Source: Bacillota bacterium | GTDB lineage: Bacteria; Bacillota; Sulfobacillia; JACIYH01 | Assembly: GCA_040757085.1 (NCBI GenBank) | Contig: JBFLXJ010000032.1 | Coordinates: 1 to 58,730, forward strand | DNA length: 58,730 nt | Reading direction: 5' to 3' | Part shown: in pieces, positions 1 to 58,730 of the stretch | Numbering within the stretch: position 1 is the stretch's first letter | How the letters are laid out: the number at the start of each line of letters is the position of its first letter | Made by a program: the position numbers and the translations under genes | The notes under the pieces: model-generated | Database searches by the model: none | What the model was told of the DNA's origin: nothing | Seen by the model: only the letters and a program-made list of their open reading frames with translations

Positions 1-687
1 CTGCTTTTTGCCCTGGTGGTGGCTCTGCCCATCGGGGTGGTCTCCGCCGTGCGTCAGTATTCCGTGCTGGACCGGGTGAGCATGGCGGGTGCTTTCCTGG
101 GCATCTCCATGCCCGCCTTCTGGCTGGGGCTCATCGCCATCATCATCTTCTCCCTGCACCTGGGGTGGTTTCCCACCTCGGGCCGCATCACCTACGGCTT
201 GCAGCCCCAGACCATCACGGGACTGTTCGTGCTGGATGCCCTGCTCACCGCCAACCTGCCTGGGCTCAGGGATGCACTGAGGCACCTGGTGCTGCCCTCG
301 GTTACCCTGGGTGCGGGGGTGGCGGCGGTGGTGGCCCGGGTAGTGCGATCGAGCATGTTGGAGGTCCTGCGCACCGATTACGTGCTTTTGGCCCGGGCCA
401 AGGGGGTGGCAGAACGGGCGGTGATCATACGTCACGCCCTGCGCAACGCCCTCATCCCCACGGTGACGGTCGTTGGGTTGCAGGTGGGAACCCTGCTGGG
501 CGGCAACATGATCGTGGAGACCATATTCGGCTGGCCGGGTCTGGGCCGGCTGGTGGTGGATGCCATTTTCGCCCGGGACTATCCCCTGGTGCAGGGATCC
601 GTGATGGTGTACGCCCTCACCTTCGTGGTGGTTAACCTGGCCACCGACGTGCTGTACACTTACCTCAACCCCAAGATCACCCTGTGA
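1..687 (+). CDS. dppB: Peptide ABC transporter permease, DppB type (5' end outside window)
   Basis: Inner-membrane permease of a dipeptide/oligopeptide (possibly nickel) importer, which forms the channel with the DppC protein that follows. The reading frame is open to base 1, so the true start lies upstream; about 229 residues are visible against a family length near 310-340. Several hydrophobic segments can be seen. The ATPase-contact loop of binding-protein-dependent permeases is present around LARAKGVAERAVIIRHALRN, and the C-terminus (LNPKITL) is typical. The stop codon abuts the GTG of the next gene, so the two are translationally coupled. The family assignment is secure; the substrate is not determined. 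Confidence 0.93.
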   Translation: MLFALVVALPIGVVSAVRQYSVLDRVSMAGAFLGISMPAFWLGLIAIIIFSLHLGWFPTSGRITYGLQPQTITGLFVLDALLTANLPGLRDALRHLVLPSVTLGAGVAAVVARVVRSSMLEVLRTDYVLLARAKGVAERAVIIRHALRNALIPTVTVVGLQVGTLLGGNMIVETIFGWPGLGRLVVDAIFARDYPLVQGSVMVYALTFVVVNLATDVLYTYLNPKITL

Positions 688-1626
688 GTGGGGGGGCACA
701 CGTTGCAGGAGTCACCGGCTGCAGCCGTACACCATCGTAGTACCTGGGAGCTGGCCCGCCTGCAGGTGGGATTGTGGCTGCGTAACCTGGGGGCCTTCTT
801 GCGGAAGCTCGTCCGCCACCCCAGTGCCGTTGTCGGTGCCATCGTGATACTCGCATACGTGGCTGCCGCCATCTTGGCCCCCTGGGTCGCCCCCCACGCC
901 CCCGACAAGGTCCAGCTCGGTCAGCGCCTGCAGCCCCCCACCTGGACGGGCGAGTTTCCCCTGGGTACCGACCAGTTGGGCCGGGATATCCTCTCCCGTA
1001 TCATCTACGGGGCCCGGGTGTCGCTGCTGGTGGGGCTGCTCACCATCGTGATTTCGGTGGTGGTGGGTACGGGGCTGGGCACGGTGGCCGGGTACTTCCG
1101 GGGGCCCTTCGATGAAGTGCTGTCCCGCTTTGCCGACCTGCTGCTGGCCTTTCCCTACCTCATCTTCGCCATCGGTGCCATGGCGATGATTGGTCCGGGG
1201 TTCTGGAACCTGATCTGGGCCCTGAGTTTCAAGGGGTGGGTGGAGTTCTACCGCCTGGCCCGGGCCGAGGTAATGTCCGAGAAGACCAGGGAGTACGTGG
1301 AGGCCGCCCGCGCCCTGGGCCGTTCCCACGTGGCCATCATCGTATCGGAGATCTTGCCCAATATCATCCACTCCATCCTGGTGCTGGGGACATTGCGCAT
1401 GGGTAACATGATCGTCATGGAATCCTCCCTGAGCTTCCTGGGTCTGGGGATTCCGCCCCGGATCCCCGCCTGGGGATCCATGGTCAACGACGGCCACCGT
1501 TACATGATGACGGCATGGTGGGTGTCCACCCTGCCCGGCCTGGCCCTGGTCATCCTGGTGCTGTCCATAAACCTGCTGGGGGAGGCCCTTCGCGACCTGC
1601 TGGATCCCCGGCTGAAGGTGGATTGA
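688..1626 (+). CDS. dppC: Peptide ABC transporter permease, DppC type
   Basis: Second membrane permease of the peptide importer, 312 residues, normal for the family. The N-terminal cytoplasmic stretch leads into a first membrane segment near residue 50, followed by the DppC signature FPLGTDQLGRDILSR. The permease loop (EYVEAARALGRSHVAIIVSE) contacts the ATPases, and the end LLDPRLKVD is diagnostic. It starts at GTG 688 directly after the dppB stop, and the ATPase gene begins 2 bases after its own stop. The arrangement B-C-D-F is the usual operon order; the binding protein would lie upstream of the window. Confidence 0.94.
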   Translation: MGGHTLQESPAAAVHHRSTWELARLQVGLWLRNLGAFLRKLVRHPSAVVGAIVILAYVAAAILAPWVAPHAPDKVQLGQRLQPPTWTGEFPLGTDQLGRDILSRIIYGARVSLLVGLLTIVISVVVGTGLGTVAGYFRGPFDEVLSRFADLLLAFPYLIFAIGAMAMIGPGFWNLIWALSFKGWVEFYRLARAEVMSEKTREYVEAARALGRSHVAIIVSEILPNIIHSILVLGTLRMGNMIVMESSLSFLGLGIPPRIPAWGSMVNDGHRYMMTAWWVSTLPGLALVILVLSINLLGEALRDLLDPRLKVD

Positions 1627-1628
1627 AC

Positions 1629-2708
1629 ATGGGCATCGATTCCCGCGCCGGTGCCGGCTATTGCCCCGATTCGACCGTCGGCGTTTGCCACGGTGATGCC
1701 CTTCTCGACGTACGCGGGCTGTCCACCATCTACCCCACCGAAAAGGGGAAGGTACAGGCGGTTCGAGACGTCTCCCTGCGGTTAGCCAGGGGGGGCATCC
1801 TGGGGCTGGTGGGAGAGTCCGGGTGCGGTAAGAGCGCCACCCTGCTTTCCATCCTGCGCCTGGTTCCCTACCCCGGCAAGGTGGTAGCGGGAGAGGTCCG
1901 GTTCCGGGGTGAGGACCTGCTCAGGAAGACTCCTGCCCAGATGCGGGCCATCCGCGGCAAAGACATCGCCATGGTGTTCCAGGATCCCATGTCCACGCTC
2001 AACCCCGCCTACCGGGTGGGGGATCAGATAGCCGAGTCCTTGCGGGTACACGGGCTCCTCCCTGGATTCCCGCGCAACCTGTTCGGGAACCACCGGCGGC
2101 GGGAACGGGAAATGGTGCTGGCCCTGATGAGGGAGGTGGGAATCCCATCCCCGGAGACACGCCACCTGGAATACCCCCACCAGTTCAGCGGGGGCATGCA
2201 GCAGCGGGTGCTCATCGCCATCGCCCTTGCGTGCCGGCCGCTCCTGCTGCTGGCGGACGAACCCACAACCGCCCTGGACGTAACCATCCAGGCCCAGATC
2301 CTGGACCTCATGCGGCGGATCAACGAGGAGCGGGGCACGGCCATCATCCTGGTGACCCACGATCTGGCGGTGGCAGCGGAGTTCTGCCACGAGATCGCGG
2401 TCATGTATGCCGGGCAGATCGTGGAGTGGGGAAGTGCGGAGGCCGTGCTGGAAGACCCCGCGCACCCGTACACACGGGGGCTGTTGCGGTCAATCCCCAG
2501 GTTGACGGAAAGGCGACGGCTGGTTCCCATCCCCGGGGTGGTGCCCGACCTGGCTCGCCTGGGACCCGGGTGCAGCTTCTTCCCCCGTTGCGATCAGCGC
2601 CTGAGCGTCTGCGAGCAGACATCACCCCCTCTGGTGGCGGTGGAGAAGGGGAGAGTGGTACGTTGCCTGAGGCATGCAGAGGGGGGTGTGGCAGTTGCCG
2701 GTATCTGA
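1629..2708 (+). CDS. dppD: Peptide ABC transporter ATPase, DppD type
   Basis: ATP-hydrolysing subunit of the peptide importer, 359 residues from the ATG at 1629, just after the dppC stop; an in-frame extension to 1515 would lie entirely inside dppC and is not credible. Visible motifs: Walker A GESGCGKSAT, signature FSGGMQQRV, Walker B LLLLADEPTTALD, and switch histidine in VTHDLAV. The C-terminal oligopeptide-ATPase extension carries the usual cysteine group (CSFFPRCDQRLSVC), which in this family often binds a cluster or metal. It overlaps the start of the next ATPase gene by 35 bases. Confidence 0.94.
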   Translation: MGIDSRAGAGYCPDSTVGVCHGDALLDVRGLSTIYPTEKGKVQAVRDVSLRLARGGILGLVGESGCGKSATLLSILRLVPYPGKVVAGEVRFRGEDLLRKTPAQMRAIRGKDIAMVFQDPMSTLNPAYRVGDQIAESLRVHGLLPGFPRNLFGNHRRREREMVLALMREVGIPSPETRHLEYPHQFSGGMQQRVLIAIALACRPLLLLADEPTTALDVTIQAQILDLMRRINEERGTAIILVTHDLAVAAEFCHEIAVMYAGQIVEWGSAEAVLEDPAHPYTRGLLRSIPRLTERRRLVPIPGVVPDLARLGPGCSFFPRCDQRLSVCEQTSPPLVAVEKGRVVRCLRHAEGGVAVAGI

Positions 2709-3891
2709 GGCCAACCACCCGCCCGATGGCCGGGTCCCGACGCGGGCGAGCGACCCCGTCAGGGACGGCCGTCTGCTGCCCTCCCATGGCGACGGCCTGC
2801 CCCTGGTACGGACAGAGGGCCTGACCAAGCACTTTCCCCTGAGGTCGACCGTGCTGGCCCGCCTGCTGGCCGGGGCCCGGGACAGAACCGTGCGCGCCGT
2901 GGACGACGTCGACCTGGAGGTCTATCCGGGGGAGACCCTGGGCCTGGTGGGAGAGTCGGGGTGTGGCAAGAGCACCCTGGGGCGGACCGTGGTGGGGCTG
3001 TACCGGCCCACCGCCGGCCAGGTCTGGTTCGCGGGCAAGCCGCTCTGGGGCCGAGGCAGTTTGAACCCGCGGGTGCTGCGTCGGGAAGCCCAGATCATCT
3101 TTCAGAATCCGTACAGTTCCCTCAACCCCCGCCACACAGTGCGTCAGATCATAGGAGTAGCCCTGGCCCAGCGCGGGGTTCCCCTGGCCGACCGGGAGGC
3201 GGAGACGGTCGCCCTCTTGCGCCGGGTGGGGCTCAATGAGCGTCACATCGACCAGTACCCGCACCAGTTCAGCGGGGGCCAACGCCAGCGCATCGGAGTG
3301 GCCCGGGCCCTGGCGATGCATCCCCGCTTTGTAGTGGCCGACGAACCCCTCTCTTCGCTGGACGTTTCCGTGCAGGCCCAGATAGTCAACCTCTTGCAGG
3401 AGTTGCAGGCTGAGCTGGGCCTCGCCTACCTGTTCATCGCCCACGACCTGAGCGTGGTGTTCCACGTCAGTCACCGGGTGGCGGTCATGTACCTGGGGAA
3501 GGTGGTGGAGACCGCCCCCACCGGGGAGTTGTTCGGTAATCCTCTCCACCCGTACACGCAGGCCCTGCTTTCTGCCATTCCCAGTGTGGAGCGAAGGCAC
3601 CGCCGGCAGCGGATCATCCTGGAAGGGACGGTGCCCACACCCATCGATCCGCCCTCCGGATGCAGGTTTCACACCCGCTGCCCGTACCGCCAGCCCGGGT
3701 GCGAAACCAACGTGCCGCCCCTGGTCTCCGTAAGGGGACGGGGGCCTGCCAGCCACCAGGTGGCCTGTCACCTTTACGGGCCTTCCGGGGCTGAGCCGGA
3801 GCAGCGAGCCCTTGCCTCATTTGGCGGTGAGGACGGCGAGGCCGATTGGGGCGTTGAACTTGCATCGTCCCGCAGGAGGGAGCAGCCTTGA
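2674..3891 (+). CDS. dppF: Peptide ABC transporter ATPase, DppF type
   Basis: Second ATPase of the importer, pairing with DppD. Walker A GESGCGKSTLGR, signature FSGGQRQRIGVARAL, Walker B FVVADEPLSSLD and the H-loop IAHDLSVV are all intact. The C-terminal cysteine group (CRFHTRCPYRQPGC) matches the oligopeptide ATPase family. About 43 residues precede the first conserved segment (LVRTEGLTKHF) and the ATG at 2674 lies inside dppD, so the real start may be somewhat later. The C-terminus runs about 40 residues past the usual end. The stop overlaps the TTG of the next gene. Confidence 0.92.
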   Translation: MQRGVWQLPVSEANHPPDGRVPTRASDPVRDGRLLPSHGDGLPLVRTEGLTKHFPLRSTVLARLLAGARDRTVRAVDDVDLEVYPGETLGLVGESGCGKSTLGRTVVGLYRPTAGQVWFAGKPLWGRGSLNPRVLRREAQIIFQNPYSSLNPRHTVRQIIGVALAQRGVPLADREAETVALLRRVGLNERHIDQYPHQFSGGQRQRIGVARALAMHPRFVVADEPLSSLDVSVQAQIVNLLQELQAELGLAYLFIAHDLSVVFHVSHRVAVMYLGKVVETAPTGELFGNPLHPYTQALLSAIPSVERRHRRQRIILEGTVPTPIDPPSGCRFHTRCPYRQPGCETNVPPLVSVRGRGPASHQVACHLYGPSGAEPEQRALASFGGEDGEADWGVELASSRRREQP

Positions 3892-4676
3892 AGCCACTGA
3901 TCGGCGTGACTGTATCGTCGGACTGGGGCGATGAGGACAGCCTGCAGCCTGGTGCGGCGCTGTACCACGTCCGCCAGGAGTACGTGCGGGCGGTGGAACT
4001 GGCAGGGGGATGGCCGGTGCTGTTGCCGGTGCTGAACGAAGAGGATACGTTCGGGCTGGTGTCCCGCCTGCACGGGTTGCTGGTCACCGGGGGTAGCCGC
4101 CTGCCCGACCGCCTGCTGCAGCAACCCCTGCTGCCCGGACTGCGGGAGATAAATGCCCGGCGCTACGAATCCGATAGTGCGTACATAAGGGCGGCGCGTG
4201 CCCGCGGCCTTCCCATCCTGGGGATCTGCCGGGGCATGCAGATGATAAACGAGGTTTACGGTGGGAGCACCTACCGGGCTCTGGCGGCCGAGTGCCCGGG
4301 TGCCCTCAACCACCAGCAGTGGCCTCAGGCTGGTGAGGTTCCTTCGCACACCGTCGTGATACATGAAGACACGTTGCTGGCCAGGCTGCTGGTGTGGCCG
4401 GCCGGCGGGGAACTGGCAGTCAATTCCTTCCACCGCCAGGCGGTCCGCCAGGTGGCGCCGGGATTCCGGGTGGCTGCCTGCGCCCCCGATGGGGTGATCG
4501 AGGCCATCGAAGCCGACGCCACCGTGGAGGGCGAAGACAGCTGGATCGTGGGCCTGCAGTTCCATCCCGAGCGGATGCTCGATCGGCCCCAGATGCTCGC
4601 CATTTTCCGCAGCCTGGTGGACGCCGCCCGCAACCGCCTCCGCCTGAGCGGGTCAGTGGGCGGGCCTGTTAAGTAA
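3888..4676 (+). CDS. Gamma-glutamyl-gamma-aminobutyrate hydrolase family (class I glutamine amidotransferase-like, peptidase C26)
   Basis: Cytoplasmic hydrolase of the PuuD/C26 family, which splits gamma-glutamyl amide bonds. 262 residues from TTG 3888, overlapping the dppF stop by 4 bases. The nucleophile elbow GICRGMQ places the catalytic Cys at 114, and the catalytic His sits in QFHPE at 226. The opening (KPLIGVTVSSDWGDED) and the GLLVTGG strand are typical. Its position at the end of a peptide importer operon suggests that imported gamma-glutamyl compounds are cleaved inside the cell; that is an inference. It converges with the cobyric acid synthase gene on the other strand, the two overlapping by 24 bases. 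Confidence 0.9.
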   Translation: MKPLIGVTVSSDWGDEDSLQPGAALYHVRQEYVRAVELAGGWPVLLPVLNEEDTFGLVSRLHGLLVTGGSRLPDRLLQQPLLPGLREINARRYESDSAYIRAARARGLPILGICRGMQMINEVYGGSTYRALAAECPGALNHQQWPQAGEVPSHTVVIHEDTLLARLLVWPAGGELAVNSFHRQAVRQVAPGFRVAACAPDGVIEAIEADATVEGEDSWIVGLQFHPERMLDRPQMLAIFRSLVDAARNRLRLSGSVGGPVK

Positions 4677-6299
4677 GTCGTAAATGAAACCCATGTCCAG
4701 GTGGGACCGGACGATGCGGGCCAGTTCGTCGTACCGTTCCCCGGGCGCATTCTCCGGTGCCTGGATGTGACCCTGGGGCGGAACGGCTCCTATCGGGTTG
4801 CGGGGCGGGGAGGGTAGTGGGGGGCTGAACCGGAAGGAGGGAAGCCCCGAGCGGCGGCGCAGCCAGGTGACGAATGCTCTGCGCAGATGGTCGTTTCGGA
4901 AGATGTCGTGCAGGTAGGTGCCGAAGACGAGGCCGGACGGGTCGACTGCCCCCTCGGCTATATCCACCGCCCGGTTGCCGCGCCGGGTGAGGCGGAGCCA
5001 GGGCCTGGCGGCGTCAAGCCTGACGGTTGCACCCATGTGTACCTCGTAACCGCGCAGGGTCGGGCAGGAAAGTTCCTCCAGAAAGCCCACCCTGCTCGTC
5101 GCTTCCGCTTCCACCAGGTGGGTTTCCTTGTCCGGCAGGAATACGGTGCATACGTCCAGGAGTCCCAGGCCCTCCTCCTCCCCCGGGGGGCCTTCCACTC
5201 CCAGGGGATCGGCCACAGCGAGGCCCAGCATCTGATATCCCCCGCAGATACCCAGCACCGGTTTGCCCTGCCGGAGCAGGGCGCGGATCTCCCGGTGGTA
5301 TCCGTGTTCCTTCAACCAGCGCAGGTCCGCCCGGGTGTTCTTGGTGCCCGGTATGATCACGGCGTCCGCGGGGCCGACGGGCCGGCCTGGGGATACATAG
5401 CGCACCGTTACCCCGGGATCGGCTTCCAGAGGGGCGAAGTCAGTGAAATTGGCGATGTGTGGGAGGCGCAACACGGATACCACGGGCGCTGCTTCTGACA
5501 TTGTCGCACGCACGGCGTCTGCGGTCGTCCCGGACGTGCTACTCAGCACCGATGCCCTGGTGTGCCTGCTTTCCAGGGAGACGGAATCTTCCTCGTCCAC
5601 CAGGGGGCCGGGAAGGTAGGGGAGAACACCCAGCACGGGTCGGCCCGTGTGGCGGGTGAGGAATTCCAGGCCCGGGCGGAGCAGTTCGGGATCACCGCGA
5701 AACTTGTTGACCACCAGGCCGGCTATTCTCTCTCGTTCGTCGGGGGCAAGGAGGGCGAGGGTTCCGACCACGGCGGCGAGCATGCCCCCGCGGTCGATGT
5801 CGGCCACCAGCAACACGGGCGCGTTGGCCAGGGCTGCCACGTGCATGTTGGCCAGGTCGCGGTCGCGCAGGTTGACCTCGGCCGGGCTACCTGCTCCCTC
5901 TATCACCACCACGTCGAAGCGGTCGAGAAGTTGCCTGAGGCTTTCCTCCACCACCTTCGCCAGCGCCGGGATGTGGCGCTCCCGGTATTCGCGTGCCTCC
6001 GCGTCTGTGAGCGGTCGCCCCAGCACTACCACCTGGGAACGGGAGTCAGCGGTCGGTTTCAGAAGGATGGGATTCATGATCGCCTCCGCCGGTATGCCCG
6101 CAGCTTCGGCTTGCACCGCCTGCGCCCGCGCGATTTCCTTTCCGTCCGGGGTCACGTATGAGTTCAGGGACATGTTCTGAGCCTTGAAGGGGGCCACCCG
6201 CAGGCCGTCCTGATGGAATATGCGACAGAGCGCGGTGACCAGCACGCTCTTTCCCACGTGGGAAGCCGTTCCCTGGATCATGATGGCCTTACCGCTCAT
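4653..6299 (-). CDS. cobQ: Cobyric acid synthase
   Basis: Amidates the b, d, e and g carboxylates of adenosylcobyrinic a,c-diamide, using ATP and glutamine, to give adenosylcobyric acid (CobQ/CbiP). 548 residues, slightly longer than the usual ~500 because of a low-complexity C-terminal tail. N-terminal ATP-binding segment [29 protein letters not shown], and a C-terminal glutaminase-like domain with Cys in [10 protein letters not shown] and His in GTYLHDIF. Its ATG overlaps the stop of the upstream decarboxylase gene by 4 bases. It is the last gene of the cobalamin operon in this window. Confidence 0.95.
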
Positions 6300-7396
6300 G
6301 ATGAGATCACCTCTCGGAGGGCGCTGATCAGGCGGGCATTTTCCTGCGGCAAGCGCACTGCCACCCGGAGGTAGCTACCGTCTTCCAGACCGGCGAAATC
6401 CGAGCACTCCCGCACCAGGATGAGCCGCTTGGCCAGCTGGGAGGCGGCCACGCGGGCGGGACCTGCGCGGCCCTGGATGCAGACCCGAAGGCGCAATAGC
6501 AGGAAGTTGGCGGTCGAAGGGAGGACGCGCAGGCCGGGGATTCTGGACAGTTCCTCGCTCAGGGCGGTGCGGAACAGGGGCAGAGACGCCCGGGTACGGG
6601 CCAGGTATTCTTGCTCCCTGAGGCATTGCAGGCCGGCCGCCTGGGCCAGGACGCTCACGCTCCAGGGGTCGCGGGTCTCTTCGATCTTGCTTACCAGGTC
6701 GGGAGGTCCGGTGAGGTAGCCCAGGCGCAGGCCGGGCAGGCAATACAGTTTGGTGAAGGAGTCCAGTACGGCCAGCCGGGCGTGCCGGGCGAGAGGTAAC
6801 CGGCGCACGGACGCAGCCCCGGGTTCGGGCAGGAATCCCAGGAACGATTCGTCCACCAGCACCCAGGTGTCGGTTCCCCGGACGGCGGCGAGGAGGGCAT
6901 CCAGTTCCTCGGTGGCTGCCAGGGTTCCCGTGGGGTTATTGGGGTTGCACACCACCACCAGGTCGTAGCGGCAGCCGCTGCGGAGGGCAGCCAGCAGTTG
7001 CTCAAGGGGGAACCGGAAGATCTCCGGGTTCATGGGGAGGTGGTGTACCTCACCCCCGCAGGCCCGTACCGCCCGTGCGTACTCCGTGAAAGTGGGAGAT
7101 GGGATGAGGACGGTGCGTGGTGAGACGACCCTGCAAAAGCACCAGATGAGTTCAGCGGCACCGTTTCCCACCACCAGGCGGTCGGGCGAAATGCCCAGGT
7201 GGTCGGCGAGAGCCCTTTTCAGCCCGCCTCCCCGAGGTTCGGGGTAGTGGGCGACGTCCCCCAGGCGTTCTCGCAGGAGGGCGATCACTGCCGCAGGGGG
7301 GCCGAAGGGATTCAGGTTGGCGCTGAAGTCCAGAATCTTGTGCGGGTCGGCCCCGAGGTTGCGGGCAGCTTCCCATATCCGGCCCCCGTGTTCCAT
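6296..7396 (-). CDS. cobD: L-threonine-O-3-phosphate decarboxylase
   Basis: PLP enzyme (CobD of Salmonella, CobC of Pseudomonas) that makes aminopropanol phosphate for the nucleotide loop of B12. 366 residues from ATG 7396 (MEHGGRIWEAARNLG), the conserved family opening; an extension to 7564 encodes only Arg/Gly-rich shadow sequence. Fold type I features: DFSANLNPFGPP, the VCNPNNPTG substrate loop, and the PLP lysine in DSFTKLYCLPGLRLGYL. It lies directly downstream of a threonine kinase-like gene whose 3' end it overlaps by 85 bases, so substrate synthesis and use are encoded together. Confidence 0.93.
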   Translation of the reverse strand: MEHGGRIWEAARNLGADPHKILDFSANLNPFGPPAAVIALLRERLGDVAHYPEPRGGGLKRALADHLGISPDRLVVGNGAAELIWCFCRVVSPRTVLIPSPTFTEYARAVRACGGEVHHLPMNPEIFRFPLEQLLAALRSGCRYDLVVVCNPNNPTGTLAATEELDALLAAVRGTDTWVLVDESFLGFLPEPGAASVRRLPLARHARLAVLDSFTKLYCLPGLRLGYLTGPPDLVSKIEETRDPWSVSVLAQAAGLQCLREQEYLARTRASLPLFRTALSEELSRIPGLRVLPSTANFLLLRLRVCIQGRAGPARVAASQLAKRLILVRECSDFAGLEDGSYLRVAVRLPQENARLISALREVISS

Positions 7397-8397
7397 GTCG
7401 CAACTCCGCCTCCTGTTACGCGTGTGACGCCCACAAGGGTAGCACCCGGCCAACCGGTGAGAAAATGCGCAAGACGGCCTATCGTCCGCGCGGAGGGTGC
7501 CGCCAGCACCCCCAGAACGGTGCCGCTGTGGGTGTTGACCACTCCCAGGCCGCCCCGGGCGCACACCTGCTCCACCAGTTCGGGCAGTCCGGGCTTGGGC
7601 AATACGGCCTGATGGGCCAGCGCACTCAGGGTAGCTCCCCGGGCGACGAGTGCGGGGTCGTGCTCCCTAATGCCGCGGTAAACCAGGCGCAGGGCCTCCC
7701 TCACCCGGGGCTCCTTCTCCCGGTTGGCCGCGTCAAGGTCGGGCCTGCGGTTGAACTGCTCCGTGTCCACGCATCCCCCCAGGTCCAGCATGACGAGTGC
7801 CAGAGGGGGCGGCGGGCCCAGTACTTTCATCAGGGTGCCGCGCCGGTGGTCAAGCATGGCCAGGCCGGGGAACATGGTACTGTCGCTGGGCTCAATGGTC
7901 AGGGCGATGCGGGCGAGCTCTACGGGTCCCAGGCGCCGGCCCAGGGCCGCGGCCGTGGCCTGGGCGGTGGCCAGGATGTCTGCCGTGCTGGTTCCCAGGC
8001 CCTTGCCGGCAGGCCCCGGGGTGGTAATCTCTATCACCGCCCGGCGGACCCACTGCCCCAGGGTGAGGAGGGTTACCTCCAGGGCGCGTACGGCCTTCTG
8101 CCCCAGGCCTGTCGGCTGCGGGTCTGTTAGGGGCGAATGCGGCGGGGCGGCGAAGCTCCGCAACCGGTACATCGCCGGCACGCTGGCAATTGCCCCGGCA
8201 GGATAGCGGTGGAGCGTCACTACTGCCGTTTCGCCGGGATCTCCCGGTTCGAGCCAAACTCGGGCCCGAGAGTACGCCGGGATGGGGCACGATATGAGGA
8301 AATCGCGTCCTGCCAGGGAACCCTGCACCAGTTCCCCGCAGGTGAGAGGAGCCCGAGCAGTGCCTACGAGTATCCGGGCACCAGCGTCCACCGGCAT
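7312..8397 (-). CDS. pduX: GHMP kinase, PduX-like L-threonine kinase
   Basis: Probably phosphorylates L-threonine to L-threonine O-3-phosphate, the substrate of the adjacent decarboxylase. 361 residues from ATG 8397 (MPVDAGARILVG), chosen because GGAGGGG lies 4 bases upstream. The PduX-type opening APLTCGELVQG and the GHMP phosphate loop GPAGKGLGTSTADILA are clear. The C-terminal ~28 codons overlap the next gene by 85 bases, an unusually long overlap; the last residues look low-complexity. Specificity for threonine rests on the operon context and the GELVQG motif. Other GHMP small-molecule kinases are the alternative. Confidence 0.85.
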   Translation of the reverse strand: MPVDAGARILVGTARAPLTCGELVQGSLAGRDFLISCPIPAYSRARVWLEPGDPGETAVVTLHRYPAGAIASVPAMYRLRSFAAPPHSPLTDPQPTGLGQKAVRALEVTLLTLGQWVRRAVIEITTPGPAGKGLGTSTADILATAQATAAALGRRLGPVELARIALTIEPSDSTMFPGLAMLDHRRGTLMKVLGPPPPLALVMLDLGGCVDTEQFNRRPDLDAANREKEPRVREALRLVYRGIREHDPALVARGATLSALAHQAVLPKPGLPELVEQVCARGGLGVVNTHSGTVLGVLAAPSARTIGRLAHFLTGWPGATLVGVTRVTGGGVATWNTGAGYGKLPATSGPTRTRFWTSAPT

Positions 8398-8462
8398 GGT
8401 GACCCCTCCGATCCCCGGGCAGTTGGAAGCGCGGCCGCAGGCGTCCGCATTTGGGAGTCGTG

Positions 8463-9248
8463 TCATGCGAGCGCGCACACGGTCAGAAGAAATATGCACT
8501 CGGCCAGTTCGCACACGGCACCGTAGACGTCTCCGGTGAGTCCCCCCAGGCGCCTGGCTACGCGGTCAGCCGCGACCCAGCTTCCCGCCAGAGCTGACAC
8601 CGCCGCGCCCGCAAGCGGCAGGACCTGCTGCGGGTAGGCGAGGCAGGTTGCCGCGAGCAGGAGCGTGGTGAAGCCCAGTGCAGCAGCGGCGTGACGGCGC
8701 GGCACCCTTCGCGCAAACGGCGAAGCGAGGCCGGGGACCTGGCGGGGGTACGGGTAGAAAGGCATGACCGTAGCCATGGCCTGGCGCCCTAGCACGGGCA
8801 TGACGAAGAGCACCGGGGTTCGAAAGCCCGCGCTGAGTGCGGCGAGAGACGAGAATTTGAGCAGGATCGTCAGAAAGGTGGCAGCTGCCCCCACCGCTCC
8901 CACCCGGGGGTCGCGCATGATCTCGAGGGCCCGGTCCGCAGGGGCGCGGCTGGCGAGGCCGTCCGTGGTGTCCGCCAGGCCGTCAAGGTGGATTCCCCCG
9001 CTGAGTAACCACGCCATGGCGAGGAGGAGCGCAGCGGTTACCTGGCCCGACAACACATGACTGAGGAAGTGATTGGCGATAGCCAGCACCGCGCCAAGGA
9101 GAGCTCCCACTACCGGGAAGAAGGGGACGGAGGCGGCCAGTTCACCGGGGGAGGGCAGTTCCCGCGGGGACGGCGCTTTGCCCGCGGCGGAGGTTGCCCC
9201 AACGGGGAGGATGGTCAGGATAGACAGGGCAGTCCTCAGACGGCGCAC
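8463..9248 (-). CDS. cobS: Adenosylcobinamide-GDP ribazoletransferase
   Basis: Polytopic membrane enzyme (cobalamin synthase) that joins adenosylcobinamide-GDP to alpha-ribazole or its phosphate. 261 residues from GTG 9248, preceded by GGAGGTC; the start lies inside the end of cbiB, consistent with translational coupling. Family features: RRLRTALSILTILPVG at the N-terminus, the conserved acidic segment GGIHLDGLADTTDGL (Mg/substrate site), VGAVGAAATFLTILLKF and the GRQAMATVMPFYPYPR loop. Several hydrophobic helices follow. Confidence 0.94.
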   Translation of the reverse strand: MRRLRTALSILTILPVGATSAAGKAPSPRELPSPGELAASVPFFPVVGALLGAVLAIANHFLSHVLSGQVTAALLLAMAWLLSGGIHLDGLADTTDGLASRAPADRALEIMRDPRVGAVGAAATFLTILLKFSSLAALSAGFRTPVLFVMPVLGRQAMATVMPFYPYPRQVPGLASPFARRVPRRHAAAALGFTTLLLAATCLAYPQQVLPLAGAAVSALAGSWVAADRVARRLGGLTGDVYGAVCELAECIFLLTVCALA

Positions 9249-10300
9249 AGCAAGACCTCCCGTAGCACCGGGACCGGGCCGCAGGTCAAATGCGCCCCGG
9301 CACTGGGGCAAGTACTGACTCCGGAAGCCATGGCCAGCGCGATTCCCAGCGAAAGAACTATCCCGCAGATCAGGGCAAGCCAGGCGGCCAGTCGCACGAT
9401 AGCAAGGGCGGCGGGCAGGTGCCCCGGCTCCAGGGGGTGTGCGCTTTCGCCCAGGTAAGGCCGAAACGATGGCATGCCCCGGTAGTAGTTCAATCCGCCC
9501 AGGCGCACCCCCAGCAGGCCTGCCATGGCTGCCTCCGGGTAGCCGCTGTTCGGGCTGGGGTGGCGCCGGGCGTCGCGTTTAACCGTGCGGAGGGCACGCC
9601 GCCCGTCGTATCCGAGCAGGGCTCCGGCAACTGCCAGGAGGATAGCGGTGAGCCGGGCAGGCAGCAGGTTGGCCAGATCATCCAGGCGGGCGGCGGCCCA
9701 GCCGAAGTGGCGATAACGCTCGTCCCGGTATCCCAGCATCGAATCCAGGGTGTTCACCGCCCGGTAGGCCAGGGCCAGCGGTGCCCCCCCCAAAAAGGCA
9801 TAGAACAGCGGCGCCACGATGCCGTCGCAAGCACTTTCCGCTGCGGTTTCCACCGCGGCCCGGCACACTTCGGATTCATCGAGGCTGGCCGTGTCGCGGC
9901 CCACCACAAGGGATACCGCTTGGCGGGCTGCGGGCAGGTCGCGCCGGACCAAGGCGGCATGGACAGGCATCAGGTGGTCCGCCAGGCTCCTGGAGGCCAG
10001 GGTGGTGTAGATGAGCAGCACCTCTGCCGCCAGTGCGGCCAGGGGATGCACCGCGGTTGCGGCAGTGATGGCGGCCAGGCCGAAGAGCCCCGAGAGCCCC
10101 ACCACGGCGGTCACCAGGAGCGCCCCGGCCGCCTTTTGGACGGAGGGTGGGTGGCGAGGGCGCCGCAGGGTTCGTTCCAGCCACGCGGTCATCCTACCCA
10201 TGGCCACCACGGGATGGGGCAGCCACCGGGGGTCACCCAGGGCCAGATCCAGTATGAACGCCAGCGCTACCTTCAACCACACCGCCTGGCTCATGGGCAT
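9236..10300 (-). CDS. cbiB: Adenosylcobinamide-phosphate synthase
   Basis: Membrane enzyme (CbiB/CobD of Pseudomonas) that attaches aminopropanol phosphate to cobyric acid. 354 residues from ATG 10300 (MPMSQAVWLKV); a second ATG six bases on is equally possible. Signature segments: LDLALGDPRWLPHPVVAMGRM, DTASLDESEVCRAAVETAAES, YRAVNTLDSMLGYRDERY and the NSGYPEAAMAGLLGVRLGG block. It overlaps cblS upstream and cobS downstream. Residues before ATG 10300 are proline-rich shadow sequence and are excluded. Confidence 0.94.
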   Translation of the reverse strand: MPMSQAVWLKVALAFILDLALGDPRWLPHPVVAMGRMTAWLERTLRRPRHPPSVQKAAGALLVTAVVGLSGLFGLAAITAATAVHPLAALAAEVLLIYTTLASRSLADHLMPVHAALVRRDLPAARQAVSLVVGRDTASLDESEVCRAAVETAAESACDGIVAPLFYAFLGGAPLALAYRAVNTLDSMLGYRDERYRHFGWAAARLDDLANLLPARLTAILLAVAGALLGYDGRRALRTVKRDARRHPSPNSGYPEAAMAGLLGVRLGGLNYYRGMPSFRPYLGESAHPLEPGHLPAALAIVRLAAWLALICGIVLSLGIALAMASGVSTCPSAGAHLTCGPVPVLREVLLCAV

Positions 10301-11076
10301 GGTGGACTGAGCCGCCCCACGGGGTAGCAGGGACGGGTGCTGGGATACATGTGGCGGTAAAACTCGTCGAGGTGGGCAGGGGGGACCGTTGCCAGGAAGC
10401 ACGTCGACGGGCCGGCGGACTTGTCCATGTTCACTCCGTGCCCTCCCGGGGCGAAGTGCAACCCGGCGCGCCGGGCCAGTTTGCGTGCTTCCCGGGCGAT
10501 CCCTTCCGATCCCACAGGGATGAGGTCCCCCACGGCAGGGAATTCCGTGGCCAGCAGCAAGGTGGGGATGTCGGCGATTTCGGGATCATCTAGCCCCACC
10601 TCGTTCCCCACTTTGGGTACGCCCACCGCCAGCACAAGGTCGCCGGGGCGGGCCCGTCCGCACCGCAACCCGGCACCGGTGATACGGCCCAGGATCGTGA
10701 CGCCCACTGCCGTCTGCCCGGTGGGGATGTTTTTTTCCGTGCTGATGAGCAGGTTCGCGGGTGGAACGCCCGCGAGGGATGCTTCCTCCCGTACCCCCTC
10801 GAGCAGCGCTTGCCCGGTGGGATATGGTTCCACACCCAGGGTAGCCACCACCAGGAAGGGTTGGGCGCCGACGGCGAGCAGCTCCAGCAGGGGAACCCGG
10901 CAGGTGAAGCGGCCGACGACGTATGGAGAAACGATCACCCGATCCCCCGCGCGATCGCCTATCCCGGCACATGAATCGCACGCAACCGCCAGGGTGTGTT
11001 CGCATCCGAGGTGGATCACCATCACGTCGTCCACAGCGGTGACGGCGGGGAGTGCCGCAGGCAAGGTGGCAGTCAA
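10291..11076 (-). CDS. cblS: AIR synthase-related protein, probable alpha-ribazole kinase CblS
   Basis: PurM/ThiL-like ATP-binding fold protein of 261 residues. In Listeria and Geobacillus, the AIR-synthase-related CblS phosphorylates salvaged alpha-ribazole to alpha-ribazole phosphate; it occurs next to the transporter CblT, exactly as here. Visible: ISTEKNIPTGQTAVGVTILG (phosphate-handling segment of the superfamily), RPGDLVLAVGVPKVGNEV, and the closing glycine-rich block FAPGGHGVNMDKSAGP. The start is TTG 11076, overlapping the cblT stop (TTGA); an in-frame ATG at 11022 is an alternative. Function assigned by family and context; ThiL/HypE-type activities cannot be excluded from sequence alone. 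Confidence 0.78.
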   Translation of the reverse strand: MTATLPAALPAVTAVDDVMVIHLGCEHTLAVACDSCAGIGDRAGDRVIVSPYVVGRFTCRVPLLELLAVGAQPFLVVATLGVEPYPTGQALLEGVREEASLAGVPPANLLISTEKNIPTGQTAVGVTILGRITGAGLRCGRARPGDLVLAVGVPKVGNEVGLDDPEIADIPTLLLATEFPAVGDLIPVGSEGIAREARKLARRAGLHFAPGGHGVNMDKSAGPSTCFLATVPPAHLDEFYRHMYPSTRPCYPVGRLSPPCP

Positions 11077-11618
11077 GATGTCCTGCCCTCCCTGCCTGCA
11101 CGGGTAGCTTCAGCGGGGCCCGGTACTGCCCAGCCGAGGCGGGCCCGCACGGCCGCTTCATACACCACCACCGCCAGGCCCAGGTTGAGGGCGGATGCGA
11201 CCAGGAGAGGCACCAGCATGACCGTGAAGAAGGCCGGACCGAATCCGGGGATGGGCACGAAGGCGGCGGGGAACACCATCCCGTTGAGGAACACTCCGAC
11301 GGCAAACGCCCACCAGGGTCCCTTCCTCGCCCGGCAAATGGCCACGGCCCAGGCGCAGCCAGCCATCCCGCCGGCGATGAGCAGGTGGATGGGCACGGAG
11401 AGGGGGAACCCGGCGGTGAGTGCGGTGAGCAGGTGCCCGGCGGCGGCCACCATTGCCCCTTCGGTCGCCCCGAGGGCCAGGGCGGCGAAGTATCCCGGGG
11501 CGGAGTCCAGGGCAGGTGTCCCCGTGAGGGCTGGCACCTTTATGCAGGCCCCTGCAGCGCTGAGGCCGATGAGAATGGCCACCCGGGTCAGGGTTCGAAC
11601 GGTTCGCACGTCCTTCAC
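11073..11618 (-). CDS. cblT: ECF-type substrate-binding membrane protein, probable alpha-ribazole transporter CblT
   Basis: Small hydrophobic protein of about 181 residues with five or six predicted membrane segments, resembling S components of energy-coupling factor transporters (opening RTLTRVAILIGLSAAGACIKVP). In Firmicutes, CblT is the alpha-ribazole importer that works with CblS. The pair replaces the CobT route from dimethylbenzimidazole. The chosen start is GTG 11618, overlapping the end of the btuD-cobU gene; GTG 11609 is also possible. The tail (GPAEATRAGREGRTS) is charged and cytoplasmic. Assignment rests on size, topology and the adjacent kinase gene. Confidence 0.75.
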   Translation of the reverse strand: MKDVRTVRTLTRVAILIGLSAAGACIKVPALTGTPALDSAPGYFAALALGATEGAMVAAAGHLLTALTAGFPLSVPIHLLIAGGMAGCAWAVAICRARKGPWWAFAVGVFLNGMVFPAAFVPIPGFGPAFFTVMLVPLLVASALNLGLAVVVYEAAVRARLGWAVPGPAEATRAGREGRTS

Positions 11619-11619
11619 C

Positions 11620-13079
<1,460 letters not shown>

Positions 13080-13083
<4 letters not shown>

Positions 13084-14183
13084 CCCCGATCCGTCCCGGT
13101 GCTTCTTTGTGGCAGGTCTGGCGCTGTCGGTGGGCTGAAAAAGCGGAGGCGCTTTCGGTGGCGCAACACATAGATGAAGAACGGTGCTCCCGTCATGGCC
13201 GTTACCAGGCCCACCGGTAGTTCGGCAGGGGCGAGCACCGTGCGCGCCACCGAATCGGCCAGCATGAGCACGCAGGCACCCCCCAGGGCGGCGGCGGGGA
13301 TCACGAAGCGGTGGTCGGGACCCCCGGCGATGCGCACCAGGTGGGGTACCACCAGGCCCACGAACCCGATCACTCCGCCCGATGCCACCGCCACACCCGT
13401 CAGCAGGGAGGCGGTGGCCAGCACCACCTTCTTGGTGCGTTCCACCTCTACCCCCAGGTGGTGGGCGGTTTCCTCCCCCAGCAGCAGCGAGTTGAGGTCG
13501 CGGGCACAGGCCAGGGATGCCAGCATCCCTGCGGCGAAGTAAGGCAGGGCCAGGTGGACACTTTTCCAGGTGGCTCCGCCGAAGCCGCCCATCAGCCAGA
13601 ACACGATCTGGTGCAGGCGCTCGTCGGCGCTGAGGTAGGTGAGCAGGGAAACCACTGCGGAGAGGAAGGAGCTTACCGCCACCCCGGCAAGTACCAGGGT
13701 GAGCACGGAAACGTATCCCCGTTCCCGCGCCAGGTGGTACACGAGCAGCACGGTGGCCGTGGAGCCGATAAAGGCCAGCACGGGCACTGCCCCCAGGCCG
13801 AACAGACGCAGTTCCAGGGAGAGAACTATGGCGAGCACGGCACCCAGGGATGCTCCCGACGAGGCTCCGATCAGGTAGGGATCTGCAAGGGGATTGCGGA
13901 ACAGGGCCTGAAAGAGGGCGCCTGCTATCCCCAGGCAGCCACCGGTCAGGCCTGCCAGGAGCACCCTGGGCAGCCGCAGTTGCCAGATGATGGTTTGCTC
14001 CAGGAGGCCGGTGCCGGGGCCCATGCGCAGGACGTGGAAGATGCGGCCGGGGGATACCGGTACGGCCCCCGTACCTACCCCTGCTACCAGCGTCACGACG
14101 GCGGTCACCGTCAACGCCGCGAGGAGTATCCTGCGCCTGCGCCATATTGCACCCATGGTACCGGTTGCAGCCCCAGGCCCCAC
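13080..14183 (-). CDS. btuC: Corrinoid ABC transporter permease
   Basis: FecCD-type permease that with BtuD moves corrinoid across the membrane, 367 residues with about ten hydrophobic segments. Typical blocks: RLPRVLLAGLTGGCLGIAGALFQALFRNPLADP near residue 70, GAVPVLAFIGSTATVLLVY, and VIGFVGLVVPHLVRIAGGPDHR near residue 280. The GTG at 14183 is listed; ATG 14156 (MGAIWRRRRILL) is an equally good start, with no clear ribosome site at either. The C-terminus overlaps the btuD-cobU start by 4 bases. Confidence 0.93.
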
Positions 14184-14195
14184 TGCAGCTACCGT

Positions 14196-15191
14196 TTACC
14201 GGGGGAAGAGGTCGGGTAGGATCAGCCGGGCCAGCTCTTCCACGGCGTCGGCGATGCGCGGCCCAGGCCGGGAGATGATGTCGGCGTCGATGGGGTGTAC
14301 CCGCCCGTCCTTCACGGCTGCGATCGCGGCCCACCCCGGACGTGCCTTGAGCTTGTCAACCGTGAGCGAGGCGGAGCCATGGAAGCTCGGGAATATGATG
14401 ACCGCTGGGTTGCGCTGGATGACGGCCTCGGCGCTGAACTCGGGGTAGTCAGTTTGGGCGTCGTAAGCTATGTTCCGCCCCCCGGCCAGTTCGATGAGCT
14501 GGTGGATGAGGGTGTTGGGTCCCACCGTCATGATGGGTTCCGAGTAGACCTCGTAATATACCCAGGGCCTCTGCTCTCTGGGGACGGTATCCACCTTGGC
14601 TTTCACCCGGTCTATGCGGTTGCGGACGTCGGCAACCACTTTTTCTGCTGCCTCGGGGACGCCGGTCAGCCGCCCCACCGTCCCGATGTCGGCCAGCACT
14701 CCCTCTACGTTCCTCGGTTCGAGCAACACCACGGGGATCCCCAGGGATTCCAGTTGGGGCAGCACCTTCTTGTGCATACCGGTCCCCAGGATCAGATCCG
14801 GCTTCAGGGCAGCGATTTTCTCCACGCTGGGATCGGAGAACCCTCCCACCTTTTCAACTTTCTGGGCCTCGGGAGGGTAATTGCTGAACTTGTCCACGCC
14901 AACCACTTTGCTGCCCAGCCCTAGGGCGAAGAGGATCTCCGTGCAGGACGGAGACAGGGAGACGATCTTCTGGGGTTGGGCGGGGATAGTCACCTGGCGC
15001 CCGGTACCGTCAGTTACGGTGAGGGGGAATGGCGCCGGCTGCGTCAACCCCACCTGGGGCTTCTTCTCGGCGCACCCGGCGGCTGCCAGGGCCACCAGGG
15101 CCACCGCCAACAGTACGATGGCGCGGAAGCGTACCGAGCCAGCCGTACCCCGCGTTGTCCTCACGGTGCCAGACCTTCTGTAGCGAATCAC
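14196..15191 (-). CDS. btuF: Corrinoid-binding lipoprotein of the BtuFCD importer
   Basis: Extracytoplasmic binding protein, 331 residues, first gene of the operon. Signal sequence with lipobox LAAAGC (Cys 40), so it is probably a membrane-anchored lipoprotein, followed by PLTVTDGTGRQVTIPAQPQKIVSLSPSCTEI, the class III (BtuF/FhuD) binding fold. The start GTG 15191 has a near-perfect site, AAGGAGGATC. A cobalamin riboswitch and a 12-bp hairpin lie in the leader, so expression should fall when cobalamin is plentiful. Cobalamin rather than heme or siderophore as ligand is inferred from the riboswitch and neighbours. Confidence 0.93.
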   Translation of the reverse strand: MIRYRRSGTVRTTRGTAGSVRFRAIVLLAVALVALAAAGCAEKKPQVGLTQPAPFPLTVTDGTGRQVTIPAQPQKIVSLSPSCTEILFALGLGSKVVGVDKFSNYPPEAQKVEKVGGFSDPSVEKIAALKPDLILGTGMHKKVLPQLESLGIPVVLLEPRNVEGVLADIGTVGRLTGVPEAAEKVVADVRNRIDRVKAKVDTVPREQRPWVYYEVYSEPIMTVGPNTLIHQLIELAGGRNIAYDAQTDYPEFSAEAVIQRNPAVIIFPSFHGSASLTVDKLKARPGWAAIAAVKDGRVHPIDADIISRPGPRIADAVEELARLILPDLFPR

Positions 15192-15247
15192 AGCGGGATC
15201 CTCCTTTCAGGGCATACAGTGAGTGTGCCGTGGGCCGGGGAAAGGCC

Positions 15248-15276
15248 GTGACCCCGGCCTCCGGGGCCGGGGTCAC
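15248..15276 (-). terminator. 12-bp hairpin in the btuF leader (riboswitch expression platform candidate)
   Basis: GTGACCCCGGCC and its exact reverse complement flank a 5-base loop. It lies between the cobalamin riboswitch and the btuF ribosome site. On the - strand only a short U-run (UUU) follows, so it may act as a terminator or as part of the switching structure. Confidence 0.6.
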
Positions 15277-15344
15277 GTGGATAGCGTCGGAAGGATGTAC
15301 CTTCTCGCCACGGTGCTCGCCCCCTTCCCTCGAAGGTCGCCGCA

Positions 15345-15550
15345 CACCGCCGCGCGGGCAGGTTTCCTGGCTCCGGATCATCGCCGGTGGCGCCTTCCCA
15401 CTCTCCCTTTCAGGTCAGATGGATGTGAGAGAGCAGTGGCATCGTTGCCAACGGCTACCCGGTTACAGTGGCGGGACCGCTCAGGACTTGCACCTGATTC
15501 CCTATTACCCCGGTGAGGGGGCACCCGCACGGCATATTCGGTTGGTAGCA
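15345..15550 (-). promoter_or_regulatory. Cobalamin riboswitch
   Basis: Read on the - strand, the conserved core is present in order: GTGCCCCC and GGGGTAATAGGGAAT near the 5' end, GGTGCAAGTCC, GCGGTCCCGCCACTGTAA, GCCACTG, and the B12 box GAGCCAGGAAACCTGCCC at about 15356-15374. The spacing and order match the AdoCbl-type aptamer. It precedes btuF and controls the corrinoid uptake and assembly operon. Boundaries are approximate to about ten bases. Confidence 0.95.
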
Positions 15551-15709
15551 GGATTGTACCATGTCCCGTCGCCCGAGACAAGATTTGCCGGCCCAGGTTC
15601 ACCGTCCTGCAGGGGCATGGGCCCAAAGCTTGACGGGACGGCAAAGGTTCGGTAAGGTGGGTGCCTGAGAGGTGTTGCGGTCAGAGGCGAGGCAGGGAGT
15701 GAGATCTCA
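15551..15709. other. Intergenic region between divergent operons
   Basis: Holds the presumed promoter of the btu/cob operon on the - strand and the leader of the DUF212 gene on the + strand. No gene is seen. Confidence 0.5.
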
Positions 15710-16144
15710 TTGTCGGCTCTGCTGTCAAACGTTGTACTGGGTGCTAGTGTAATCGCCTGGGTTGTTGCTCAGATCCTGAAGTTCTTGGTGGTGCTGGTCC
15801 GGGAACGTCGCTTCGACCTTGCCCGCCTGGTGGGGGCGGGGGGTATGCCCAGTTCCCACACGGCGTTCGTGTCGGCCCTGGCTACGGCCACAGGGCGCAT
15901 GGTGGGGTGGGAGAGCCCGCTCTTCGCGGTGGCCCTGGTTTTCGCCTCTATCGTGGTGTATGACGCAACGGGAGTACGGCAGGCCGTAGGCCGCCAGGCG
16001 GAAGTCCTGAACAAAATCATCGATGACTTCTACCACAACCGCAGCATCCATCAGGCCAGGCTGCGCGAACTGCTCGGGCACAGTCCCGTTGAAGCCCTGG
16101 CCGGAGTTGCCCTTGGCGCTGCCATAGCGATCATTGTTACCTGA
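15710..16144 (+). CDS. Divergent PAP2 family (YuiD/DUF212) membrane protein
   Basis: 144 residues from TTG 15710, with several hydrophobic helices. The family motif GGMPSSHTAFVSALAT (residues ~45-60) resembles the acid phosphatase/PAP2 active-site region (SRTSH-like), and VYDATGVRQAVGRQAEVLN is characteristic of the DUF212 group. Homologues in Bacillus (YuiD) and plants have no firmly established reaction. It is convergent with the MerR gene, the stops overlapping by 8 bases. Confidence 0.88.
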   Translation: MSALLSNVVLGASVIAWVVAQILKFLVVLVRERRFDLARLVGAGGMPSSHTAFVSALATATGRMVGWESPLFAVALVFASIVVYDATGVRQAVGRQAEVLNKIIDDFYHNRSIHQARLRELLGHSPVEALAGVALGAAIAIIVT

Positions 16145-16556
16145 GCGATGGCCTGTTTTCGCAGTACTCCTGGGGTCGATACGGGCAGGTTTCGCAAGGG
16201 GGCTGCTCGTCCAGCGCCACCGTACAGTACGTGCCTTCTTCCCTCCAGCAGGGCTTGGCGCACCCTATCCGGTCCGTACGTTTCATGCAACTGGGACAGC
16301 CAGTGAAAAACCAGCACGGGTAAAGGCCCAGGATGTGAGCGACCCCGGCCAGGTTCAGCCCCTGGGCCGTGAGGTTCTGGATGAATCTGAGGCGCTGAAG
16401 GTCGTCATCGGAGTACAGCCGTTGCCCACTGCGACGGGCGGGTTTGACGAAACCGCGCCGTTCCCATTCCCGGAGGCTTTCGGGGTGGAGGCCGAGCATT
16501 TCTGCCACAATGCTTATGGTATACAGCGGCCTGGTTGGGTCACGTTGCTCTGCCAT
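16137..16556 (-). CDS. MerR-family regulator with a cysteine-rich C-terminal domain
   Basis: 139 residues. An N-terminal MerR winged helix (YTISIVAEMLGLHPESLREWERRGFVKPARRSG would span residues ~12-44) with HspR/GlnR-like recognition, then RLYSDDDLQRLRFIQNL. The C-terminal half, residues 81-132, carries nine cysteines (81, 87, 90, 99, 103, 111, 121, 124, 132), far more than HspR-type proteins, suggesting a metal or Fe-S sensor. A consensus promoter lies upstream. The effector and targets are unknown; the divergent dsrC-dsrMK cluster is the nearest candidate target. Confidence 0.85.
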   Translation of the reverse strand: MAEQRDPTRPLYTISIVAEMLGLHPESLREWERRGFVKPARRSGQRLYSDDDLQRLRFIQNLTAQGLNLAGVAHILGLYPCWFFTGCPSCMKRTDRIGCAKPCWREEGTYCTVALDEQPPCETCPYRPQEYCENRPSLR

Positions 16557-16623
16557 AGCTCACTTCCCCAGGGGAGAGAAGTAGGGACCCGGCAGCCTAC
16601 CGGATTCCCGATTTTTCAGCATC

Positions 16624-16652
16624 ATGGTAGTCCAGCCGCTGTCGAGTGTCAA
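16624..16652 (-). promoter_or_regulatory. Promoter of the Cys-rich MerR gene
   Basis: On the - strand TTGACA (16647-16652) and TACCAT (16624-16629) are 17 bases apart, upstream of the MerR start at 16556. Confidence 0.55.
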
Positions 16653-16770
16653 TGAAACGTGCTGCCAGTAGGTTTGATACACCCTCGCGGCAGAGCCGAT
16701 CTGGGGCGCCACCTGGGGCCTATCTCTGCCCGTTGTGGTCAGATACCTCAGCCTTAGTGGTGCAGGTATC

Positions 16771-16799
16771 TTGTGCACGCCAGGCTTAGCTGGTATGAT
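16771..16799 (+). promoter_or_regulatory. Promoter candidate for dsrC-dsrMK
   Basis: TTGTGC (16771-16776) and TATGAT (16794-16799), separated by 17 bases, about 105 bases before the dsrC start. The intergenic stretch 16557-16903 otherwise holds no gene. Confidence 0.5.
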
Positions 16800-16903
16800 A
16801 TGAGTGTGCAAGCTGCCGGTTGTTCTCTTGCAAGAGGTCAAGGGCGCGAGGTTGTGCCCCGATCGCTGCAGCGGTGCAACCGTGGGCAAGGGAGGGGGAA
16901 ATC

Positions 16904-17248
16904 GTGCGGCTGATCGACCGTCCCCTGGCAACGTTGCGGCTGGACGAACACGGCTTCCTGGTCAATCCGGAAGAATGGGACGAAGCCGTAGCCCGGGAAC
17001 TGGCAAGGATCGAGGGAATCCCGGAGCTGAGTGAGGAGCACTGGAGGGTCCTTTACTACGTCCGCCAGCACGTGGCCATGTTCGGGTCGCCGCCCTGGGT
17101 TAAGGACATCTGCCGGGTGACCGGGATGAGCCTTGTGACCCTCTCGGAACTGTTCCCGCAGCGCCCGGTTCAGACTGCTTGCAAGGTCGCGGGCGTGAGA
17201 TGGTTTCCCGAACTCGGTTACCTGGGATGCGGCGCTGACCCTGCCTGA
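16904..17248 (+). CDS. dsrC: DsrC/TusE-family sulfur carrier, atypical C-terminus
   Basis: 114 residues from GTG 16904 (GGGAGGGGG upstream). The DsrC fold is clear: DEHGFLVNPEEWDEAVARELA, SEEHWRVLYYVRQHVAMFG, and the arm ELFPQRPVQTACKVAGV. Canonical DsrC carries the persulfide/trisulfide cysteines 11 residues apart with the last Cys penultimate. Here Cys93 (TACK) and Cys109 (LGCG) are 16 apart and five residues follow the second one. The gene precedes DsrM- and DsrK-like proteins, the DsrC-trisulfide reductase in sulfite reducers. No dsrAB is in the window. It could be a regulatory or relay DsrC-like protein. Confidence 0.85.
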   Translation: MRLIDRPLATLRLDEHGFLVNPEEWDEAVARELARIEGIPELSEEHWRVLYYVRQHVAMFGSPPWVKDICRVTGMSLVTLSELFPQRPVQTACKVAGVRWFPELGYLGCGADPA

Positions 17249-17390
17249 TACCAGGGCGTAGGGGAAGGGAAGGCATCTGGCCTCCGAGGTGGCCCGGTTT
17301 GCGGGCTGAGCCTTGAGAGGACAGTGCTGCCGGCATTCCGGGAGCGGTCCGGCGGGTCCTGACGCAACTTTAAGCCGGGGGTGTACGGGT

Positions 17391-18305
17391 TTGTCTATTG
17401 TCCAGTGGTTGTGCTACGTCTCGCTCCTGGTCCTGGTGGTCGGTCTGGCGGCAAGGACGCTCAGGTATGCCCGGGCGCCCATGCACCTGCGCTGGGAGCT
17501 GTACCCGGTTCCCCACGAAGTGGGGAAGCCTTACGGAGGCTCCTACTTCGAGGAACCGGACTGGTGGACGCATCCTCGCAAGACGTCCTTTGTGGGTGAG
17601 CTCCGGGTCATGCTTTCGGAGATATTTCTACATGCGGGGCTATGGCACCACAATCGTAAGATGTGGGTCGTCTCCTATCCGTTCCACCTGGGCATCTACC
17701 TTGTGGCCATCTTCCTGGTCTTACTCCTGGCGGGAGGGGCCGTCCAGGCGGCAGGGGGGCAGGTGACCGCCGACTCGGGCGGAGTGCTCACTGCCCTCTA
17801 CTATCTATCTCTCGCTGCGGGCCCGGCCGGCATGGTGATGGTCATTGTGGGCGGCCTGGGGGTGCTGGCCAGGCGGCTGGGCGACCCCACGTTGCGATCC
17901 TACAGCGCGCCTGCCGACTACTTTAACGTGAGCCTGATCCTGGCCCTGGCGCTGACCTGGTTTCTTACCTGGCTATTCGTGGACCGTTCCTTTGCCCTGG
18001 CCCGGGCGTTCGTCCGGGACCTGCTCATTTTTGCGCCGGTAGCACGTGCCCACCCGGCCGTCCTGGTGGAAATGTCCCTTCTGTCGGTGTTCCTGATATA
18101 CCTGCCTTTCACCCACATGACCCACTTCATCGGAAAATGGTTCACCTACCACCTGGTGCGCTGGGACGACAGGCCCAACCTCGGTTCCGGTTACGAAAAG
18201 AGCATTGCTGACGTCCTGAGCAGGCCGTTGGGATGGTCCGCGCCCCACATAAGCAACCCGCAAGAGAAAAAGACCTGGGCGGAAGTCACCGGCGAGGTGG
18301 AATGA
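17391..18305 (+). CDS. dsrM: DsrM-like membrane cytochrome b subunit
   Basis: 304 residues from TTG 17391, related to the gamma subunit of respiratory nitrate reductase; about six membrane segments. Histidines suited to heme b binding lie in YPFHLGIYLV and THMTHFIGKWFTYHLV. In sulfite/sulfate reducers DsrM oxidises menaquinol and passes electrons to DsrK. The gene is four bases from dsrK. A loop near residues 40-80 (GGSYFEEPDWW) is longer than in compact DsrM proteins. Hmc/Tmc- or heterodisulfide-reductase-type subunits are close alternatives. Confidence 0.85.
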   Translation: MSIVQWLCYVSLLVLVVGLAARTLRYARAPMHLRWELYPVPHEVGKPYGGSYFEEPDWWTHPRKTSFVGELRVMLSEIFLHAGLWHHNRKMWVVSYPFHLGIYLVAIFLVLLLAGGAVQAAGGQVTADSGGVLTALYYLSLAAGPAGMVMVIVGGLGVLARRLGDPTLRSYSAPADYFNVSLILALALTWFLTWLFVDRSFALARAFVRDLLIFAPVARAHPAVLVEMSLLSVFLIYLPFTHMTHFIGKWFTYHLVRWDDRPNLGSGYEKSIADVLSRPLGWSAPHISNPQEKKTWAEVTGEVE

Positions 18306-18308
18306 ACC

Positions 18309-19922
18309 ATGCCAAAACCCATCACCCTCCGCGATATCGGCAACACGGATGGCCAGCTTGTACGGCTTGATCCTGCAGAGTTCGTGCCCCTTCCCCATCC
18401 GTACGATAGGCCCGACGCTCAGCCACCCTTGCGGTCGCTGACCGAAAGCCAGAGGCAGAGGCTGGATGACTCCCTCGATGGCTTCACCGCCCTCCGCCTG
18501 CCGCGTCCCCAGAGCCGGCAGGAGGAGGAGAAACTGGTGCGCAGTTTTCTGGCAGGCGTCAGGAGGCTGCTTTCCCGGGACGACAACTGGACCTTCCTGG
18601 GCCCCCTCATGCTCAGGTTGGATTACTGCGCCAAATGCCAGACCTGTGCAGAGGCGTGTCCCATCTTCGTCGCCAGCGGGAGGAAGGAAATTTATCGTCC
18701 CACCTTCCGCTCCGAGCTGCTGAGAAGGATAATCAAGAAATACGTTATGCCGGGCGGGAGGATCTGGGGTGCCTTCCAGGGGGCAGACATCGATCTCAAC
18801 TGGCATACCGTGGCGCGCCTGGGTGAACTGGCATACAGGTGCACGCTTTGCCGCAGGTGTGCTCAGGTTTGTCCCATCGGCATCGGAAACGCCCTGCTCA
18901 CCAGGGAGATCCGCAAGGTGTTCAGCCAGGAGATGGGTTTGGCTCCCGTGGAACTGCACAAGCTGGGCACCGTGCAGCAACTGAAGACGGGGTCCAGCAC
19001 CGGCATGACCCCCGCCGCCCTCCTGGACAGCATTGAGCTGATGGAGGAGGAGGTGGAGGAGAAGACGGGCATGAAGTTCGATTGGCCCGTCGACCGGGAG
19101 GGCGCGGACCTCCTGCTCATTCACAATGCCGGGGAGTTCCTGTCCTGGCCCGAGAATCCGGAGGCCTTTGCCATCATCCTGGAGAAGGCGGGGATCAGCT
19201 ATACCCTGTCCAGCGAACTGATGGGCTATGACGCCGTCAACTACGGGGTATGGTACGACGATGTTCAGTTCGCCCGCATTGCCCGCAAGCATGCCGAGGT
19301 GGCCAGAAAGCTCAGGGTCAAGAAGATCGTGATCGGCGAGTGCGGCCACGCCCACAAGGCCCTCACGGTGGTGGCAGACCGCTTGCTGGCCGGGGAAATG
19401 AATATCCCCCGGGAGAGTTGCCTGACCCTGCTCGATCACATTGTGTCGAGCGGCAGGCTCAAGCTGGATCCCCGGCGCAACGATTTCCCGGTCACCCTGC
19501 ACGACCCCTGCAACATTGTCAGGCTGATGGGGATAGTGGAGCCCCAGCGGAGGATACTGCGCAAGATCGCTCCCCGCTTCAGGGAGATGAGCCCCAACGG
19601 CGTCCAGAACTACTGCTGCGGTGGGGGGAGCGGCTTTGCCATCATGGACGGCGTGAACTTCCCCGACTGGCGCAGCGGGGTTGCCGGGAGGATGAAGTTC
19701 AAGCAGATACTGGAGGCGTTCGCCGGAGAGTTGGATCCTTCGATCCCGAAGTACGTTTGCGCCCCCTGTTCCAACTGCAAGGGCCAGTTGCGGGGCCTGC
19801 TCGATTACTTCGACGCCACCCGCAAGTGCGGCATCTATTACGGTGGTCTGGCAGAGTTGATCGTCAACGCCATGACCGACTTCGAGAAGCCGTTCATCAG
19901 CTTCGACGCCGACCAGCTGTAA
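18309..19922 (+). CDS. dsrK: DsrK-like (HdrD-type) iron-sulfur subunit
   Basis: 537 residues, cytoplasmic. Two [4Fe-4S] sites: C107, C110, C113, C117 (YCAKCQTCAEACP) and C178, C181, C184, C188 (RCTLCRRCAQVCP). Two CCG-type cysteine domains follow (GECGHAHKAL, HDPCN, NYCCGGGSG, CAPCSNCKG), which form the catalytic noncubane cluster in HdrD/DsrK. It should reduce the DsrC disulfide or trisulfide with electrons from DsrM. The DsrMK-only form, without DsrJOP, is typical of Gram-positive sulfate and sulfite reducers. Confidence 0.9.
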   Translation: MPKPITLRDIGNTDGQLVRLDPAEFVPLPHPYDRPDAQPPLRSLTESQRQRLDDSLDGFTALRLPRPQSRQEEEKLVRSFLAGVRRLLSRDDNWTFLGPLMLRLDYCAKCQTCAEACPIFVASGRKEIYRPTFRSELLRRIIKKYVMPGGRIWGAFQGADIDLNWHTVARLGELAYRCTLCRRCAQVCPIGIGNALLTREIRKVFSQEMGLAPVELHKLGTVQQLKTGSSTGMTPAALLDSIELMEEEVEEKTGMKFDWPVDREGADLLLIHNAGEFLSWPENPEAFAIILEKAGISYTLSSELMGYDAVNYGVWYDDVQFARIARKHAEVARKLRVKKIVIGECGHAHKALTVVADRLLAGEMNIPRESCLTLLDHIVSSGRLKLDPRRNDFPVTLHDPCNIVRLMGIVEPQRRILRKIAPRFREMSPNGVQNYCCGGGSGFAIMDGVNFPDWRSGVAGRMKFKQILEAFAGELDPSIPKYVCAPCSNCKGQLRGLLDYFDATRKCGIYYGGLAELIVNAMTDFEKPFISFDADQL

Positions 19923-20313
19923 TCGCAGGCCTACTACCACGGGGCGCGCCTTCCGGCCGGTAGGCGTATGCCCCTGGCCCGGTTTTCCTCGTAGGGACGG
20001 CGACTGCGGCCCCCCTGGGCACGCGGGCACTGCGCAGGATGACATTATGCAACTGCTGCAAGGGCGGGCCATCCCCGACCGGCGGCCCCAGGGTCCCTTT
20101 ACGTGCGGGTGTGGGCCGGTTGCGCGGATTCGGCAACAAAAGCGATGGCGAACAAGTTGCAGAGCCTGTCCTGGCGGCAGGGGGTCAGCGGGGTGCCCGT
20201 GCTGCGCGACGTCATGGCCTACCTGGACTCCCCGGTTCCGGTGGAAAAAGGAAATTGGGCTGTACGTGTAGTATAATTACAGGAGTGGGAGAACATGGCA
20301 GGGAGGTGAACCC
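19923..20313. other. Intergenic region upstream of the subtilase
   Basis: 391 bases. A TATAAT at 20272-20277 without a good -35 may be the protease promoter. Short frames near 20047-20270 (one reading MANKLQSLSWRQGV) look like coding remnants but give no recognisable family. No supported gene. Confidence 0.4.
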
Positions 20314-22026
20314 ATGCGCAGGCTGGCGTTGTTGTTGGTGTCCCTGGCGTGTGCGCTCGTGCTGGCCGTGCCGGTGGCCGCCAGAGGGAGCCTGGTGCCG
20401 GCAGCACCGATTGGAGACGCGGCAGTCCCGGTCCAGGCGCCCGGGGCGAAGGTACCGGGAGAGGAGGTCCCGTTACCTTTTCTGGGTGACCGGGACGGGA
20501 ACGGTCTGGCAGACGACCTCGATGAACACCTCAAGGGGGTCGGTGCCGGCGAAGGTGTCCCGGTGGTAGTGGTGCTCAGGGAGGCTCCGGAGGAAGGTGT
20601 GATGGCTCGGGTTAGGGAAACCGCCGGCGGGTTTCAGGTGAGGATGCAGTGGAAACATGCCCTCAACGGTTTTGCCGCTGCGCTGACCCGTGGCCAGATC
20701 CAGGCACTGGCTCGTAACCCGGTCGTGGCGCGTATCGACCTGGACCGTGAGGTCCACGCTTTGCTGGATAAAGCGACCTACTGGACGGGCGTCAGGCAGG
20801 CTTGGGCCGACTTCGGGGTGACTGGTGACCGGGATGGCAATCCGGCCTCGTACTCGAAGAACGACGTGGTGATCGCCATCCTCGACACCGGTATAGATGC
20901 CACCCACGTCGACCTGGACGGGGGCAAGGTCATTGGCTGGTACGACGTGATCAATGGCCTGACCAGCCCCTACGATGATCATGGCCACGGTACCCACGTG
21001 GCCAGCATCGCTGCGGGCACCGGCGAAGGCAACTCCGCGTACCGTGGTGTGGCACCGGGGGCTGCCCTGGTAGGCATCAAGGTGTTGGACGCCAACGGTA
21101 GTGGCACTACCAGCGGGGTCATCGCTGGCATCGACTGGATGATCGCCAACAAGAGCACGTACGGCATCCGCGTCGGTAACATGAGTCTGGGTTCCAGTGG
21201 GTCGTCCGATGGTACCGACTCACTGTCCCTGGCCGTCAACAACGCCGTGAGCAACGGTATCGTCATGGCGGTGGCGGCGGGGAATTCCGGGCCGGCCACG
21301 TACACCATCGGATCTCCTGCCGCCGCAGCGGATGCCATCACCGTTGGTGCGCTGTACGATCCCGGGGAGAAGGGGTGGGTGCTGGCTGAGTTCTCCAGCC
21401 GCGGCCCCACGGCGGATGGCCGCACGAAGCCCGACATCTGCACGCCCGGACGTTATATAACGGCTGCGCAGGCGAACTCCGGCAACGGTTACGTCACCTA
21501 CAGCGGCACCTCCATGGCCACGCCCTTCCTGGCCGGCGTGGTGGCCTTGATGCTGGACGCCAACTACGGCCTCACGGACGCCCAGGTGAAGGAAATCCTG
21601 TACAACGGCACCAACGTTAAGGACTTCGGCCCTTCGGGCAAGGACATCGACTTCGGTTACGGCATCAGCCTCTGCTACAATGCGATCAAGCAGGCGGGCG
21701 GGTACTCGGGTACCTGGAGCGATGGCCTCAGCTTTGGTTACGCTTCCGGATATCTTTCCGGCAGGCGCGATGCTGACTGGTGGCAGTTCGACGTCACCGA
21801 TGCCTCCCGGCCGGTCGGCATTACGCTGGTTATCGTCGACTGGGCGGTGAACAGAGACTTCGATGTCTACCTGTACGATCCCGCGGGAACTCTGGTGGCT
21901 TCTTCCACAGGCACCAAGCGGCAGGAGCAGATCCTTTACCAGCCCGCGACTACCGGGACTTACCGGATCAAGGTGTATTCCTTCCTGGGGTCGGGCAGTT
22001 ACTGGTTCAACGTGAGCTGGAAATAG
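20314..22026 (+). CDS. Secreted subtilisin-like serine protease (S8)
   Basis: 570 residues from ATG 20314, with GGGAGGTG upstream. Signal peptide MRRLALLLVSLACALVLA, then an inhibitor I9-like propeptide (residues ~75-150). The S8 catalytic triad is complete: Asp191 (AILDTGID), His225 (HGHGTHVA) and Ser400 (SGTSMATP), with Asn in AAGNSG for the oxyanion hole. The last ~100 residues form a beta-rich PPC-like domain (DADWWQFDV, FDVYLYDPAG, GTYRIKVYSF). It probably acts outside the cell on protein or peptide substrates, feeding the peptide importers of the window. A strong hairpin follows the stop. Confidence 0.93.
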   Translation: MRRLALLLVSLACALVLAVPVAARGSLVPAAPIGDAAVPVQAPGAKVPGEEVPLPFLGDRDGNGLADDLDEHLKGVGAGEGVPVVVVLREAPEEGVMARVRETAGGFQVRMQWKHALNGFAAALTRGQIQALARNPVVARIDLDREVHALLDKATYWTGVRQAWADFGVTGDRDGNPASYSKNDVVIAILDTGIDATHVDLDGGKVIGWYDVINGLTSPYDDHGHGTHVASIAAGTGEGNSAYRGVAPGAALVGIKVLDANGSGTTSGVIAGIDWMIANKSTYGIRVGNMSLGSSGSSDGTDSLSLAVNNAVSNGIVMAVAAGNSGPATYTIGSPAAAADAITVGALYDPGEKGWVLAEFSSRGPTADGRTKPDICTPGRYITAAQANSGNGYVTYSGTSMATPFLAGVVALMLDANYGLTDAQVKEILYNGTNVKDFGPSGKDIDFGYGISLCYNAIKQAGGYSGTWSDGLSFGYASGYLSGRRDADWWQFDVTDASRPVGITLVIVDWAVNRDFDVYLYDPAGTLVASSTGTKRQEQILYQPATTGTYRIKVYSFLGSGSYWFNVSWK

Positions 22027-22063
22027 GGGAGGTCCAGGCCGGGCCAACGGCTGACAGAGTATG

Positions 22064-22097
22064 CACGGGCGCATCCCGGTCCCGGGATGCGCCCGTG
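22064..22097. terminator. 16-bp perfect hairpin between convergent genes
   Basis: CACGGGCGCATCCCGG is followed by its exact reverse complement with only two bases between. It sits between the subtilase stop and the methyltransferase stop, so it could serve as a bidirectional terminator, though U-runs are short. Confidence 0.55.
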
Positions 22098-22125
22098 TGA
22101 TCCTGCTTTAAAGGATCGGGGCGTT

Positions 22126-22809
22126 TCAAGAAACAGTTACTGCCCTTGGGGGGCGGGGTGCTCCTCCGTCCCCTCTCCGCGTCTCCGGTTTGTTGCCGGT
22201 CACGGCCCAGTGAAGCCAGCCCAACCGGTGAGATTCCACCCTGGTGGCACCTGCCCGCATTGCTGCCGCGGTGACCGCCGGTACCAGGGGATAGACTTCT
22301 TCGCCGTCCCACCAAGCGGCCAGGCGGCGCCGCGCGTTCTCGCGCTCCTCTTCGCTCGCGAACATGATGTCCGTAATCACAAACCGCCCTCCGGGGATAA
22401 CCACCCTGAGCGCTTCAGCCAATGCCTTCTCGTACTCCCCGGGCATGAGATGGTGAAAGGCGAAGGATGACACCACCAGGTCGAAGAATCCGTCGGCGAA
22501 GGGTATATCCAGGAAATGGCCTCGCTGAAGATGAAATGCGGGGTGCCGGGCCCGGCAGCGCTCTAGCATCCGGGACGAGATGTCGATGCCCCAGACCTGC
22601 ACGCCTTCGCCAGCCACTCTCTCGGCCAGGGCGCCGGTGCCGATGCCGATGTCGAGCACCTTCATCCCGGCGGTGACACATGCCAGGGCAGCCGTCTGTT
22701 CCAGCGAATGGCGGTAGCCCGTGAACAGGCCCTCCTCGCCCGGCGACTGCCCGTAGGAGGCCGCCCAACGGTCGAAAAGTTCTTCGGTGTGGCGGCATCG
22801 CTCGCCCAT
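22126..22809 (-). CDS. Class I SAM-dependent methyltransferase
   Basis: 227 residues from ATG 22809, with GGAGGGC directly upstream; an extension to 22893 is unlikely. Motif I VLDIGIGTGALAERV, the acidic residue of motif II in VWGIDISSRML, DIPFADGFFDLVVSSFAFHHL (motif IV) and VIPGGRFVITDI (motif V) are present. The overall shape matches the YrrT/UbiE-like group. The TGNKPE and Arg/Pro-rich tail is poorly conserved. The substrate cannot be told from the sequence or its neighbours. Confidence 0.88.
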   Translation of the reverse strand: MGERCRHTEELFDRWAASYGQSPGEEGLFTGYRHSLEQTAALACVTAGMKVLDIGIGTGALAERVAGEGVQVWGIDISSRMLERCRARHPAFHLQRGHFLDIPFADGFFDLVVSSFAFHHLMPGEYEKALAEALRVVIPGGRFVITDIMFASEEERENARRRLAAWWDGEEVYPLVPAVTAAAMRAGATRVESHRLGWLHWAVTGNKPETRRGDGGAPRPPRAVTVS

Positions 22810-23204
22810 GTGCCCTCCGGCCATAGAGCCCCTGATGCGGCTGTCAGCGGCCAGGCAGCGGGGCCTGCCGCCGAAGTCCTGAACCAGGTCCATTATAACC
22901 TACGCTGGGGGGAGCGGAAGCTGAGTTCCATGATGTGCGGCATGGAAGTGAGCACCGCTTCCCTAATCGGTAGCGCTGCGGCGTAAGCTTTCCGTCCGTG
23001 AGGCGTCAGGGGTATGCCAATCGGTGGTAGGGATAGCGAGAAATGCTCTTGACATAGTGCCGGACCAGCGCGCATGCCCAGGTGCCGTGGCGCCGTGATG
23101 AGTGGTGCTAAGCAGGAATATGCGGGTGTGACGTCGTATAGCGTACACCGAGACCACAGGCATTCAGTGTATACGTTGTCGACACGTAACAAGGGGGTCG
23201 CAGC
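22810..23204. other. Intergenic control region of the methyltransferase gene and the AOR-TTT operon
   Basis: 395 bases with no gene. A TATAAT on the - strand at 22892-22897 may serve the methyltransferase. Toward the operon are a GTGTnACG/CGTACAC inverted repeat (about 23127-23147), GTATAC (23169-23174) and the palindrome TGTCGACA (23177-23184), of the kind bound by FadR-type GntR regulators; one such regulator gene lies at 34303. Confidence 0.45.
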
Positions 23205-23960
23205 ATGGACATAGCATCGGATAGGTGCATCGGTTGCGGTCAGTGTGTCGATTATTGTCCGTCCGGAGCGATTTCGCTGGTGGAGGCAGTGGCTACAATT
23301 GATCCTGTTCTGTGTGTGGAATGCGGGACGTGTCGACGGGTGCAATGCTGCCCCGTTGATGCGATATTAGAGTCCTCCCTGGGCGGAACGCCCCGGGCAA
23401 TAAGAGCCTTCTTTAGCGACCCCGCCGCGACGCACGCCGAGACCGGCATCCCGGGCAGGGGCACGGAAGAAGTCAAGACCAACGACGTTACCGGGAGGGT
23501 TAGGCCTGGATGGGTAGGCATCGGCATCGAGGTGGGACGGCCGTGCCTGGGGACCATGCTCGCTGAGGTGGAGAAGATCACGACTGCCCTGGCGCCGCTC
23601 GGGATCAGGTACGAGCGCAACAACCCAATGACGTATCTGCTTGAGTCGCAGGAGACTGGACGCATCAAGGAAGAGTACCGCGGCGAACGGGTGACCTCCC
23701 TCATTATAGAGTTCACCGTCGAGGAAGGGCGCCTCGCCGAAGTGCTCGGCGTGTTGCGCGATGTGTCAGGCCGCCTGGATACCGTATTCGCATTGGACGT
23801 CATAGCGTGCTTCGACGAGCGCGGTGAGCTTCCGGTGTGGGACAGTTTGGTGGAGATGGGGTACCGTCCCCGACCCAATGCCAAGGTAAATCTGGGCCTG
23901 GGCCGCCCGGCAGCCTCGGCATTGGTTGAACTGGTTGCATCAGAGGTGAGTGGGCGATGA
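23205..23960 (+). CDS. Two-cluster ferredoxin fused to an unrecognised domain
   Basis: 251 residues from ATG 23205, with AAGGGGGTC upstream. Residues 1-55 bind two [4Fe-4S] clusters: C8, C11, C14, C18 (CIGCGQCVDYCP) and C37, C40, C43, C48/49 (CVECGTCRRVQCCP). Residues ~100-245 form an alpha/beta domain I do not recognise (WVGIGIEVGRPCLGTMLAEVEK; VTSLIIEFTVEEGRLAEVLG), somewhat like ACT-type ferredoxin-like sandwiches. It overlaps the next gene by four bases and leads a ten-gene operon with an AOR, so an electron-transfer or sensing role for that pathway is plausible. Function unknown. Confidence 0.85.
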   Translation: MDIASDRCIGCGQCVDYCPSGAISLVEAVATIDPVLCVECGTCRRVQCCPVDAILESSLGGTPRAIRAFFSDPAATHAETGIPGRGTEEVKTNDVTGRVRPGWVGIGIEVGRPCLGTMLAEVEKITTALAPLGIRYERNNPMTYLLESQETGRIKEEYRGERVTSLIIEFTVEEGRLAEVLGVLRDVSGRLDTVFALDVIACFDERGELPVWDSLVEMGYRPRPNAKVNLGLGRPAASALVELVASEVSGR

Positions 23961-24604
23961 CGCATTCCTTGCATCGGATCGGCAGTGAGGCCAGCTTGGA
24001 GCGTGACTACGTGGTGCTCATTACCCCGGCGGCGGGGATTAACCACGAAGGGTCGGCTGCGAAGCTGAAGGAGATTCTGGACTTTATCGCGCAACTGGGG
24101 CCGACGAACATCGGCGGGTACGAGACGGGGTCCATCTACGCGGGGTATGGAGTCGAGGACATTAAGCACGGGCTCGACCGGGCGGTGGTACCCAGGGTTC
24201 GTTGCTGCTTTTCTGACCTGGACAAGGTCAAGCGGTTGGTGGAATTCGTGCGTGCGCGCGACTACGGGCTCTCCGTAACTGTGAGCGGACTCGTGGCGAA
24301 TGTGAGGAGGATGTGCGCGGAGCTGGGTGTAAGGCCACACTCGGTGAACCTTTCGCTGGGGTTCCACGGCAGAACGGATCTCCTGCCAGAGTCCGAAGTG
24401 TTGGAGATCGTAACCATGTGCGGTCACGGGATGCTGGGTCCCCGCTTCGTAAGTTCAGTCATGGACCGGGTCAGTTCGGGCCAGCTTTCGCCCCGGGAGG
24501 GGGCCCGGGAATTGGCGAGGCCGTGCGTCTGCGGCATTTTCAATGTGGACAGGGCAGAACAGCTGCTGACCAGGGTCTGCCAATGCTCCCAGCACCGCTG
24601 CTGA
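23957..24604 (+). CDS. Unrecognised cysteine-rich protein paired with the ferredoxin fusion
   Basis: 215 residues, start overlapping the previous stop (ATGA). No family recognised. Nine cysteines: 83, 84, 120, 155, 190, 192, 208, 210 and 215, with the last five crowded in PCVCGIFN and VCQCSQHRC, which suggests a metal or Fe-S site. Conserved-looking motifs are PAAGINHEGSAAKLKEIL, GYETGSIYAGYG, LSLGFHGRTDLLP and CGHGMLGPRFV. No signal peptide or membrane segment, so probably cytoplasmic. Its tight coupling suggests the two proteins form a complex. Confidence 0.8.
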   Translation: MTHSLHRIGSEASLERDYVVLITPAAGINHEGSAAKLKEILDFIAQLGPTNIGGYETGSIYAGYGVEDIKHGLDRAVVPRVRCCFSDLDKVKRLVEFVRARDYGLSVTVSGLVANVRRMCAELGVRPHSVNLSLGFHGRTDLLPESEVLEIVTMCGHGMLGPRFVSSVMDRVSSGQLSPREGARELARPCVCGIFNVDRAEQLLTRVCQCSQHRC

Positions 24605-24630
24605 CCTGGTGGGCCTGAAGGTGGTGCCGG

Positions 24631-25527
24631 ATGAGCAATAGGGAATGCCGCGAGATGCGTGTTGGCTTCATCGGATTGGGGCAGATGGGGGGGCCCATGT
24701 GTCTGAACCTCTTGCGGGCCAGCCAGACAATCGTCGCGTACGATATCGTGACTGAGCGGCTGAACCCCATTGTTGGCGCTGGAGCGGAAGCCGGCAGAAG
24801 CCCGGCGGACGTCGCCTCCCGTACCGGGGTGACTGTCCTGTCCCTCCCGACTCCGGCTGCGGTGGTGGAGGTCGTGCGGGGGCCGGACGGTATCCTGGCC
24901 GGGGCCCGGGCCGGACACCTGGTGATAGACACCAGCAGCGTTTCCCCGTCCACCTCGCGCGAGATGGCGCAGGCCTGCCACGAGCGGGGGGTAAGGTACC
25001 TGGATGCCCCCGTGAGCGGCGGGGTGAGGGCCGCCGAGCAGGGAACCCTCACTATCATGGCGGGCGGGGAGAGGGAGGTGTTCGAGGCGGCCAAGCCCTG
25101 GCTCGAGATTTTGGGCAAGAAGATCTTTTACGTTGGTCGTTCCGGATCGGGCAGCATGATGAAGCTCATCAACCAGCTCCTGTTTCTCAGCGGCGTGGCC
25201 GCGGTTTGCGAGGCCGTCAATCTTGCCCGCAAGGCCGGCGTGGACGACGGTACCCTGTGGGAAGTGATTCCTGAGTGCTCGGGTGCCAGCTATGCCTTTG
25301 CCACCCGCCTCAAGAACTTCCTCATGCCTGGCAGTTTTGAGCCGGGCTTCAGCGTGGCTCTGGCCGCCAAGGATGCTGATTTGATCATGGCTGCGGCACG
25401 GGAGCTAGAGGCGCCGCTGCCACTTGGAGCCGAGGTGCACAGGTTGCTGCAGGCCGCCCAGCGAGCGGGGCTGGGAGGCAAGGACGTTTCCGCCCTTTCC
25501 CTCCTTCTGGTCGAACAGAAACAGTAG
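24631..25527 (+). CDS. Beta-hydroxyacid dehydrogenase (3-hydroxyisobutyrate / tartronate semialdehyde reductase family)
   Basis: 298 residues from ATG 24631. Rossmann motif VGFIGLGQMGG near residue 12, substrate loop DAPVSGGVRAAEQGTLTIMAGG, and catalytic Lys178 in GSMMKLINQ. In family enzymes the residue four after the lysine is usually Asn; here it is Gln182, which may alter activity or substrate choice. It interconverts a beta-hydroxyacid and the semialdehyde with NAD(P). In this operon, an aldehyde made by it could be passed to the AOR; that is an inference. Confidence 0.88.
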   Translation: MSNRECREMRVGFIGLGQMGGPMCLNLLRASQTIVAYDIVTERLNPIVGAGAEAGRSPADVASRTGVTVLSLPTPAAVVEVVRGPDGILAGARAGHLVIDTSSVSPSTSREMAQACHERGVRYLDAPVSGGVRAAEQGTLTIMAGGEREVFEAAKPWLEILGKKIFYVGRSGSGSMMKLINQLLFLSGVAAVCEAVNLARKAGVDDGTLWEVIPECSGASYAFATRLKNFLMPGSFEPGFSVALAAKDADLIMAAARELEAPLPLGAEVHRLLQAAQRAGLGGKDVSALSLLLVEQKQ

Positions 25528-25541
25528 AGAGGTGGGCACCG

Positions 25542-26012
25542 ATGGTGGTGAGGATTGAAGTCGACGAGCGCGCGTGCACCGGCTGCCGATTGTGTGAAGC
25601 CGTGTGTTCCTTTGCCCACGAGGGCGGTGTCGGACCGGCGCTGGCGCGGGTATGGGTGCTCAACACCGACCTGTGGGGTCCGCGGCGGGTGGTGGTGTGC
25701 CGGCAGTGCGCGGTTCCGGCGTGCGAAAAGGTCTGTCCGGTAGGGGCCATCAAGGTGGTGGCAGAAGAGTCCGTCCGCTACGTCGGGGTGGACCACGACC
25801 TCTGCGTGGGCTGTGGGGCCTGCGAGGATGCCTGCCCTTACGGCGCCATTGCCATGCATCCGGACAAGCCCTGGCCCATTAAGTGCGATCTCTGCGGCGG
25901 AGACCCCGCCTGCGTCAAGTACTGCGCGGCCGGGGCCCTCTCTTCGGCGACGGGTAGCGCTCCCGTGCGTGCGCGGGAGCGGAGGCTCCGGGTGGTCAAA
26001 CGAGGCAGTTGA
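25542..26012 (+). CDS. Polyferredoxin subunit (HycB/AOR-associated, four [4Fe-4S] sites)
   Basis: 156 residues. Four cysteine groups are visible: CTGCRLCEAVC, CRQCAVPACEKVC, CVGCGACEDAC and CDLCGGDPACVKYC, the pattern of NrfC/HycB-type electron-transfer subunits. It lies 14 bases after the dehydrogenase and just before MoaD and AOR, so it most likely carries electrons from the AOR. No signal or Tat motif; cytoplasmic. Confidence 0.9.
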   Translation: MVVRIEVDERACTGCRLCEAVCSFAHEGGVGPALARVWVLNTDLWGPRRVVVCRQCAVPACEKVCPVGAIKVVAEESVRYVGVDHDLCVGCGACEDACPYGAIAMHPDKPWPIKCDLCGGDPACVKYCAAGALSSATGSAPVRARERRLRVVKRGS

Positions 26013-26039
26013 CCCGTCGGGGTTACGGAGTGATTTCAT

Positions 26040-26330
26040 GTGAAAGGTTTCGGGGTGAGGTGCAGATTCTTGTCAGAGTTCCGCGATGCAGCCGGCCGGT
26101 CCGAGATGGAGGTCGAGGTCGGGGCCGGCAGCTCAGTAGCCGACCTCATAGCGCGTCTGTGTTCTGAGCTGCCAGGCCTGCAGGTGCTGCTCGAGAGGGT
26201 GGGGGGCAGCAGCTCGCCCTCTTTCGCGGTGGCCGTGGACGGCGTGGAGGTTCCCGCCTCGCGTCGGCCCGAGACTGTGCTCCGGGAAGGCAGCGATGTG
26301 CTCTTTTTCTTCCCCGGCGTCGGGGGCTAA
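26040..26330 (+). CDS. moaD: MoaD/ThiS-family sulfur carrier
   Basis: 96 residues from GTG 26040 (GGAGTG upstream). Ubiquitin-like beta-grasp with the obligatory C-terminal diglycine (FFPGVGG), which is adenylated and thiocarboxylated to donate the dithiolene sulfur of pyranopterin. Copies next to aldehyde ferredoxin oxidoreductase genes are common and probably dedicated to the tungsten/molybdenum cofactor of that enzyme. Confidence 0.9.
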   Translation: MKGFGVRCRFLSEFRDAAGRSEMEVEVGAGSSVADLIARLCSELPGLQVLLERVGGSSSPSFAVAVDGVEVPASRRPETVLREGSDVLFFFPGVGG

Positions 26331-26367
26331 GGTGATTGCGGACGAGCTCACGAGGAGGAGTCAGATC

Positions 26368-28236
26368 ATGCCCCGTTACGGCGGATATTGCGGGAAGATT
26401 CTCCGGGTGGATCTCAGCAACGGCACTTTCCGCGTCCAAGAACTCGACGAGCGTTGGCCCAAAGAGCTGATCGGGGGGAACGGCCTGGGAGCCAGCCTGC
26501 TTCTTGCGGAGACCCCGCCGCGGATCGATCCCCTTTCGCCGGAGAGCAGGGTATACCTGGTCACGGGGCCGCTCAACGGCACACCTCTCCCCATCGGTAC
26601 GAAGTTCGGTTTCGTCTTCAAGTCTCCCCTGACCGACGGCTTCATGGATAGCTATGCAGGGGGCTTCCTCGGCGCCGAGCTGAAGTTCTGCGGCTTCGAT
26701 GCCGTGGTGCTGGAAGGCAGGGCTCCGCACCCCGTGTACCTTTGGATCGACGACGGCAAGCCTAGTTTGCTGGATGCCCGCCACCTGTGGGGCAAGGACA
26801 CCTACGAGACCTGCCGCCAGATCTGGGAAGATCACGGTGACCCCATGATCCGGGTGGCGGCCATAGGGCCTGCGGGTGAGAACCTGGTGCGCTACGCCTG
26901 TGTGATGGCGGAAGGGTTCCACGCTGCCGGCCGGGGTGGCCTGGGTGCGGTTTGGGGCTCCAAGAACCTGAAGGCCGTCGCCTTGCGGGGGGTCTCGGGT
27001 GCAGTCAGGGTGGCCGATCCGGCGGCGGTGAAGCGGTTGGCAGACGAGATTTACCAGGCCATCAGGAAGGACCCCAGCCTGTGGGATGGTATGCCGCGGT
27101 ACGGTACCGTATCGGCCGTCAACAGCAACCAGGCCAGCGGTATACTCGGCACCCGCAACTGGCAGACGGAGGTCTTCGAGGAAGCCGACAAGATCAACGG
27201 CGAGGCATTCCGGAGCCAGGTGTGGGAGCGGAACCTGGCCTGCTTTGCCTGCCCCATCCGCTGCCTGCATTTCGGCCGGGTCAAGCAGGGCCGGTACCAG
27301 GGGCTAGAGGCAGTAGGGCCTCAGTACGAGACGGTGTACGCTCTGGGTTCATTGTGCGGTAACGGCGATCCGGCTGCGATCCTGGCGGCTGGCGACCTGT
27401 GCAACCGGCTGGGTCTGGACACTATTTCTGCCGGAGTCTGCATTGCCTTCGCCATGGAATGCTACGAGCGGGGCCTGCTGACCGAGTCCGACACCCAGGG
27501 GCTGGAACTCCGCTTCGGTAACCGCAGCGCGATCATCGAACTCGTGCAACGCATTGCCTACCGCGACGGGATCGGCGGGCTCCTGGCCGAGGGGGTCAAG
27601 AGGGCAGCCGAAGCGGTTGGGCGTGGGGCAGACCGGTTTGCTATCCATGTGAAGGGCCTGGAGCTTGCCGGGCACAGCGTGAGGGGGTACAAGGGTCTGA
27701 CTCTAGGCTACGCGACCAGCAACCGGGGGGGCAGCCACCAGGACATGCGGCACCTGCCCGAGCGGGCCGGCCAGTTCGACCGTCGTTCGACCACGGGGAA
27801 GGCGCAGCTGAATATAGACATCACCGCCACCACGGCCCTGCGAGACTCGTACATCTATTGCGCGATGTTTGAAGGTCTCATCGGGCGGGTGGGCGTGCAG
27901 CAGCTCCACGCGGACCTCATCAACGCGGTCACCGGGATGGCGCTGTCCCGCCAGGATCTGTTCACGGTTGCGGAGCGCATCTGGAATCTGGAACGGGCGT
28001 TCAACGTACGGGAAGGAAAGACTCGGGCCGATGACACTCTGCCCCGGCGCTTCCTGGAGGAGCCGATCCCGGATGGTTCCTCCCAAGGGATGGTTTCGTC
28101 TGAGGAAGAGCTTGCCGGGATGCTGGAGGAGTACTACCAATTGAGGGGGTGGGATCCGACCACCGGCGCACCGACACGAGACAAGCTGGAGGCACTAGGT
28201 CTTTCGTGGGTGGCTGATGCCCTCGGTGTTCGCTAA
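26368..28236 (+). CDS. aor: Aldehyde ferredoxin oxidoreductase family (tungsten/molybdenum pterin enzyme)
   Basis: 622 residues from ATG 26368, with GAGGAG upstream. N-terminal AOR domain MPRYGGYCGKILRVDLSNG and ELIGGNGLGASLL; pterin-binding AAIGPAGENLVRYACVMAEG and GRGGLGAVWGSKNLKA; Fe-S cysteines in CFACPIRCLHF plus the later LCNRLGLDT. It oxidises an aldehyde to a carboxylate with ferredoxin, or the reverse. The family also contains benzoyl-CoA reductase-type BamB enzymes, so the substrate is open. Neighbouring MoaD and polyferredoxin support an active complex. A broken relative lies at 35003. Confidence 0.93.
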   Translation: MPRYGGYCGKILRVDLSNGTFRVQELDERWPKELIGGNGLGASLLLAETPPRIDPLSPESRVYLVTGPLNGTPLPIGTKFGFVFKSPLTDGFMDSYAGGFLGAELKFCGFDAVVLEGRAPHPVYLWIDDGKPSLLDARHLWGKDTYETCRQIWEDHGDPMIRVAAIGPAGENLVRYACVMAEGFHAAGRGGLGAVWGSKNLKAVALRGVSGAVRVADPAAVKRLADEIYQAIRKDPSLWDGMPRYGTVSAVNSNQASGILGTRNWQTEVFEEADKINGEAFRSQVWERNLACFACPIRCLHFGRVKQGRYQGLEAVGPQYETVYALGSLCGNGDPAAILAAGDLCNRLGLDTISAGVCIAFAMECYERGLLTESDTQGLELRFGNRSAIIELVQRIAYRDGIGGLLAEGVKRAAEAVGRGADRFAIHVKGLELAGHSVRGYKGLTLGYATSNRGGSHQDMRHLPERAGQFDRRSTTGKAQLNIDITATTALRDSYIYCAMFEGLIGRVGVQQLHADLINAVTGMALSRQDLFTVAERIWNLERAFNVREGKTRADDTLPRRFLEEPIPDGSSQGMVSSEEELAGMLEEYYQLRGWDPTTGAPTRDKLEALGLSWVADALGVR

Positions 28237-28257
28237 TCTCGAGGCAGGTGAGCGCAC

Positions 28258-28764
28258 GTGAGCGGTCTCCGCGGGAGAAGCAGGTCGGTGCTGGGACGCT
28301 ATAGGGCAGCAGAGCATCTGGGAGAGGTGGCCTTTCTCATTGCGCTCTGTGTTCTGCAAGGCGCGTTCATTAGAGAGTCCCTGACCTTCGAGCCGGTGTC
28401 GCGTCGCTTTCCGCTGTTGTTTGCTACCGCAGGTTGTGTGCTGTCTGCTGTACTGCTGGGTGTAAAGCTAGCACGTCCCACCGGCGCGACTGAGCCTAGC
28501 GACCGGGCTGCGGAGGGCGTGGCTTGGTACGTGGTGTCGTTGTGTATGGCCGGTTGCCTTTTGGTTGCGTATGTGTTTGGGTTTCTCCCCGCTATCGGGT
28601 TATTTGCGTTCCTTCTGCCTGGGGTTTTGGGCGAGCGCAAGGTTAGGATGCGGTTGGCCTATGCTGTTGTGGTTACGGCACTGTTCTGGGCATTCGGGTA
28701 TGCAATGAGTATTCCGTTGCCCGAAGGCCACCTTGCGCGCTTGATACTTGGCGGGAGTCGGTGA
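28258..28764 (+). CDS. tctB: Tripartite tricarboxylate transporter small membrane subunit TctB
   Basis: 168 residues with four hydrophobic segments, the size and layout of TctB. It accompanies the large TctA channel to form the membrane part of a secondary importer for organic acids. GTG start at 28258. From here to about 31260 the DNA is visibly richer in T than the flanking genes, hinting at separate ancestry for the transporter block. Confidence 0.88.
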   Translation: MSGLRGRSRSVLGRYRAAEHLGEVAFLIALCVLQGAFIRESLTFEPVSRRFPLLFATAGCVLSAVLLGVKLARPTGATEPSDRAAEGVAWYVVSLCMAGCLLVAYVFGFLPAIGLFAFLLPGVLGERKVRMRLAYAVVVTALFWAFGYAMSIPLPEGHLARLILGGSR

Positions 28765-28778
28765 GGAGGAGTGCACGC

Positions 28779-30287
28779 ATGTGGCTGGAGGGGTTTATCT
28801 GTGCGCTATCTGCTTATAACTTGCTCTGTCTTCTAGCCGGAACGCTGGTTGGATTAATTGTCGGGGCCCTTCCGGGATTGGGCCCGTTGTTCGGTGTCTC
28901 CTTGGCGCTTCCGTTCACCGTGGGCATGCCGCCGGAATCTGCCATCATCCTGTTGTCTGCCATCCACGCTGCTACGGCTTACGGAGATTCGATCGCATCC
29001 ATTCTGGTCAGGGTCCCCGGCAGCGCAGCCACGGTGGCTGCTTGTTGGGACGGCTACCCGATGACCCAGCAAGGCCGTGGGGCGGTGGCACTTGCGATGT
29101 CAGCCCTGGGTTCCTTGTTTGGGGGGTTGGCGGGTTGGATTGCTTTGGTGGTGATTTCCGGTCCGCTGGTGCGTTTGGCCCTTAAGATGCACTCGGCGGA
29201 GTATTTTATGGTGGCCCTTGTGGCCCTGTCTCTGTTGGCTGTAGCAGGTTCTGGAAACATGGCCAAAGGGTTGCTGATGGGGTTCTTGGGGCTTTTGTTG
29301 TCCACGGTCGGCCAGGATCTTTTTACCGGGGGGTTCAGGTTCACCCTCGGAAGCCCCTATTTGGAAAGCGGCATACCGATGGTTCCTGCTGTGTTGGGGT
29401 TGTTCGCAATCAGCCAAGCGCTCGTGCTGGCGGAAGAGGGCGGCACTATAGCGAAGGTGGAGAGAGTCTCGGGTGGTGCCCTTGCTGCCGTGCGCGAGAC
29501 GGTGAGACATTGGGCTACTGTCATCCGAGGGGCTCTGGTCGGCGTGGTCATGGGGATCTTGCCAGCTTTGGGTCTTTCGAGCGCTAACGTCGTGGCCTAC
29601 CTTATCGAGAAGAGGGTTTCGCGGGATCCGGAGAGCTTTGGCCGCGGGAATCCGGCTGGGGTATTGGCACCGGAGACGGCTAAGAGCGCGTGTGTTATCG
29701 GTGACTTGATCCCCACAGTTACTCTTGGTATCCCGGGGTCTCCAACCACAGCCATCTTTATGGCGGCCCTTATCTTGCATGGGTTGCGGCCGGGGCCCGA
29801 CTTCTTCCAGGGCAAGTTTCCCTATGTTGTTTTTGCAGGCATCCTGATGGCGCAGTTTGCCTTTTTCATCATCGGCCTGCTCTGTGCGCGGTACCTCGCA
29901 CGCATTGTGCTATTGCCTAACGCGTATATGGTCCCTACGATCATCGCCTTAAGCCTGATTGGTGCTTACGCGGCTAATTATAGTGTGTACGATATGTGGG
30001 TCGCACTTGCCTTCGGCGTTCTCGGGTACGTTATGCAGAAGTACGGGTTTCCGTCAGCGTGTTTGGTTCTGGGGTTTGTGTTGGGCAACATCGCTGAAAC
30101 CAATTTCGTGCGCGCGCTAATGGTTAATGGGTCGTACGTGGTCTTTGTGACGCGGCCCATATCCCTCGCCCTGTTGCTAATAGCGGTGGTCTCCTTCCTT
30201 TCGCCGTGGGTCTCCAGCCTGCGGCAGCGGAGTGACCGCAGCAAAAGCGGCGAGGGTGTCGGGAAAGCATCGCAAAATCATGCCTAG
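28779..30287 (+). CDS. tctA: Tripartite tricarboxylate transporter large membrane subunit TctA
   Basis: 502 residues from ATG 28779 (GAGGAGG upstream; a GTG at 28761 is less likely). About twelve membrane segments. Hallmarks: GLIVGALPGLGPLFGVSLALPFT near residue 20-45, the AYGDSIASILVRVPGSAAT loop, and the second repeat with GDLIPTVTLGIPGSPTTAI. Works with the lipoprotein receptor TctC to take up a carboxylate with a cation. Confidence 0.94.
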   Translation: MWLEGFICALSAYNLLCLLAGTLVGLIVGALPGLGPLFGVSLALPFTVGMPPESAIILLSAIHAATAYGDSIASILVRVPGSAATVAACWDGYPMTQQGRGAVALAMSALGSLFGGLAGWIALVVISGPLVRLALKMHSAEYFMVALVALSLLAVAGSGNMAKGLLMGFLGLLLSTVGQDLFTGGFRFTLGSPYLESGIPMVPAVLGLFAISQALVLAEEGGTIAKVERVSGGALAAVRETVRHWATVIRGALVGVVMGILPALGLSSANVVAYLIEKRVSRDPESFGRGNPAGVLAPETAKSACVIGDLIPTVTLGIPGSPTTAIFMAALILHGLRPGPDFFQGKFPYVVFAGILMAQFAFFIIGLLCARYLARIVLLPNAYMVPTIIALSLIGAYAANYSVYDMWVALAFGVLGYVMQKYGFPSACLVLGFVLGNIAETNFVRALMVNGSYVVFVTRPISLALLLIAVVSFLSPWVSSLRQRSDRSKSGEGVGKASQNHA

Positions 30288-30299
30288 GAGGTGCGTACG

Positions 30300-31265
30300 A
30301 TGCGAAAGACGTTGGTGGTCGGTCTCGTGGTAATCGTGGTGTGTGGCGCATTGTTGGTTGGGTGCACGAAGCCACAGGAGCGGTTCCCCAGCAAGAACAT
30401 CACTTTCCTGATCGGATTTGGTCCCGGCGGTGCGAATGACATGATCACTCGTGCCTTAATTCCAGGCATGAAACAGGCTCTGGGAGTGGACGTTGTGCCT
30501 GTGAACCTGCCAGGTGCGGGTGGTGCTGTGGCAGCGAAGAAGTTGGCAAGTGAGCCGGCGGATGGGTACAATATTTTGTTGCTGTCTCAGTCGATAATCC
30601 TGACGCAGTATACTGGGCAGGCCGGTATTAAGATGAGTGATTACCAACCCATCATTGGGGTTGCCGAAGATACTTCCGCGATAACTGTGCCCGCTGATGC
30701 GCCTTACAACAACATCAATGAGTTCGTCACCTATGCGAAGGCTAATCCCGGCAAAGTCCGTATTGGAAATGCGGGAACGGGGGCCCTTTGGCATATCGCC
30801 GCCGCCCTGTTCGCCGACAAGGCAGGCATTGACGTGAAGCACATTCCGTACGAGAGTGGTGCCCAGGCTGCACTGGCCACGGCAGGGAAAGAGATAGAGG
30901 CTTGTGCGGTGAGCCCATCCGAAGTCAAGGGGTTGGTCGACGCGGGCAAGCTAAAGATCCTCGCACTCATGAGCGAGTCGAGGTACGACATCGTACCAAA
31001 CGTGCCCACGTTGAAGGAGGCGGGTATCGACCTCACTTACCGCGTGTGGCGAGGGGTGTTCTGCAAGGCCGGAACGCCGGCAGAGAGAGTTAAGAAGCTT
31101 CACGATGCCATCAAGTCTGCCATGGCAGATTCAAGCTTTGTCTCTTCTATGAAAACAGCGGGCATCCCCATTGTGTACCGCTCCACGGATGACTTCGTGG
31201 CGCAGGTCAGGAAAGACGACGCACTGCTAAAGGAAACGCTGCAGAAGCTGGGCTTGCTGAAATAG
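30300..31265 (+). CDS. tctC: Tripartite tricarboxylate transporter receptor TctC (lipoprotein)
   Basis: 321 residues from ATG 30300, with AGGAGGTG upstream. Lipobox LLVGC puts the lipidated Cys at 22, as expected for a Gram-positive binding protein. The mature part begins FPSKNITFLIGFGPGGANDM and includes VNLPGAGGAVAAKKLA and GNAGTGALWHIAAALFA, the ligand-binding loops of the Bug/TctC family. The ligand is not predictable from sequence; the operon suggests a hydroxy- or oxo-acid. Confidence 0.94.
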   Translation: MRKTLVVGLVVIVVCGALLVGCTKPQERFPSKNITFLIGFGPGGANDMITRALIPGMKQALGVDVVPVNLPGAGGAVAAKKLASEPADGYNILLLSQSIILTQYTGQAGIKMSDYQPIIGVAEDTSAITVPADAPYNNINEFVTYAKANPGKVRIGNAGTGALWHIAAALFADKAGIDVKHIPYESGAQAALATAGKEIEACAVSPSEVKGLVDAGKLKILALMSESRYDIVPNVPTLKEAGIDLTYRVWRGVFCKAGTPAERVKKLHDAIKSAMADSSFVSSMKTAGIPIVYRSTDDFVAQVRKDDALLKETLQKLGLLK

Positions 31266-31283
31266 ATCAAGGGGGTGCAGTGC

Positions 31284-32141
31284 ATGTCTCTGACCCAAGA
31301 GATGAAGCAGTACTTGAAATCCCTGGGCGCGGATCTTGTTGGAGTTGCTCCTGTCGAGCGGTTTGAGGGTGCACCGAGGCGACCTGAGGAGATACTCCCG
31401 GGCGCGCGGTCGGTAGTGGTGATTGGCTTGCGCATACCGTTGGCCAGCGTGGACGCTTGGAAGAAGCTGATGAAGTCCTACCAGGTGTACGGCCACGGTT
31501 GGCTCAATTTCCACTTGTCGTTCATGGAATACCACCTGGCCCAGTTCCTCGAGGACAGGGGTTATCATGCCTTGCCCCTTTCCTCCCTGGACCCCTATTA
31601 CGATATGAAAACCTTCATGACCGAGGGGCTTTCGAATCGTCATGCGGCGGTGGCGGCCGGGCTCGGGGAGTTTGGGTGGAACAACCTGTTCCTGTCCCCG
31701 CGTTTTGGTCCGCGGGTCCGGCTGACCACCACGATTACCAGCGCTCCCCTCGAAGCTGATCCTATGTATAGCGGCCCACCGTTGTGCTTGAAACAAAGGT
31801 GCCTTAAGTGTGTTGAGGAGTGCCCTATGCAGGTGTTCGATCGGCAGGACGGGATACAGGTCACCATCGCCGGGAGAGCGTTCGAGATGTCGCGTTTGGA
31901 TGGCGAGCGCAAGTACCTTTGCCGCTGGTGTGAGCACGGCTTAACCCGACGCGGTGGCGCACTTACGGAAATCCCCATTCCGGAGGAAAAAACCCCCGAA
32001 GCTTATCTGGACGCGTGGGACAAGCGTGATCGGTACCAAAAGCGCCGCCAGGGAATGTTCGGAGGCATTTACTTCTGCGGTCGATGTGTCCACGTCTGCC
32101 CGGTGGGCCGCGGTCACCAGGCGCAAGTCGGTTGTCAATAG
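31284..32141 (+). CDS. QueG-like iron-sulfur protein (epoxyqueuosine reductase / reductive dehalogenase-related)
   Basis: 285 residues from ATG 31284. The N-terminal half (LGADLVGVAPVERF; ARSVVVIGLRIP; VAAGLGEFGWNNLFLSPRFGPRVRL) matches the cobalamin-binding core of QueG and reductive dehalogenases. The C-terminal half has clusters in CLKQRCLKCVEECPM, CRWC and CGRCVHVCPVG; the first has an extra residue spacing against the standard ferredoxin motif. It ends the AOR-TTT operon. True QueG works on tRNA and is usually longer with HEAT repeats, so a redox role in this pathway is more likely. Confidence 0.82.
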   Translation: MSLTQEMKQYLKSLGADLVGVAPVERFEGAPRRPEEILPGARSVVVIGLRIPLASVDAWKKLMKSYQVYGHGWLNFHLSFMEYHLAQFLEDRGYHALPLSSLDPYYDMKTFMTEGLSNRHAAVAAGLGEFGWNNLFLSPRFGPRVRLTTTITSAPLEADPMYSGPPLCLKQRCLKCVEECPMQVFDRQDGIQVTIAGRAFEMSRLDGERKYLCRWCEHGLTRRGGALTEIPIPEEKTPEAYLDAWDKRDRYQKRRQGMFGGIYFCGRCVHVCPVGRGHQAQVGCQ

Positions 32142-32264
32142 AGGGGGCGTGTGGCTGGTGATATATGTGCACCACTAAGCTGTCGAGTGCGGGCGCGAAA
32201 GAGCCAAGGCTAGCCGAGGGAGCACTATAGAATAGCGTAAGCTCGGCATCGACTATAGAGTTTA

Positions 32265-32394
32265 GAGGCGAGCCCCCCTGAACCCGGGCAGGAGAAGCGG
32301 GTTTCAGGGGGGCAGCATCGCAGGCAGTTGAGAGCATTCCTGTAGGGTTCTTGAGGGAGGTTGACGCATAAAGAAGCCTCCTGGTAAGACTGGG
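32265..32394 (+). ncRNA. Candidate IS110 bridge RNA region
   Basis: The non-coding DNA just before the IS110 transposase gene. It begins with a strong hairpin at 32272-32313 (GCCCCCCTGAACCCG paired with CGGGTTTCAGGGGGGC, one bulge). IS110 elements of the IS621 group encode a bridge RNA in this position. No target- or donor-binding loops were verified. Bases 32142-32264 hold no gene. Confidence 0.4.
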
Positions 32395-32426
32395 GTGCCA
32401 AACCAAACAACAAGGAACCAGGAGGC
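32376..32426 (+). promoter_or_regulatory. Inverted repeat that masks the transposase ribosome site
   Basis: GCCTCCTGGT (32376-32385) and its exact complement ACCAGGAGGC (32417-32426) flank the annotated GTG start; the right arm contains AGGAGG, serving GTG 32437. Pairing would hide this ribosome site in read-through transcripts, a common IS safeguard. Confidence 0.5.
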
Positions 32427-33691
32427 GAAGAAAGCGGTGGATGCAAGGCCAATCAGCTTGGCGGAGGTGTCGGAGGCGGCGGTGATAGTAGGGGTGGACG
32501 TGGCGAAGTACTCGCACTGGGCCAGGGTGATAGATCCGCGGGGCGGTGAACTGGTGAAGCCCGTGCGGTTCGAGAATAGCAGAGTGGGCTTCTCTCGTCT
32601 AGACCCGGTGGTCGCTGAGGCTTTGCACGGGCTGGGTCTGGACAAGGTGGTAGTCGGGCTAGAGCCCTCCGGGCACTACTGGAAGCCGCTCGCCCACCAC
32701 TTCCACTCCCAGGGTGTGCGGGTGGTGCTCGTCAACCCTTATCACGTGAAGCAGAGCAAGGAACTGGACGACAACAGCCACATGAAGAGCGACCGCAAGG
32801 ATGCCCTGGTGGTGGCCAGTTTGGTGCAGCAGGGCCGGTTCCTGCGCTCGTACTTCCCCGAAGGGGTGTACGCCGATCTGAGGGTGCTGGTAGGCCGGCG
32901 GTCTCACCTCAAGCGGTGGCTCAATTCGGCGGCGAACAGGCTTTGGACGAGTACTTCCCGGAGTACGACAGGGTGTTCAAGGACTTGCTGGGGAAGGCCT
33001 TCATGTGGGTGCTGCGGCACTGTCCCTTTCCTCAGGATGTGCTGCAGTGCGATCCCGAGGGCCTGGCCACATGCCTCAAGGTGGCGGCGGGGAACCGGGT
33101 GGGGATGAAGCGGGTGAGGAGGTTGATGGAGGCTGCGAAGGTGGGCATTGAGGGTGCGAGGAAGAAGCTCTCGTCCTGCCTGGACGAGGTGGAGTTTTAC
33201 CGGCAGCAGGTGGAGGGTGTAGAGGCCCGGATGGTGGGACTGCTCGACAGATTACCCGAGGCGAAGCGGCCCATGAGCATACGCGGGGTTGGTTCTGTGG
33301 TGGCGGCTACGGTGCTGGGCGAGGCGGGGGACTTCCGCAGGTTCGAGAACTGGAAGCAGTTGAGGAAGCTGTCCGGGTACAACCTGGTTGAGCAGAGCTC
33401 GGGCCAGAATAAGGGCCAGAGCATGATTTCTAAGCGTGGTCGTCCGGCGCTGCGGCACGTTCTGTACCTGGCGGCCGTGGTGGCCATAGCCAAGAACCGT
33501 GATTTTCAGGCCCTCTATGCATCTCTGACCATGCGCCAGCGCAATCCCCTCAAGGGCAAGCAGGCGCTGCTTGTGGTGGCCACCAGGATCCTGCGGGGAT
33601 CATGTTCGCGCTGGTGAAGGCCGGGCAGAGGTACTGTCCGGGCAAGATGATGAGTCGGTGCCAACAGGAGGTCGTGCAGGCGGCCGCCTGA
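32395..33691 (+). pseudogene. IS110-family transposase, two frameshifts
   Basis: A DEDD/serine transposase broken in three pieces. Piece one (32395 or 32437 to about 32945) has VGVDVAKYSHWARV, VGLEPSGHYWKPL and HMKSDRKDALVVA, the RuvC-like acidic residues. Piece two (about 32940-33597) has YFPEYDRVFKDLLGK and the C-terminal domain IRGVGSVVAATVLGEAGDFRRF with the catalytic Ser. Piece three (33601-33691) ends FALVKAGQRYCPGKMMSRCQQ. The first break removes a few codons near residue 183; the second is a small shift near 33598. Both probably abolish activity. Confidence 0.9.
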
Positions 33692-34302
33692 AGCACGAAG
33701 CCCCCGAACAAGTCTTGGGCGGGGGATCTCAGCCTCCCCCATTAGGGCGCCAGGGAACTGTGCGACCCCGTTTGAGAGTAGCTGCACCCCCGCCCGCCTC
33801 AAGGAGACAGGACGAAGGAATGTAGGGCTGCCGGGACCCAGCGAGGCATGATAGGGTGGGTCGGAGGCAAGCGTGGCGGGGAGCCGCCTAAGGCTACAAG
33901 CAGGGCTACAGGAGAGTGGACGGAAAGCTCGCGACGTGGCGCGGGCAGTGTGCTCCCCTTGGCCGTGAGCTGCGGTGGAACGGCGCTGCTACTTTGTTGG
34001 AGAGTTGGCAGGTGGTGGCCAGGGGTTCCTGTGTGATCGGTGGCAGTGCAAAGTCGGTGGATCAGGTCGTGGAGGTGGTGACGGGGTGGCTCGATTTTCG
34101 GATGCGCTGTCGGCCCAGTGGGAAAGGTGGCTGCAGGAGGGGGCTCCAGAGCGGCGTGCGGCCATGGTCTGAGGTAGGCGCAGGAGGAACCAGATAGTGG
34201 GTGAGTTCATCTTGGGTTCTGGAAGGGTGCTGTCCCGTGATAGGTCTGCCGGCGCTGCCAGCCAGTTGGGTGCGTACGGTGGGTGAGGGGAGGGGAATTA
34301 CC
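33692..34302. other. Region between IS110 and the GntR gene
   Basis: 611 bases with no intact gene. It contains the right flank of the IS110 element and scraps of coding-like sequence (for example RFSDALSAQWERWLQEGAPE near 34095-34165) that cannot be assigned. Confidence 0.4.
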
Positions 34303-35010
34303 TTGGATTTGGAGTGGTTGAAGGCACGGCTGGACAAGGACGACTCGCAGGCCCCGTTGCGGATGAAAATCTACGATGCCCTCCGGTTAGGGGTTATCGA
34401 GGGCCTGTTGGCGCCTGGAGACGAGCTGACCGAGAGTCAAATAGCGGCCGCCGTGCAGGTGAGCAGGACTCCCATTAGGGAAGCGCTGCAGCGCCTGGAA
34501 ACCGAGGGCTGGGTCAAGCGCGTCCAGGGCCGGGGGATGGTCGTCACTGACTTCTCTGAGAAAGACGTGCGGGACCTGTACCTCATGCGTAGCGTGCTGG
34601 AGGGGCTGGCCGTGACGCTAGCCCTTCCAAACCTTACCGATGACGCCTTAAACCGGCTGAAGTGGATCGTTGACGAGATGGAGCTGCACACCAGCCGCGA
34701 CAACCGGGAGGCGGTGGCTGCCAAGAACAAAGAATTCCACTGGCGGCTGGTTGAACTCAGCGGCAGCCGACACATCATCGCGGTGCTGAGGTCGGTGTAC
34801 GAGCAGATCGACCGCGTGCGGGAAAGCTCTCTTTGGGCACCTGGCAGGATGCAGAAGGCTTTCGAAGAACACCTCGCAATTTACCAGGCACTTGCGAAGA
34901 GGGATACTGAGCAGGCGGCCGAACTGGTTCGCCGGCACGTTGTGACCGCTGGCGAGGTGCTGGTCGCGCGGATGCGAACGCGCGGGATCAAGCCTGTGGC
35001 AGATGCCTGA
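34303..35010 (+). CDS. GntR-family (FadR/FCD) transcriptional regulator
   Basis: 235 residues from TTG 34303, with GGAGGGG seven bases upstream. Winged helix at residues ~16-80 (LRLGVIEGLLAPGDELTESQIAA, VSRTPIREALQRLETEGWVKR) and an FCD ligand domain after residue 90 with candidate metal-binding His in HWRLVELSGSRH, EEHLAIYQA and RRHV. Such regulators sense small organic acids. It lies between the AOR-TTT operon and a broken AOR gene, so it probably controlled one or both. Its stop overlaps the pseudogene start by 8 bases. Confidence 0.92.
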   Translation: MDLEWLKARLDKDDSQAPLRMKIYDALRLGVIEGLLAPGDELTESQIAAAVQVSRTPIREALQRLETEGWVKRVQGRGMVVTDFSEKDVRDLYLMRSVLEGLAVTLALPNLTDDALNRLKWIVDEMELHTSRDNREAVAAKNKEFHWRLVELSGSRHIIAVLRSVYEQIDRVRESSLWAPGRMQKAFEEHLAIYQALAKRDTEQAAELVRRHVVTAGEVLVARMRTRGIKPVADA

Positions 35011-36160
35011 ACCCGAGGGGCAGGGCCTGGGCTGGAGGCGTCTCCTGGGGCGGATACTTGTGTGGCGCGACCCAGGAGCAGTGGTGACGGGTCGGGCGGA
35101 TGCTCCGGTATATTTGCTGGTGGTGGACGGAGCTGTCCAGTTTCGGGACGCTTCACACCTCTGGGGTCTCACCGCCTCTGCGACAGAGCAGGCCTTCCGC
35201 CAGGAACTTGGTGATCAGCGTGTGAGGGTAGCCAGCATTGGTCCGGCGGGAGAAAACGGCGTGCGATATGCATGTGTGATGCATGAAGGCCGGAACGCCA
35301 ATGGCAGGTGTGGCTTGGGAGCCGTCATGGCTTCCAAGCTCTTAAAGGCAGTGGCTGTGCGGGGCACCGCAAGAGTCGACATGGCTGGCAGGGATGGCGT
35401 GTTCGAGATAGCCAGATGGTTTCGCGACCATTACCGGGACAACCCCCTGACCCGAACCCTGCATGATCTGGGCACCGATGGGGCGTTAGGTGGCTTGAAT
35501 GCCACCGGAGTGCTACCGACCCGTGATTTTTCGGCGGGTAGCTTCGTGGGTTGGGAGGCCCTAACTGGGGAGACGTACGAGAAGCAGTTCGTCGTGGGGC
35601 GGTGCGGATGCTATGCCTGCCCGGTGAGGTGTAAGCGGACGGTGCGGCTGGGTGGTGCCGGGGTGGGAGGGCCTGAGTACGAGACCGCTTTCGGATCCAA
35701 TCTGGGAAGCAGCAACCTGGGCTCCATCGTCGAGATCAACCGACTCTGTAATGGCCTGGGTCTGGATACCATTGCTACAGGAGTGACCTTGGCCCTGGCT
35801 ACCGAATGCTTCGAGCAGGGTTGATCACAGCGCGCGATACGGGCGGGTTCGAGCTCCGGTTTGGCCGCGTGCCGGCTCGGAAGTTGATGCCGCTCATCGC
35901 CCGCCGGGAGGGGTTTGGGGCTGCTGTCGCCGAGGGGGCGGGCGGTTGGCGGAGAAAACCGGAGGGGCGGCACCGTCGCTGGTCGTAGAGGTAAAAGGGC
36001 TGGAGGCGGGCATGCACGATCCGCGGGGGAAGGTGAGCGTGCGGCTCGGTTATGCGCTGGCCGCTCATGGGGCCGATCACATGGTGGCGGCGCACGACGT
36101 CGTTTTCCTCAAGCAGGGTGCATACCCGCTTGAGCGGATTCTGGCAGACAGAGTCGGCGC
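35003..36160 (+). pseudogene. Broken aldehyde ferredoxin oxidoreductase
   Basis: About 125 N-terminal residues are missing: similarity to the intact AOR starts near 35088 (GRADAPVYLLVVDGAVQFRD). The frame then runs through VASIGPAGENGVRYACVMHEG and CGCYACPVRCKRT to a stop at 35824. A one-base shift continues the protein as LITARDTGGFELRFG, and after about 35945 the frame changes again (VVEVKGLEAGMHDPRGKVSVRLGYALAAHG). Sequence decays beyond about 36160. It is related to, but diverged from, the AOR at 26368. Confidence 0.88.
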
Positions 36161-36204
36161 CTACTCAGTCACGGTGGTTGGCTATATCGGGTTTGTCCCG
36201 GCTG

Positions 36205-36523
36205 GTCTATCCTTTTGCCCCCTTTTGCCCCAAGTCTCCCTTTCGTTTACCTCGCAGGATTTTTGAGCGCGGCGGGGAATTGCCTGGGTTCAAACGCGCC
36301 CGCTTTCGCAGTACGGCTGTTGGGTGGGGCTGGAGTAGCAGCAGGCTACTTTTCGGCAGCCGTAGAGACCGGAAGCCTAATTGGTGTGATGCTTGGCGGG
36401 GTGCTCTGGTCTAAGGTGGGTCCCGTGGCTGCATTCATGATCTCGTCGCTCGGATCTGCTTGGGCTATCACCTGTTACACCGTCGCCTGGCCTCGTCACC
36501 GCTCTCGGTGTGCACGATCGTGA
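36205..36523 (+). pseudogene. MFS transporter fragment
   Basis: About 95 residues resembling three membrane helices of a major facilitator permease (LPFVYLAGFLSAAGNCLG; AGYFSAAVETGSLIGVMLGG; VAAFMISSLGSAWAITC). No start region or remainder is present. It follows the AOR remnant, so an acid exporter/importer gene may once have been part of that operon. Confidence 0.6.
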
Positions 36524-36540
36524 TGGTCGGCGCGGTTCCG

Positions 36541-36631
36541 GCCTACCCGCGTGCCTCCTCAAGGTAGGCGGATAACCACTAATAAGTGATTATCCGGCGT
36601 TCCTGCACCTTGAGCGGAGCAGTTATCCGCC
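36541..36631. repeat. Cluster of inverted repeats around GGCGGATAAC
   Basis: GCCTACC/GGTAGGC (36541-36547, 36563-36569); GGATAACCACT (36570-36580) facing AGTGATTATCC (36585-36595) across AATA, with one mismatch; and GGCGGATAAC (36568-36577) matched by GTTATCCGCC (36622-36631). The set resembles a recombinase or regulator binding region; no protein gene is next to it. Confidence 0.65.
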
Positions 36632-37616
36632 TTGCACGGGGAGCTCGACGACCGTCAGGCTCTCCGGGGTGTTGGCCTACCGACCGCGCCGTCACGACCG
36701 CACCCCCCCGCCGGTAGCGGTTCTGCTTGACCGGGCTTGGCTCCTCATGGTGATCTTTGGCACCGGGGATAATTAGCGGGTTTTTGGCCATTGGAGGCAA
36801 CCGAGCGGACCATTGGCCGGTTGCTATTGACTGCCTGTCCAGGCTGCCTGAAGCTACAGTACGGGGTACGCAAGGTCTCCCCTCCCTGTGATGTGCCTCG
36901 CGGAGTTCTTGCTGGCAGTGAACTCAACCGATGCCGACTTGCCCCGGTCGGGGTTGGGCCGATAGAGGGAGCTTGCCCGGGTCCCCGAGAGGGTGTGTGA
37001 CACAGTCGTTATTGTCCTGTGGCCTTGCCTCCCCATTGATCTGGGTCCTGCGAGAACCACAAGTTGAATGGGTCCCGGGGCGTGGCAGGGGGGAGGACGA
37101 TGCGCAAGTGGGTGAGGGGCTGGCCTTACTGCCAGTGGCCATCCTGCTGGTGAGCAACTGCCTGGTCATGCGGGCCGGTGGCCTTGCCCTCGAGGAACGC
37201 GGGCGAACAGTCCCCGTCACTGCTGTTGTGCTCGTTGCTCATCGCTGTACGGTCGACGGCGCGCGAAAGGTTTCGGTTTTGAAATGCGAAACTCCCAGGT
37301 TGCTAGCGCCGGACCCGGGCGTTCAAGAGGGTTCCCCAATGCGGGTGGATCGGTTCCGCAGGCGGTGGATGATCAGGTTGCTTTCGTCACCGGGGCTGTC
37401 TGGATACGCCAAGGCGATACTAGTGGTCTCCGGCGTGGAGCCGGGAGTTGTGCGTATTACGGAGCAGGCAGAGGATCCGGTCGCTTGGCGGGAGGGCACC
37501 CTGTCCTTGGAAGAGTTCTTCAGCCGCTGGCAACTTGAGTCGAGCGGGCTACGGCCGGAGTGAGATCGCGCCGATGCAGGCCGGTAGATTGCCCCCTGAC
37601 CTGAAAAGGAAACACC
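36632..37616. other. Decayed region, no intact gene recognised
   Basis: 985 bases. A + strand frame from about 36931 to 37563 stays open and ends with a protein-like stretch (SGYAKAILVVSGVEPGVV, SLEEFFSRWQLE), but no family is recognised and there is no good start; treat as uncertain. GAGAGGGTGTGTGACACAG near 36987-37005 is reminiscent of an insertion-element end. Confidence 0.35.
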
Positions 37617-38333
37617 CTACTGCGGCTCGTCCAGGGGATGGGCCGGCATGTACAGCCACCTGCGGCAGTACCGGAAACCGATATGAGCCTGCGTTACCGC
37701 GAGCCACAGGGCTGCCTCTGTCGGCTCCACGACCGGGGCAGCCACCTGTTTACGCACTGCATTGACGTACGGGTACATGCCTGTACACCCCAGTACTATG
37801 ACGTCGGCAGCGTGATGGTCAATCGCCTCCCGGGCACACGCCACGATGGCCGCCACCGTGCGCTCCGGTGCGGCCTCTAATTCCAGTACGCCCATGGGGA
37901 CCGGTATGCTGGCGGCAAGGCGGTGAGCGATGCCCATCTGTGCAACCCGCATGTACGCGTGGGGAACCGAGTTGTTGAGGATGGAGATGTGTCCGATGCG
38001 CCAGCCCAGCGAACAGGCGAGGAGCCAGGCTGCTTCGCCCGCCCCCACTACGGGGAGGTCGAGCAATTCCCGCAGGGGATGGAGGCCGGGGTCAGCGAAG
38101 CAGTTGATCACTACTGCGTGCACAGCTGGTCCGCGACGGCAGCGGGCGAGCGCTCCTCTGACCAGGTAATGGGTGGCCTTGGCCTCGTCGTAGAGGGTTT
38201 CGATCGCCCGCGGTCCCTCGGCGGGGCCCCAGCATTCCACCGTTACGGATGCAGGAAGGCCGAGGCCGGCCGCGTACTCTTGCCAGCCGGGCAGGTTAGC
38301 CCCGACTACGGGGGTGGCAAGGAGGATTCTCAT
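37617..38333 (-). CDS. Aspartate/glutamate (hydantoin) racemase family protein
   Basis: 238 residues. Cofactor-independent racemase fold with the two catalytic cysteines: Cys78 in VVINCFADPG and Cys183 in VLGCTGMYP. The opening MRILLATPVVGAN and the spacing match the hydantoin/Asp-Glu racemase group rather than glutamate racemase MurI. It overlaps the carboxypeptidase gene upstream by four bases. In this operon it may convert D-residues released from peptides to L-forms; inferred from context. Confidence 0.88.
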   Translation of the reverse strand: MRILLATPVVGANLPGWQEYAAGLGLPASVTVECWGPAEGPRAIETLYDEAKATHYLVRGALARCRRGPAVHAVVINCFADPGLHPLRELLDLPVVGAGEAAWLLACSLGWRIGHISILNNSVPHAYMRVAQMGIAHRLAASIPVPMGVLELEAAPERTVAAIVACAREAIDHHAADVIVLGCTGMYPYVNAVRKQVAAPVVEPTEAALWLAVTQAHIGFRYCRRWLYMPAHPLDEPQ

Positions 38334-39286
38334 GGTTCCACCCCGCTTTCCTCCACGATAACGCAGCAGTTGCTCGCATCAAGGGTCGTCCGCACCCCCA
38401 GCGGGATGGTCAGCCGCCGCTCGCCGTGACCAGCCGCCAGGCCATAGATGGCGGGTTTGCCCAGCGGTTCGATGAGGTCGCCGATGATTTCCCGCAGGGT
38501 GAGCATGGGGCGCTTGGTGTTGCCGGGGACGCAGTCCACGCATTCGGCGATAATGAATCCCGCTGCCGCATCCAGTTTTCCCGCCAGTTTCAGGTGGGTG
38601 AGCATGCGGTCGAAGCGGTACGGCACTTCACCGACGTCCTCCAAAAGCAGGATCTTCCCCGTCGTGTCTACCTCGTAGGGAGTACCCAGCGTAGTAACGA
38701 GTAGGGAGAGGTTGCCCCCGATGATGGGAGCGGTGACGCGGCCGGGGCAGATGGTCTGCAGGGGCGGTCCTTGGGGCGGGTTTCTCAGTTCCCCCAGCGG
38801 TTCGGGCCGGGTCACCGCCCGCTCGAACCATTCCCTGGTGTAGACGAACTCCTTGCTCATGTCGTAGCCAGCCATGGGTCCATGGAAAGTGATCAGCCCC
38901 GTCAACCTGGCCAGGGCGCAGTGGATGGCGGTGATGTCGCTGTATCCCACGAACACCTTCGGGTGGCGTGCTATCGTCCCGTAGTCCAGGAGCGGCAGGG
39001 TCCGGGGCGACCCGTACCCGCCCTGAATGCACACGATGGCGTCGACGTCGGGGTTCCGGAAGGCCCACATGAGGTCGACGGCCCGTTCCGTGTCTTCCCC
39101 CGCCAGGTATCCGCGCAGTTTGAGCGCGTTGGGGGAGAGCACGGTGCGAAAACCCATGTCGTGGAGCCGGTTTCTCGCCAACTCCAGCATTTCCATGGAG
39201 ACGTGAGCATCGGGATGCACCGGGGAGGCTGGGGACACCAGCGCTATCGTGTCCCCGGGGCGCAACATCTTTCCCTTAAGTGCCAT
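38330..39286 (-). CDS. LD-carboxypeptidase (peptidase S66, MccF-like)
   Basis: 318 residues from ATG 39286 (AAAGGTGGGAACG upstream); four extra codons from 39298 are possible. Catalytic Ser in VGYSDITAI, Glu in LLLEDVGEVP and His in AAGHGERRLTIPLG form the S66 Ser-Glu-His set. Enzymes of this family cut LD-bonds in muropeptides or detoxify peptide-nucleotides. Cytoplasmic, no signal peptide. Found with a peptide importer and a racemase, it fits recycling of murein peptides. Confidence 0.92.
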   Translation of the reverse strand: MALKGKMLRPGDTIALVSPASPVHPDAHVSMEMLELARNRLHDMGFRTVLSPNALKLRGYLAGEDTERAVDLMWAFRNPDVDAIVCIQGGYGSPRTLPLLDYGTIARHPKVFVGYSDITAIHCALARLTGLITFHGPMAGYDMSKEFVYTREWFERAVTRPEPLGELRNPPQGPPLQTICPGRVTAPIIGGNLSLLVTTLGTPYEVDTTGKILLLEDVGEVPYRFDRMLTHLKLAGKLDAAAGFIIAECVDCVPGNTKRPMLTLREIIGDLIEPLGKPAIYGLAAGHGERRLTIPLGVRTTLDASNCCVIVEESGVEP

Positions 39287-39331
39287 GTTCGTTCCCACCT
39301 TTCACGCGGATCACCTGGTTCGTCATCTTCA

Positions 39332-39520
39332 TCACCTTGAACCGCGCATGCGCGGGTCGAGCACGTCGTGCAGGCCGTCCCCCAGGAGGTTGAGCCCCAG
39401 GATGGTCAGTAGGATGCACAAGCCTGGGAAGGTGGTCAACCACGGGGCAGCCCAGAGGTAGTCCCGGCCTCGGCCCAGCATGGGTCCCCCCAGCCCGATG
39501 ATGAGGTTAAGGAGGTCCGG
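39332..39520 (-). pseudogene. C-terminal fragment of a second DppC permease
   Basis: About 60 codons matching the end of DppC: LNLIIGLGGPMLGRGRDYLW, TFPGLCILLTILGLNLLGDG, LHDVLDPRMRGSR. The upstream part is lost at about 39520, where IS110 debris begins. It is distinct in sequence from the intact DppC at 40939, so it is not a duplication by the insertion. Confidence 0.8.
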
Positions 39521-39568
39521 GCTGGAATTACCGCCGGCTCCCGTGAGGCAGCGAGGAATGCCCGGTGG

Positions 39569-40900
39569 TCATGTGGCGCGGGGCTGCTCGGCGGCGCCTA
39601 TTGCCGGTCCCCGGGGCTGGAGGCGCGCTTGGGCCGAACCGGGGTTAAGGGGCAAGTGCACCCCCTCCCCCTGCCCATTCTCGGGTATCCCGCCGAGCGT
39701 TGCGGCTGGGGCCGCCGGCGGTCCGGAGGCGTCAGCAGGGTAGGGTTGCGGAGGAATGCGGCCGGCCTCCAGGAAAGGGGTTTGCCGATCAGGGGTGGTG
39801 TGTTCAGAGGGCGCCGTCACTGTGGCGGAGCTTTGGGCGGCGGTGGCCTCTGCGTTCCGGAGGGGGAAGCCACCCCGGCGGGGCGGCATGCTGAGGGCGA
39901 GGGAATCTGGCTGTCGGGCGGCAAGGTTGGCGCGCGAGGAACTCTGGCCCCAGGTGTTCGGCCAGGATGGCTGCCCCCCGCTCGGCACGCCCGTTGCCCG
40001 TTGACCTCGGGGGGCCTCCGTGCTACCGCGGGGGCGAGAGGGGGCAAGCATCGTTGGGAGGTGCCGTGCGGCATCGTCCGTTTCGTCCGATGACCCGCCC
40101 TCGTGTTTCTTGCGTCGGCGCAGTCGTGCGCGTACTTCTTCGGACACGGTGTACTTGGTCCTGACTATCTCCCGGTCTTCGCGCGCCGAGATGGGGTTGC
40201 CCTCTGCGTCGCGGAGTTCGCACAGTCGGTTGTCCTTGATGACGCGGAAAGGCCTGTCCACGATGTGCACCGTCGCTTCGCACAGCGCCTTGGTGTGCGG
40301 AAAGCCATTTTCCACCATGGCCCGCCAGTACACCCTGGCGAACTGTGGGTCGCACTTTCTGCCGAGATCAGAGGCGAAGAACAGCCCCCGCTTGAACTGC
40401 GCCGGGCCCGCCTTGGTCATGCTCTGCCCTTTGCCCTCCTTGAGCCCGCTGTTGTCCACCCGCGGCACGTAGCCGGAGAACTTGCGCAGTTGCTTTTTGG
40501 AGGTCATGCGAGCCACGACCGGCGCCACGGCCAGAAAGACTGGGGCCAGGGTGCGCCCCACCCCGCGGAGGCTCCTGACGTACCCCTTCTTGTCCAGCCC
40601 GGGTTACAGCCTGTAGTTCTCTTGACTCCCCAGCGCAGCGCCTCCCACCGGGGATCTTCCGGCAGGGGAGCCGGGTGCACGGCCTGCGGGCCCACCAGGG
40701 GCAGCTTGGCCAGCGTGAGGGCGTCGAGGCGGCCTGTCTTCGTGTGCCGCTTCAGCAGGCTGCGGAGGCTGCCGGCCTGGGACTGGTTGGGCAGGAAGAC
40801 GCGGTGGCCGCGCTCACGATGTCTCTGGAGGCGACCTGGCAGCGGCCGCCTCCGCCTCCGCTCGGGCCCAGCACTCGGCGAGGATCCCCGCCATGTCGTC
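39569..40900 (-). mobile_element. Degenerate IS110-family element
   Basis: On the - strand a long frame from 40561 keeps the IS110 C-terminal half: KKQLRKFSGYVPRVDNSGLK, EGKGQSMTKAG, ARVYWRAMVENGFPHTKA, KYTVSEEVRARLRRRKK, then a Pro/Arg-rich extension without homology. Upstream, around 40600-40900, scraps of the N-terminal half appear in other frames (LLKRHTKTGRLDALTLAKL). It belongs to a different IS110 lineage from the element at 32395. It sits between intact DppC and the DppC fragment, within the peptide operon. Confidence 0.7.
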
Positions 40901-40938
40901 GGACCTTGCGGGGGTAGGGACGGGAAGCCGAGCGTGGG

Positions 40939-41766
40939 CTACTCCTTCAGGCGGGGATCGAGCAGGTCGCGCAGCCCATCACCCAGCAAGTTGAATCCCA
41001 TGACAACGGTGAAGATGGCCAGTCCCGGCCAGGTCGATATCCACCAGTGGCTCATGATATAATCGCGCCCCTCGCTGATCATGACGCCCCATTCCGGGGT
41101 AGGTGGCTGCGCGCCGAAACCGATGAAACTGAGCCCTGCCGCAGTGAGGATGACGCCTCCCATGTCCATGGTCATGCGCACCAGGACAGGTGCCAGGCAA
41201 TTGGGCAGGACGTGGCGCAGCAGAAGGACGTAATGGCCGACGCCCAAAGCGCGGGCGGCCTCGACGAACTCCTTCTCCCGCATGGAAAGCACCTGACCGC
41301 GTACCAGGCGCGCATAAACTGGCCACTCAACGACGGCAATCGCTATCATCGTGTTCGTCAGGCTGGGACCGAGCACGGCGGCGATGGCCATGGCCAGGAT
41401 GAGGGAGGGAAAGGCCAGGAAGATGTCGGCGAGGCGCATGAATGCTTCGTCCACCCAGCCACCGGCATAGCCCGACACCAACCCGATGAGCGTCCCCGCA
41501 GTAGCCGATATGCCGGTGACCACCACACCTATCGTGAAGGAGATCCTGGTCCCCACGATGAGGCGACTGAGGATGTCACGTCCCAGGGTGTCGGTACCAA
41601 AGGGGTGCTCACGGCTCATGGGGGCGAGTCGGTTGGGCAGGTCCTGGGCCAGGGGATCGTACGGAGCCAGCGCCGGCGCCAGCAGTCCCACGAGCACAAA
41701 CACCGCCACAATGCCCAGCCCTACCGCGGACAGCGGACTGCGTACTAGCCTCTTCATCAGGGACAT
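40939..41766 (-). CDS. dppC: Peptide ABC transporter permease, DppC type (second system)
   Basis: 275 residues. FGTDTLGRDILSRLIVGTRIS, the permease loop EFVEAARALGVGHYVLLLRH and terminal LLDPRLKE identify DppC. Six membrane segments. It follows dppB with an 18-base gap. A short poorly conserved ribosome site precedes ATG 41766. IS110 remnants begin right after its stop, separating it from the downstream carboxypeptidase and racemase genes. Confidence 0.94.
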   Translation of the reverse strand: MSLMKRLVRSPLSAVGLGIVAVFVLVGLLAPALAPYDPLAQDLPNRLAPMSREHPFGTDTLGRDILSRLIVGTRISFTIGVVVTGISATAGTLIGLVSGYAGGWVDEAFMRLADIFLAFPSLILAMAIAAVLGPSLTNTMIAIAVVEWPVYARLVRGQVLSMREKEFVEAARALGVGHYVLLLRHVLPNCLAPVLVRMTMDMGGVILTAAGLSFIGFGAQPPTPEWGVMISEGRDYIMSHWWISTWPGLAIFTVVMGFNLLGDGLRDLLDPRLKE

Positions 41767-41784
41767 CAGTCCATCACCACGGCT

Positions 41785-42798
41785 TCAGTGGTAGCGGATG
41801 CGGGGGTCGAGGAAAATGTATACGATATCGACGGCTAGGTTCGCAAGCGCGTACACCACCGCCGACACCAGCGTTACCCCGAGTACGGCTGGAATGTCCA
41901 CGTTGAGGACCGAGTTGGTGGCATACCGCCCCATCCCGGGCCACCCGAATATGGTCTCCGTGAGCACGGCGCCTGACAGCAGACTTCCGTACGCCAGACC
42001 GATCACCGTGGTGGTCGGAATCAGGGCATTTTTGAGGGCATGTTTGTAAATCACCACACGTTCCGCCAGCCCCTTGGAGCGCGCCGTCCGGATGTAGTCC
42101 TGGCGGATCACCTCAAGCATGCTGGAACGGGTCATGCGGGTGATCACCGCGGTGGAGAAGTATCCCAGGCAGAAGGCCGGCAACAGGATATGCTGGGCCG
42201 CGCTGGCCAGCGCGGCCCAGTCGCGAGCCAGCAGGGAATCAACGAACAGAAGACCGGTCACCTTGGGTGGCTCGGCCAGCAGAATGTCCAGGCGACCGGT
42301 TCCGGGGAGCCAGCCCAGCCTGTAGTACAGCAACAGCAGAAGCAGCAGGGCCATCCAGAAAATGGGCATGGATGCTCCTCCCAGGGCAAATACGCGCGTC
42401 ACATGGTCAAGAAAGCTGTCCTTTCTTACAGCGGCGATTACCCCCACCGGTATGCCGAGGGCCACTGAGATGATTATGGCCACCGTGGCCAGCTCCATGG
42501 TGGCGGGGAAGTAGTCGCGCAGATCGTCGGCCACCGGACGGCGCGTGCGGATAGACACCCCTAGGTCTCCCCGCAGCAACCCGCTCACATATCGCACGTA
42601 CTGGACGGGGAGGGGTTTGTCCAACCCCCACTCCTTCCGCATTTTCTCGACCACTTCGGGCTTCGCCTTTTCGCCGAGTTTGGCCACGATGGGATCTACG
42701 GGGACCACGTTGGTGAGTACGAAGGTCACCAGAGTTATGCCGAAAAGGACCAGCACTAGCAGTGCCAGCCGCCTTACGATAACCGCCTGGAGTCCCAT
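41785..42798 (-). CDS. dppB: Peptide ABC transporter permease, DppB type (second system)
   Basis: 337 residues from ATG 42798 (GAGGAGG upstream). N-terminal RRLALLVLVLFGITLVTFVLTNVVP, RTRRPVADDLRDYFPATMELA, the loop YIRTARSKGLAERVVIYKHALKNALIP and ending DPRIRYH are typical. Forms the channel with DppC. No ATPase genes of this second system are seen in the window, so it may use the DppD/DppF pair encoded at 1629-3891 or genes elsewhere. Confidence 0.95.
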   Translation of the reverse strand: MGLQAVIVRRLALLVLVLFGITLVTFVLTNVVPVDPIVAKLGEKAKPEVVEKMRKEWGLDKPLPVQYVRYVSGLLRGDLGVSIRTRRPVADDLRDYFPATMELATVAIIISVALGIPVGVIAAVRKDSFLDHVTRVFALGGASMPIFWMALLLLLLLYYRLGWLPGTGRLDILLAEPPKVTGLLFVDSLLARDWAALASAAQHILLPAFCLGYFSTAVITRMTRSSMLEVIRQDYIRTARSKGLAERVVIYKHALKNALIPTTTVIGLAYGSLLSGAVLTETIFGWPGMGRYATNSVLNVDIPAVLGVTLVSAVVYALANLAVDIVYIFLDPRIRYH

Positions 42799-42889
42799 GT
42801 CCCCGAACCCGCCTCCTCATGGGGGACGCCATCCCGTAGTCGACGCACAAAGGGGCCGGGGCAGAACCCCAGCCCCGGCCCCCCAAGGC

Positions 42890-44500
42890 TCACTTGAGAT
42901 CCAGGGCTGCCAGTTCCGTAGTCCACAGGGAGTTGTACTGGTAGTTGAGGACGCTATCCCGCATGGCAATTGATACGCGTGGCTGGTAGAGGATGGCGTA
43001 CGGCCCGTTGTGAAGCACGTAGTCAGTCAGTTCCTGGTACAGCTTCAGCCGTTCTTCCGAGGCGAAGGCGGCGGCCGCCTTGTCCACCTTATCGGCCAAC
43101 TCGTCATTGTAGTAAGAGTTGCGCCAGGCCAGTTGCTTCATACGGTGGTTGGCGAAGGGCTTGGCCAGGGCATCGGGGTCGGGATAGTCGGGACCCCAAC
43201 CCATGAGCACCATTTGGTGCTTCTGGGCGCGATAGATCTCAAGGAGTGCCGCGCTGGTCATCTCCTTGATCTCCATCGTGATTCCTACCTTGGCCAGGTC
43301 GTCCTTCAGCTTGGCGGCGATGTCCCGCCAGTACACGCCGCCGCCCGCCACACCTGAGGAGCACAGGAGTTCTACCTTAAACCCGTTCGGGTATCCCGCC
43401 TCGTTCAGCAACTGACGAGCCTTCTCCACATCCCGATGGTAGGGGGTGTCGGGGTTATACCCCTTGTACCCTTTGGGGATGAAGGTCTGCAGGACGATGG
43501 CGTTATCCTGAAGCACATGTTTGACCAAGCCCTCGTAATCGATGGCCCAGCGCACGGCATCCCGCACCCGATTGTCCTTGAACGGCTGATACGCTAGGTT
43601 CATCCCCAGGTAGTTGATGCCGTCGCCCAGTCCGCGGATGATTTGAAACCCCGCCTTGCCCTCCAGGTCTTTGATCTGCTCCGGGCGCAAGTCCATGGCG
43701 ATCTGGGCGTCGCCCTTTTCCAGGAGCATCTTCTGGGCGGTGGATTCGGGCACGTGCTTGATGATGACCGTGCTGATGGGAACCTTTCCCTTCCAGTAGT
43801 TGGGGTTGGCCTTCAGAACCACCTGGACCTCGGGTTCCCACTTCTCCAGGACATAGGGCCCGTTGCCCGCTGACGCACCAGCCAGGAAGTTCTTGCCCCA
43901 GTCGCCCTCCTTCTCGTGCGCCTTGCACACCTTGGGGTCCACAATCGAAGCCACAGGATAGGTCAGGACGGCCAGGAAGGCATCGGGATTGAATTTCTCC
44001 TTCAGGGTGATCTGGACCGTGTACTCATCCAGCGCCTTGGTGCTGCCCACCTCCATACCCGTCTGGGTAAGGAGCCACGCCGGCTGGTCGTCGAGGGCAA
44101 TCACCCGGTCGAAAGAGTAGGCCACCGCCGCCGCATTCACCGGTTCCCCGCTGGGGAACTTCAATCCCTTCTTCAGCTTGAAAGTCCAGACCAGACCGTC
44201 GGGGGAAACCTCCCACGACTCGGCCAGTTCCGGCACGGGCTTGCTGAGGTCGCTACCCTCAAACGTCACCAGGTTGTCGTAACACTGATGGGCGGTAAAT
44301 ATGGAGGCCGTCTCAAACGCCACCGCAGGGTCCATTGAGGAAGCGTCACCGACGTCCATGGCGATCACCATGGTCTTCTCCGGCTTAGCCTCCTTGGCCG
44401 GGCGTGCGCAGGCCACACCCAGCGACACGACTAATACCAGCGCCAGCCCCAGCGCAATCCAGTTGCGCCCCCACCTGCCGGGTCTTATTACGGCTTCCAT
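42890..44500 (-). CDS. dppA: Peptide-binding lipoprotein, DppA/OppA family
   Basis: 536 residues from ATG 44500, with GGAAGGGGGGAG upstream. Lipobox SLGVAC gives lipidated Cys31. Extracellular solute-binding protein family 5: MVIAMDVGDASSMDPAVAFET, ELAESWEVSPDGLVWTFKL, FPSGEPVNAAAVAYSFDRV, and DNRVRDAVRWAIDYEGLV. Delivers peptides to DppBC. The preceding gene is a PucR regulator, 333 bases upstream. Confidence 0.95.
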   Translation of the reverse strand: MEAVIRPGRWGRNWIALGLALVLVVSLGVACARPAKEAKPEKTMVIAMDVGDASSMDPAVAFETASIFTAHQCYDNLVTFEGSDLSKPVPELAESWEVSPDGLVWTFKLKKGLKFPSGEPVNAAAVAYSFDRVIALDDQPAWLLTQTGMEVGSTKALDEYTVQITLKEKFNPDAFLAVLTYPVASIVDPKVCKAHEKEGDWGKNFLAGASAGNGPYVLEKWEPEVQVVLKANPNYWKGKVPISTVIIKHVPESTAQKMLLEKGDAQIAMDLRPEQIKDLEGKAGFQIIRGLGDGINYLGMNLAYQPFKDNRVRDAVRWAIDYEGLVKHVLQDNAIVLQTFIPKGYKGYNPDTPYHRDVEKARQLLNEAGYPNGFKVELLCSSGVAGGGVYWRDIAAKLKDDLAKVGITMEIKEMTSAALLEIYRAQKHQMVLMGWGPDYPDPDALAKPFANHRMKQLAWRNSYYNDELADKVDKAAAAFASEERLKLYQELTDYVLHNGPYAILYQPRVSIAMRDSVLNYQYNSLWTTELAALDLK

Positions 44501-44833
44501 GCTGCTCCCCCTTCCCGTGCAGACTCTCCACGCATCCTGCGGGCCACCCTAATGTCTGCGCGAACGACTACTTGGGAGACGCCGCTGCTCCCCCTAGCCG
44601 GAGCGCGACCGGCCATATCACCCGGAATCTCCTCGGCCACCGTACCTGGAGCATTCTGTCCCTCCCCTTCCCTCCTCTTCCCTCTCCTCAATTTCACTCA
44701 GCCTCCGACTTGTGTAGCTTAGTGGACCTCCTTGTCCCCCCTTTCTACGGCTACTGGCGAGTCCCCAGTTGAGCGACCACTTCGTCTGGGGAACAGGACT
44801 GTCCTTTCACCCGCTTAATCAAAAACGAGACCG
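44501..44833. other. Control region between pucR and dppA
   Basis: 333 bases without a gene. An inverted repeat GTCCCCAG (44761-44768) and CTGGGGAAC (44786-44794) lies near the pucR stop; it may be a terminator stem or an operator. A purine-rich stretch follows toward dppA on the - strand. Confidence 0.4.
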
Positions 44834-46510
44834 CTATTCTTGGACAGTGTGGCTAAAACGGTGCGATTCCAGGCGCCAGAGTGCCAGGCCCAGGGCAACT
44901 TTCGGCAACATGCGTGGAGCCAGTGGGTCAAATCCGAGGAGGGCTCTGATCCGCTCCATACGGTATTTCACCGTGCCCCTGTGGACGTATAGCTGGCGCG
45001 CGGCCACGCTGCGGTTTCCCCCGGCCGTGATCAGCGCCTCCAGTGTGGGCAGCAACCTTGCCTGATGGGCGGCGTCGTAATCGGCCAACGGCTTCACAAT
45101 CCGTGCGTGCAATTCTCTGGCGCCGCCTGAATCAGCGAGCAGGGAGGCGATGTAGAAAAGCTCTACTTCGTCCCAAAGGTGTAGCTCTCTTTCGGGGTGG
45201 ATCGTCTTCCCGATGTCGAGCGCGAGCTTAGCCCGGGACCAGCTGTATTTCAGCTTCCCAACGCCCTGAAAGGGTGGTCCGATGCCGCACCAGAAAGGCA
45301 CGCCGACTGTGTGCTTTAGTGCTTGTAGGATGACGCGGCCGGTAGCCTGCTCTCGGTCGACATCGCCTCCCTGCCCACCCCGAGGGAGGGAGACCACCCG
45401 GGGAAAGCATACCACCGTTCCTTCGAAATTCCCCGCGGGTACGCGTTTCTCTCCGGTCTTCTCCAGAAAGGCACCGGCCACCGCTTCTGCGGTTTGCCGC
45501 ATGAGTTCTACTCTCTCAGCGAGCCCCGCTCCGGGGTGAAAGTGCACCTCAATGACAGCAGCCAGCCTCGACCCTCTCAGCGACCATCCCAGGGCACTGG
45601 CATCGCGTTCCAATTCTTCGTCGTCCTTGGCCTGGCCGGATAGGAGGTGGACGAGGAGCTCACTTTGCATCCTCCACGCTGCTTCCGTGGTAACCCGGTG
45701 ATTCGCCAACGCCAGGGCAACCGCTGCTATCCCCTGTTCGACAGTGACCGCGTCTCCGCCGACGGGCGGCTCGTCAGAGCCCAGAAGAAGAAACCCGAGC
45801 AGCCGCCGCTCAACCCAGATAGGATAAGCCCAGCAGGTCCGCCACGCTCCGTCACCGCCAGGGGCAACAGGCCAGCCCACCGCATTGCCCGGTTGAACGT
45901 GTCCCTTCGCCAGGGCCGCGGCGATGTCGTGACGGAGGGAAGCTGCCATTGGCACGGAGGATGCCAGAATACTGTGGTCTTCCGTCGCGACGGCGACCGG
46001 CCGGCCGCCGAGCGACAGGGATAGCTCCTGCACCAACTCCTGCAGGCTGCGACCGCCCGTGGGACCGCCAGTTAGCGCCAGAGGGGCGCCGTGGCGAACC
46101 CCGCCTTCCGCCGGGCCCAGCCGGCGTGCCACCACGGCTTCGATGACAGGAACCATCACCTGCCAGTACGCCACGTCTGGAGGTAACTGTATCACGGGGA
46201 AGTCGGCGGCCTCTGCTGCAGGCAGCCAGATTTCTGCGGCAACTCTGACCCCGGGTTTCAGCGCCACCGCTAACCCAGATGCGCCGACGGAAATGAGCTG
46301 ATCCACCGCCGTGCGCTGTGCCTCCGGATCGTATCTGGTCGCGTAGAAGGTCGTCAGCACCAGCGACCGCGGACGGACCCACCGTGCGCCGTCGGGTGTC
46401 TCCAGGACCTCCACCCACTCGACGGGTCGGTCCAGCCCCCGTTCTCCTGCCAACAGCACCGCGCGCCTCAGCACCCCCAGGCCCAGCGCCTCACGCATGG
46501 ATAACGCCAC
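44834..46510 (-). CDS. PucR-family transcriptional regulator
   Basis: 558 residues from GTG 46510 (GAGGTGCC upstream; ATG 46498 is equally possible). N-terminal PucR ligand-sensing domain (MREALGLGVLRRAVLLAGERGLDR; WVRPRSLVLTTFYA), a central GAF-like region (PVAVATEDHSILASSVPMA), and the C-terminal helix-turn-helix TAGGNRSVAARQLYVHRGT. Family members respond to purines, amino acids or GABA. It lies upstream of and on the same strand as the dpp operon, which it probably controls. Confidence 0.92.
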   Translation of the reverse strand: MALSMREALGLGVLRRAVLLAGERGLDRPVEWVEVLETPDGARWVRPRSLVLTTFYATRYDPEAQRTAVDQLISVGASGLAVALKPGVRVAAEIWLPAAEAADFPVIQLPPDVAYWQVMVPVIEAVVARRLGPAEGGVRHGAPLALTGGPTGGRSLQELVQELSLSLGGRPVAVATEDHSILASSVPMAASLRHDIAAALAKGHVQPGNAVGWPVAPGGDGAWRTCWAYPIWVERRLLGFLLLGSDEPPVGGDAVTVEQGIAAVALALANHRVTTEAAWRMQSELLVHLLSGQAKDDEELERDASALGWSLRGSRLAAVIEVHFHPGAGLAERVELMRQTAEAVAGAFLEKTGEKRVPAGNFEGTVVCFPRVVSLPRGGQGGDVDREQATGRVILQALKHTVGVPFWCGIGPPFQGVGKLKYSWSRAKLALDIGKTIHPERELHLWDEVELFYIASLLADSGGARELHARIVKPLADYDAAHQARLLPTLEALITAGGNRSVAARQLYVHRGTVKYRMERIRALLGFDPLAPRMLPKVALGLALWRLESHRFSHTVQE

Positions 46511-46686
46511 GGCACCTCTGCCTCCCGGGCTGTGCGACGGATGGACCATCCCTCGTTAGATTTAGTTGTGGCAGGGCCGGGGTCCTGCTTGACCCGCATG
46601 CGATCTCGGTGGCTGCCCGTCGCAGCATCAGGGGTGGCCCCCGGGCGTAGGCATAGGGAGGACTACTTGCACCGGGGGGCGGGAGC

Positions 46687-46937
46687 GTGGAGGGGACACC
46701 AGCCTGGCACGCCATCGACGCCGACCAGGTCCTGGCCATGCTGGCAACCCGATGGTCAAACGGGCTTCAGCCGCCGGGAAGCCGCTCCTGGCCCAGTTCG
46801 ACGACTTCATGTGCCTGGTGTTGTTCGGCGCGACGGCCATCTCCGGGCTCCTGGGGGAGGAACCGTTGATGCACAAGGGCCGGGCGGGGGTTCGCCAGAA
46901 TGTGGAAGTCGAGACAAGTCCATCTCCAAACCCTTGA
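46687..46937 (+). pseudogene. N-terminal fragment of a P-type Ca2+-ATPase
   Basis: WHAIDADQVLAMLATRWSNGL followed, after a frameshift near 46755, by PLLAQFDDFMCLVLFGATAISGLLGE, the start of cation-transporting P-type ATPases. The rest is absent and a stop occurs at 46937. The phosphorylation and ATP-binding domains are missing. Confidence 0.7.
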
Positions 46938-46964
46938 GTACCAAGCGTTGAAGAAGCGTTCGTT

Positions 46965-47446
46965 ATCACATCAGCGGCAAGGACCGCCAGATGACGGGAG
47001 TGACGGGCCGGACCATACGCGGTCTTCTGCAGACGGACGCCGCCATCAACCCCGGCAACTCCGGGGGACCCTTGCTGAACGCCCGCGGGGAGGTGATCGG
47101 CATCAACACGGCCATCGAGAGCCCCGTCAAGGGTTCCGTGGGCATAGGCTTCGCCATCCCCGTGAACACTGTCCGGCGCGTCCTGCCCCTCATGATGAGC
47201 GGCACACAGGTGGAACATCCCTGGCTGGGGATCGCCGGCACGGGGATAACCCCGGAGCTGGCCGACCGGTTCCACCTGGGTTCTCGCACGGGGGTGCTGG
47301 TGACGGAAGTCATGGAAGGCAGCCCTGCCAGCAGAACGGGTCTGCGGCCGCTTTCAGTCACTCCGTCGGGTCGGCCCCTGGTAGGTGACATCATCACGGC
47401 GGTGGATGGCCGTGCGGTGACCTCGGTTGAACCGTGGTTCAATTGA
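46965..47446 (+). pseudogene. HtrA/DegP serine protease fragment
   Basis: About 155 residues keep the catalytic Ser region ([27 protein letters not shown] in part), [11 protein letters not shown] and a PDZ start ([17 protein letters not shown]). The signal/transmembrane part and the His and Asp catalytic segments are missing, and the PDZ domain is cut short at 47446. It lies between the P-type ATPase scrap and an envelope-stress operon. Confidence 0.8.
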
Positions 47447-47642
47447 AGGCTACCTTGGGTGCCTGGCCTGAGCGCCTTCTGCGCCAGGGGTCCGCACCCT
47501 CGTGGCCCGGGGTGCCCTGAGCCGATGGAGGGCCCATTTGGTGCTTCCGGCACCCGTGCCGCGTCAAATTGGGGGAGAGCGGTGGGCCCGTCTGCCAGCT
47601 GTCCCGGTGCGGAGGGGGTGCAGGGGCCCTCAAGTTTCGGTT

Positions 47643-47689
47643 TTCCCTCACGGAATCTTCACGAAATCTTCAAAGGTGCCGGGTAGAAT
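47643..47689 (+). promoter_or_regulatory. Response-regulator box and promoter of the stress operon
   Basis: AATCTTCA repeats at 47654-47661 and 47665-47672 with an exact 11-base period; a weaker copy (TTCCCTCA) starts at 47643. TAGAAT at 47684-47689 is the -10. Eleven-base direct repeats replacing the -35 are typical for OmpR/PhoB-type activators, and one is encoded in this operon. Bases 47447-47803 contain no gene. Confidence 0.6.
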
Positions 47690-47803
47690 GGCAACCGAAA
47701 GGGTGGAATGCGGGCCGGGCAGGGGAGGTGATAGTGGGAGAAAGCTCGCGGTGAACTGTTCGAGTGGATGCAGAAGTTCTGCCAGGAAGGAGTGGGTTCC
47801 AAA

Positions 47804-48328
47804 TTGAGGAAGAAGCTGATCGCACTGGCACTTGCGGTGGTGCTGGTTCTGGGAGTGGCGGGAGTGGCCGCTGCATCCCCGTGGGGCTTCGGGTCGGGGC
47901 GCGGCCCCAGGGGTGGTGACCCCGCGGCCTGCGCAAAGGCGATCGCGGATCTGAACCTCACCGACGAGCAGGTGCGCAAGATCCAGGAGATCCAGACCAG
48001 CGCTTTTGAGCAGCTGAAGGGGATCCAGGATGCTCTGTTCCAGAAGATGTTCGAGCTCCGGAGCCTCCTGTGGCAGAAGAACGCTGACCAGAATGCCATC
48101 GCTGCGAAGCAGGACGAGGTGAGAAAACTGCGGCAGCAGATGTACGAGATCCAGCAGAAGATGCGCGAGCAGATGAATAGCGTCTTAACCCAGGACCAGC
48201 TCAACAAGCTGAACCAGGCGAGGGGATGCGGACACGGGCATGGTCGGGGCCAGCGGGGCGGTTTCCGCGGTACACCTCCCTCCGGGAACGGCCCCACGGC
48301 ACCGAACAGTGCTCCGTCTCCGTTTTGA
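47804..48328 (+). CDS. Spy/CpxP-like extracytoplasmic protein
   Basis: 174 residues from TTG 47804 (GGAAGGAG upstream; an ATG at 47768 is less likely). Signal peptide LRKKLIALALAVVLVLGVAGVAAA. Helical core with two LTxxQ-like motifs, LTDEQVRKIQ and LTQDQLNKLNQ, the mark of the Spy/CpxP family of envelope chaperones and sensors. The C-terminus is Gly/His/Arg-rich (GCGHGHGRGQRGG), possibly metal-binding. First gene before a two-component pair, as CpxP is with CpxAR. Confidence 0.85.
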   Translation: MRKKLIALALAVVLVLGVAGVAAASPWGFGSGRGPRGGDPAACAKAIADLNLTDEQVRKIQEIQTSAFEQLKGIQDALFQKMFELRSLLWQKNADQNAIAAKQDEVRKLRQQMYEIQQKMREQMNSVLTQDQLNKLNQARGCGHGHGRGQRGGFRGTPPSGNGPTAPNSAPSPF

Positions 48329-48390
48329 TTGCCGCCGGCCGGGCCCACGGTAATGTCCCGTTGGCCGGTCGGCGGCTTGGCACGGTGGAG

Positions 48391-48416
48391 GGCCGGGAGG
48401 GGTTGCCTTCCCGGCC
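48391..48416 (+). terminator. Hairpin after the Spy-like gene
   Basis: GGCCGGGA pairs with TCCCGGCC across a short loop. No U-run follows, so it may stabilise the upstream message or attenuate the operon rather than terminate it. Confidence 0.45.
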
Positions 48417-48494
48417 CTGATGGCGCGGGGGATGACCCCCGGAGAGCTGGCCCCACCGGGCACCGCTGCCGGGATGGCAGTAGGGGGGAGACCG

Positions 48495-49181
48495 ATGGGC
48501 GAGCTGATCCTGGTGGTGGAGGACGAACCCAAGATCCGGGAAATCGTGCGGGCCTACCTCCAGCGGGACGGTTTTTCAGTAGAGGAAGCCGAAGACGGGG
48601 AGGAGGCACTCAGGAAAGCAAAGGAGGTCAGCCCACAGCTGGTGATACTTGACCTCATGCTCCCGGGTGTGGACGGATGGGAGGTTTGTCGCCAGATCCG
48701 CAGGACCTCCGACGTCCCCATAATCATGCTCACCGCCCGGGGGGAAGAGGCCGACCGGGTGGCGGGGCTGGAACTGGGAGCAGACGACTACGTGCCCAAA
48801 CCCTTCAGCCCCCGGGAGCTGGTGGCGCGCGTCAAAGCTGTGCTGAGGAGAACCCGGCCCGAGCGGGAGAAGGGGCAGGTCCTGCAGTACGGGGACCTGG
48901 TGATCGACCTCGCCTGCCGCAGCGTGGTGTGCCGGGGTTGCGAAGTATCCCTTACTCCCAGGGAATTCGACCTGCTCTGGTTCCTGGCGAAGTCTCCCGG
49001 GAGGGTTTTCACGCGGGAGACCTTGCTGCAGCAGGTCTGGGGGTACGAGTACTTGGGCGACACGAGAACCGTCGACGCCCACGTCAAGAACCTCAGGGAG
49101 AAACTGGGTCCGGTGGGCGGCCAGTTCATCAGGACGGTGTGGGGAGTGGGGTACAAGTTCGAGGCTCGCGGTACGGGGTAA
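48495..49181 (+). CDS. OmpR/PhoB-family response regulator
   Basis: 228 residues from ATG 48495, with GGGGGGAG upstream; sequence before it is not conserved. Receiver domain with phospho-acceptor Asp53 (VILDLMLPG), acidic pocket VVEDE, Thr in MLTARGE and Lys in VPKPFSP. The winged-helix output domain follows (LTPREFDLLWFLAKSPGRVF; TVDAHVKNLREKLG). Partner of the histidine kinase that follows; likely binds the 11-base repeats at 47643-47672. Confidence 0.96.
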   Translation: MGELILVVEDEPKIREIVRAYLQRDGFSVEEAEDGEEALRKAKEVSPQLVILDLMLPGVDGWEVCRQIRRTSDVPIIMLTARGEEADRVAGLELGADDYVPKPFSPRELVARVKAVLRRTRPEREKGQVLQYGDLVIDLACRSVVCRGCEVSLTPREFDLLWFLAKSPGRVFTRETLLQQVWGYEYLGDTRTVDAHVKNLREKLGPVGGQFIRTVWGVGYKFEARGTG

Positions 49182-49198
49182 CCCGACCGGGCGGGTGA

Positions 49199-51001
49199 AT
49201 GCGGATGCCGAGGACCCTGCTGGGCAAGCTGTTTGTATCTTACGTGGTGGTAATCGCGGTTACGCTCGCGGTCGTGGGAGTCCTGTTGCCGCGGCTTTTC
49301 TCCGACTACTTTCTCTCCGCCAGGGAAGCGGAGCTGGTGCGGAAGGGCGAAGAAATCGCGCGGGCCATGGCGCTCCTGGGAGGGAGCGAGCTACGGCCCC
49401 CGGAGCAGGTGTGGCTGCAGGCGATGGACCGCTTCCTGGACGCCAGGCTCTTCGTGGTGGGCACCGACGGGCTGATCCTGGCGAGCACCTCGGGCCATGC
49501 ACCCAGGGGAACCAGGATTTCGGCTGCTGAAGCCGGAGCTCTGCTGAGGGGATGCGTGGTGAAGAGGCGGGGGTTCGATCCCAGGTTCGGCGAGCCCATG
49601 GTGTCGGTGGCGGTTCCGCTCGAGATCGGTGGTCGGCCGGCGGGAGGCGTGGTCCTCAGTGCACCGGTGGCGGGGCTGAGCGCCACCGTCCAGGCGGTCA
49701 GGCGTCTTATGGTCTACGCAGCCGGTGGTGCCCTCTTGGTGGCTGCGCTGGCCGGATATGCCCTCTCGCGCTCGATCTCCCGACCCGTGCAAGAGATGAG
49801 CCGGGCTGCCGTAGAAATGGCAAAGGGCAACTTCCGGCAAAAGCTGGCGGTTACCTCGGACGATGAAATCGGGCAGCTTGCCGCAAACTTCAACCACCTG
49901 GCTGCCGCGCTCGACCGAACCGTGAGCGCGCTGGCTGAGGAGAAGGCCAGGATCGAGAACATCCTCGCCAACATGGCGGAGGGTGTGTTGGCCACCGATG
50001 GCGAGGGGAGGCTGCTGCTGGCCAACCCCAGAGCACGCCGCGCACTGGGGATCAGCGAGGAGGCCCTGGGGCGGCACGTGGGTGAGTTCGGACAGAGCGG
50101 TGCCCTGGCCGACCTCGTGTCCGGAGTGCTTGCCTCGGGCATGTCAGACGCAGTCGAATTCACGCTGGTGGAAAGGTTCATGGTGGCACACGCCTCGCCC
50201 CTCACCAGCGCTGGAGGAGCAACCTCGGGCTGTGTGGTCGTCTTCCAGGACGTGACGGAACTCACCAGGCTGGAGCAGCTCAGGAGGGAGCTCTTGGCCG
50301 ACGTGTCGCACGAGCTGAGGACGCCCCTGACATCCATCCAGGGCTTCGTAGAAGCCCTCAGGGACGGCGTGGTGGAGGACGAGGAAACACGCAGGAGGTA
50401 CCTGGCGACCATCCACGAGGAGGTTGTCCGCTTGAGCCGCCTCGTCCGCGACCTGCTCGACCTGTCTTTGATGCAGACGGGTAACACCGCCTGGACGCTG
50501 GCGCCGGTTGACGTGGGGGCCGTGGTGGGGCGGGTGGCCGCCCGGTTCGCCCCCGAAGCAACGGAAAAGGGAATAACGCTTGTGGCAGACGTCACCGGCA
50601 TCCTGCCCCCCGTTCTGGGCAACGAAGACCGGATCGAGCAGGCAGTCGAGAACCTGCTTTCCAACGCAGTGAAGTTCACGCCCCCGGGGGGCCGGATCGA
50701 GGTCAGCGTGGCGGAACAGGGGGCGGAGGTCAGGGTGAGCGTCAGGGACACGGGTCCGGGCATCCCCGGGGAAGACCTCCCCCGGATCTGGGAGCGCTTC
50801 TACCGCGTGGAGAAGTCGCGTGCCCGCTCGCACGGAGGCGCCGGGCTGGGACTCGCAATAGTGAAGCAGATTGTGGAGGCACACGGGGGAGCCGTGGCGG
50901 CAGAGAGCGAGCCTGGAGCGGGTTCTGTGTTCACCCTTACACTGCCCGTAGCCGGGCCCGCACGGGGTTTTAAGCAGTCGCTTGCAGAAGAACCATGCTA
51001 G
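49199..51001 (+). CDS. Membrane sensor histidine kinase (HAMP-PAS-HisKA-HATPase)
   Basis: 600 residues. Membrane helix near residues 9-30, an extracytoplasmic domain (~35-165), a second helix (~168-188), HAMP (SRSISRPVQEMSRAAVEMA), PAS (ENILANMAEGVLATDGEGRLL), H-box with His371 (ADVSHELRTPLTS), N-box NLLSNAVKFTPPGG, and G-boxes DTGPGIPGEDL and GGAGLGLAIVK. WalK/PhoR-type layout. It probably senses an envelope state modulated by the Spy-like protein. ATG 49205 is an alternative start. Confidence 0.95.
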   Translation: MRMPRTLLGKLFVSYVVVIAVTLAVVGVLLPRLFSDYFLSAREAELVRKGEEIARAMALLGGSELRPPEQVWLQAMDRFLDARLFVVGTDGLILASTSGHAPRGTRISAAEAGALLRGCVVKRRGFDPRFGEPMVSVAVPLEIGGRPAGGVVLSAPVAGLSATVQAVRRLMVYAAGGALLVAALAGYALSRSISRPVQEMSRAAVEMAKGNFRQKLAVTSDDEIGQLAANFNHLAAALDRTVSALAEEKARIENILANMAEGVLATDGEGRLLLANPRARRALGISEEALGRHVGEFGQSGALADLVSGVLASGMSDAVEFTLVERFMVAHASPLTSAGGATSGCVVVFQDVTELTRLEQLRRELLADVSHELRTPLTSIQGFVEALRDGVVEDEETRRRYLATIHEEVVRLSRLVRDLLDLSLMQTGNTAWTLAPVDVGAVVGRVAARFAPEATEKGITLVADVTGILPPVLGNEDRIEQAVENLLSNAVKFTPPGGRIEVSVAEQGAEVRVSVRDTGPGIPGEDLPRIWERFYRVEKSRARSHGGAGLGLAIVKQIVEAHGGAVAAESEPGAGSVFTLTLPVAGPARGFKQSLAEEPC

Positions 51002-51166
51002 CAGCAGTGGCCGGTTCGCTAGAGAAGGCAAAGCCGTGCACACCGACCAGGTACTGGCAGAACTTGATAACCTCAGGGGTAGCCCTGGAACAGATCGGAG
51101 GAAGCCGGCCCTACAGGGCGCCGGCTGCGGAGCGGGTGGCGAAATCCGGGCAAAGGAGGCTATGAG
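51002..51166. other. Short spacer in the stress operon
   Basis: 165 bases. AAGGAGG directly before GTG 51167 is the ribosome site for the adaptor gene. Nothing else seen. Confidence 0.4.
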
Positions 51167-52996
51167 GTGAGGAAAACGGGGACGATCCGCAAGGTGGCAG
51201 TGTGGGTGCTGGTCGTCATGCTCCTGGCAGGGGGCGGCTGGTGGTGGTGGCAGAGGGGCCGGGTGGCCCAGACCCAGCCCGGCTTTGTCACCGTCCCCGT
51301 GCGCCGGGGAGATCTGGTCCTGGCCGTGGAGGGTTCCGGCCCCGTGCAGCCCGTGGCGAACACGGTGGTGCAGGCAGCGGTAGGCGGAACCGTGGCGGAG
51401 GTGCTGGTGAAGGAGGGCCAGCGGGTCAGGGCAGGGGATATCCTGGTCCGCCTGGACGATTCCTCCGCCCGAACCGCCCTTGAGCAGGCCCGGCTCGACC
51501 TGGAGTCGGCTCGCCTGCGGCTGGCCTCCATGCGCAGGCCACCCACGGAGGCAGAGCTTGCCTCCGCCCGCGCAGCCCTCACCACCGCAGAAGCGCAGCT
51601 GGCCCAGCGGCGGGAGGAGCAGGCGGCGCTGGAAGTGGTTTCGCCAGGGAACGGTCAGGTCCTGGACTGCGCGGTTGCCACGGGAGACGCTGTGACGCCC
51701 GGAACGCTCCTGTGCCGGGTGGCTGACCTGAGCCGCCTTAAGGGCGTTTTTTCCGTGGATCAGGTTCACGCCCGGTATGTGGAACCGGGAGATTTCGTGG
51801 ACGTGAGTGTGAGCGCCATCACGGGGAACCTGGTGGGCTGCCGGGTGGAAAGCGTCTCCCGGGAGGCCACCGTCTCCGGGTCGCGCGGCTACTTCCAGGT
51901 GACCGTGGCATTGCCGGGTACGAGCGGACTCATGCCCGGCATGAGCGCCACCATGACCTTCGAGGGGGCCTGGGGGCCGGCCAGTGCCAGCGGCCAGATC
52001 CAGGCGGCCGAGGAGTGGCAGGTGCGGGCGCGGGTGTCGGGGAAGGTCGGGTCGCTGGCGGTGAAGGAAGGGGATGGGGTGACGGCCGGTCAGGTGCTGA
52101 TGCGACTCGAGAACACCGCCCTGGCCGCCCAGATCGCGCAGGCGGAGGCTCAGGTCAAGTCGGCCCGGGAGGAACTGGCTCGTCTCCTGGCAGGCGGTAC
52201 CGTGGCCAAGAGCGAAGACATCGCTGCCCAGGAGCTGGCAGTGGAGCGCGCTCGGCTCGCGGTGGAGGAGAGGGAACGGGCCCTGGCCGACCTGGTGATC
52301 AGGGCCCCATGCGACGGCATGGTGGTCAGGCTGGGGTCATCGACCGGAACGGGCGGGGCCTCCGGTGGTGGGACGGGAACTTCAGAGGGAGCCAGTGGAT
52401 TGCGGGCGGGGGACCGCCTGGCTGCCGGGGCGCAGGTGGCCATCATCTGGAGTGATACCTCCTATCAGGTCGAGGTGCCAGTAGATGAACTGGACGTGGC
52501 CCGGCTGCAGGTCGGAATGCCGGCTGAGGTGAAGGTGGCCGCCCTGGGCCAGGGGCTCCTGCCCGGCCGGGTGACCCGGGTGGCCCTGGAAGGGGTGGTC
52601 AAGGACGGCATCACCACCTATCCCGTGACGGTGGTGGTTGACTCCGTTCCGGGCTTGAGGGTGGGGATGAACGCCGATGTGCGTATCGAGGTGGAGCGCC
52701 GGGAAGGTGTGCTATACTTACCCGTTGAGGCCGTGCGCAGCCAGGGCGGGCGGCAGGTTGTGATGGTCCTCGAAGGGGGACAGCCGCGGCCCGTGGTGGT
52801 GGAGACCGGCCTGCGCACGGAGACGGCAGTGGAGATCCGCCAGGGGCTCGAGGAAGGTCAGGCGGTGGTGATATCCACATCACAAAGGGCAGGGCAGGAA
52901 GCGAGGCCCGGGATGTTCCCCTTCTTCCCCGGGCAAATGCAGCCCCGCACGCCGGGGCAATCGGCACCGCGTGCAACACCCGGGGGTGGGCGTTGA
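51167..52996 (+). CDS. MacA/HlyD-type membrane fusion protein with a duplicated domain set
   Basis: 609 residues, against about 350-450 usual. N-terminal membrane anchor (VWVLVVMLLAGGGWWWW). Two successive adaptor units: lipoyl half-motifs VVQAAVGGTVAEVLVKEGQRV (part; residues ~65-90) with a hairpin (RTALEQARLDLESARLRLA) and barrel, then a second lipoyl/hairpin unit at ~285-400 (ARVSGKVGSLAVKEGDGV; IAQAEAQVKSAREELA), followed by a barrel at ~425-500. A Gly/Ser/Thr linker (GTGGASGGGTGTSEG) and a Pro-rich tail are present. Works with the ABC pair that follows. Confidence 0.9.
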   Translation: MRKTGTIRKVAVWVLVVMLLAGGGWWWWQRGRVAQTQPGFVTVPVRRGDLVLAVEGSGPVQPVANTVVQAAVGGTVAEVLVKEGQRVRAGDILVRLDDSSARTALEQARLDLESARLRLASMRRPPTEAELASARAALTTAEAQLAQRREEQAALEVVSPGNGQVLDCAVATGDAVTPGTLLCRVADLSRLKGVFSVDQVHARYVEPGDFVDVSVSAITGNLVGCRVESVSREATVSGSRGYFQVTVALPGTSGLMPGMSATMTFEGAWGPASASGQIQAAEEWQVRARVSGKVGSLAVKEGDGVTAGQVLMRLENTALAAQIAQAEAQVKSAREELARLLAGGTVAKSEDIAAQELAVERARLAVEERERALADLVIRAPCDGMVVRLGSSTGTGGASGGGTGTSEGASGLRAGDRLAAGAQVAIIWSDTSYQVEVPVDELDVARLQVGMPAEVKVAALGQGLLPGRVTRVALEGVVKDGITTYPVTVVVDSVPGLRVGMNADVRIEVERREGVLYLPVEAVRSQGGRQVVMVLEGGQPRPVVVETGLRTETAVEIRQGLEEGQAVVISTSQRAGQEARPGMFPFFPGQMQPRTPGQSAPRATPGGGR

Positions 52997-53688
52997 TGCT
53001 TATCTCGCTACAGGGCGTAACGCGGGTGTACCGGGTGGGGCATGTGGAAGTACCTGCGCTGCGCGGACTTGACCTGGAGATCGACCGGGGTGAGATGGTC
53101 GCCATCATGGGGCCTTCGGGATCGGGCAAGTCCACTCTCCTCTACATCATGGGCTGCCTCGACCGTCCCACCGCAGGCCGGTATCTCCTGGCCGGGGACG
53201 ACGTGGGGAAGAAGAGTGACAACCAGCTGGCGGATATCCGCAACCGCCGCGTGGGCTTTGTGTTCCAGAACTACTACCTTCTGCCTCGCCTCTCGGCCCT
53301 GGCCAACGTGGAGATCCCCCTCATCTACCGGGGCGTGCCCGGGGCGGAACGGAGGAGGCTTGCCCGGCAGGCCCTGGAGGCGGTGGGCCTGGGTGACCGC
53401 ACCCACCATTTCCCCAACCAGCTTTCCGGAGGGGAACAGCAGCGGGTGGCCATCGCCCGCGCCCTGGTGGGGTCCCCCGACATCATCCTGGCGGACGAGC
53501 CCACCGGCAACCTGGACACGGCCACCGGTCGGCAGATCCTGGGAATCCTGCAGGGACTCAACGAGAAGGGCATCACGGTGGTCCTGGTCACCCACGACCC
53601 GGGCATAGGCAAGGCCGCCCGGCGGGTGGTGCGGCTGCTGGACGGCCGCATCGTAGGGGACGGGGGTGGTGAAGGTGCTTCAGGATAG
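52996..53688 (+). CDS. MacB/LolD-type ABC transporter ATPase
   Basis: 230 residues from ATG 52996, overlapping the adaptor stop (TGATG). Walker A GPSGSGKSTLLYIMG, Q-loop FVFQNYYLLPRLSA, signature LSGGEQQRVAIARAL, Walker B IILADEPTGNLD, H-loop VTHDPG. The type VII (mechanotransmission) ABC subgroup, which exports peptides, lipoproteins or drugs. It overlaps the permease gene by 23 bases. Confidence 0.95.
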   Translation: MLISLQGVTRVYRVGHVEVPALRGLDLEIDRGEMVAIMGPSGSGKSTLLYIMGCLDRPTAGRYLLAGDDVGKKSDNQLADIRNRRVGFVFQNYYLLPRLSALANVEIPLIYRGVPGAERRRLARQALEAVGLGDRTHHFPNQLSGGEQQRVAIARALVGSPDIILADEPTGNLDTATGRQILGILQGLNEKGITVVLVTHDPGIGKAARRVVRLLDGRIVGDGGGEGASG

Positions 53689-54844
53689 CCTGCGCAGCGC
53701 TCTGGTGTCTCTTTGGGCGCACCGGCTGCGTTCGTTCCTCACCATGCTGGGGGTGATCATCGGGGTAGCCGCGGTGATCGCCCTGGTATCCATCGGGGAG
53801 GGGGCCCGCCGGGAGGTGGTGGGGCAGATCCAGGGCATGGGCACCGACCTGGTGATGGTGATGGCCCGGGACGTGCGCCTGCAGGCGGATGATGCCCGGC
53901 TCATCGCCCAGCGCGTGCCCGGTGTGGCGGCCGCCAGCCCCGTGGTCAGCGCCAGCCTGCCTGTGAAGCGGGGGAACCTGAGCACCGACCCCGACAACCC
54001 CACCATAGAGGGGGTGTGGCCCGAATACGCCTTCATCCGGAACCTCAGCGTGACCGAGGGCCGGTTCCTGCGGCCGGAGGACGAGCAGGGGAGGCGGAGG
54101 GTGGCCGTACTCGGCCCCACCGTGGTCGCCACCCTGTTCGAGAGCGGCAGCCAGGCCGTGGGCCAAACAGTGTCCATCGCCGGGCAGACGTTCACCGTGG
54201 TGGGCGTGCTGGCCAGCCGGGGCCAGTCGCTGGGGACGGATAACGACAACGTGGTCATGGTTCCCCTGTCCGCCGCGCAGCGCCTGACGGGGACCACCCG
54301 CATCCGCAGCATCTGGGTGAAGGCGGACTCGCCCGACGCCGGCCCGACCGTGCGCGATCTCATCACCTCCCTGCTGGAAGACAGGTACCGGCGGGAAGGG
54401 GTGGTGATGGCCACCAGCATGGAGGAGGCCATCAGCGTCCTGGGCCAGGCCATGAATACCCTCACGCTGCTGCTGGCGTCCATCGCGGGCGTGTCCCTGG
54501 TGGTGGGGGGTATCGGCATCATGAACATCATGCTGGTGTCGGTGACCGAGCGCACCAGGGAAATCGGGCTGCGCAAGGCGCTGGGTGCCAAGCGCGCCCA
54601 CATCGTGCAGCAGTTCCTGCTGGAGGCGGTCATCCTTTCCCTCATCGGGGGGGCTGTGGGTATCGCCTGCGGTGCGGCCGGTGCCTGGGGGGTGTCGAGG
54701 CTGGCGGGGTGGCCCATGGCCCTTTCCCTGGAGACGGTGCTGCTGGCCTGCCTGTTTGCGGCCGCGGTAGGGGCCTTCTTCGGCCTCTTCCCTGCCCTGC
54801 GTGCCGCGAACCAGGACCCCATCCGTGCCCTCCGCTACGAGTAG
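53666..54844 (+). CDS. MacB-type ABC transporter permease
   Basis: 392 residues. First membrane helix SFLTMLGVIIGVAAVIALVSIG, an extracytoplasmic MacB domain (~55-265), then three helices with the FtsX signature GGIGIMNIMLVSVTERTREIGLRKALGAK and the C-terminal FPALRAANQDPIRALRYE. Four membrane segments in all. Completes a MacAB-like exporter in the two-component operon, so export of a toxic compound or peptide under envelope stress is likely. Confidence 0.95.
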   Translation: MVKVLQDSLRSALVSLWAHRLRSFLTMLGVIIGVAAVIALVSIGEGARREVVGQIQGMGTDLVMVMARDVRLQADDARLIAQRVPGVAAASPVVSASLPVKRGNLSTDPDNPTIEGVWPEYAFIRNLSVTEGRFLRPEDEQGRRRVAVLGPTVVATLFESGSQAVGQTVSIAGQTFTVVGVLASRGQSLGTDNDNVVMVPLSAAQRLTGTTRIRSIWVKADSPDAGPTVRDLITSLLEDRYRREGVVMATSMEEAISVLGQAMNTLTLLLASIAGVSLVVGGIGIMNIMLVSVTERTREIGLRKALGAKRAHIVQQFLLEAVILSLIGGAVGIACGAAGAWGVSRLAGWPMALSLETVLLACLFAAAVGAFFGLFPALRAANQDPIRALRYE

Positions 54845-54997
54845 TCTGCCTCCAGCCTCAGGCCGGTCCTGGTTCTGATCGCGGAGAGCCATGGCCGGGT
54901 TCCCCCATTGGGCACGGCTTCCAGCGGTACTCGCCTGACGTGGGAGCGTCCGGCCATACCGGCGCTTACCGGGCTTCAGCGGCCATCAGGAAAGTTG

Positions 54998-55006
54998 TGC
55001 TAAAAT
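54998..55006 (+). promoter_or_regulatory. Extended -10 promoter of the B3/B4 gene
   Basis: TGCTAAAAT, an extended -10, about 34 bases before TTG 55040. No clear -35. The stretch 54845-55039 otherwise contains nothing recognisable. Confidence 0.4.
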
Positions 55007-55039
55007 AGAAATAGGACACCCGGTGCGGAGGGGCAGCAG

Positions 55040-55747
55040 TTGTCGAGGTTTACGGTGGCGCGGGAGATATTTGACCTGTTTCCGGACGTATGCATCGGCG
55101 TGGTGGTAGCCGAAGGTGTCGACAATCGGGGCGAAGACGGGGAGATCAGGAACCTGGTGCGGGTCCATGCCCTGGCGCTTTCCGAAGAGCTGGGAGGATC
55201 GGACGTGCGCGAACACCCGCACGTGGCGGTGTGGCGCGAGGCCTTTCGCAAGCTTGGTCTTAACCCCAACAAGTTTACCAGCTCCATCGAGGCCTTAGCG
55301 AGGCGCATCGCCAAGAAGCCAGAGCTGCCGGTTATCAATAAAGTAGTGGACCTGGTAAACGCCCTCTCGCTCAAGTACATTCTCCCCATGGGCGCCCACG
55401 ATCTGGACGTTCTGCCAGGGGACATCGAGGTTCGCTTTGCCCGGCCGGACGATGTTTTCATTCCCTTTGGCTCCACTGAGCCGGAAGCGGTGGACGTGAG
55501 TGAGGTAGTCTACGTTACGGGGAACCAAGTCCGCACCCGCAAGTGGGTGTGGCGCCAGGGCGAGATGGCCAAGGTGGTGGAGGAATCGAGGCGAATCTTT
55601 TTCCCTATCGACGCTTTTTACAGCGTCACCGACCACGCGGCGAAGGCGGCGCGTTCCGAACTGGCCGCCCTGCTCGAACGGTTCTGCGGGGCCCGGACGC
55701 GCATGTTCTGGGTGGACAGAGATAACCCGAGCGCGGAACTCGATTAA
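55040..55747 (+). CDS. B3/B4 tRNA-binding domain protein (free-standing PheT-like)
   Basis: 235 residues from TTG 55040 (CGGAGGGG upstream). Matches the B3/B4 domain found in the phenylalanyl-tRNA synthetase beta chain and in free-standing proteins: VWREAFRKLGLNPNKFTSSIEAL, ELPVINKVVDLVNALSLKYILPMGAHDLD, and FFPIDAFYSVTDHAAKAA. Free-standing members may edit mischarged tRNA or act on amino acids; the exact role is not established. Downstream lie three tRNA genes on the other strand. Confidence 0.88.
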   Translation: MSRFTVAREIFDLFPDVCIGVVVAEGVDNRGEDGEIRNLVRVHALALSEELGGSDVREHPHVAVWREAFRKLGLNPNKFTSSIEALARRIAKKPELPVINKVVDLVNALSLKYILPMGAHDLDVLPGDIEVRFARPDDVFIPFGSTEPEAVDVSEVVYVTGNQVRTRKWVWRQGEMAKVVEESRRIFFPIDAFYSVTDHAAKAARSELAALLERFCGARTRMFWVDRDNPSAELD

Positions 55748-56102
55748 GAACAAGAATAGATGGCAGCATTGGAGCGCGTCAAGCTTGATGCGGACGGGAC
55801 CGAAACCAGACACGGAGCCTCGAGGGCTTGGCTTTGTTGTGATTTTCGTATAATGCGGGACTAAAGGATTGCTGTCCTCTACATAGACACTGGTGACCAG
55901 GAGCAGAACTGGGGCCTGTGGCAGGAGGCGATGGTCGAAGCGATGGACCGGCTGGTAAAGGCCCTGAAGCCCCACATCCAGCAATTGCCCGCATGACCGA
56001 GGAAATGCCTCCTCCAACCAGACCCTAGCCCGTGGTCGAAGGAGCGATTGGGCAACGCAGAGGGTGGACGAGATGCTCAGGGCATCCGCCCGCAAGGGGA
56101 AG
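55748..56102. other. Region with coding-like scraps
   Basis: 355 bases. A TATAAT at 55849-55854 is followed by a + strand frame reading DQEQNWGLWQEAMVEAMDRL to a stop near 55997, and another ending ASARKGKEK near 56111. Neither has a good start; probably remains of a lost gene. Confidence 0.4.
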
Positions 56103-56157
56103 GAAAAATGATTCGGGGCGCGAAGGTTAGCAGCCCGTCAGCAACCCGCCCCGAACC
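56103..56157 (-). terminator. Terminator of the tRNA cluster
   Basis: On the - strand TTCGGGGCG pairs with CGCCCCGAA around an inner GC-rich stem, followed by AUCAUUUUU. It lies 54 bases after tRNA-Val. Confidence 0.75.
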
Positions 56158-56210
56158 CCTGCGCTGCCGCATCCTGTCAGTCCGGAAACCTTTGCCGCTC
56201 TAGAAATTCA

Positions 56211-56285
56211 TGGTGGGCGGCGCAGGACTCGAACCTACGACCTCTTGAATGTGAGTCAAGCGCTCTGCCACTGAGCTAGCCGCCC
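56211..56285 (-). tRNA. tRNA-Val (anticodon CAC)
   Basis: 75 bases with encoded CCA. Acceptor GGGCGGC pairs with GCCGCCC; anticodon stem CTTGA/TCAAG with loop CTCACAT; normal T-loop TTCGAGT. Reads GUG codons. Last of three tRNA genes transcribed on this strand. Confidence 0.96.
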
Positions 56286-56294
56286 ACCCAAACC

Positions 56295-56369
56295 TGGTGG
56301 CCCCAAGGGGAGTCGAACCCCTACTGCCGGCTTGAAAGGCCGGTGTCTTAGCCGTTAGACCATGGGGCC
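56295..56369 (-). tRNA. tRNA-Glu (anticodon TTC)
   Basis: 75 bases with encoded CCA. Acceptor GGCCCCA/TGGGGCC; anticodon stem CCGGC/GCCGG with loop CTTTCAA; T-loop TTCGACT. Nine bases from tRNA-Val, so probably one transcript. Confidence 0.96.
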
Positions 56370-56415
56370 GCACGACACAGCCCTCATTATAAGCCGGTCG
56401 ATTTCACTTTTCAAC

Positions 56416-56491
56416 TGGTGGGCCCGGAGGGGCACGATCCCCCAACCAGCCGCTTATGAGGCGGATGCTCTGCCAATTGAGCTACGGGCCC
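56416..56491 (-). tRNA. tRNA with CAT anticodon (Ile2 or elongator Met), abnormal T-loop
   Basis: 76 bases with encoded CCA. Acceptor GGGCCCG/CGGGCCC and D-arm are normal; anticodon loop CTCATAA. The T-loop reads ATCGTGC instead of TTCGAGC: positions 54 and 58 are swapped from T/A to A/T. Base pair 27-43 is a T-C mismatch. Met and lysidine-type Ile2 cannot be separated here. Could be functional with altered folding or a decaying copy. Confidence 0.85.
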
Positions 56492-56505
56492 ACCTCACCT
56501 CTATC

Positions 56506-56533
56506 ATTATACCGTGTCTATGGCCGAGCGCAA
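56506..56533 (-). promoter_or_regulatory. Promoter of the three-tRNA cluster
   Basis: On the - strand TTGCGC (56528-56533), 16 bases, TATAAT (56506-56511), immediately upstream of the CAT-anticodon tRNA. Confidence 0.65.
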
Positions 56534-56559
56534 GCCCGGGGCGGGCAGTCAGTCATGTT

Positions 56560-56900
56560 GTGCGGCTTCGTCCACCATGCTTACCAGGATGGCGTGGACT
56601 TCGCGGGCTACGGTCTCCAGTTACGCTTCGGGGAAGAACCGGGCCAGCACGGTTGGCTGCAGGTCAGTTAAAGGTGGTGCCGTCTCGGACGAAGACGTTG
56701 ATCTTGGGCGGCATCATGAGCGAGACCGAGACGTCCGTGCATGGCCTGGGCGTCGTGCACGTGCTGCACCCGCATGCCTTTCTCGGCGACCTTGCGCTCG
56801 ACGGCCTCACCGAACGCCTTTTGCAGTGCGGACGGTGTAGGCGAGGGGATAATCCGCCCGTGTGCCTCCTTGCAGTGAGAATGCCGGATGCTGCCGGGAT
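56560..56900 (-). pseudogene. Decayed gene downstream of the HesB-like gene
   Basis: Protein-like pieces in successive frames on the - strand: SALQKAFGEAVERKVAEKGM, then VSLMMPPKINVFVRDGTTFN, then DLQPTVLARFFPEA and, after a TAA, LETVAREVHAILVSMVDEAA. They read as one former protein with at least one frameshift and a stop. No family recognised. Confidence 0.5.
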
Positions 56901-57182
56901 TTAGCTGAGCAGCCCGTCCACCAGTATGCGCTTCCAGGGGCCAATGCCCCACAGCGAGATCTTCAGCCCGTCGCGTCCCACACGGGCATCTTTGGCCAGA
57001 TAGACCTTCAGACCGTCGACCTGGAACTCACGATACCTCTGGACATCCTGGGGGGCGCCTGCAAACACGGCAGGCTGGTAGGTCATGCCCCCTCAGCCAG
57101 CGCATAATTCCATCTGGACCGTGATGGCGTCGGTCCGCGACTTCAGGTAACTGAGCGCTTCGGGTGTCACATCGACCTGCAT
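56901..57182 (-). CDS. HesB-like selenoprotein (UGA-encoded selenocysteine at residue 30)
   Basis: 93 residues if the in-frame TGA at 57093-57095 is read as selenocysteine. Starts at ATG 57182 with GGGAGG upstream: MQVDVTPEALSYLKSR, ITVQMELCAG-U-GGMTYQP, YREFQVDGLKVYLAK and a C-terminal KRILVDGLLS. The whole sequence is one frame and keeps protein character on both sides of the TGA. The pattern fits the small HesB-related (seleno)protein family (TIGR01911 type), in which Sec aligns with the conserved HesB cysteine; such proteins are thought to handle iron-sulfur clusters or sulfur/selenium. A SECIS-like hairpin follows the TGA and a consensus promoter precedes the gene. Confidence 0.88.
57051..57092 (-). 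promoter_or_regulatory. Bacterial SECIS-like element
   Basis: Immediately after the TGA, GGGGGC (57087-57092) pairs with GCCCCC (57051-57056), and GCCTGC (57070-57075) with GCAGGC (57057-57062) around a 7-base apical loop CGTGTTT that has G at position 2. An 11-base bulge lies on the 5' side. All 12 base pairs are perfect. Confidence 0.8.
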
Positions 57183-57210
57183 CGCTGCAGCCTCCCGTGC
57201 GTTTTCCTCC

Positions 57211-57239
57211 AGTATAGTAAGGGTCGCTGGTGTTGTCAA
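57211..57239 (-). promoter_or_regulatory. Promoter of the HesB-like selenoprotein gene
   Basis: On the - strand TTGACA (57234-57239), 17 bases, TATACT (57211-57216), 29 bases before the ATG. Near-perfect housekeeping promoter. Confidence 0.8.
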
Positions 57240-57276
57240 TTGCGCAATTGCTGAAGTCCTGAAGGCGCCAGGGCCA

Positions 57277-57580
57277 TCAGGGGAAGGCGGGGGAGATCCA
57301 GCGAAGCAGGCAGGCGTAGGTGGCCCGGCCGGCCAGCATTTGCAGGGTGCGGCGGAAGGGCTCGTCGTGCCGAAAGTAAATCTCCATTAGCGGCGGGGAG
57401 ACGGTGGAGCAGCATGAGCATGAGGCGGCCCATGGTCAGTTGCGGTCCGAAGGCGGCCCAGGTGGCGGGGGTAACGGGCGAGATCGGCGCGAGCGGGGAG
57501 GTGCCCCGTTCCAGGCAATCGGCGATGAGGCGAGCGGCCCCGCCATCAGCCTGCTCTCCCCGTACGCCGGTTTCGGGGTG
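57277..57580 (-). pseudogene. C-terminal remnant of a flavoprotein-like gene
   Basis: The - strand frames give AARLIADCLERGTSPLAP, FGPQLTMGRLMLMLLHRLP and, shifted, MEIYFRHDEPFRRTLQMLAG ending at a stop at 57277. The arrangement recalls the C-terminus of geranylgeranyl-reductase-type FAD oxidoreductases, but the match is weak and the gene is truncated by the HEAT-repeat gene region. Confidence 0.4.
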
Positions 57581-57715
57581 GGCACTATGACGGCCGCCAT
57601 TTGTCACATGTGCGAGGGGGAGCTCCACGAGAGGGTCTGCCGCGGTGACCCGGGCATCACCGCGTAGCCGGGCGGCTGCCCTGGCGAAGGATTTGGTTTC
57701 CCGCCGTGGAAGTAG

Positions 57716-58369
57716 GTGGGCATGAAGGAGCACGTAGTTGAGCTGCTGCGGGAGGGCGACTGGGATGGGCTGGTCCATGCCGTGCGGGTGCGCAGTGTGA
57801 CATGGAGTCAGCTCATACGCGCCCTGTACCTCGAGGACGAGCTCGTGGGGTGGCGGGCCGTGGAGGGTTTCGGGCGCGACATCGGGGAACTGGTGACAGC
57901 AGAGACGGATACCTGCCGGGAGATGCTCCGGCGTCTCCTCTGGGCGATGAACGAAGAGTCGGGGAGCAGCGGCCGCCGTTTGCCGGCCGCCCTGGGGGAG
58001 GCTGTGGCCCGGGCACCGGGCGTTTTCGGGGACTACGCCCTGACGCTCCTGGGACCGCTCGAGGAGCCCTTTCTGCAGGCGGCCGCGGCCTGGGGTTTGG
58101 GCCGCATCGCGCAGGTGCGTCAAGACCTGGTGCGGGAGGCGGTGGCTGCCCTGCGTCTGCTCCTCGACAGCCCGGACCCTGCCGTCCGCGGCCACGGGGC
58201 GTGGGCGCTGGGCGAGATGGGGGTGCAGGATGCGGCCAAGGAACTGGCGTCCCTGGCGAATGATACCGGCACCGTGAACATTTATCTCGACGGTCGCCTG
58301 AGTAGGACCACGGTGGGGGCGCTGGCCCGCGCCGCCCGGGCCAGGCTGCAGGCTGCCCGGCCCTCGTAA
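57716..58369 (+). CDS. HEAT-repeat protein (DVU0298-like)
   Basis: 217 residues from GTG 57716 (ATG 57722 is an alternative). All-helical; HEAT-type repeats can be seen at QAAAAWGLGRIAQVRQDLV and DPAVRGHGAWALGEMG. The opening (MKEHVVELLREGDWDGLVHAV) resembles a family found in sulfate reducers and related anaerobes. Presumably a protein-protein interaction module; partner and role unknown. Confidence 0.82.
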   Translation: MGMKEHVVELLREGDWDGLVHAVRVRSVTWSQLIRALYLEDELVGWRAVEGFGRDIGELVTAETDTCREMLRRLLWAMNEESGSSGRRLPAALGEAVARAPGVFGDYALTLLGPLEEPFLQAAAAWGLGRIAQVRQDLVREAVAALRLLLDSPDPAVRGHGAWALGEMGVQDAAKELASLANDTGTVNIYLDGRLSRTTVGALARAARARLQAARPS

Positions 58370-58466
58370 TTCGCAGTGTTCCTGCGGCGTGCCATGCCAA
58401 CCAGAGCCGGAGTAACCCGGGTACGGAAACGCGCAGGGCCCGGTTCCCCGGGCCCAGGAAATGATC

Positions 58467-58541
58467 TGGCTCCTCGAGCAGGACTCGAACCTGCAACCCC
58501 CCGGTTAACAGCCGGGTGCTCTACCATTGAGCTATCGAGGA
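58467..58541 (-). tRNA. tRNA-Asn (anticodon GTT)
   Basis: 75 bases with encoded CCA. Acceptor TCCTCGA/TCGAGGA, anticodon stem CCCGG/CCGGG with loop CTGTTAA, normal T-loop TTCGAGT. Confidence 0.96.
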
Positions 58542-58570
58542 GCGTACCGGCATTCTGCTGTTACGCGCTT

Positions 58571-58599
58571 ATTATATCCGGCGCGCTTTGAGGCGTCAA
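58571..58599 (-). promoter_or_regulatory. Promoter of tRNA-Asn
   Basis: On the - strand TTGACG (58594-58599), 17 bases, TATAAT (58571-58576), 29 bases before the tRNA 5' end. Confidence 0.75.
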
Positions 58600-58606
58600 C
58601 ACCTCG

Positions 58607-58674
58607 CGTTGCCTCACGTAAAAAGTACTCGAAGCGAGGTCGTTGCCTCAAAACCAAAAGGTACTCGAAGGAGG
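58607..58674 (+). repeat. Imperfect tandem repeat upstream of the last gene
   Basis: Two copies of about 33 bases: CGTTGCCTCA-n8-GTACTCGAAGCGAGG (58607-58639) and CGTTGCCTCA-n10-GTACTCGAAGGAGG (58641-58674). The second copy contains the ribosome site of the following frame. Confidence 0.65.
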
Positions 58675-58684
58675 CGACGGCCAG

Positions 58685-58730
58685 ATGTTTCGAAGCCTAG
58701 ACCATCCGGAATCGACGGGGGATGGTCAAA
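58685..58730 (+). CDS. Start of a gene running out of the window
   Basis: ATG 58685 with GAAGGAGGCG upstream; visible residues MFRSLDHPESTGDGQ. Too short to assign. Confidence 0.5.
   Translation, partial: MFRSLDHPESTGDGQ

Follow-up and report, generated by a model that had tools for sequence, protein, structure and literature searches.

Two overlapping genes of a Bacillota bacterium, which we name FdX and CysB in the order in which they are read, encode what is well supported as a specific two-subunit complex. We propose, with a probability of roughly 0.45, that this complex is a ferredoxin-linked Fe-S enzyme, so far uncharacterised, that takes part in anaerobic organic-acid catabolism by acting reductively on imported carboxylates. 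Rather than assisting the aldehyde ferredoxin oxidoreductase (AOR) encoded in the same operon, the pair is thus probably a catabolic enzyme that has been overlooked. CysB and the second FdX domain belong to no curated Pfam or NCBIfam family, and literature searches returned no publication describing the pair. Should it prove to be an enzyme, anaerobic organic-acid breakdown includes a common step that has gone unnoticed.

The locus and its two proteins

The pair lies within the window, by which we mean the whole 58,730-nucleotide stretch of DNA that was analysed. A preliminary description of this DNA had reported two overlapping genes at 23205-24604, and both reading frames are indeed found there, sharing 4 bp at an ATGA. 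FdX is the first gene of its operon, because its upstream neighbour is on the opposite strand. The genes that follow on the same strand, in the order given here, have the identities originally assigned to them.

23205..23960, + strand: FdX gene (251 aa), an N-terminal 2[4Fe-4S] ferredoxin fused to an unnamed domain
23205..23384, + strand: FdX residues 1-60, 2[4Fe-4S] ferredoxin domain (C8, C11, C14, C18 / C37, C40, C43, C49); Pfam Fer4 E 2e-10, PDB fold and sequence matches
23454..23486, + strand: FdX residues 84-94, GRGTEEVKTND loop; R85, T87, E89, K91 and N93 invariant in 120 sequences
23502..23807, + strand: FdX residues 100-201, ACT/PII-like fold in the AlphaFold model; VIA Z 6.6-6.9 to DUF3240, SerB2 ACT and GlnK2, middling values for a common fold
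23957..24604, + strand: CysB gene (215 aa), proposed catalytic subunit, without family match
24002..24301, + strand: CysB residues 16-115, ferredoxin-like alpha/beta (PII-like) fold; Z at most 5.8 with about 75-90 residues aligned, a common fold
24419..24427, + strand: CysB C155-G156-H157, first part of the conserved Cys/His site; 100% conserved in 125 sequences
24524..24544, + strand: CysB C190-x-C192-G-x-x-N196, second part of the conserved Cys site; 98-99% conserved in 125 sequences
24631..25527, + strand: dehydrogenase of the 3-hydroxyisobutyrate / 2-hydroxymethylglutarate family (HIBADH/tartronate-semialdehyde-reductase-type); Pfam/NCBIfam, best PDB match 3cky
25542..26012, + strand: polyferredoxin with several [4Fe-4S], PadI/AegA/WorS-like; Pfam, NCBIfam
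26040..26330, + strand: MoaD/SAMP1-like protein, WorX-like; Pfam, NCBIfam, the WorX name by analogy with PMC13328260
26296..28236, + strand: AOR; PF02730 and PF01314, with the ATG at 26368 as the likely start
28258..28764, + strand: TctB-like small permease; by size, position and composition only
28761..30287, + strand: TctA large permease; PF01970, E 4e-132 in its own genome, also among the blast partners
30291..31265, + strand: TctC solute-binding protein; homologues at many pair loci
31275..32141, + strand: QueG/reductive-dehalogenase-like (RdhA-like) Fe-S protein; NCBIfam

The last of these genes is not conserved with the pair, being present in one of 107 pair operons. No RNA element was found in Rfam 5′ of FdX, and promoter and terminator patterns at the locus are no commoner than in shuffled sequence. 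Elsewhere in the window, transposase pieces (32395-33617) separate the operon from a truncated second AOR-like reading frame (35003-35824) that lies downstream of a GntR/FCD regulator. At 17313-19922 there is a gene for a NarI-like membrane protein and, after it, one for an Fe-S protein bearing CCG motifs, an arrangement that recalls DsrMK/HdrDE. The genome carries a single copy of CysB.

The two [4Fe-4S] sites previously noticed in FdX are of the CxxCxxCx3C type, and all eight ligand cysteines are at least 99% conserved among 120 homologues. Likeness to bacterial 2[4Fe-4S] ferredoxins is confined to residues 1-60, and PDB fold and sequence matches to about residues 1-70. Unlike those ferredoxins, FdX adds an unnamed conserved domain of ~190 residues and almost always has CysB as a partner. 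The consensus of this C-terminal domain has no Pfam or NCBIfam match near any cut-off, in agreement with the earlier view of it as unrecognised; its extent, however, had been put at ~145 residues, whereas the domain spans about residues 60-250 and contains the ACT/PII-like fold at ~100-200. Besides the loop, whose family-wide form is GRGTEExKTND and which probably serves as a ligand or partner site, the 120 sequences conserve R112, P141, S165, E169, K227 and N229. The AlphaFold model of the single FdX subunit has a pLDDT of 88.7.

CysB contains nine cysteines and the motifs CGHGMLGP and PCVCGIFN, as first described, but only C155, C190 and C192 are conserved (at 99% or more) across 125 sequences, the remaining six being variable. 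Also conserved in this set are H3, R7, D17, N29, H128, H157, N196 and R199. We infer that C155, C190 and C192 hold a site-differentiated Fe-S cluster, although these cysteines could instead bind zinc or a [2Fe-2S] cluster. To judge from conservation, the invariant polar residues fixed in both subunits look like an active site.

Apart from the ferredoxin domain of FdX, neither protein falls into a characterised family in Pfam or NCBIfam, as had been supposed. Neither 56 CysB members nor their consensus sequences gave a match near any Pfam or NCBIfam cut-off; the single CysB sequence had no sequence match in the PDB, and the CysB profile gave chance-level matches only. The model of the single CysB subunit (pLDDT 93) had no Foldseek match in the PDB below 0.001 and no full-length fold match listed, which is no proof of a new fold, and none of the PDB fold matches listed clearly corresponds to its cysteine-bearing C-terminal part. 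Three candidate relationships were rejected. Weak matches of single CysB-family members to methanogenesis marker 8 / DUF2099 (0.01-0.05) disappear with consensus queries. Kinship with proline racemase, suggested by an MCGHG resemblance, has no Pfam match, and the second cysteine motif of CysB follows only 35 residues past the first. An internal duplication relating CysB to FdX has an hhalign probability of 6%.

Pairing and distribution

The proposal of a two-protein complex is borne out by constant adjacency together with partner-specific co-evolution. FdX is directly upstream of CysB at 117 of 128 distinct CysB loci, with a median gap of 3 bp and with overlapping genes at 36 loci. Pairwise distances in the two families are correlated (Mantel r 0.82), and when partners are swapped within the 18 loci that hold more than one pair the mean r falls to 0.68, none of 2000 swaps reaching the observed value. 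Beyond what a common species history would produce, this swap test argues strongly that the two form a specific two-subunit unit. Paralogous pairs within one operon usually come from distant clades of the tree, and hence are not simple tandem duplicates. An apparent natural fusion of FdX and CysB (L010:7786-9258) was read as a frameshift in a metagenome assembly because its middle is out of frame, and no open reading frame containing both domains was found at loci L134-L153.

A GTDB-wide scan with the CysB of the window recovered 56 loci from Bacillota, Synergistota, Desulfobacterota, Chloroflexota, Verrucomicrobia, Aminicenantes and many Lokiarchaeota. Profile searches of sampled genomes detected CysB in 21 of 299 Bacillota (~7%; one of these, G153, with a 32-residue stretch only), 23 of 195 from the Lokiarchaeota-containing phylum (~12%), 15 of 149 Synergistota (~10%), 21 of 198 Desulfobacterota (~11%) and 7 of 201 Chloroflexota (~3%). 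Carriers of the pair include sulfate reducers, rumen Lachnospiraceae and Asgard archaea; one that can be cultured is Desulfosarcina widdelii (L026/L153). There are up to nine CysB copies per genome. Two genomes (G021 and G726) reach this number, and the copies in G021 are spread over different transporter operons.

In two Desulfobacterota loci (L135:3878-4726 and L136:8974-9867), FdX starts with an apparent twin-arginine leader and a lipobox-like cysteine. The CysB proteins at these loci start with MSHTSQRRG and retain H3, R7 and the three cysteines. From these leader features, the two loci probably encode an exported form of the complex.

Genes that accompany the pair

The suggested connection with organic acids is well supported through uptake systems, and TctA and other organic-acid transporters are general partners of the pair. 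Among the 107 pair operons, TctA is present in 40, MFS transporters in 11 and TRAP DctM in 6. TctA also occurs in 17 of 20 Bacillota genomes with the pair (co-occurrence P 3e-7, uncorrected for phylogeny). Also found repeatedly beside the pair are Zn-dependent alcohol dehydrogenase, GntR regulators, DUF1932 and HIBADH-type dehydrogenases, Ldh_2, PdxA, M20 and M29 hydrolases, FAA hydrolase, LarA, RraA and DHDPS.

Linkage with AOR, which the preliminary description had expected to be conserved, recurs in other genomes, but in one related group and in only 7 of 107 operons. Operons with AOR, HIBADH and polyferredoxin mostly form one group of the tree near the window (the window, L005, L009, L011, L014, L068 and L069). 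With AOR as a tree label, 6 changes are counted, where shuffled labels give 8.7 on average and 6 at the least. The linkage is therefore real but clade-specific, with mild tree structure only. AOR is found somewhere in all 20 of the 20 Bacillota pair genomes (co-occurrence P 2e-5, uncorrected for phylogeny).

Other redox partners take its place elsewhere. POR subunits occur in 5 of the 107 operons, and a second redox module, consisting of a polyferredoxin, a CODH/HCP-like protein and a PadH-like NADH flavoprotein, recurs beside the pair in Bacillota and Desulfobacterota. The CODH/HCP-like protein of this module is shortened; it has an N-terminal CxxCxxGPCR as in CODH and a partial PF03063, and is located as follows.

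L087:6198-7712, L101:5411-6973, L092:10247-11515(-), L095:7558-8823(-), L144:3984-5462, L142, L148: shortened CODH/HCP-like protein

Proposed function and alternatives

If the pair is a reductase, the two [4Fe-4S] clusters of FdX would pass electrons to CysB, where C155, C190 and C192 would bind a third cluster with one iron open to substrate, and H3, R7, H128 and H157 would assist the catalytic site. The ACT/PII-like domain of FdX, with its GRGTEExKTND loop, probably contacts a ligand or the partner. A carboxylate imported by TTT, TRAP or MFS transporters would most likely be reduced with low-potential electrons, by C=C or ring reduction or by reductive dehydroxylation; both direction and substrate are conjectural, and no single reaction can be deduced because the neighbouring enzymes are too varied. 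The electron source would be AOR in the window operon, and POR or the PadH-like NADH flavoprotein with polyferredoxin in others. The HIBADH-like enzyme of the window could handle the semialdehyde level while AOR supplies electrons. The derivation of same-operon paralogues from distant clades, together with as many as nine copies per genome, would fit a set of substrate-specialised enzymes. Against this reading, no relative of the pair has a known function, and a recognisable redox partner is missing from many operons (L001, L032, L105, L119 and L132 among them).

A redox-neutral Fe-S enzyme is an unlikely but serious alternative. CysB would then be a hydro-lyase or isomerase in which a [4Fe-4S] cluster with an open site serves as Lewis acid towards a hydroxy acid, and the FdX clusters would be structural or would repair the active cluster. 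In its favour, CysB has exactly three invariant cysteines, and enzymes of hydroxy and oxo acids are found nearby (Ldh_2, DHDPS, RraA, LarA, the DUF1932 and HIBADH dehydrogenases, PdxA and FAA hydrolase). Nevertheless, a hydro-lyase requires no complete and always conserved 2[4Fe-4S] ferredoxin, and redox modules recur beside the pair. A reductase is likelier than a lyase because three unrelated electron-supplying modules (AOR, POR, and PadH-like with CODH-like) have been exchanged around a constant pair. Considerably less probable is a redox- or ligand-sensing regulatory complex controlling the neighbouring transporter or pathway, much as PII-like SbtB controls SbtA. CysB residues 16-115 and FdX residues 100-200 do resemble SbtB, GlnK and ACT domains in fold (Z about 5-7), and the commonest neighbours are transporters. 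However, these are middling scores for a common fold, the pair has no sequence match to those proteins and carries additional Fe-S and cysteine elements, and the pattern of conserved Cys, His, Arg, Lys and Asn resembles that of an enzyme. Moreover, some operons have no recognisable transporter, and an apparently exported form of FdX is easier to reconcile with a redox enzyme than with a cytosolic regulator of a transporter.

The preliminary description had implied that the pair is an electron-transfer adaptor of AOR. In favour of this, the genes for the pair, polyferredoxin, AOR and MoaD adjoin one another in L068 and L069 and lie together in the operon of the window, and AOR recurs in one related group, but its scarcity across the 107 operons indicates that the pair is not an AOR accessory, and the window operon already has a polyferredoxin of its own. 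The tree-label counts given above likewise amount to mild clade structure at most, leaving this explanation improbable. Tungsten aldehyde oxidoreductase (WOR) systems comprise WorL (AOR), the polyferredoxin WorS and MoaD-like WorX proteins (PMC13328260); the window operon holds WorL, a WorS-like polyferredoxin and a WorX-like MoaD, whereas FdX-CysB is no standard part of WOR and mostly occurs without AOR. About as improbable is a sulfur-transfer or thiol-forming complex working like L-aspartate semialdehyde sulfurtransferase (MA1821/MA1822), in which a ferredoxin-NIL subunit and a Cys-dependent subunit act on semialdehydes (PMC12068725). The two systems share a plan in which a ferredoxin fused to a regulatory fold accompanies a Cys protein, and the next gene in the window encodes a semialdehyde-forming HIBADH. 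In contrast to the sulfurtransferase, however, the pair has no COG1900/HcyBio or NIL match in Pfam scans, its three invariant cysteines form a CGH...CxCG pattern against two in COG1900a, and its neighbours are catabolic and include no sulfur genes.

More tentative than the reductive enzyme itself is the broader idea that FdX-CysB founds a new class of ferredoxin-dependent enzyme. Such a class would combine a new catalytic Fe-S site with a new CysB fold. In anaerobic bacteria and Asgard archaea it would catalyse an unassigned step that is widely reused, such as the reduction or dehydroxylation of various carboxylates and heterocycle acids. Partner specificity and the small number of invariant residues make the pair amenable to expression and mutagenesis.

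A lead as to how the pair may work comes from the window dehydrogenase, which is closest in the PDB to 3cky, the 2-hydroxymethylglutarate dehydrogenase of nicotinate fermentation. 6-Hydroxynicotinate reductase (Hnr) of Eubacterium barkeri is a one-chain anaerobic ring reductase with two [4Fe-4S] clusters, one [2Fe-2S] cluster and a covalent flavin, and its pathway also uses 2-hydroxymethylglutarate dehydrogenase. Hnr may thus serve as a model by analogy, as a lead only; in contrast to its single chain, FdX and CysB are separate genes with no true fusion found. Searches of plasmids with FdX and CysB found no Hnr gene. In Chloroflexota, two operons (L151 and L152) combine the pair with D-hydantoinase/dihydropyrimidinase, FdrA and a protein like 3clq (which we take to be a DUF1116 protein), which hints at N-heterocycle or carbamoyl catabolism. 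In one Bacillota operon (L100:6855-12960), the pair adjoins a split xanthine-dehydrogenase-type Mo hydroxylase, with 2Fe-2S, two MoCo and FAD subunits, together with DUF6282 and TRAP genes.

Follow-up and report, generated by a model that had tools for sequence, protein, structure and literature searches.

Does the minus-strand reading frame that crosses an in-frame TGA in the 58,730-nucleotide stretch of DNA analysed here ("the window") encode a selenoprotein, and if so, to which family does the protein belong and what might it do? The frame begins at an ATG at 57182, passes through the TGA at codon 30 and ends at a TAA at 56901–56903 (Table 1), exactly as the first-pass annotation had drawn it. 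Also as predicted there, standard gene caller output at this locus consists only of a 61-amino-acid ORF (57086–56901) that lies after the TGA; the gene is thus truncated or overlooked by such callers, though it is intact. The open stretch of about 62–63 codons that follows the TGA is not rare in itself (at 64% GC the chance of 62 open codons is about 19%), so the case for a gene rests on its family match and its conservation.

The 93-residue read-through product matches the full length of the NCBIfam model NF041239 ("CC/Se motif family (seleno)protein") with 93.6 bits, against a curated cut-off of 40 bits. The earlier label "HesB-like" therefore needs to be divided: it holds at the level of the fold, which is predicted to be of the IscA/SufA type (see below), but not as a family name, since the family is NF041239 rather than the HesB-related TIGR01911. 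The latter model (cut-off 66.35 bits), which had been proposed as the one to search, finds no match in the 93-residue protein or anywhere else in the genome at E≤10, and none above its cut-off among 21 genomes that carry NF041239 members. Two TIGR01911-like matches that contain one TGA and fall under that cut-off were seen in other genomes (G190:C27:1192-1413 and G155:C18:27161-27406). A Pfam search with the selenoprotein gave no match. The NF041239 family is credited with a single Sec in a CxxU motif (PMC13188914) and is named elsewhere as hypothetical, with a prediction in Moorella thermoacetica (PMC9312934). The family is thus already present in reviews, where it is functionally hypothetical, and the window gene is a new member of it.

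Table 1. Positions of the selenoprotein gene and its associated signals in the window
Feature	Position	Strand	Basis
-35 element TTGACA	57234..57239	-	identical in congeners G030 and G031
-10 element TATACT	57211..57216	-	identical in congeners G030 and G031
Ribosome-binding site GGGAGG, 8 nt before ATG	57191..57196	-	purine-rich equivalents in congeners
NF041239-family selenoprotein gene, 93 codons + TAA	56901..57182	-	profile 1-91/91, E 5.7e-27, 93.6 bits
Cys27 codon, C of CxxU motif	57102..57104	-	read from sequence
UGA codon 30, read as Sec	57093..57095	-	TGA in both congeners and at Cys/Sec column in relatives
SECIS lower stem, 5' arm GGGGGC	57087..57092	-	fold; lower helix 71% paired across the family
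SECIS upper stem, 5' arm GCCUGC	57070..57075	-	fold and family alignment, helix 95% paired
SECIS apical loop CGUGUUU, G second (57068)	57063..57069	-	all 43 Sec genes have CGTG
SECIS upper stem, 3' arm GCAGGC	57057..57062	-	fold and family alignment
SECIS lower stem, 3' arm GCCCCC	57051..57056	-	fold

UGA codon conservation and Sec-decoding genes

Two congeners (G030 and G031), with 84% and 81% identity, also have TGA at this codon. On either side of the TGA dN is lower than dS for each of the three sequence pairs, although these counts from three sequences are small and dS is saturated upstream of the TGA. The promoter that the first-pass annotation had called strong is in place as well; TTGACA-17-TATACT (57239–57211) agrees with the consensus at 11 of 12 positions and is identical in the window and both congeners, in DNA that has otherwise diverged. 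Directly downstream of the gene on the same strand lie genes for tRNA-Val, tRNA-Glu and tRNA-Met (56211–56491), and the interval past the stop codon (56700–56860), possibly a decayed gene, shows partial conservation in congener G031 and none in G030.

The NF041239 family is present in 90 of the 398 genomes of the phylum sample, most of its matches contain exactly one TGA, and in the members that were fetched the TGA lies within the motif. All 31 aligned members have Cys or Sec in the column of residue 30, which agrees with the earlier expectation of Sec at a conserved Cys position; the homologs thus have an amino acid, and not a true stop, at this codon. Replacements by Cys include the sequence CGTC (L060), a CxxC counterpart of the motif. 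Cys is missing from position 27 in many other members, so not every member has the CxxU motif. One locus (L084, in G522:C13) has two family copies in which a TAA or TAG falls close to where the match begins, which could be due to a misplaced start or to decay.

The genome that contains the window has genes for selA (C17, 559 bits), selB (C12, 384 bits, counting a second piece) and selD (C25, 390 bits), all over their cut-offs, and for a tRNA-Sec (selC) with a UCA anticodon (C23, 75.7 bits against a cut-off of 47). The genome thus has a complete set for decoding Sec, in line with what had been proposed, and both selB and selC, on whose presence that proposal had been made to depend, are found. 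The selD gene, too, encodes a selenoprotein, with one TGA in its frame (L017, G000:C25:15719-16630). Among the family's carriers in the phylum sample, 87 of 90 have a selB-grade match versus about 57% of the non-carriers (a tally made by hand from the family and selB scans; p = 7e-15, which is too small because the genomes are related). The carriers outside this count are G316, which has a tRNA-Sec of 81.5 bits, G398, whose family member is the Cys form, and G324, which has a partial match.

The hairpin downstream of the UGA

A bacterial SECIS element is a hairpin that follows the UGA and has a G within the first two positions of its loop. The two-stem hairpin with a G in its apical loop noted in the first-pass annotation is indeed present (57051–57092), with 6-bp lower and upper stems, an MFE of −22.6 kcal/mol and the G in the second loop position. 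Its MFE was matched or beaten by 14 of 200 dinucleotide shuffles (z −1.68), so the stability of the hairpin alone is not significant; it is judged real because of covariation across 43 relatives. In a gapless alignment of these single-Sec genes, 95% of the cells of the upper helix and 84.1% of those of the whole structure are paired (the latter versus 77.7% when shuffled), and the covariation is 0.237, versus 0.139 for shuffled alignments (reached in 0 of 500) and no more than 0.115 in slid registers. The upper-stem register was picked after the folds from a minimum-energy test had been viewed, so the slid-register control is the fairer guide, and since sequence kinship inflates the contrast with shuffles, that control and the comparison with Cys members carry particular weight. 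In nine Cys homologs this pairing is absent, as is the GTG codon that is nearly invariant in the Sec genes. The lower stem is looser (71% paired), and the window gene has its own register there.

The minimum-energy test itself compared the 51 bases from the UGA with synonymous recodings and failed to tell single-Sec members (median z −0.08) from Cys members (median z −0.64), but pair counts at a fixed register, adopted after that test, do separate them. An Rfam search found nothing over the gene. The SECIS pairing also appears to force amino acid covariation; genes with PAVxAG and PTVxVG (alignment A3, columns 25 and 35) differ by a compensated change from a G-C to an A-U pair in the helix.

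We conclude, at a probability of roughly 0.93, that the window gene is a functional NF041239-family selenoprotein gene of the CxxU type with Sec at its UGA codon; the full-length match, the conserved TGA, the covarying hairpin and the Sec-decoding genes all favor this, and with it the first-pass reading of the gene as one for a selenoprotein. SelB would bring Sec-tRNA(Sec) to the UGA, directed by the hairpin immediately 3' of it, and after insertion of Sec translation would continue to give the 93-residue protein. That the gene is instead decayed, or is two chance ORFs around a UGA that is a real stop, gains something from the unexceptional length of about 63 codons after the TGA, but the full-length family match, the covariation, the TGA kept in the congeners and the purifying selection beyond it leave this explanation scarcely credible.

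Predicted fold and a branch with two adjacent UGA codons

The protein is predicted to have the IscA/SufA (HesB) fold. An AlphaFold2 model made from 13 sequences, with Cys in place of Sec, has a mean pLDDT of 93.6, its top Foldseek matches are all of the IscA/SufA/HesB type, and structure comparison gives Z up to 9.8 over 85 residues. A 13-member profile searched against solved structures found none by sequence, and a 31-member profile compared with E. coli IscA, SufA and ErpA gave a probability of 86.6 (E 4.5e-6); in the profile alignment residue 30 falls on IscA Cys35. In IscA the C-terminal CxC holds the cluster, its ligands being C99 and C101. That CxC is absent here, and only Cys27 and Sec30 are present instead of the three conserved cysteines of IscA. 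The fold common to both families, and Sec at the position of Cys35, could be taken to mean that the gene encodes a TIGR01911 HesB-related selenoprotein with a role in Fe-S cluster assembly, but the missing CxC and the failure of that model to match in this genome or to exceed its cut-off in the 21 carriers make this very improbable.

The motif occurs in the forms CC, CU, UC and UU in the NF041239 family, and at one locus (L086:1913-2185) a CU variant, with Sec second, adjoins a CC paralog. In 11 loci of 10 genomes, under five family codes, two adjacent in-frame TGA codons stand in place of the CC motif (GUUNAFYAPSG type; L073–L083, for example L076:2063-2116 and L080:2072-2125), and three of these members, when rescanned as longer proteins, scored 44.7 to 53.1 bits. 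They have a single hairpin at a fixed spacing; in an alignment of ten of these genes its pairing is 100% and its covariation 0.324, versus 0.173 for shuffled alignments (1 of 500). A gene for aldehyde ferredoxin oxidoreductase (AOR) lies near tandem-TGA members at four loci with larger flanks, most of which also have ThiS-like and Fe-hydrogenase-like genes nearby. A literature search on adjacent Sec residues found nothing relevant, and the NF041239 family is credited with one Sec (PMC13188914); a branch that pairs tandem UGA codons with a single covarying hairpin seems new to us. It would test whether a single bacterial SECIS is enough for two Sec codons in a row.

Possible function and comparison with known systems

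Genes near other family members suggest a role. A thioredoxin gene is next on the same strand in 11 members of family f60 (15–30 nt downstream where measured), and families f84 and f136 also have thioredoxin genes no more than about 1.3 kb away. At L039 and L101 a thioredoxin-like gene is followed by an apparent CcdA-type membrane protein gene, and L111 has a neighboring gene for a disulfide reductase that carries a rhodanese domain. Because a thioredoxin gene so often lies directly 3' in related families, a thioredoxin-linked CxxU redox role appears the most likely one, and we tentatively favor a small thiol/selenol redox protein over an Fe-S carrier; Sec30 and Cys27 would form a selenenylsulfide that is reduced by a thioredoxin system. 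No thioredoxin gene lies beside the selenoprotein gene in the window, so this role is borrowed from relatives, and since the high-GC flanks are mostly shadow ORFs, we claim no operon partner. The first-pass annotation had placed the protein in Fe-S or sulfur/selenium chemistry; a role in Fe-S assembly is not supported, as the CxC is missing and the relatives' context points to thioredoxin-linked redox chemistry.

The Sec/Cys site might alternatively be a ligand for metal (Fe-S, Hg or As) in a metal or cluster carrier that works despite having no CxC tail. The IscA fold, the resemblance of the CC, CU, UC and UU variants to soft-metal ligands and the AOR and Fe-hydrogenase-like genes beside UU members would suit such a protein, but equivalents of C99 and C101 are missing and the relatives' neighbors are thioredoxin, CcdA-like and disulfide-reductase genes, and we regard it as somewhat less likely than the redox role. 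Returning to the redox reading, it is conceivable, if still doubtful, that the family as a whole is an IscA fold rebuilt for selenium redox chemistry, in which the cluster Cys has become the Sec of a thioredoxin-served CxxU and one branch has UGA-UGA, with two adjacent Sec residues, under one hairpin. The fold, the equivalence with IscA Cys35 and the thioredoxin neighborhood give this hypothetical selenoprotein family a testable role.

Compared with known systems, the window protein is the same as described NF041239 members in its full-length match and its CxxU; the organism is new, and there is no qualitative difference. The TIGR01911 HesB-related proteins are likewise small Sec proteins of the HesB/IscA superfamily, but their model is unmatched here and their motif is given as UxGP, versus CxxU for the NF041239 family (PMC13188914). 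Like the A-type Fe-S carriers IscA, SufA and ErpA, the window protein has the IscA fold, as predicted, and its Sec30 takes the place of their Cys35; it differs from them in having no C-terminal CxC and an extra Cys27, and its sequence similarity to them is only distant.
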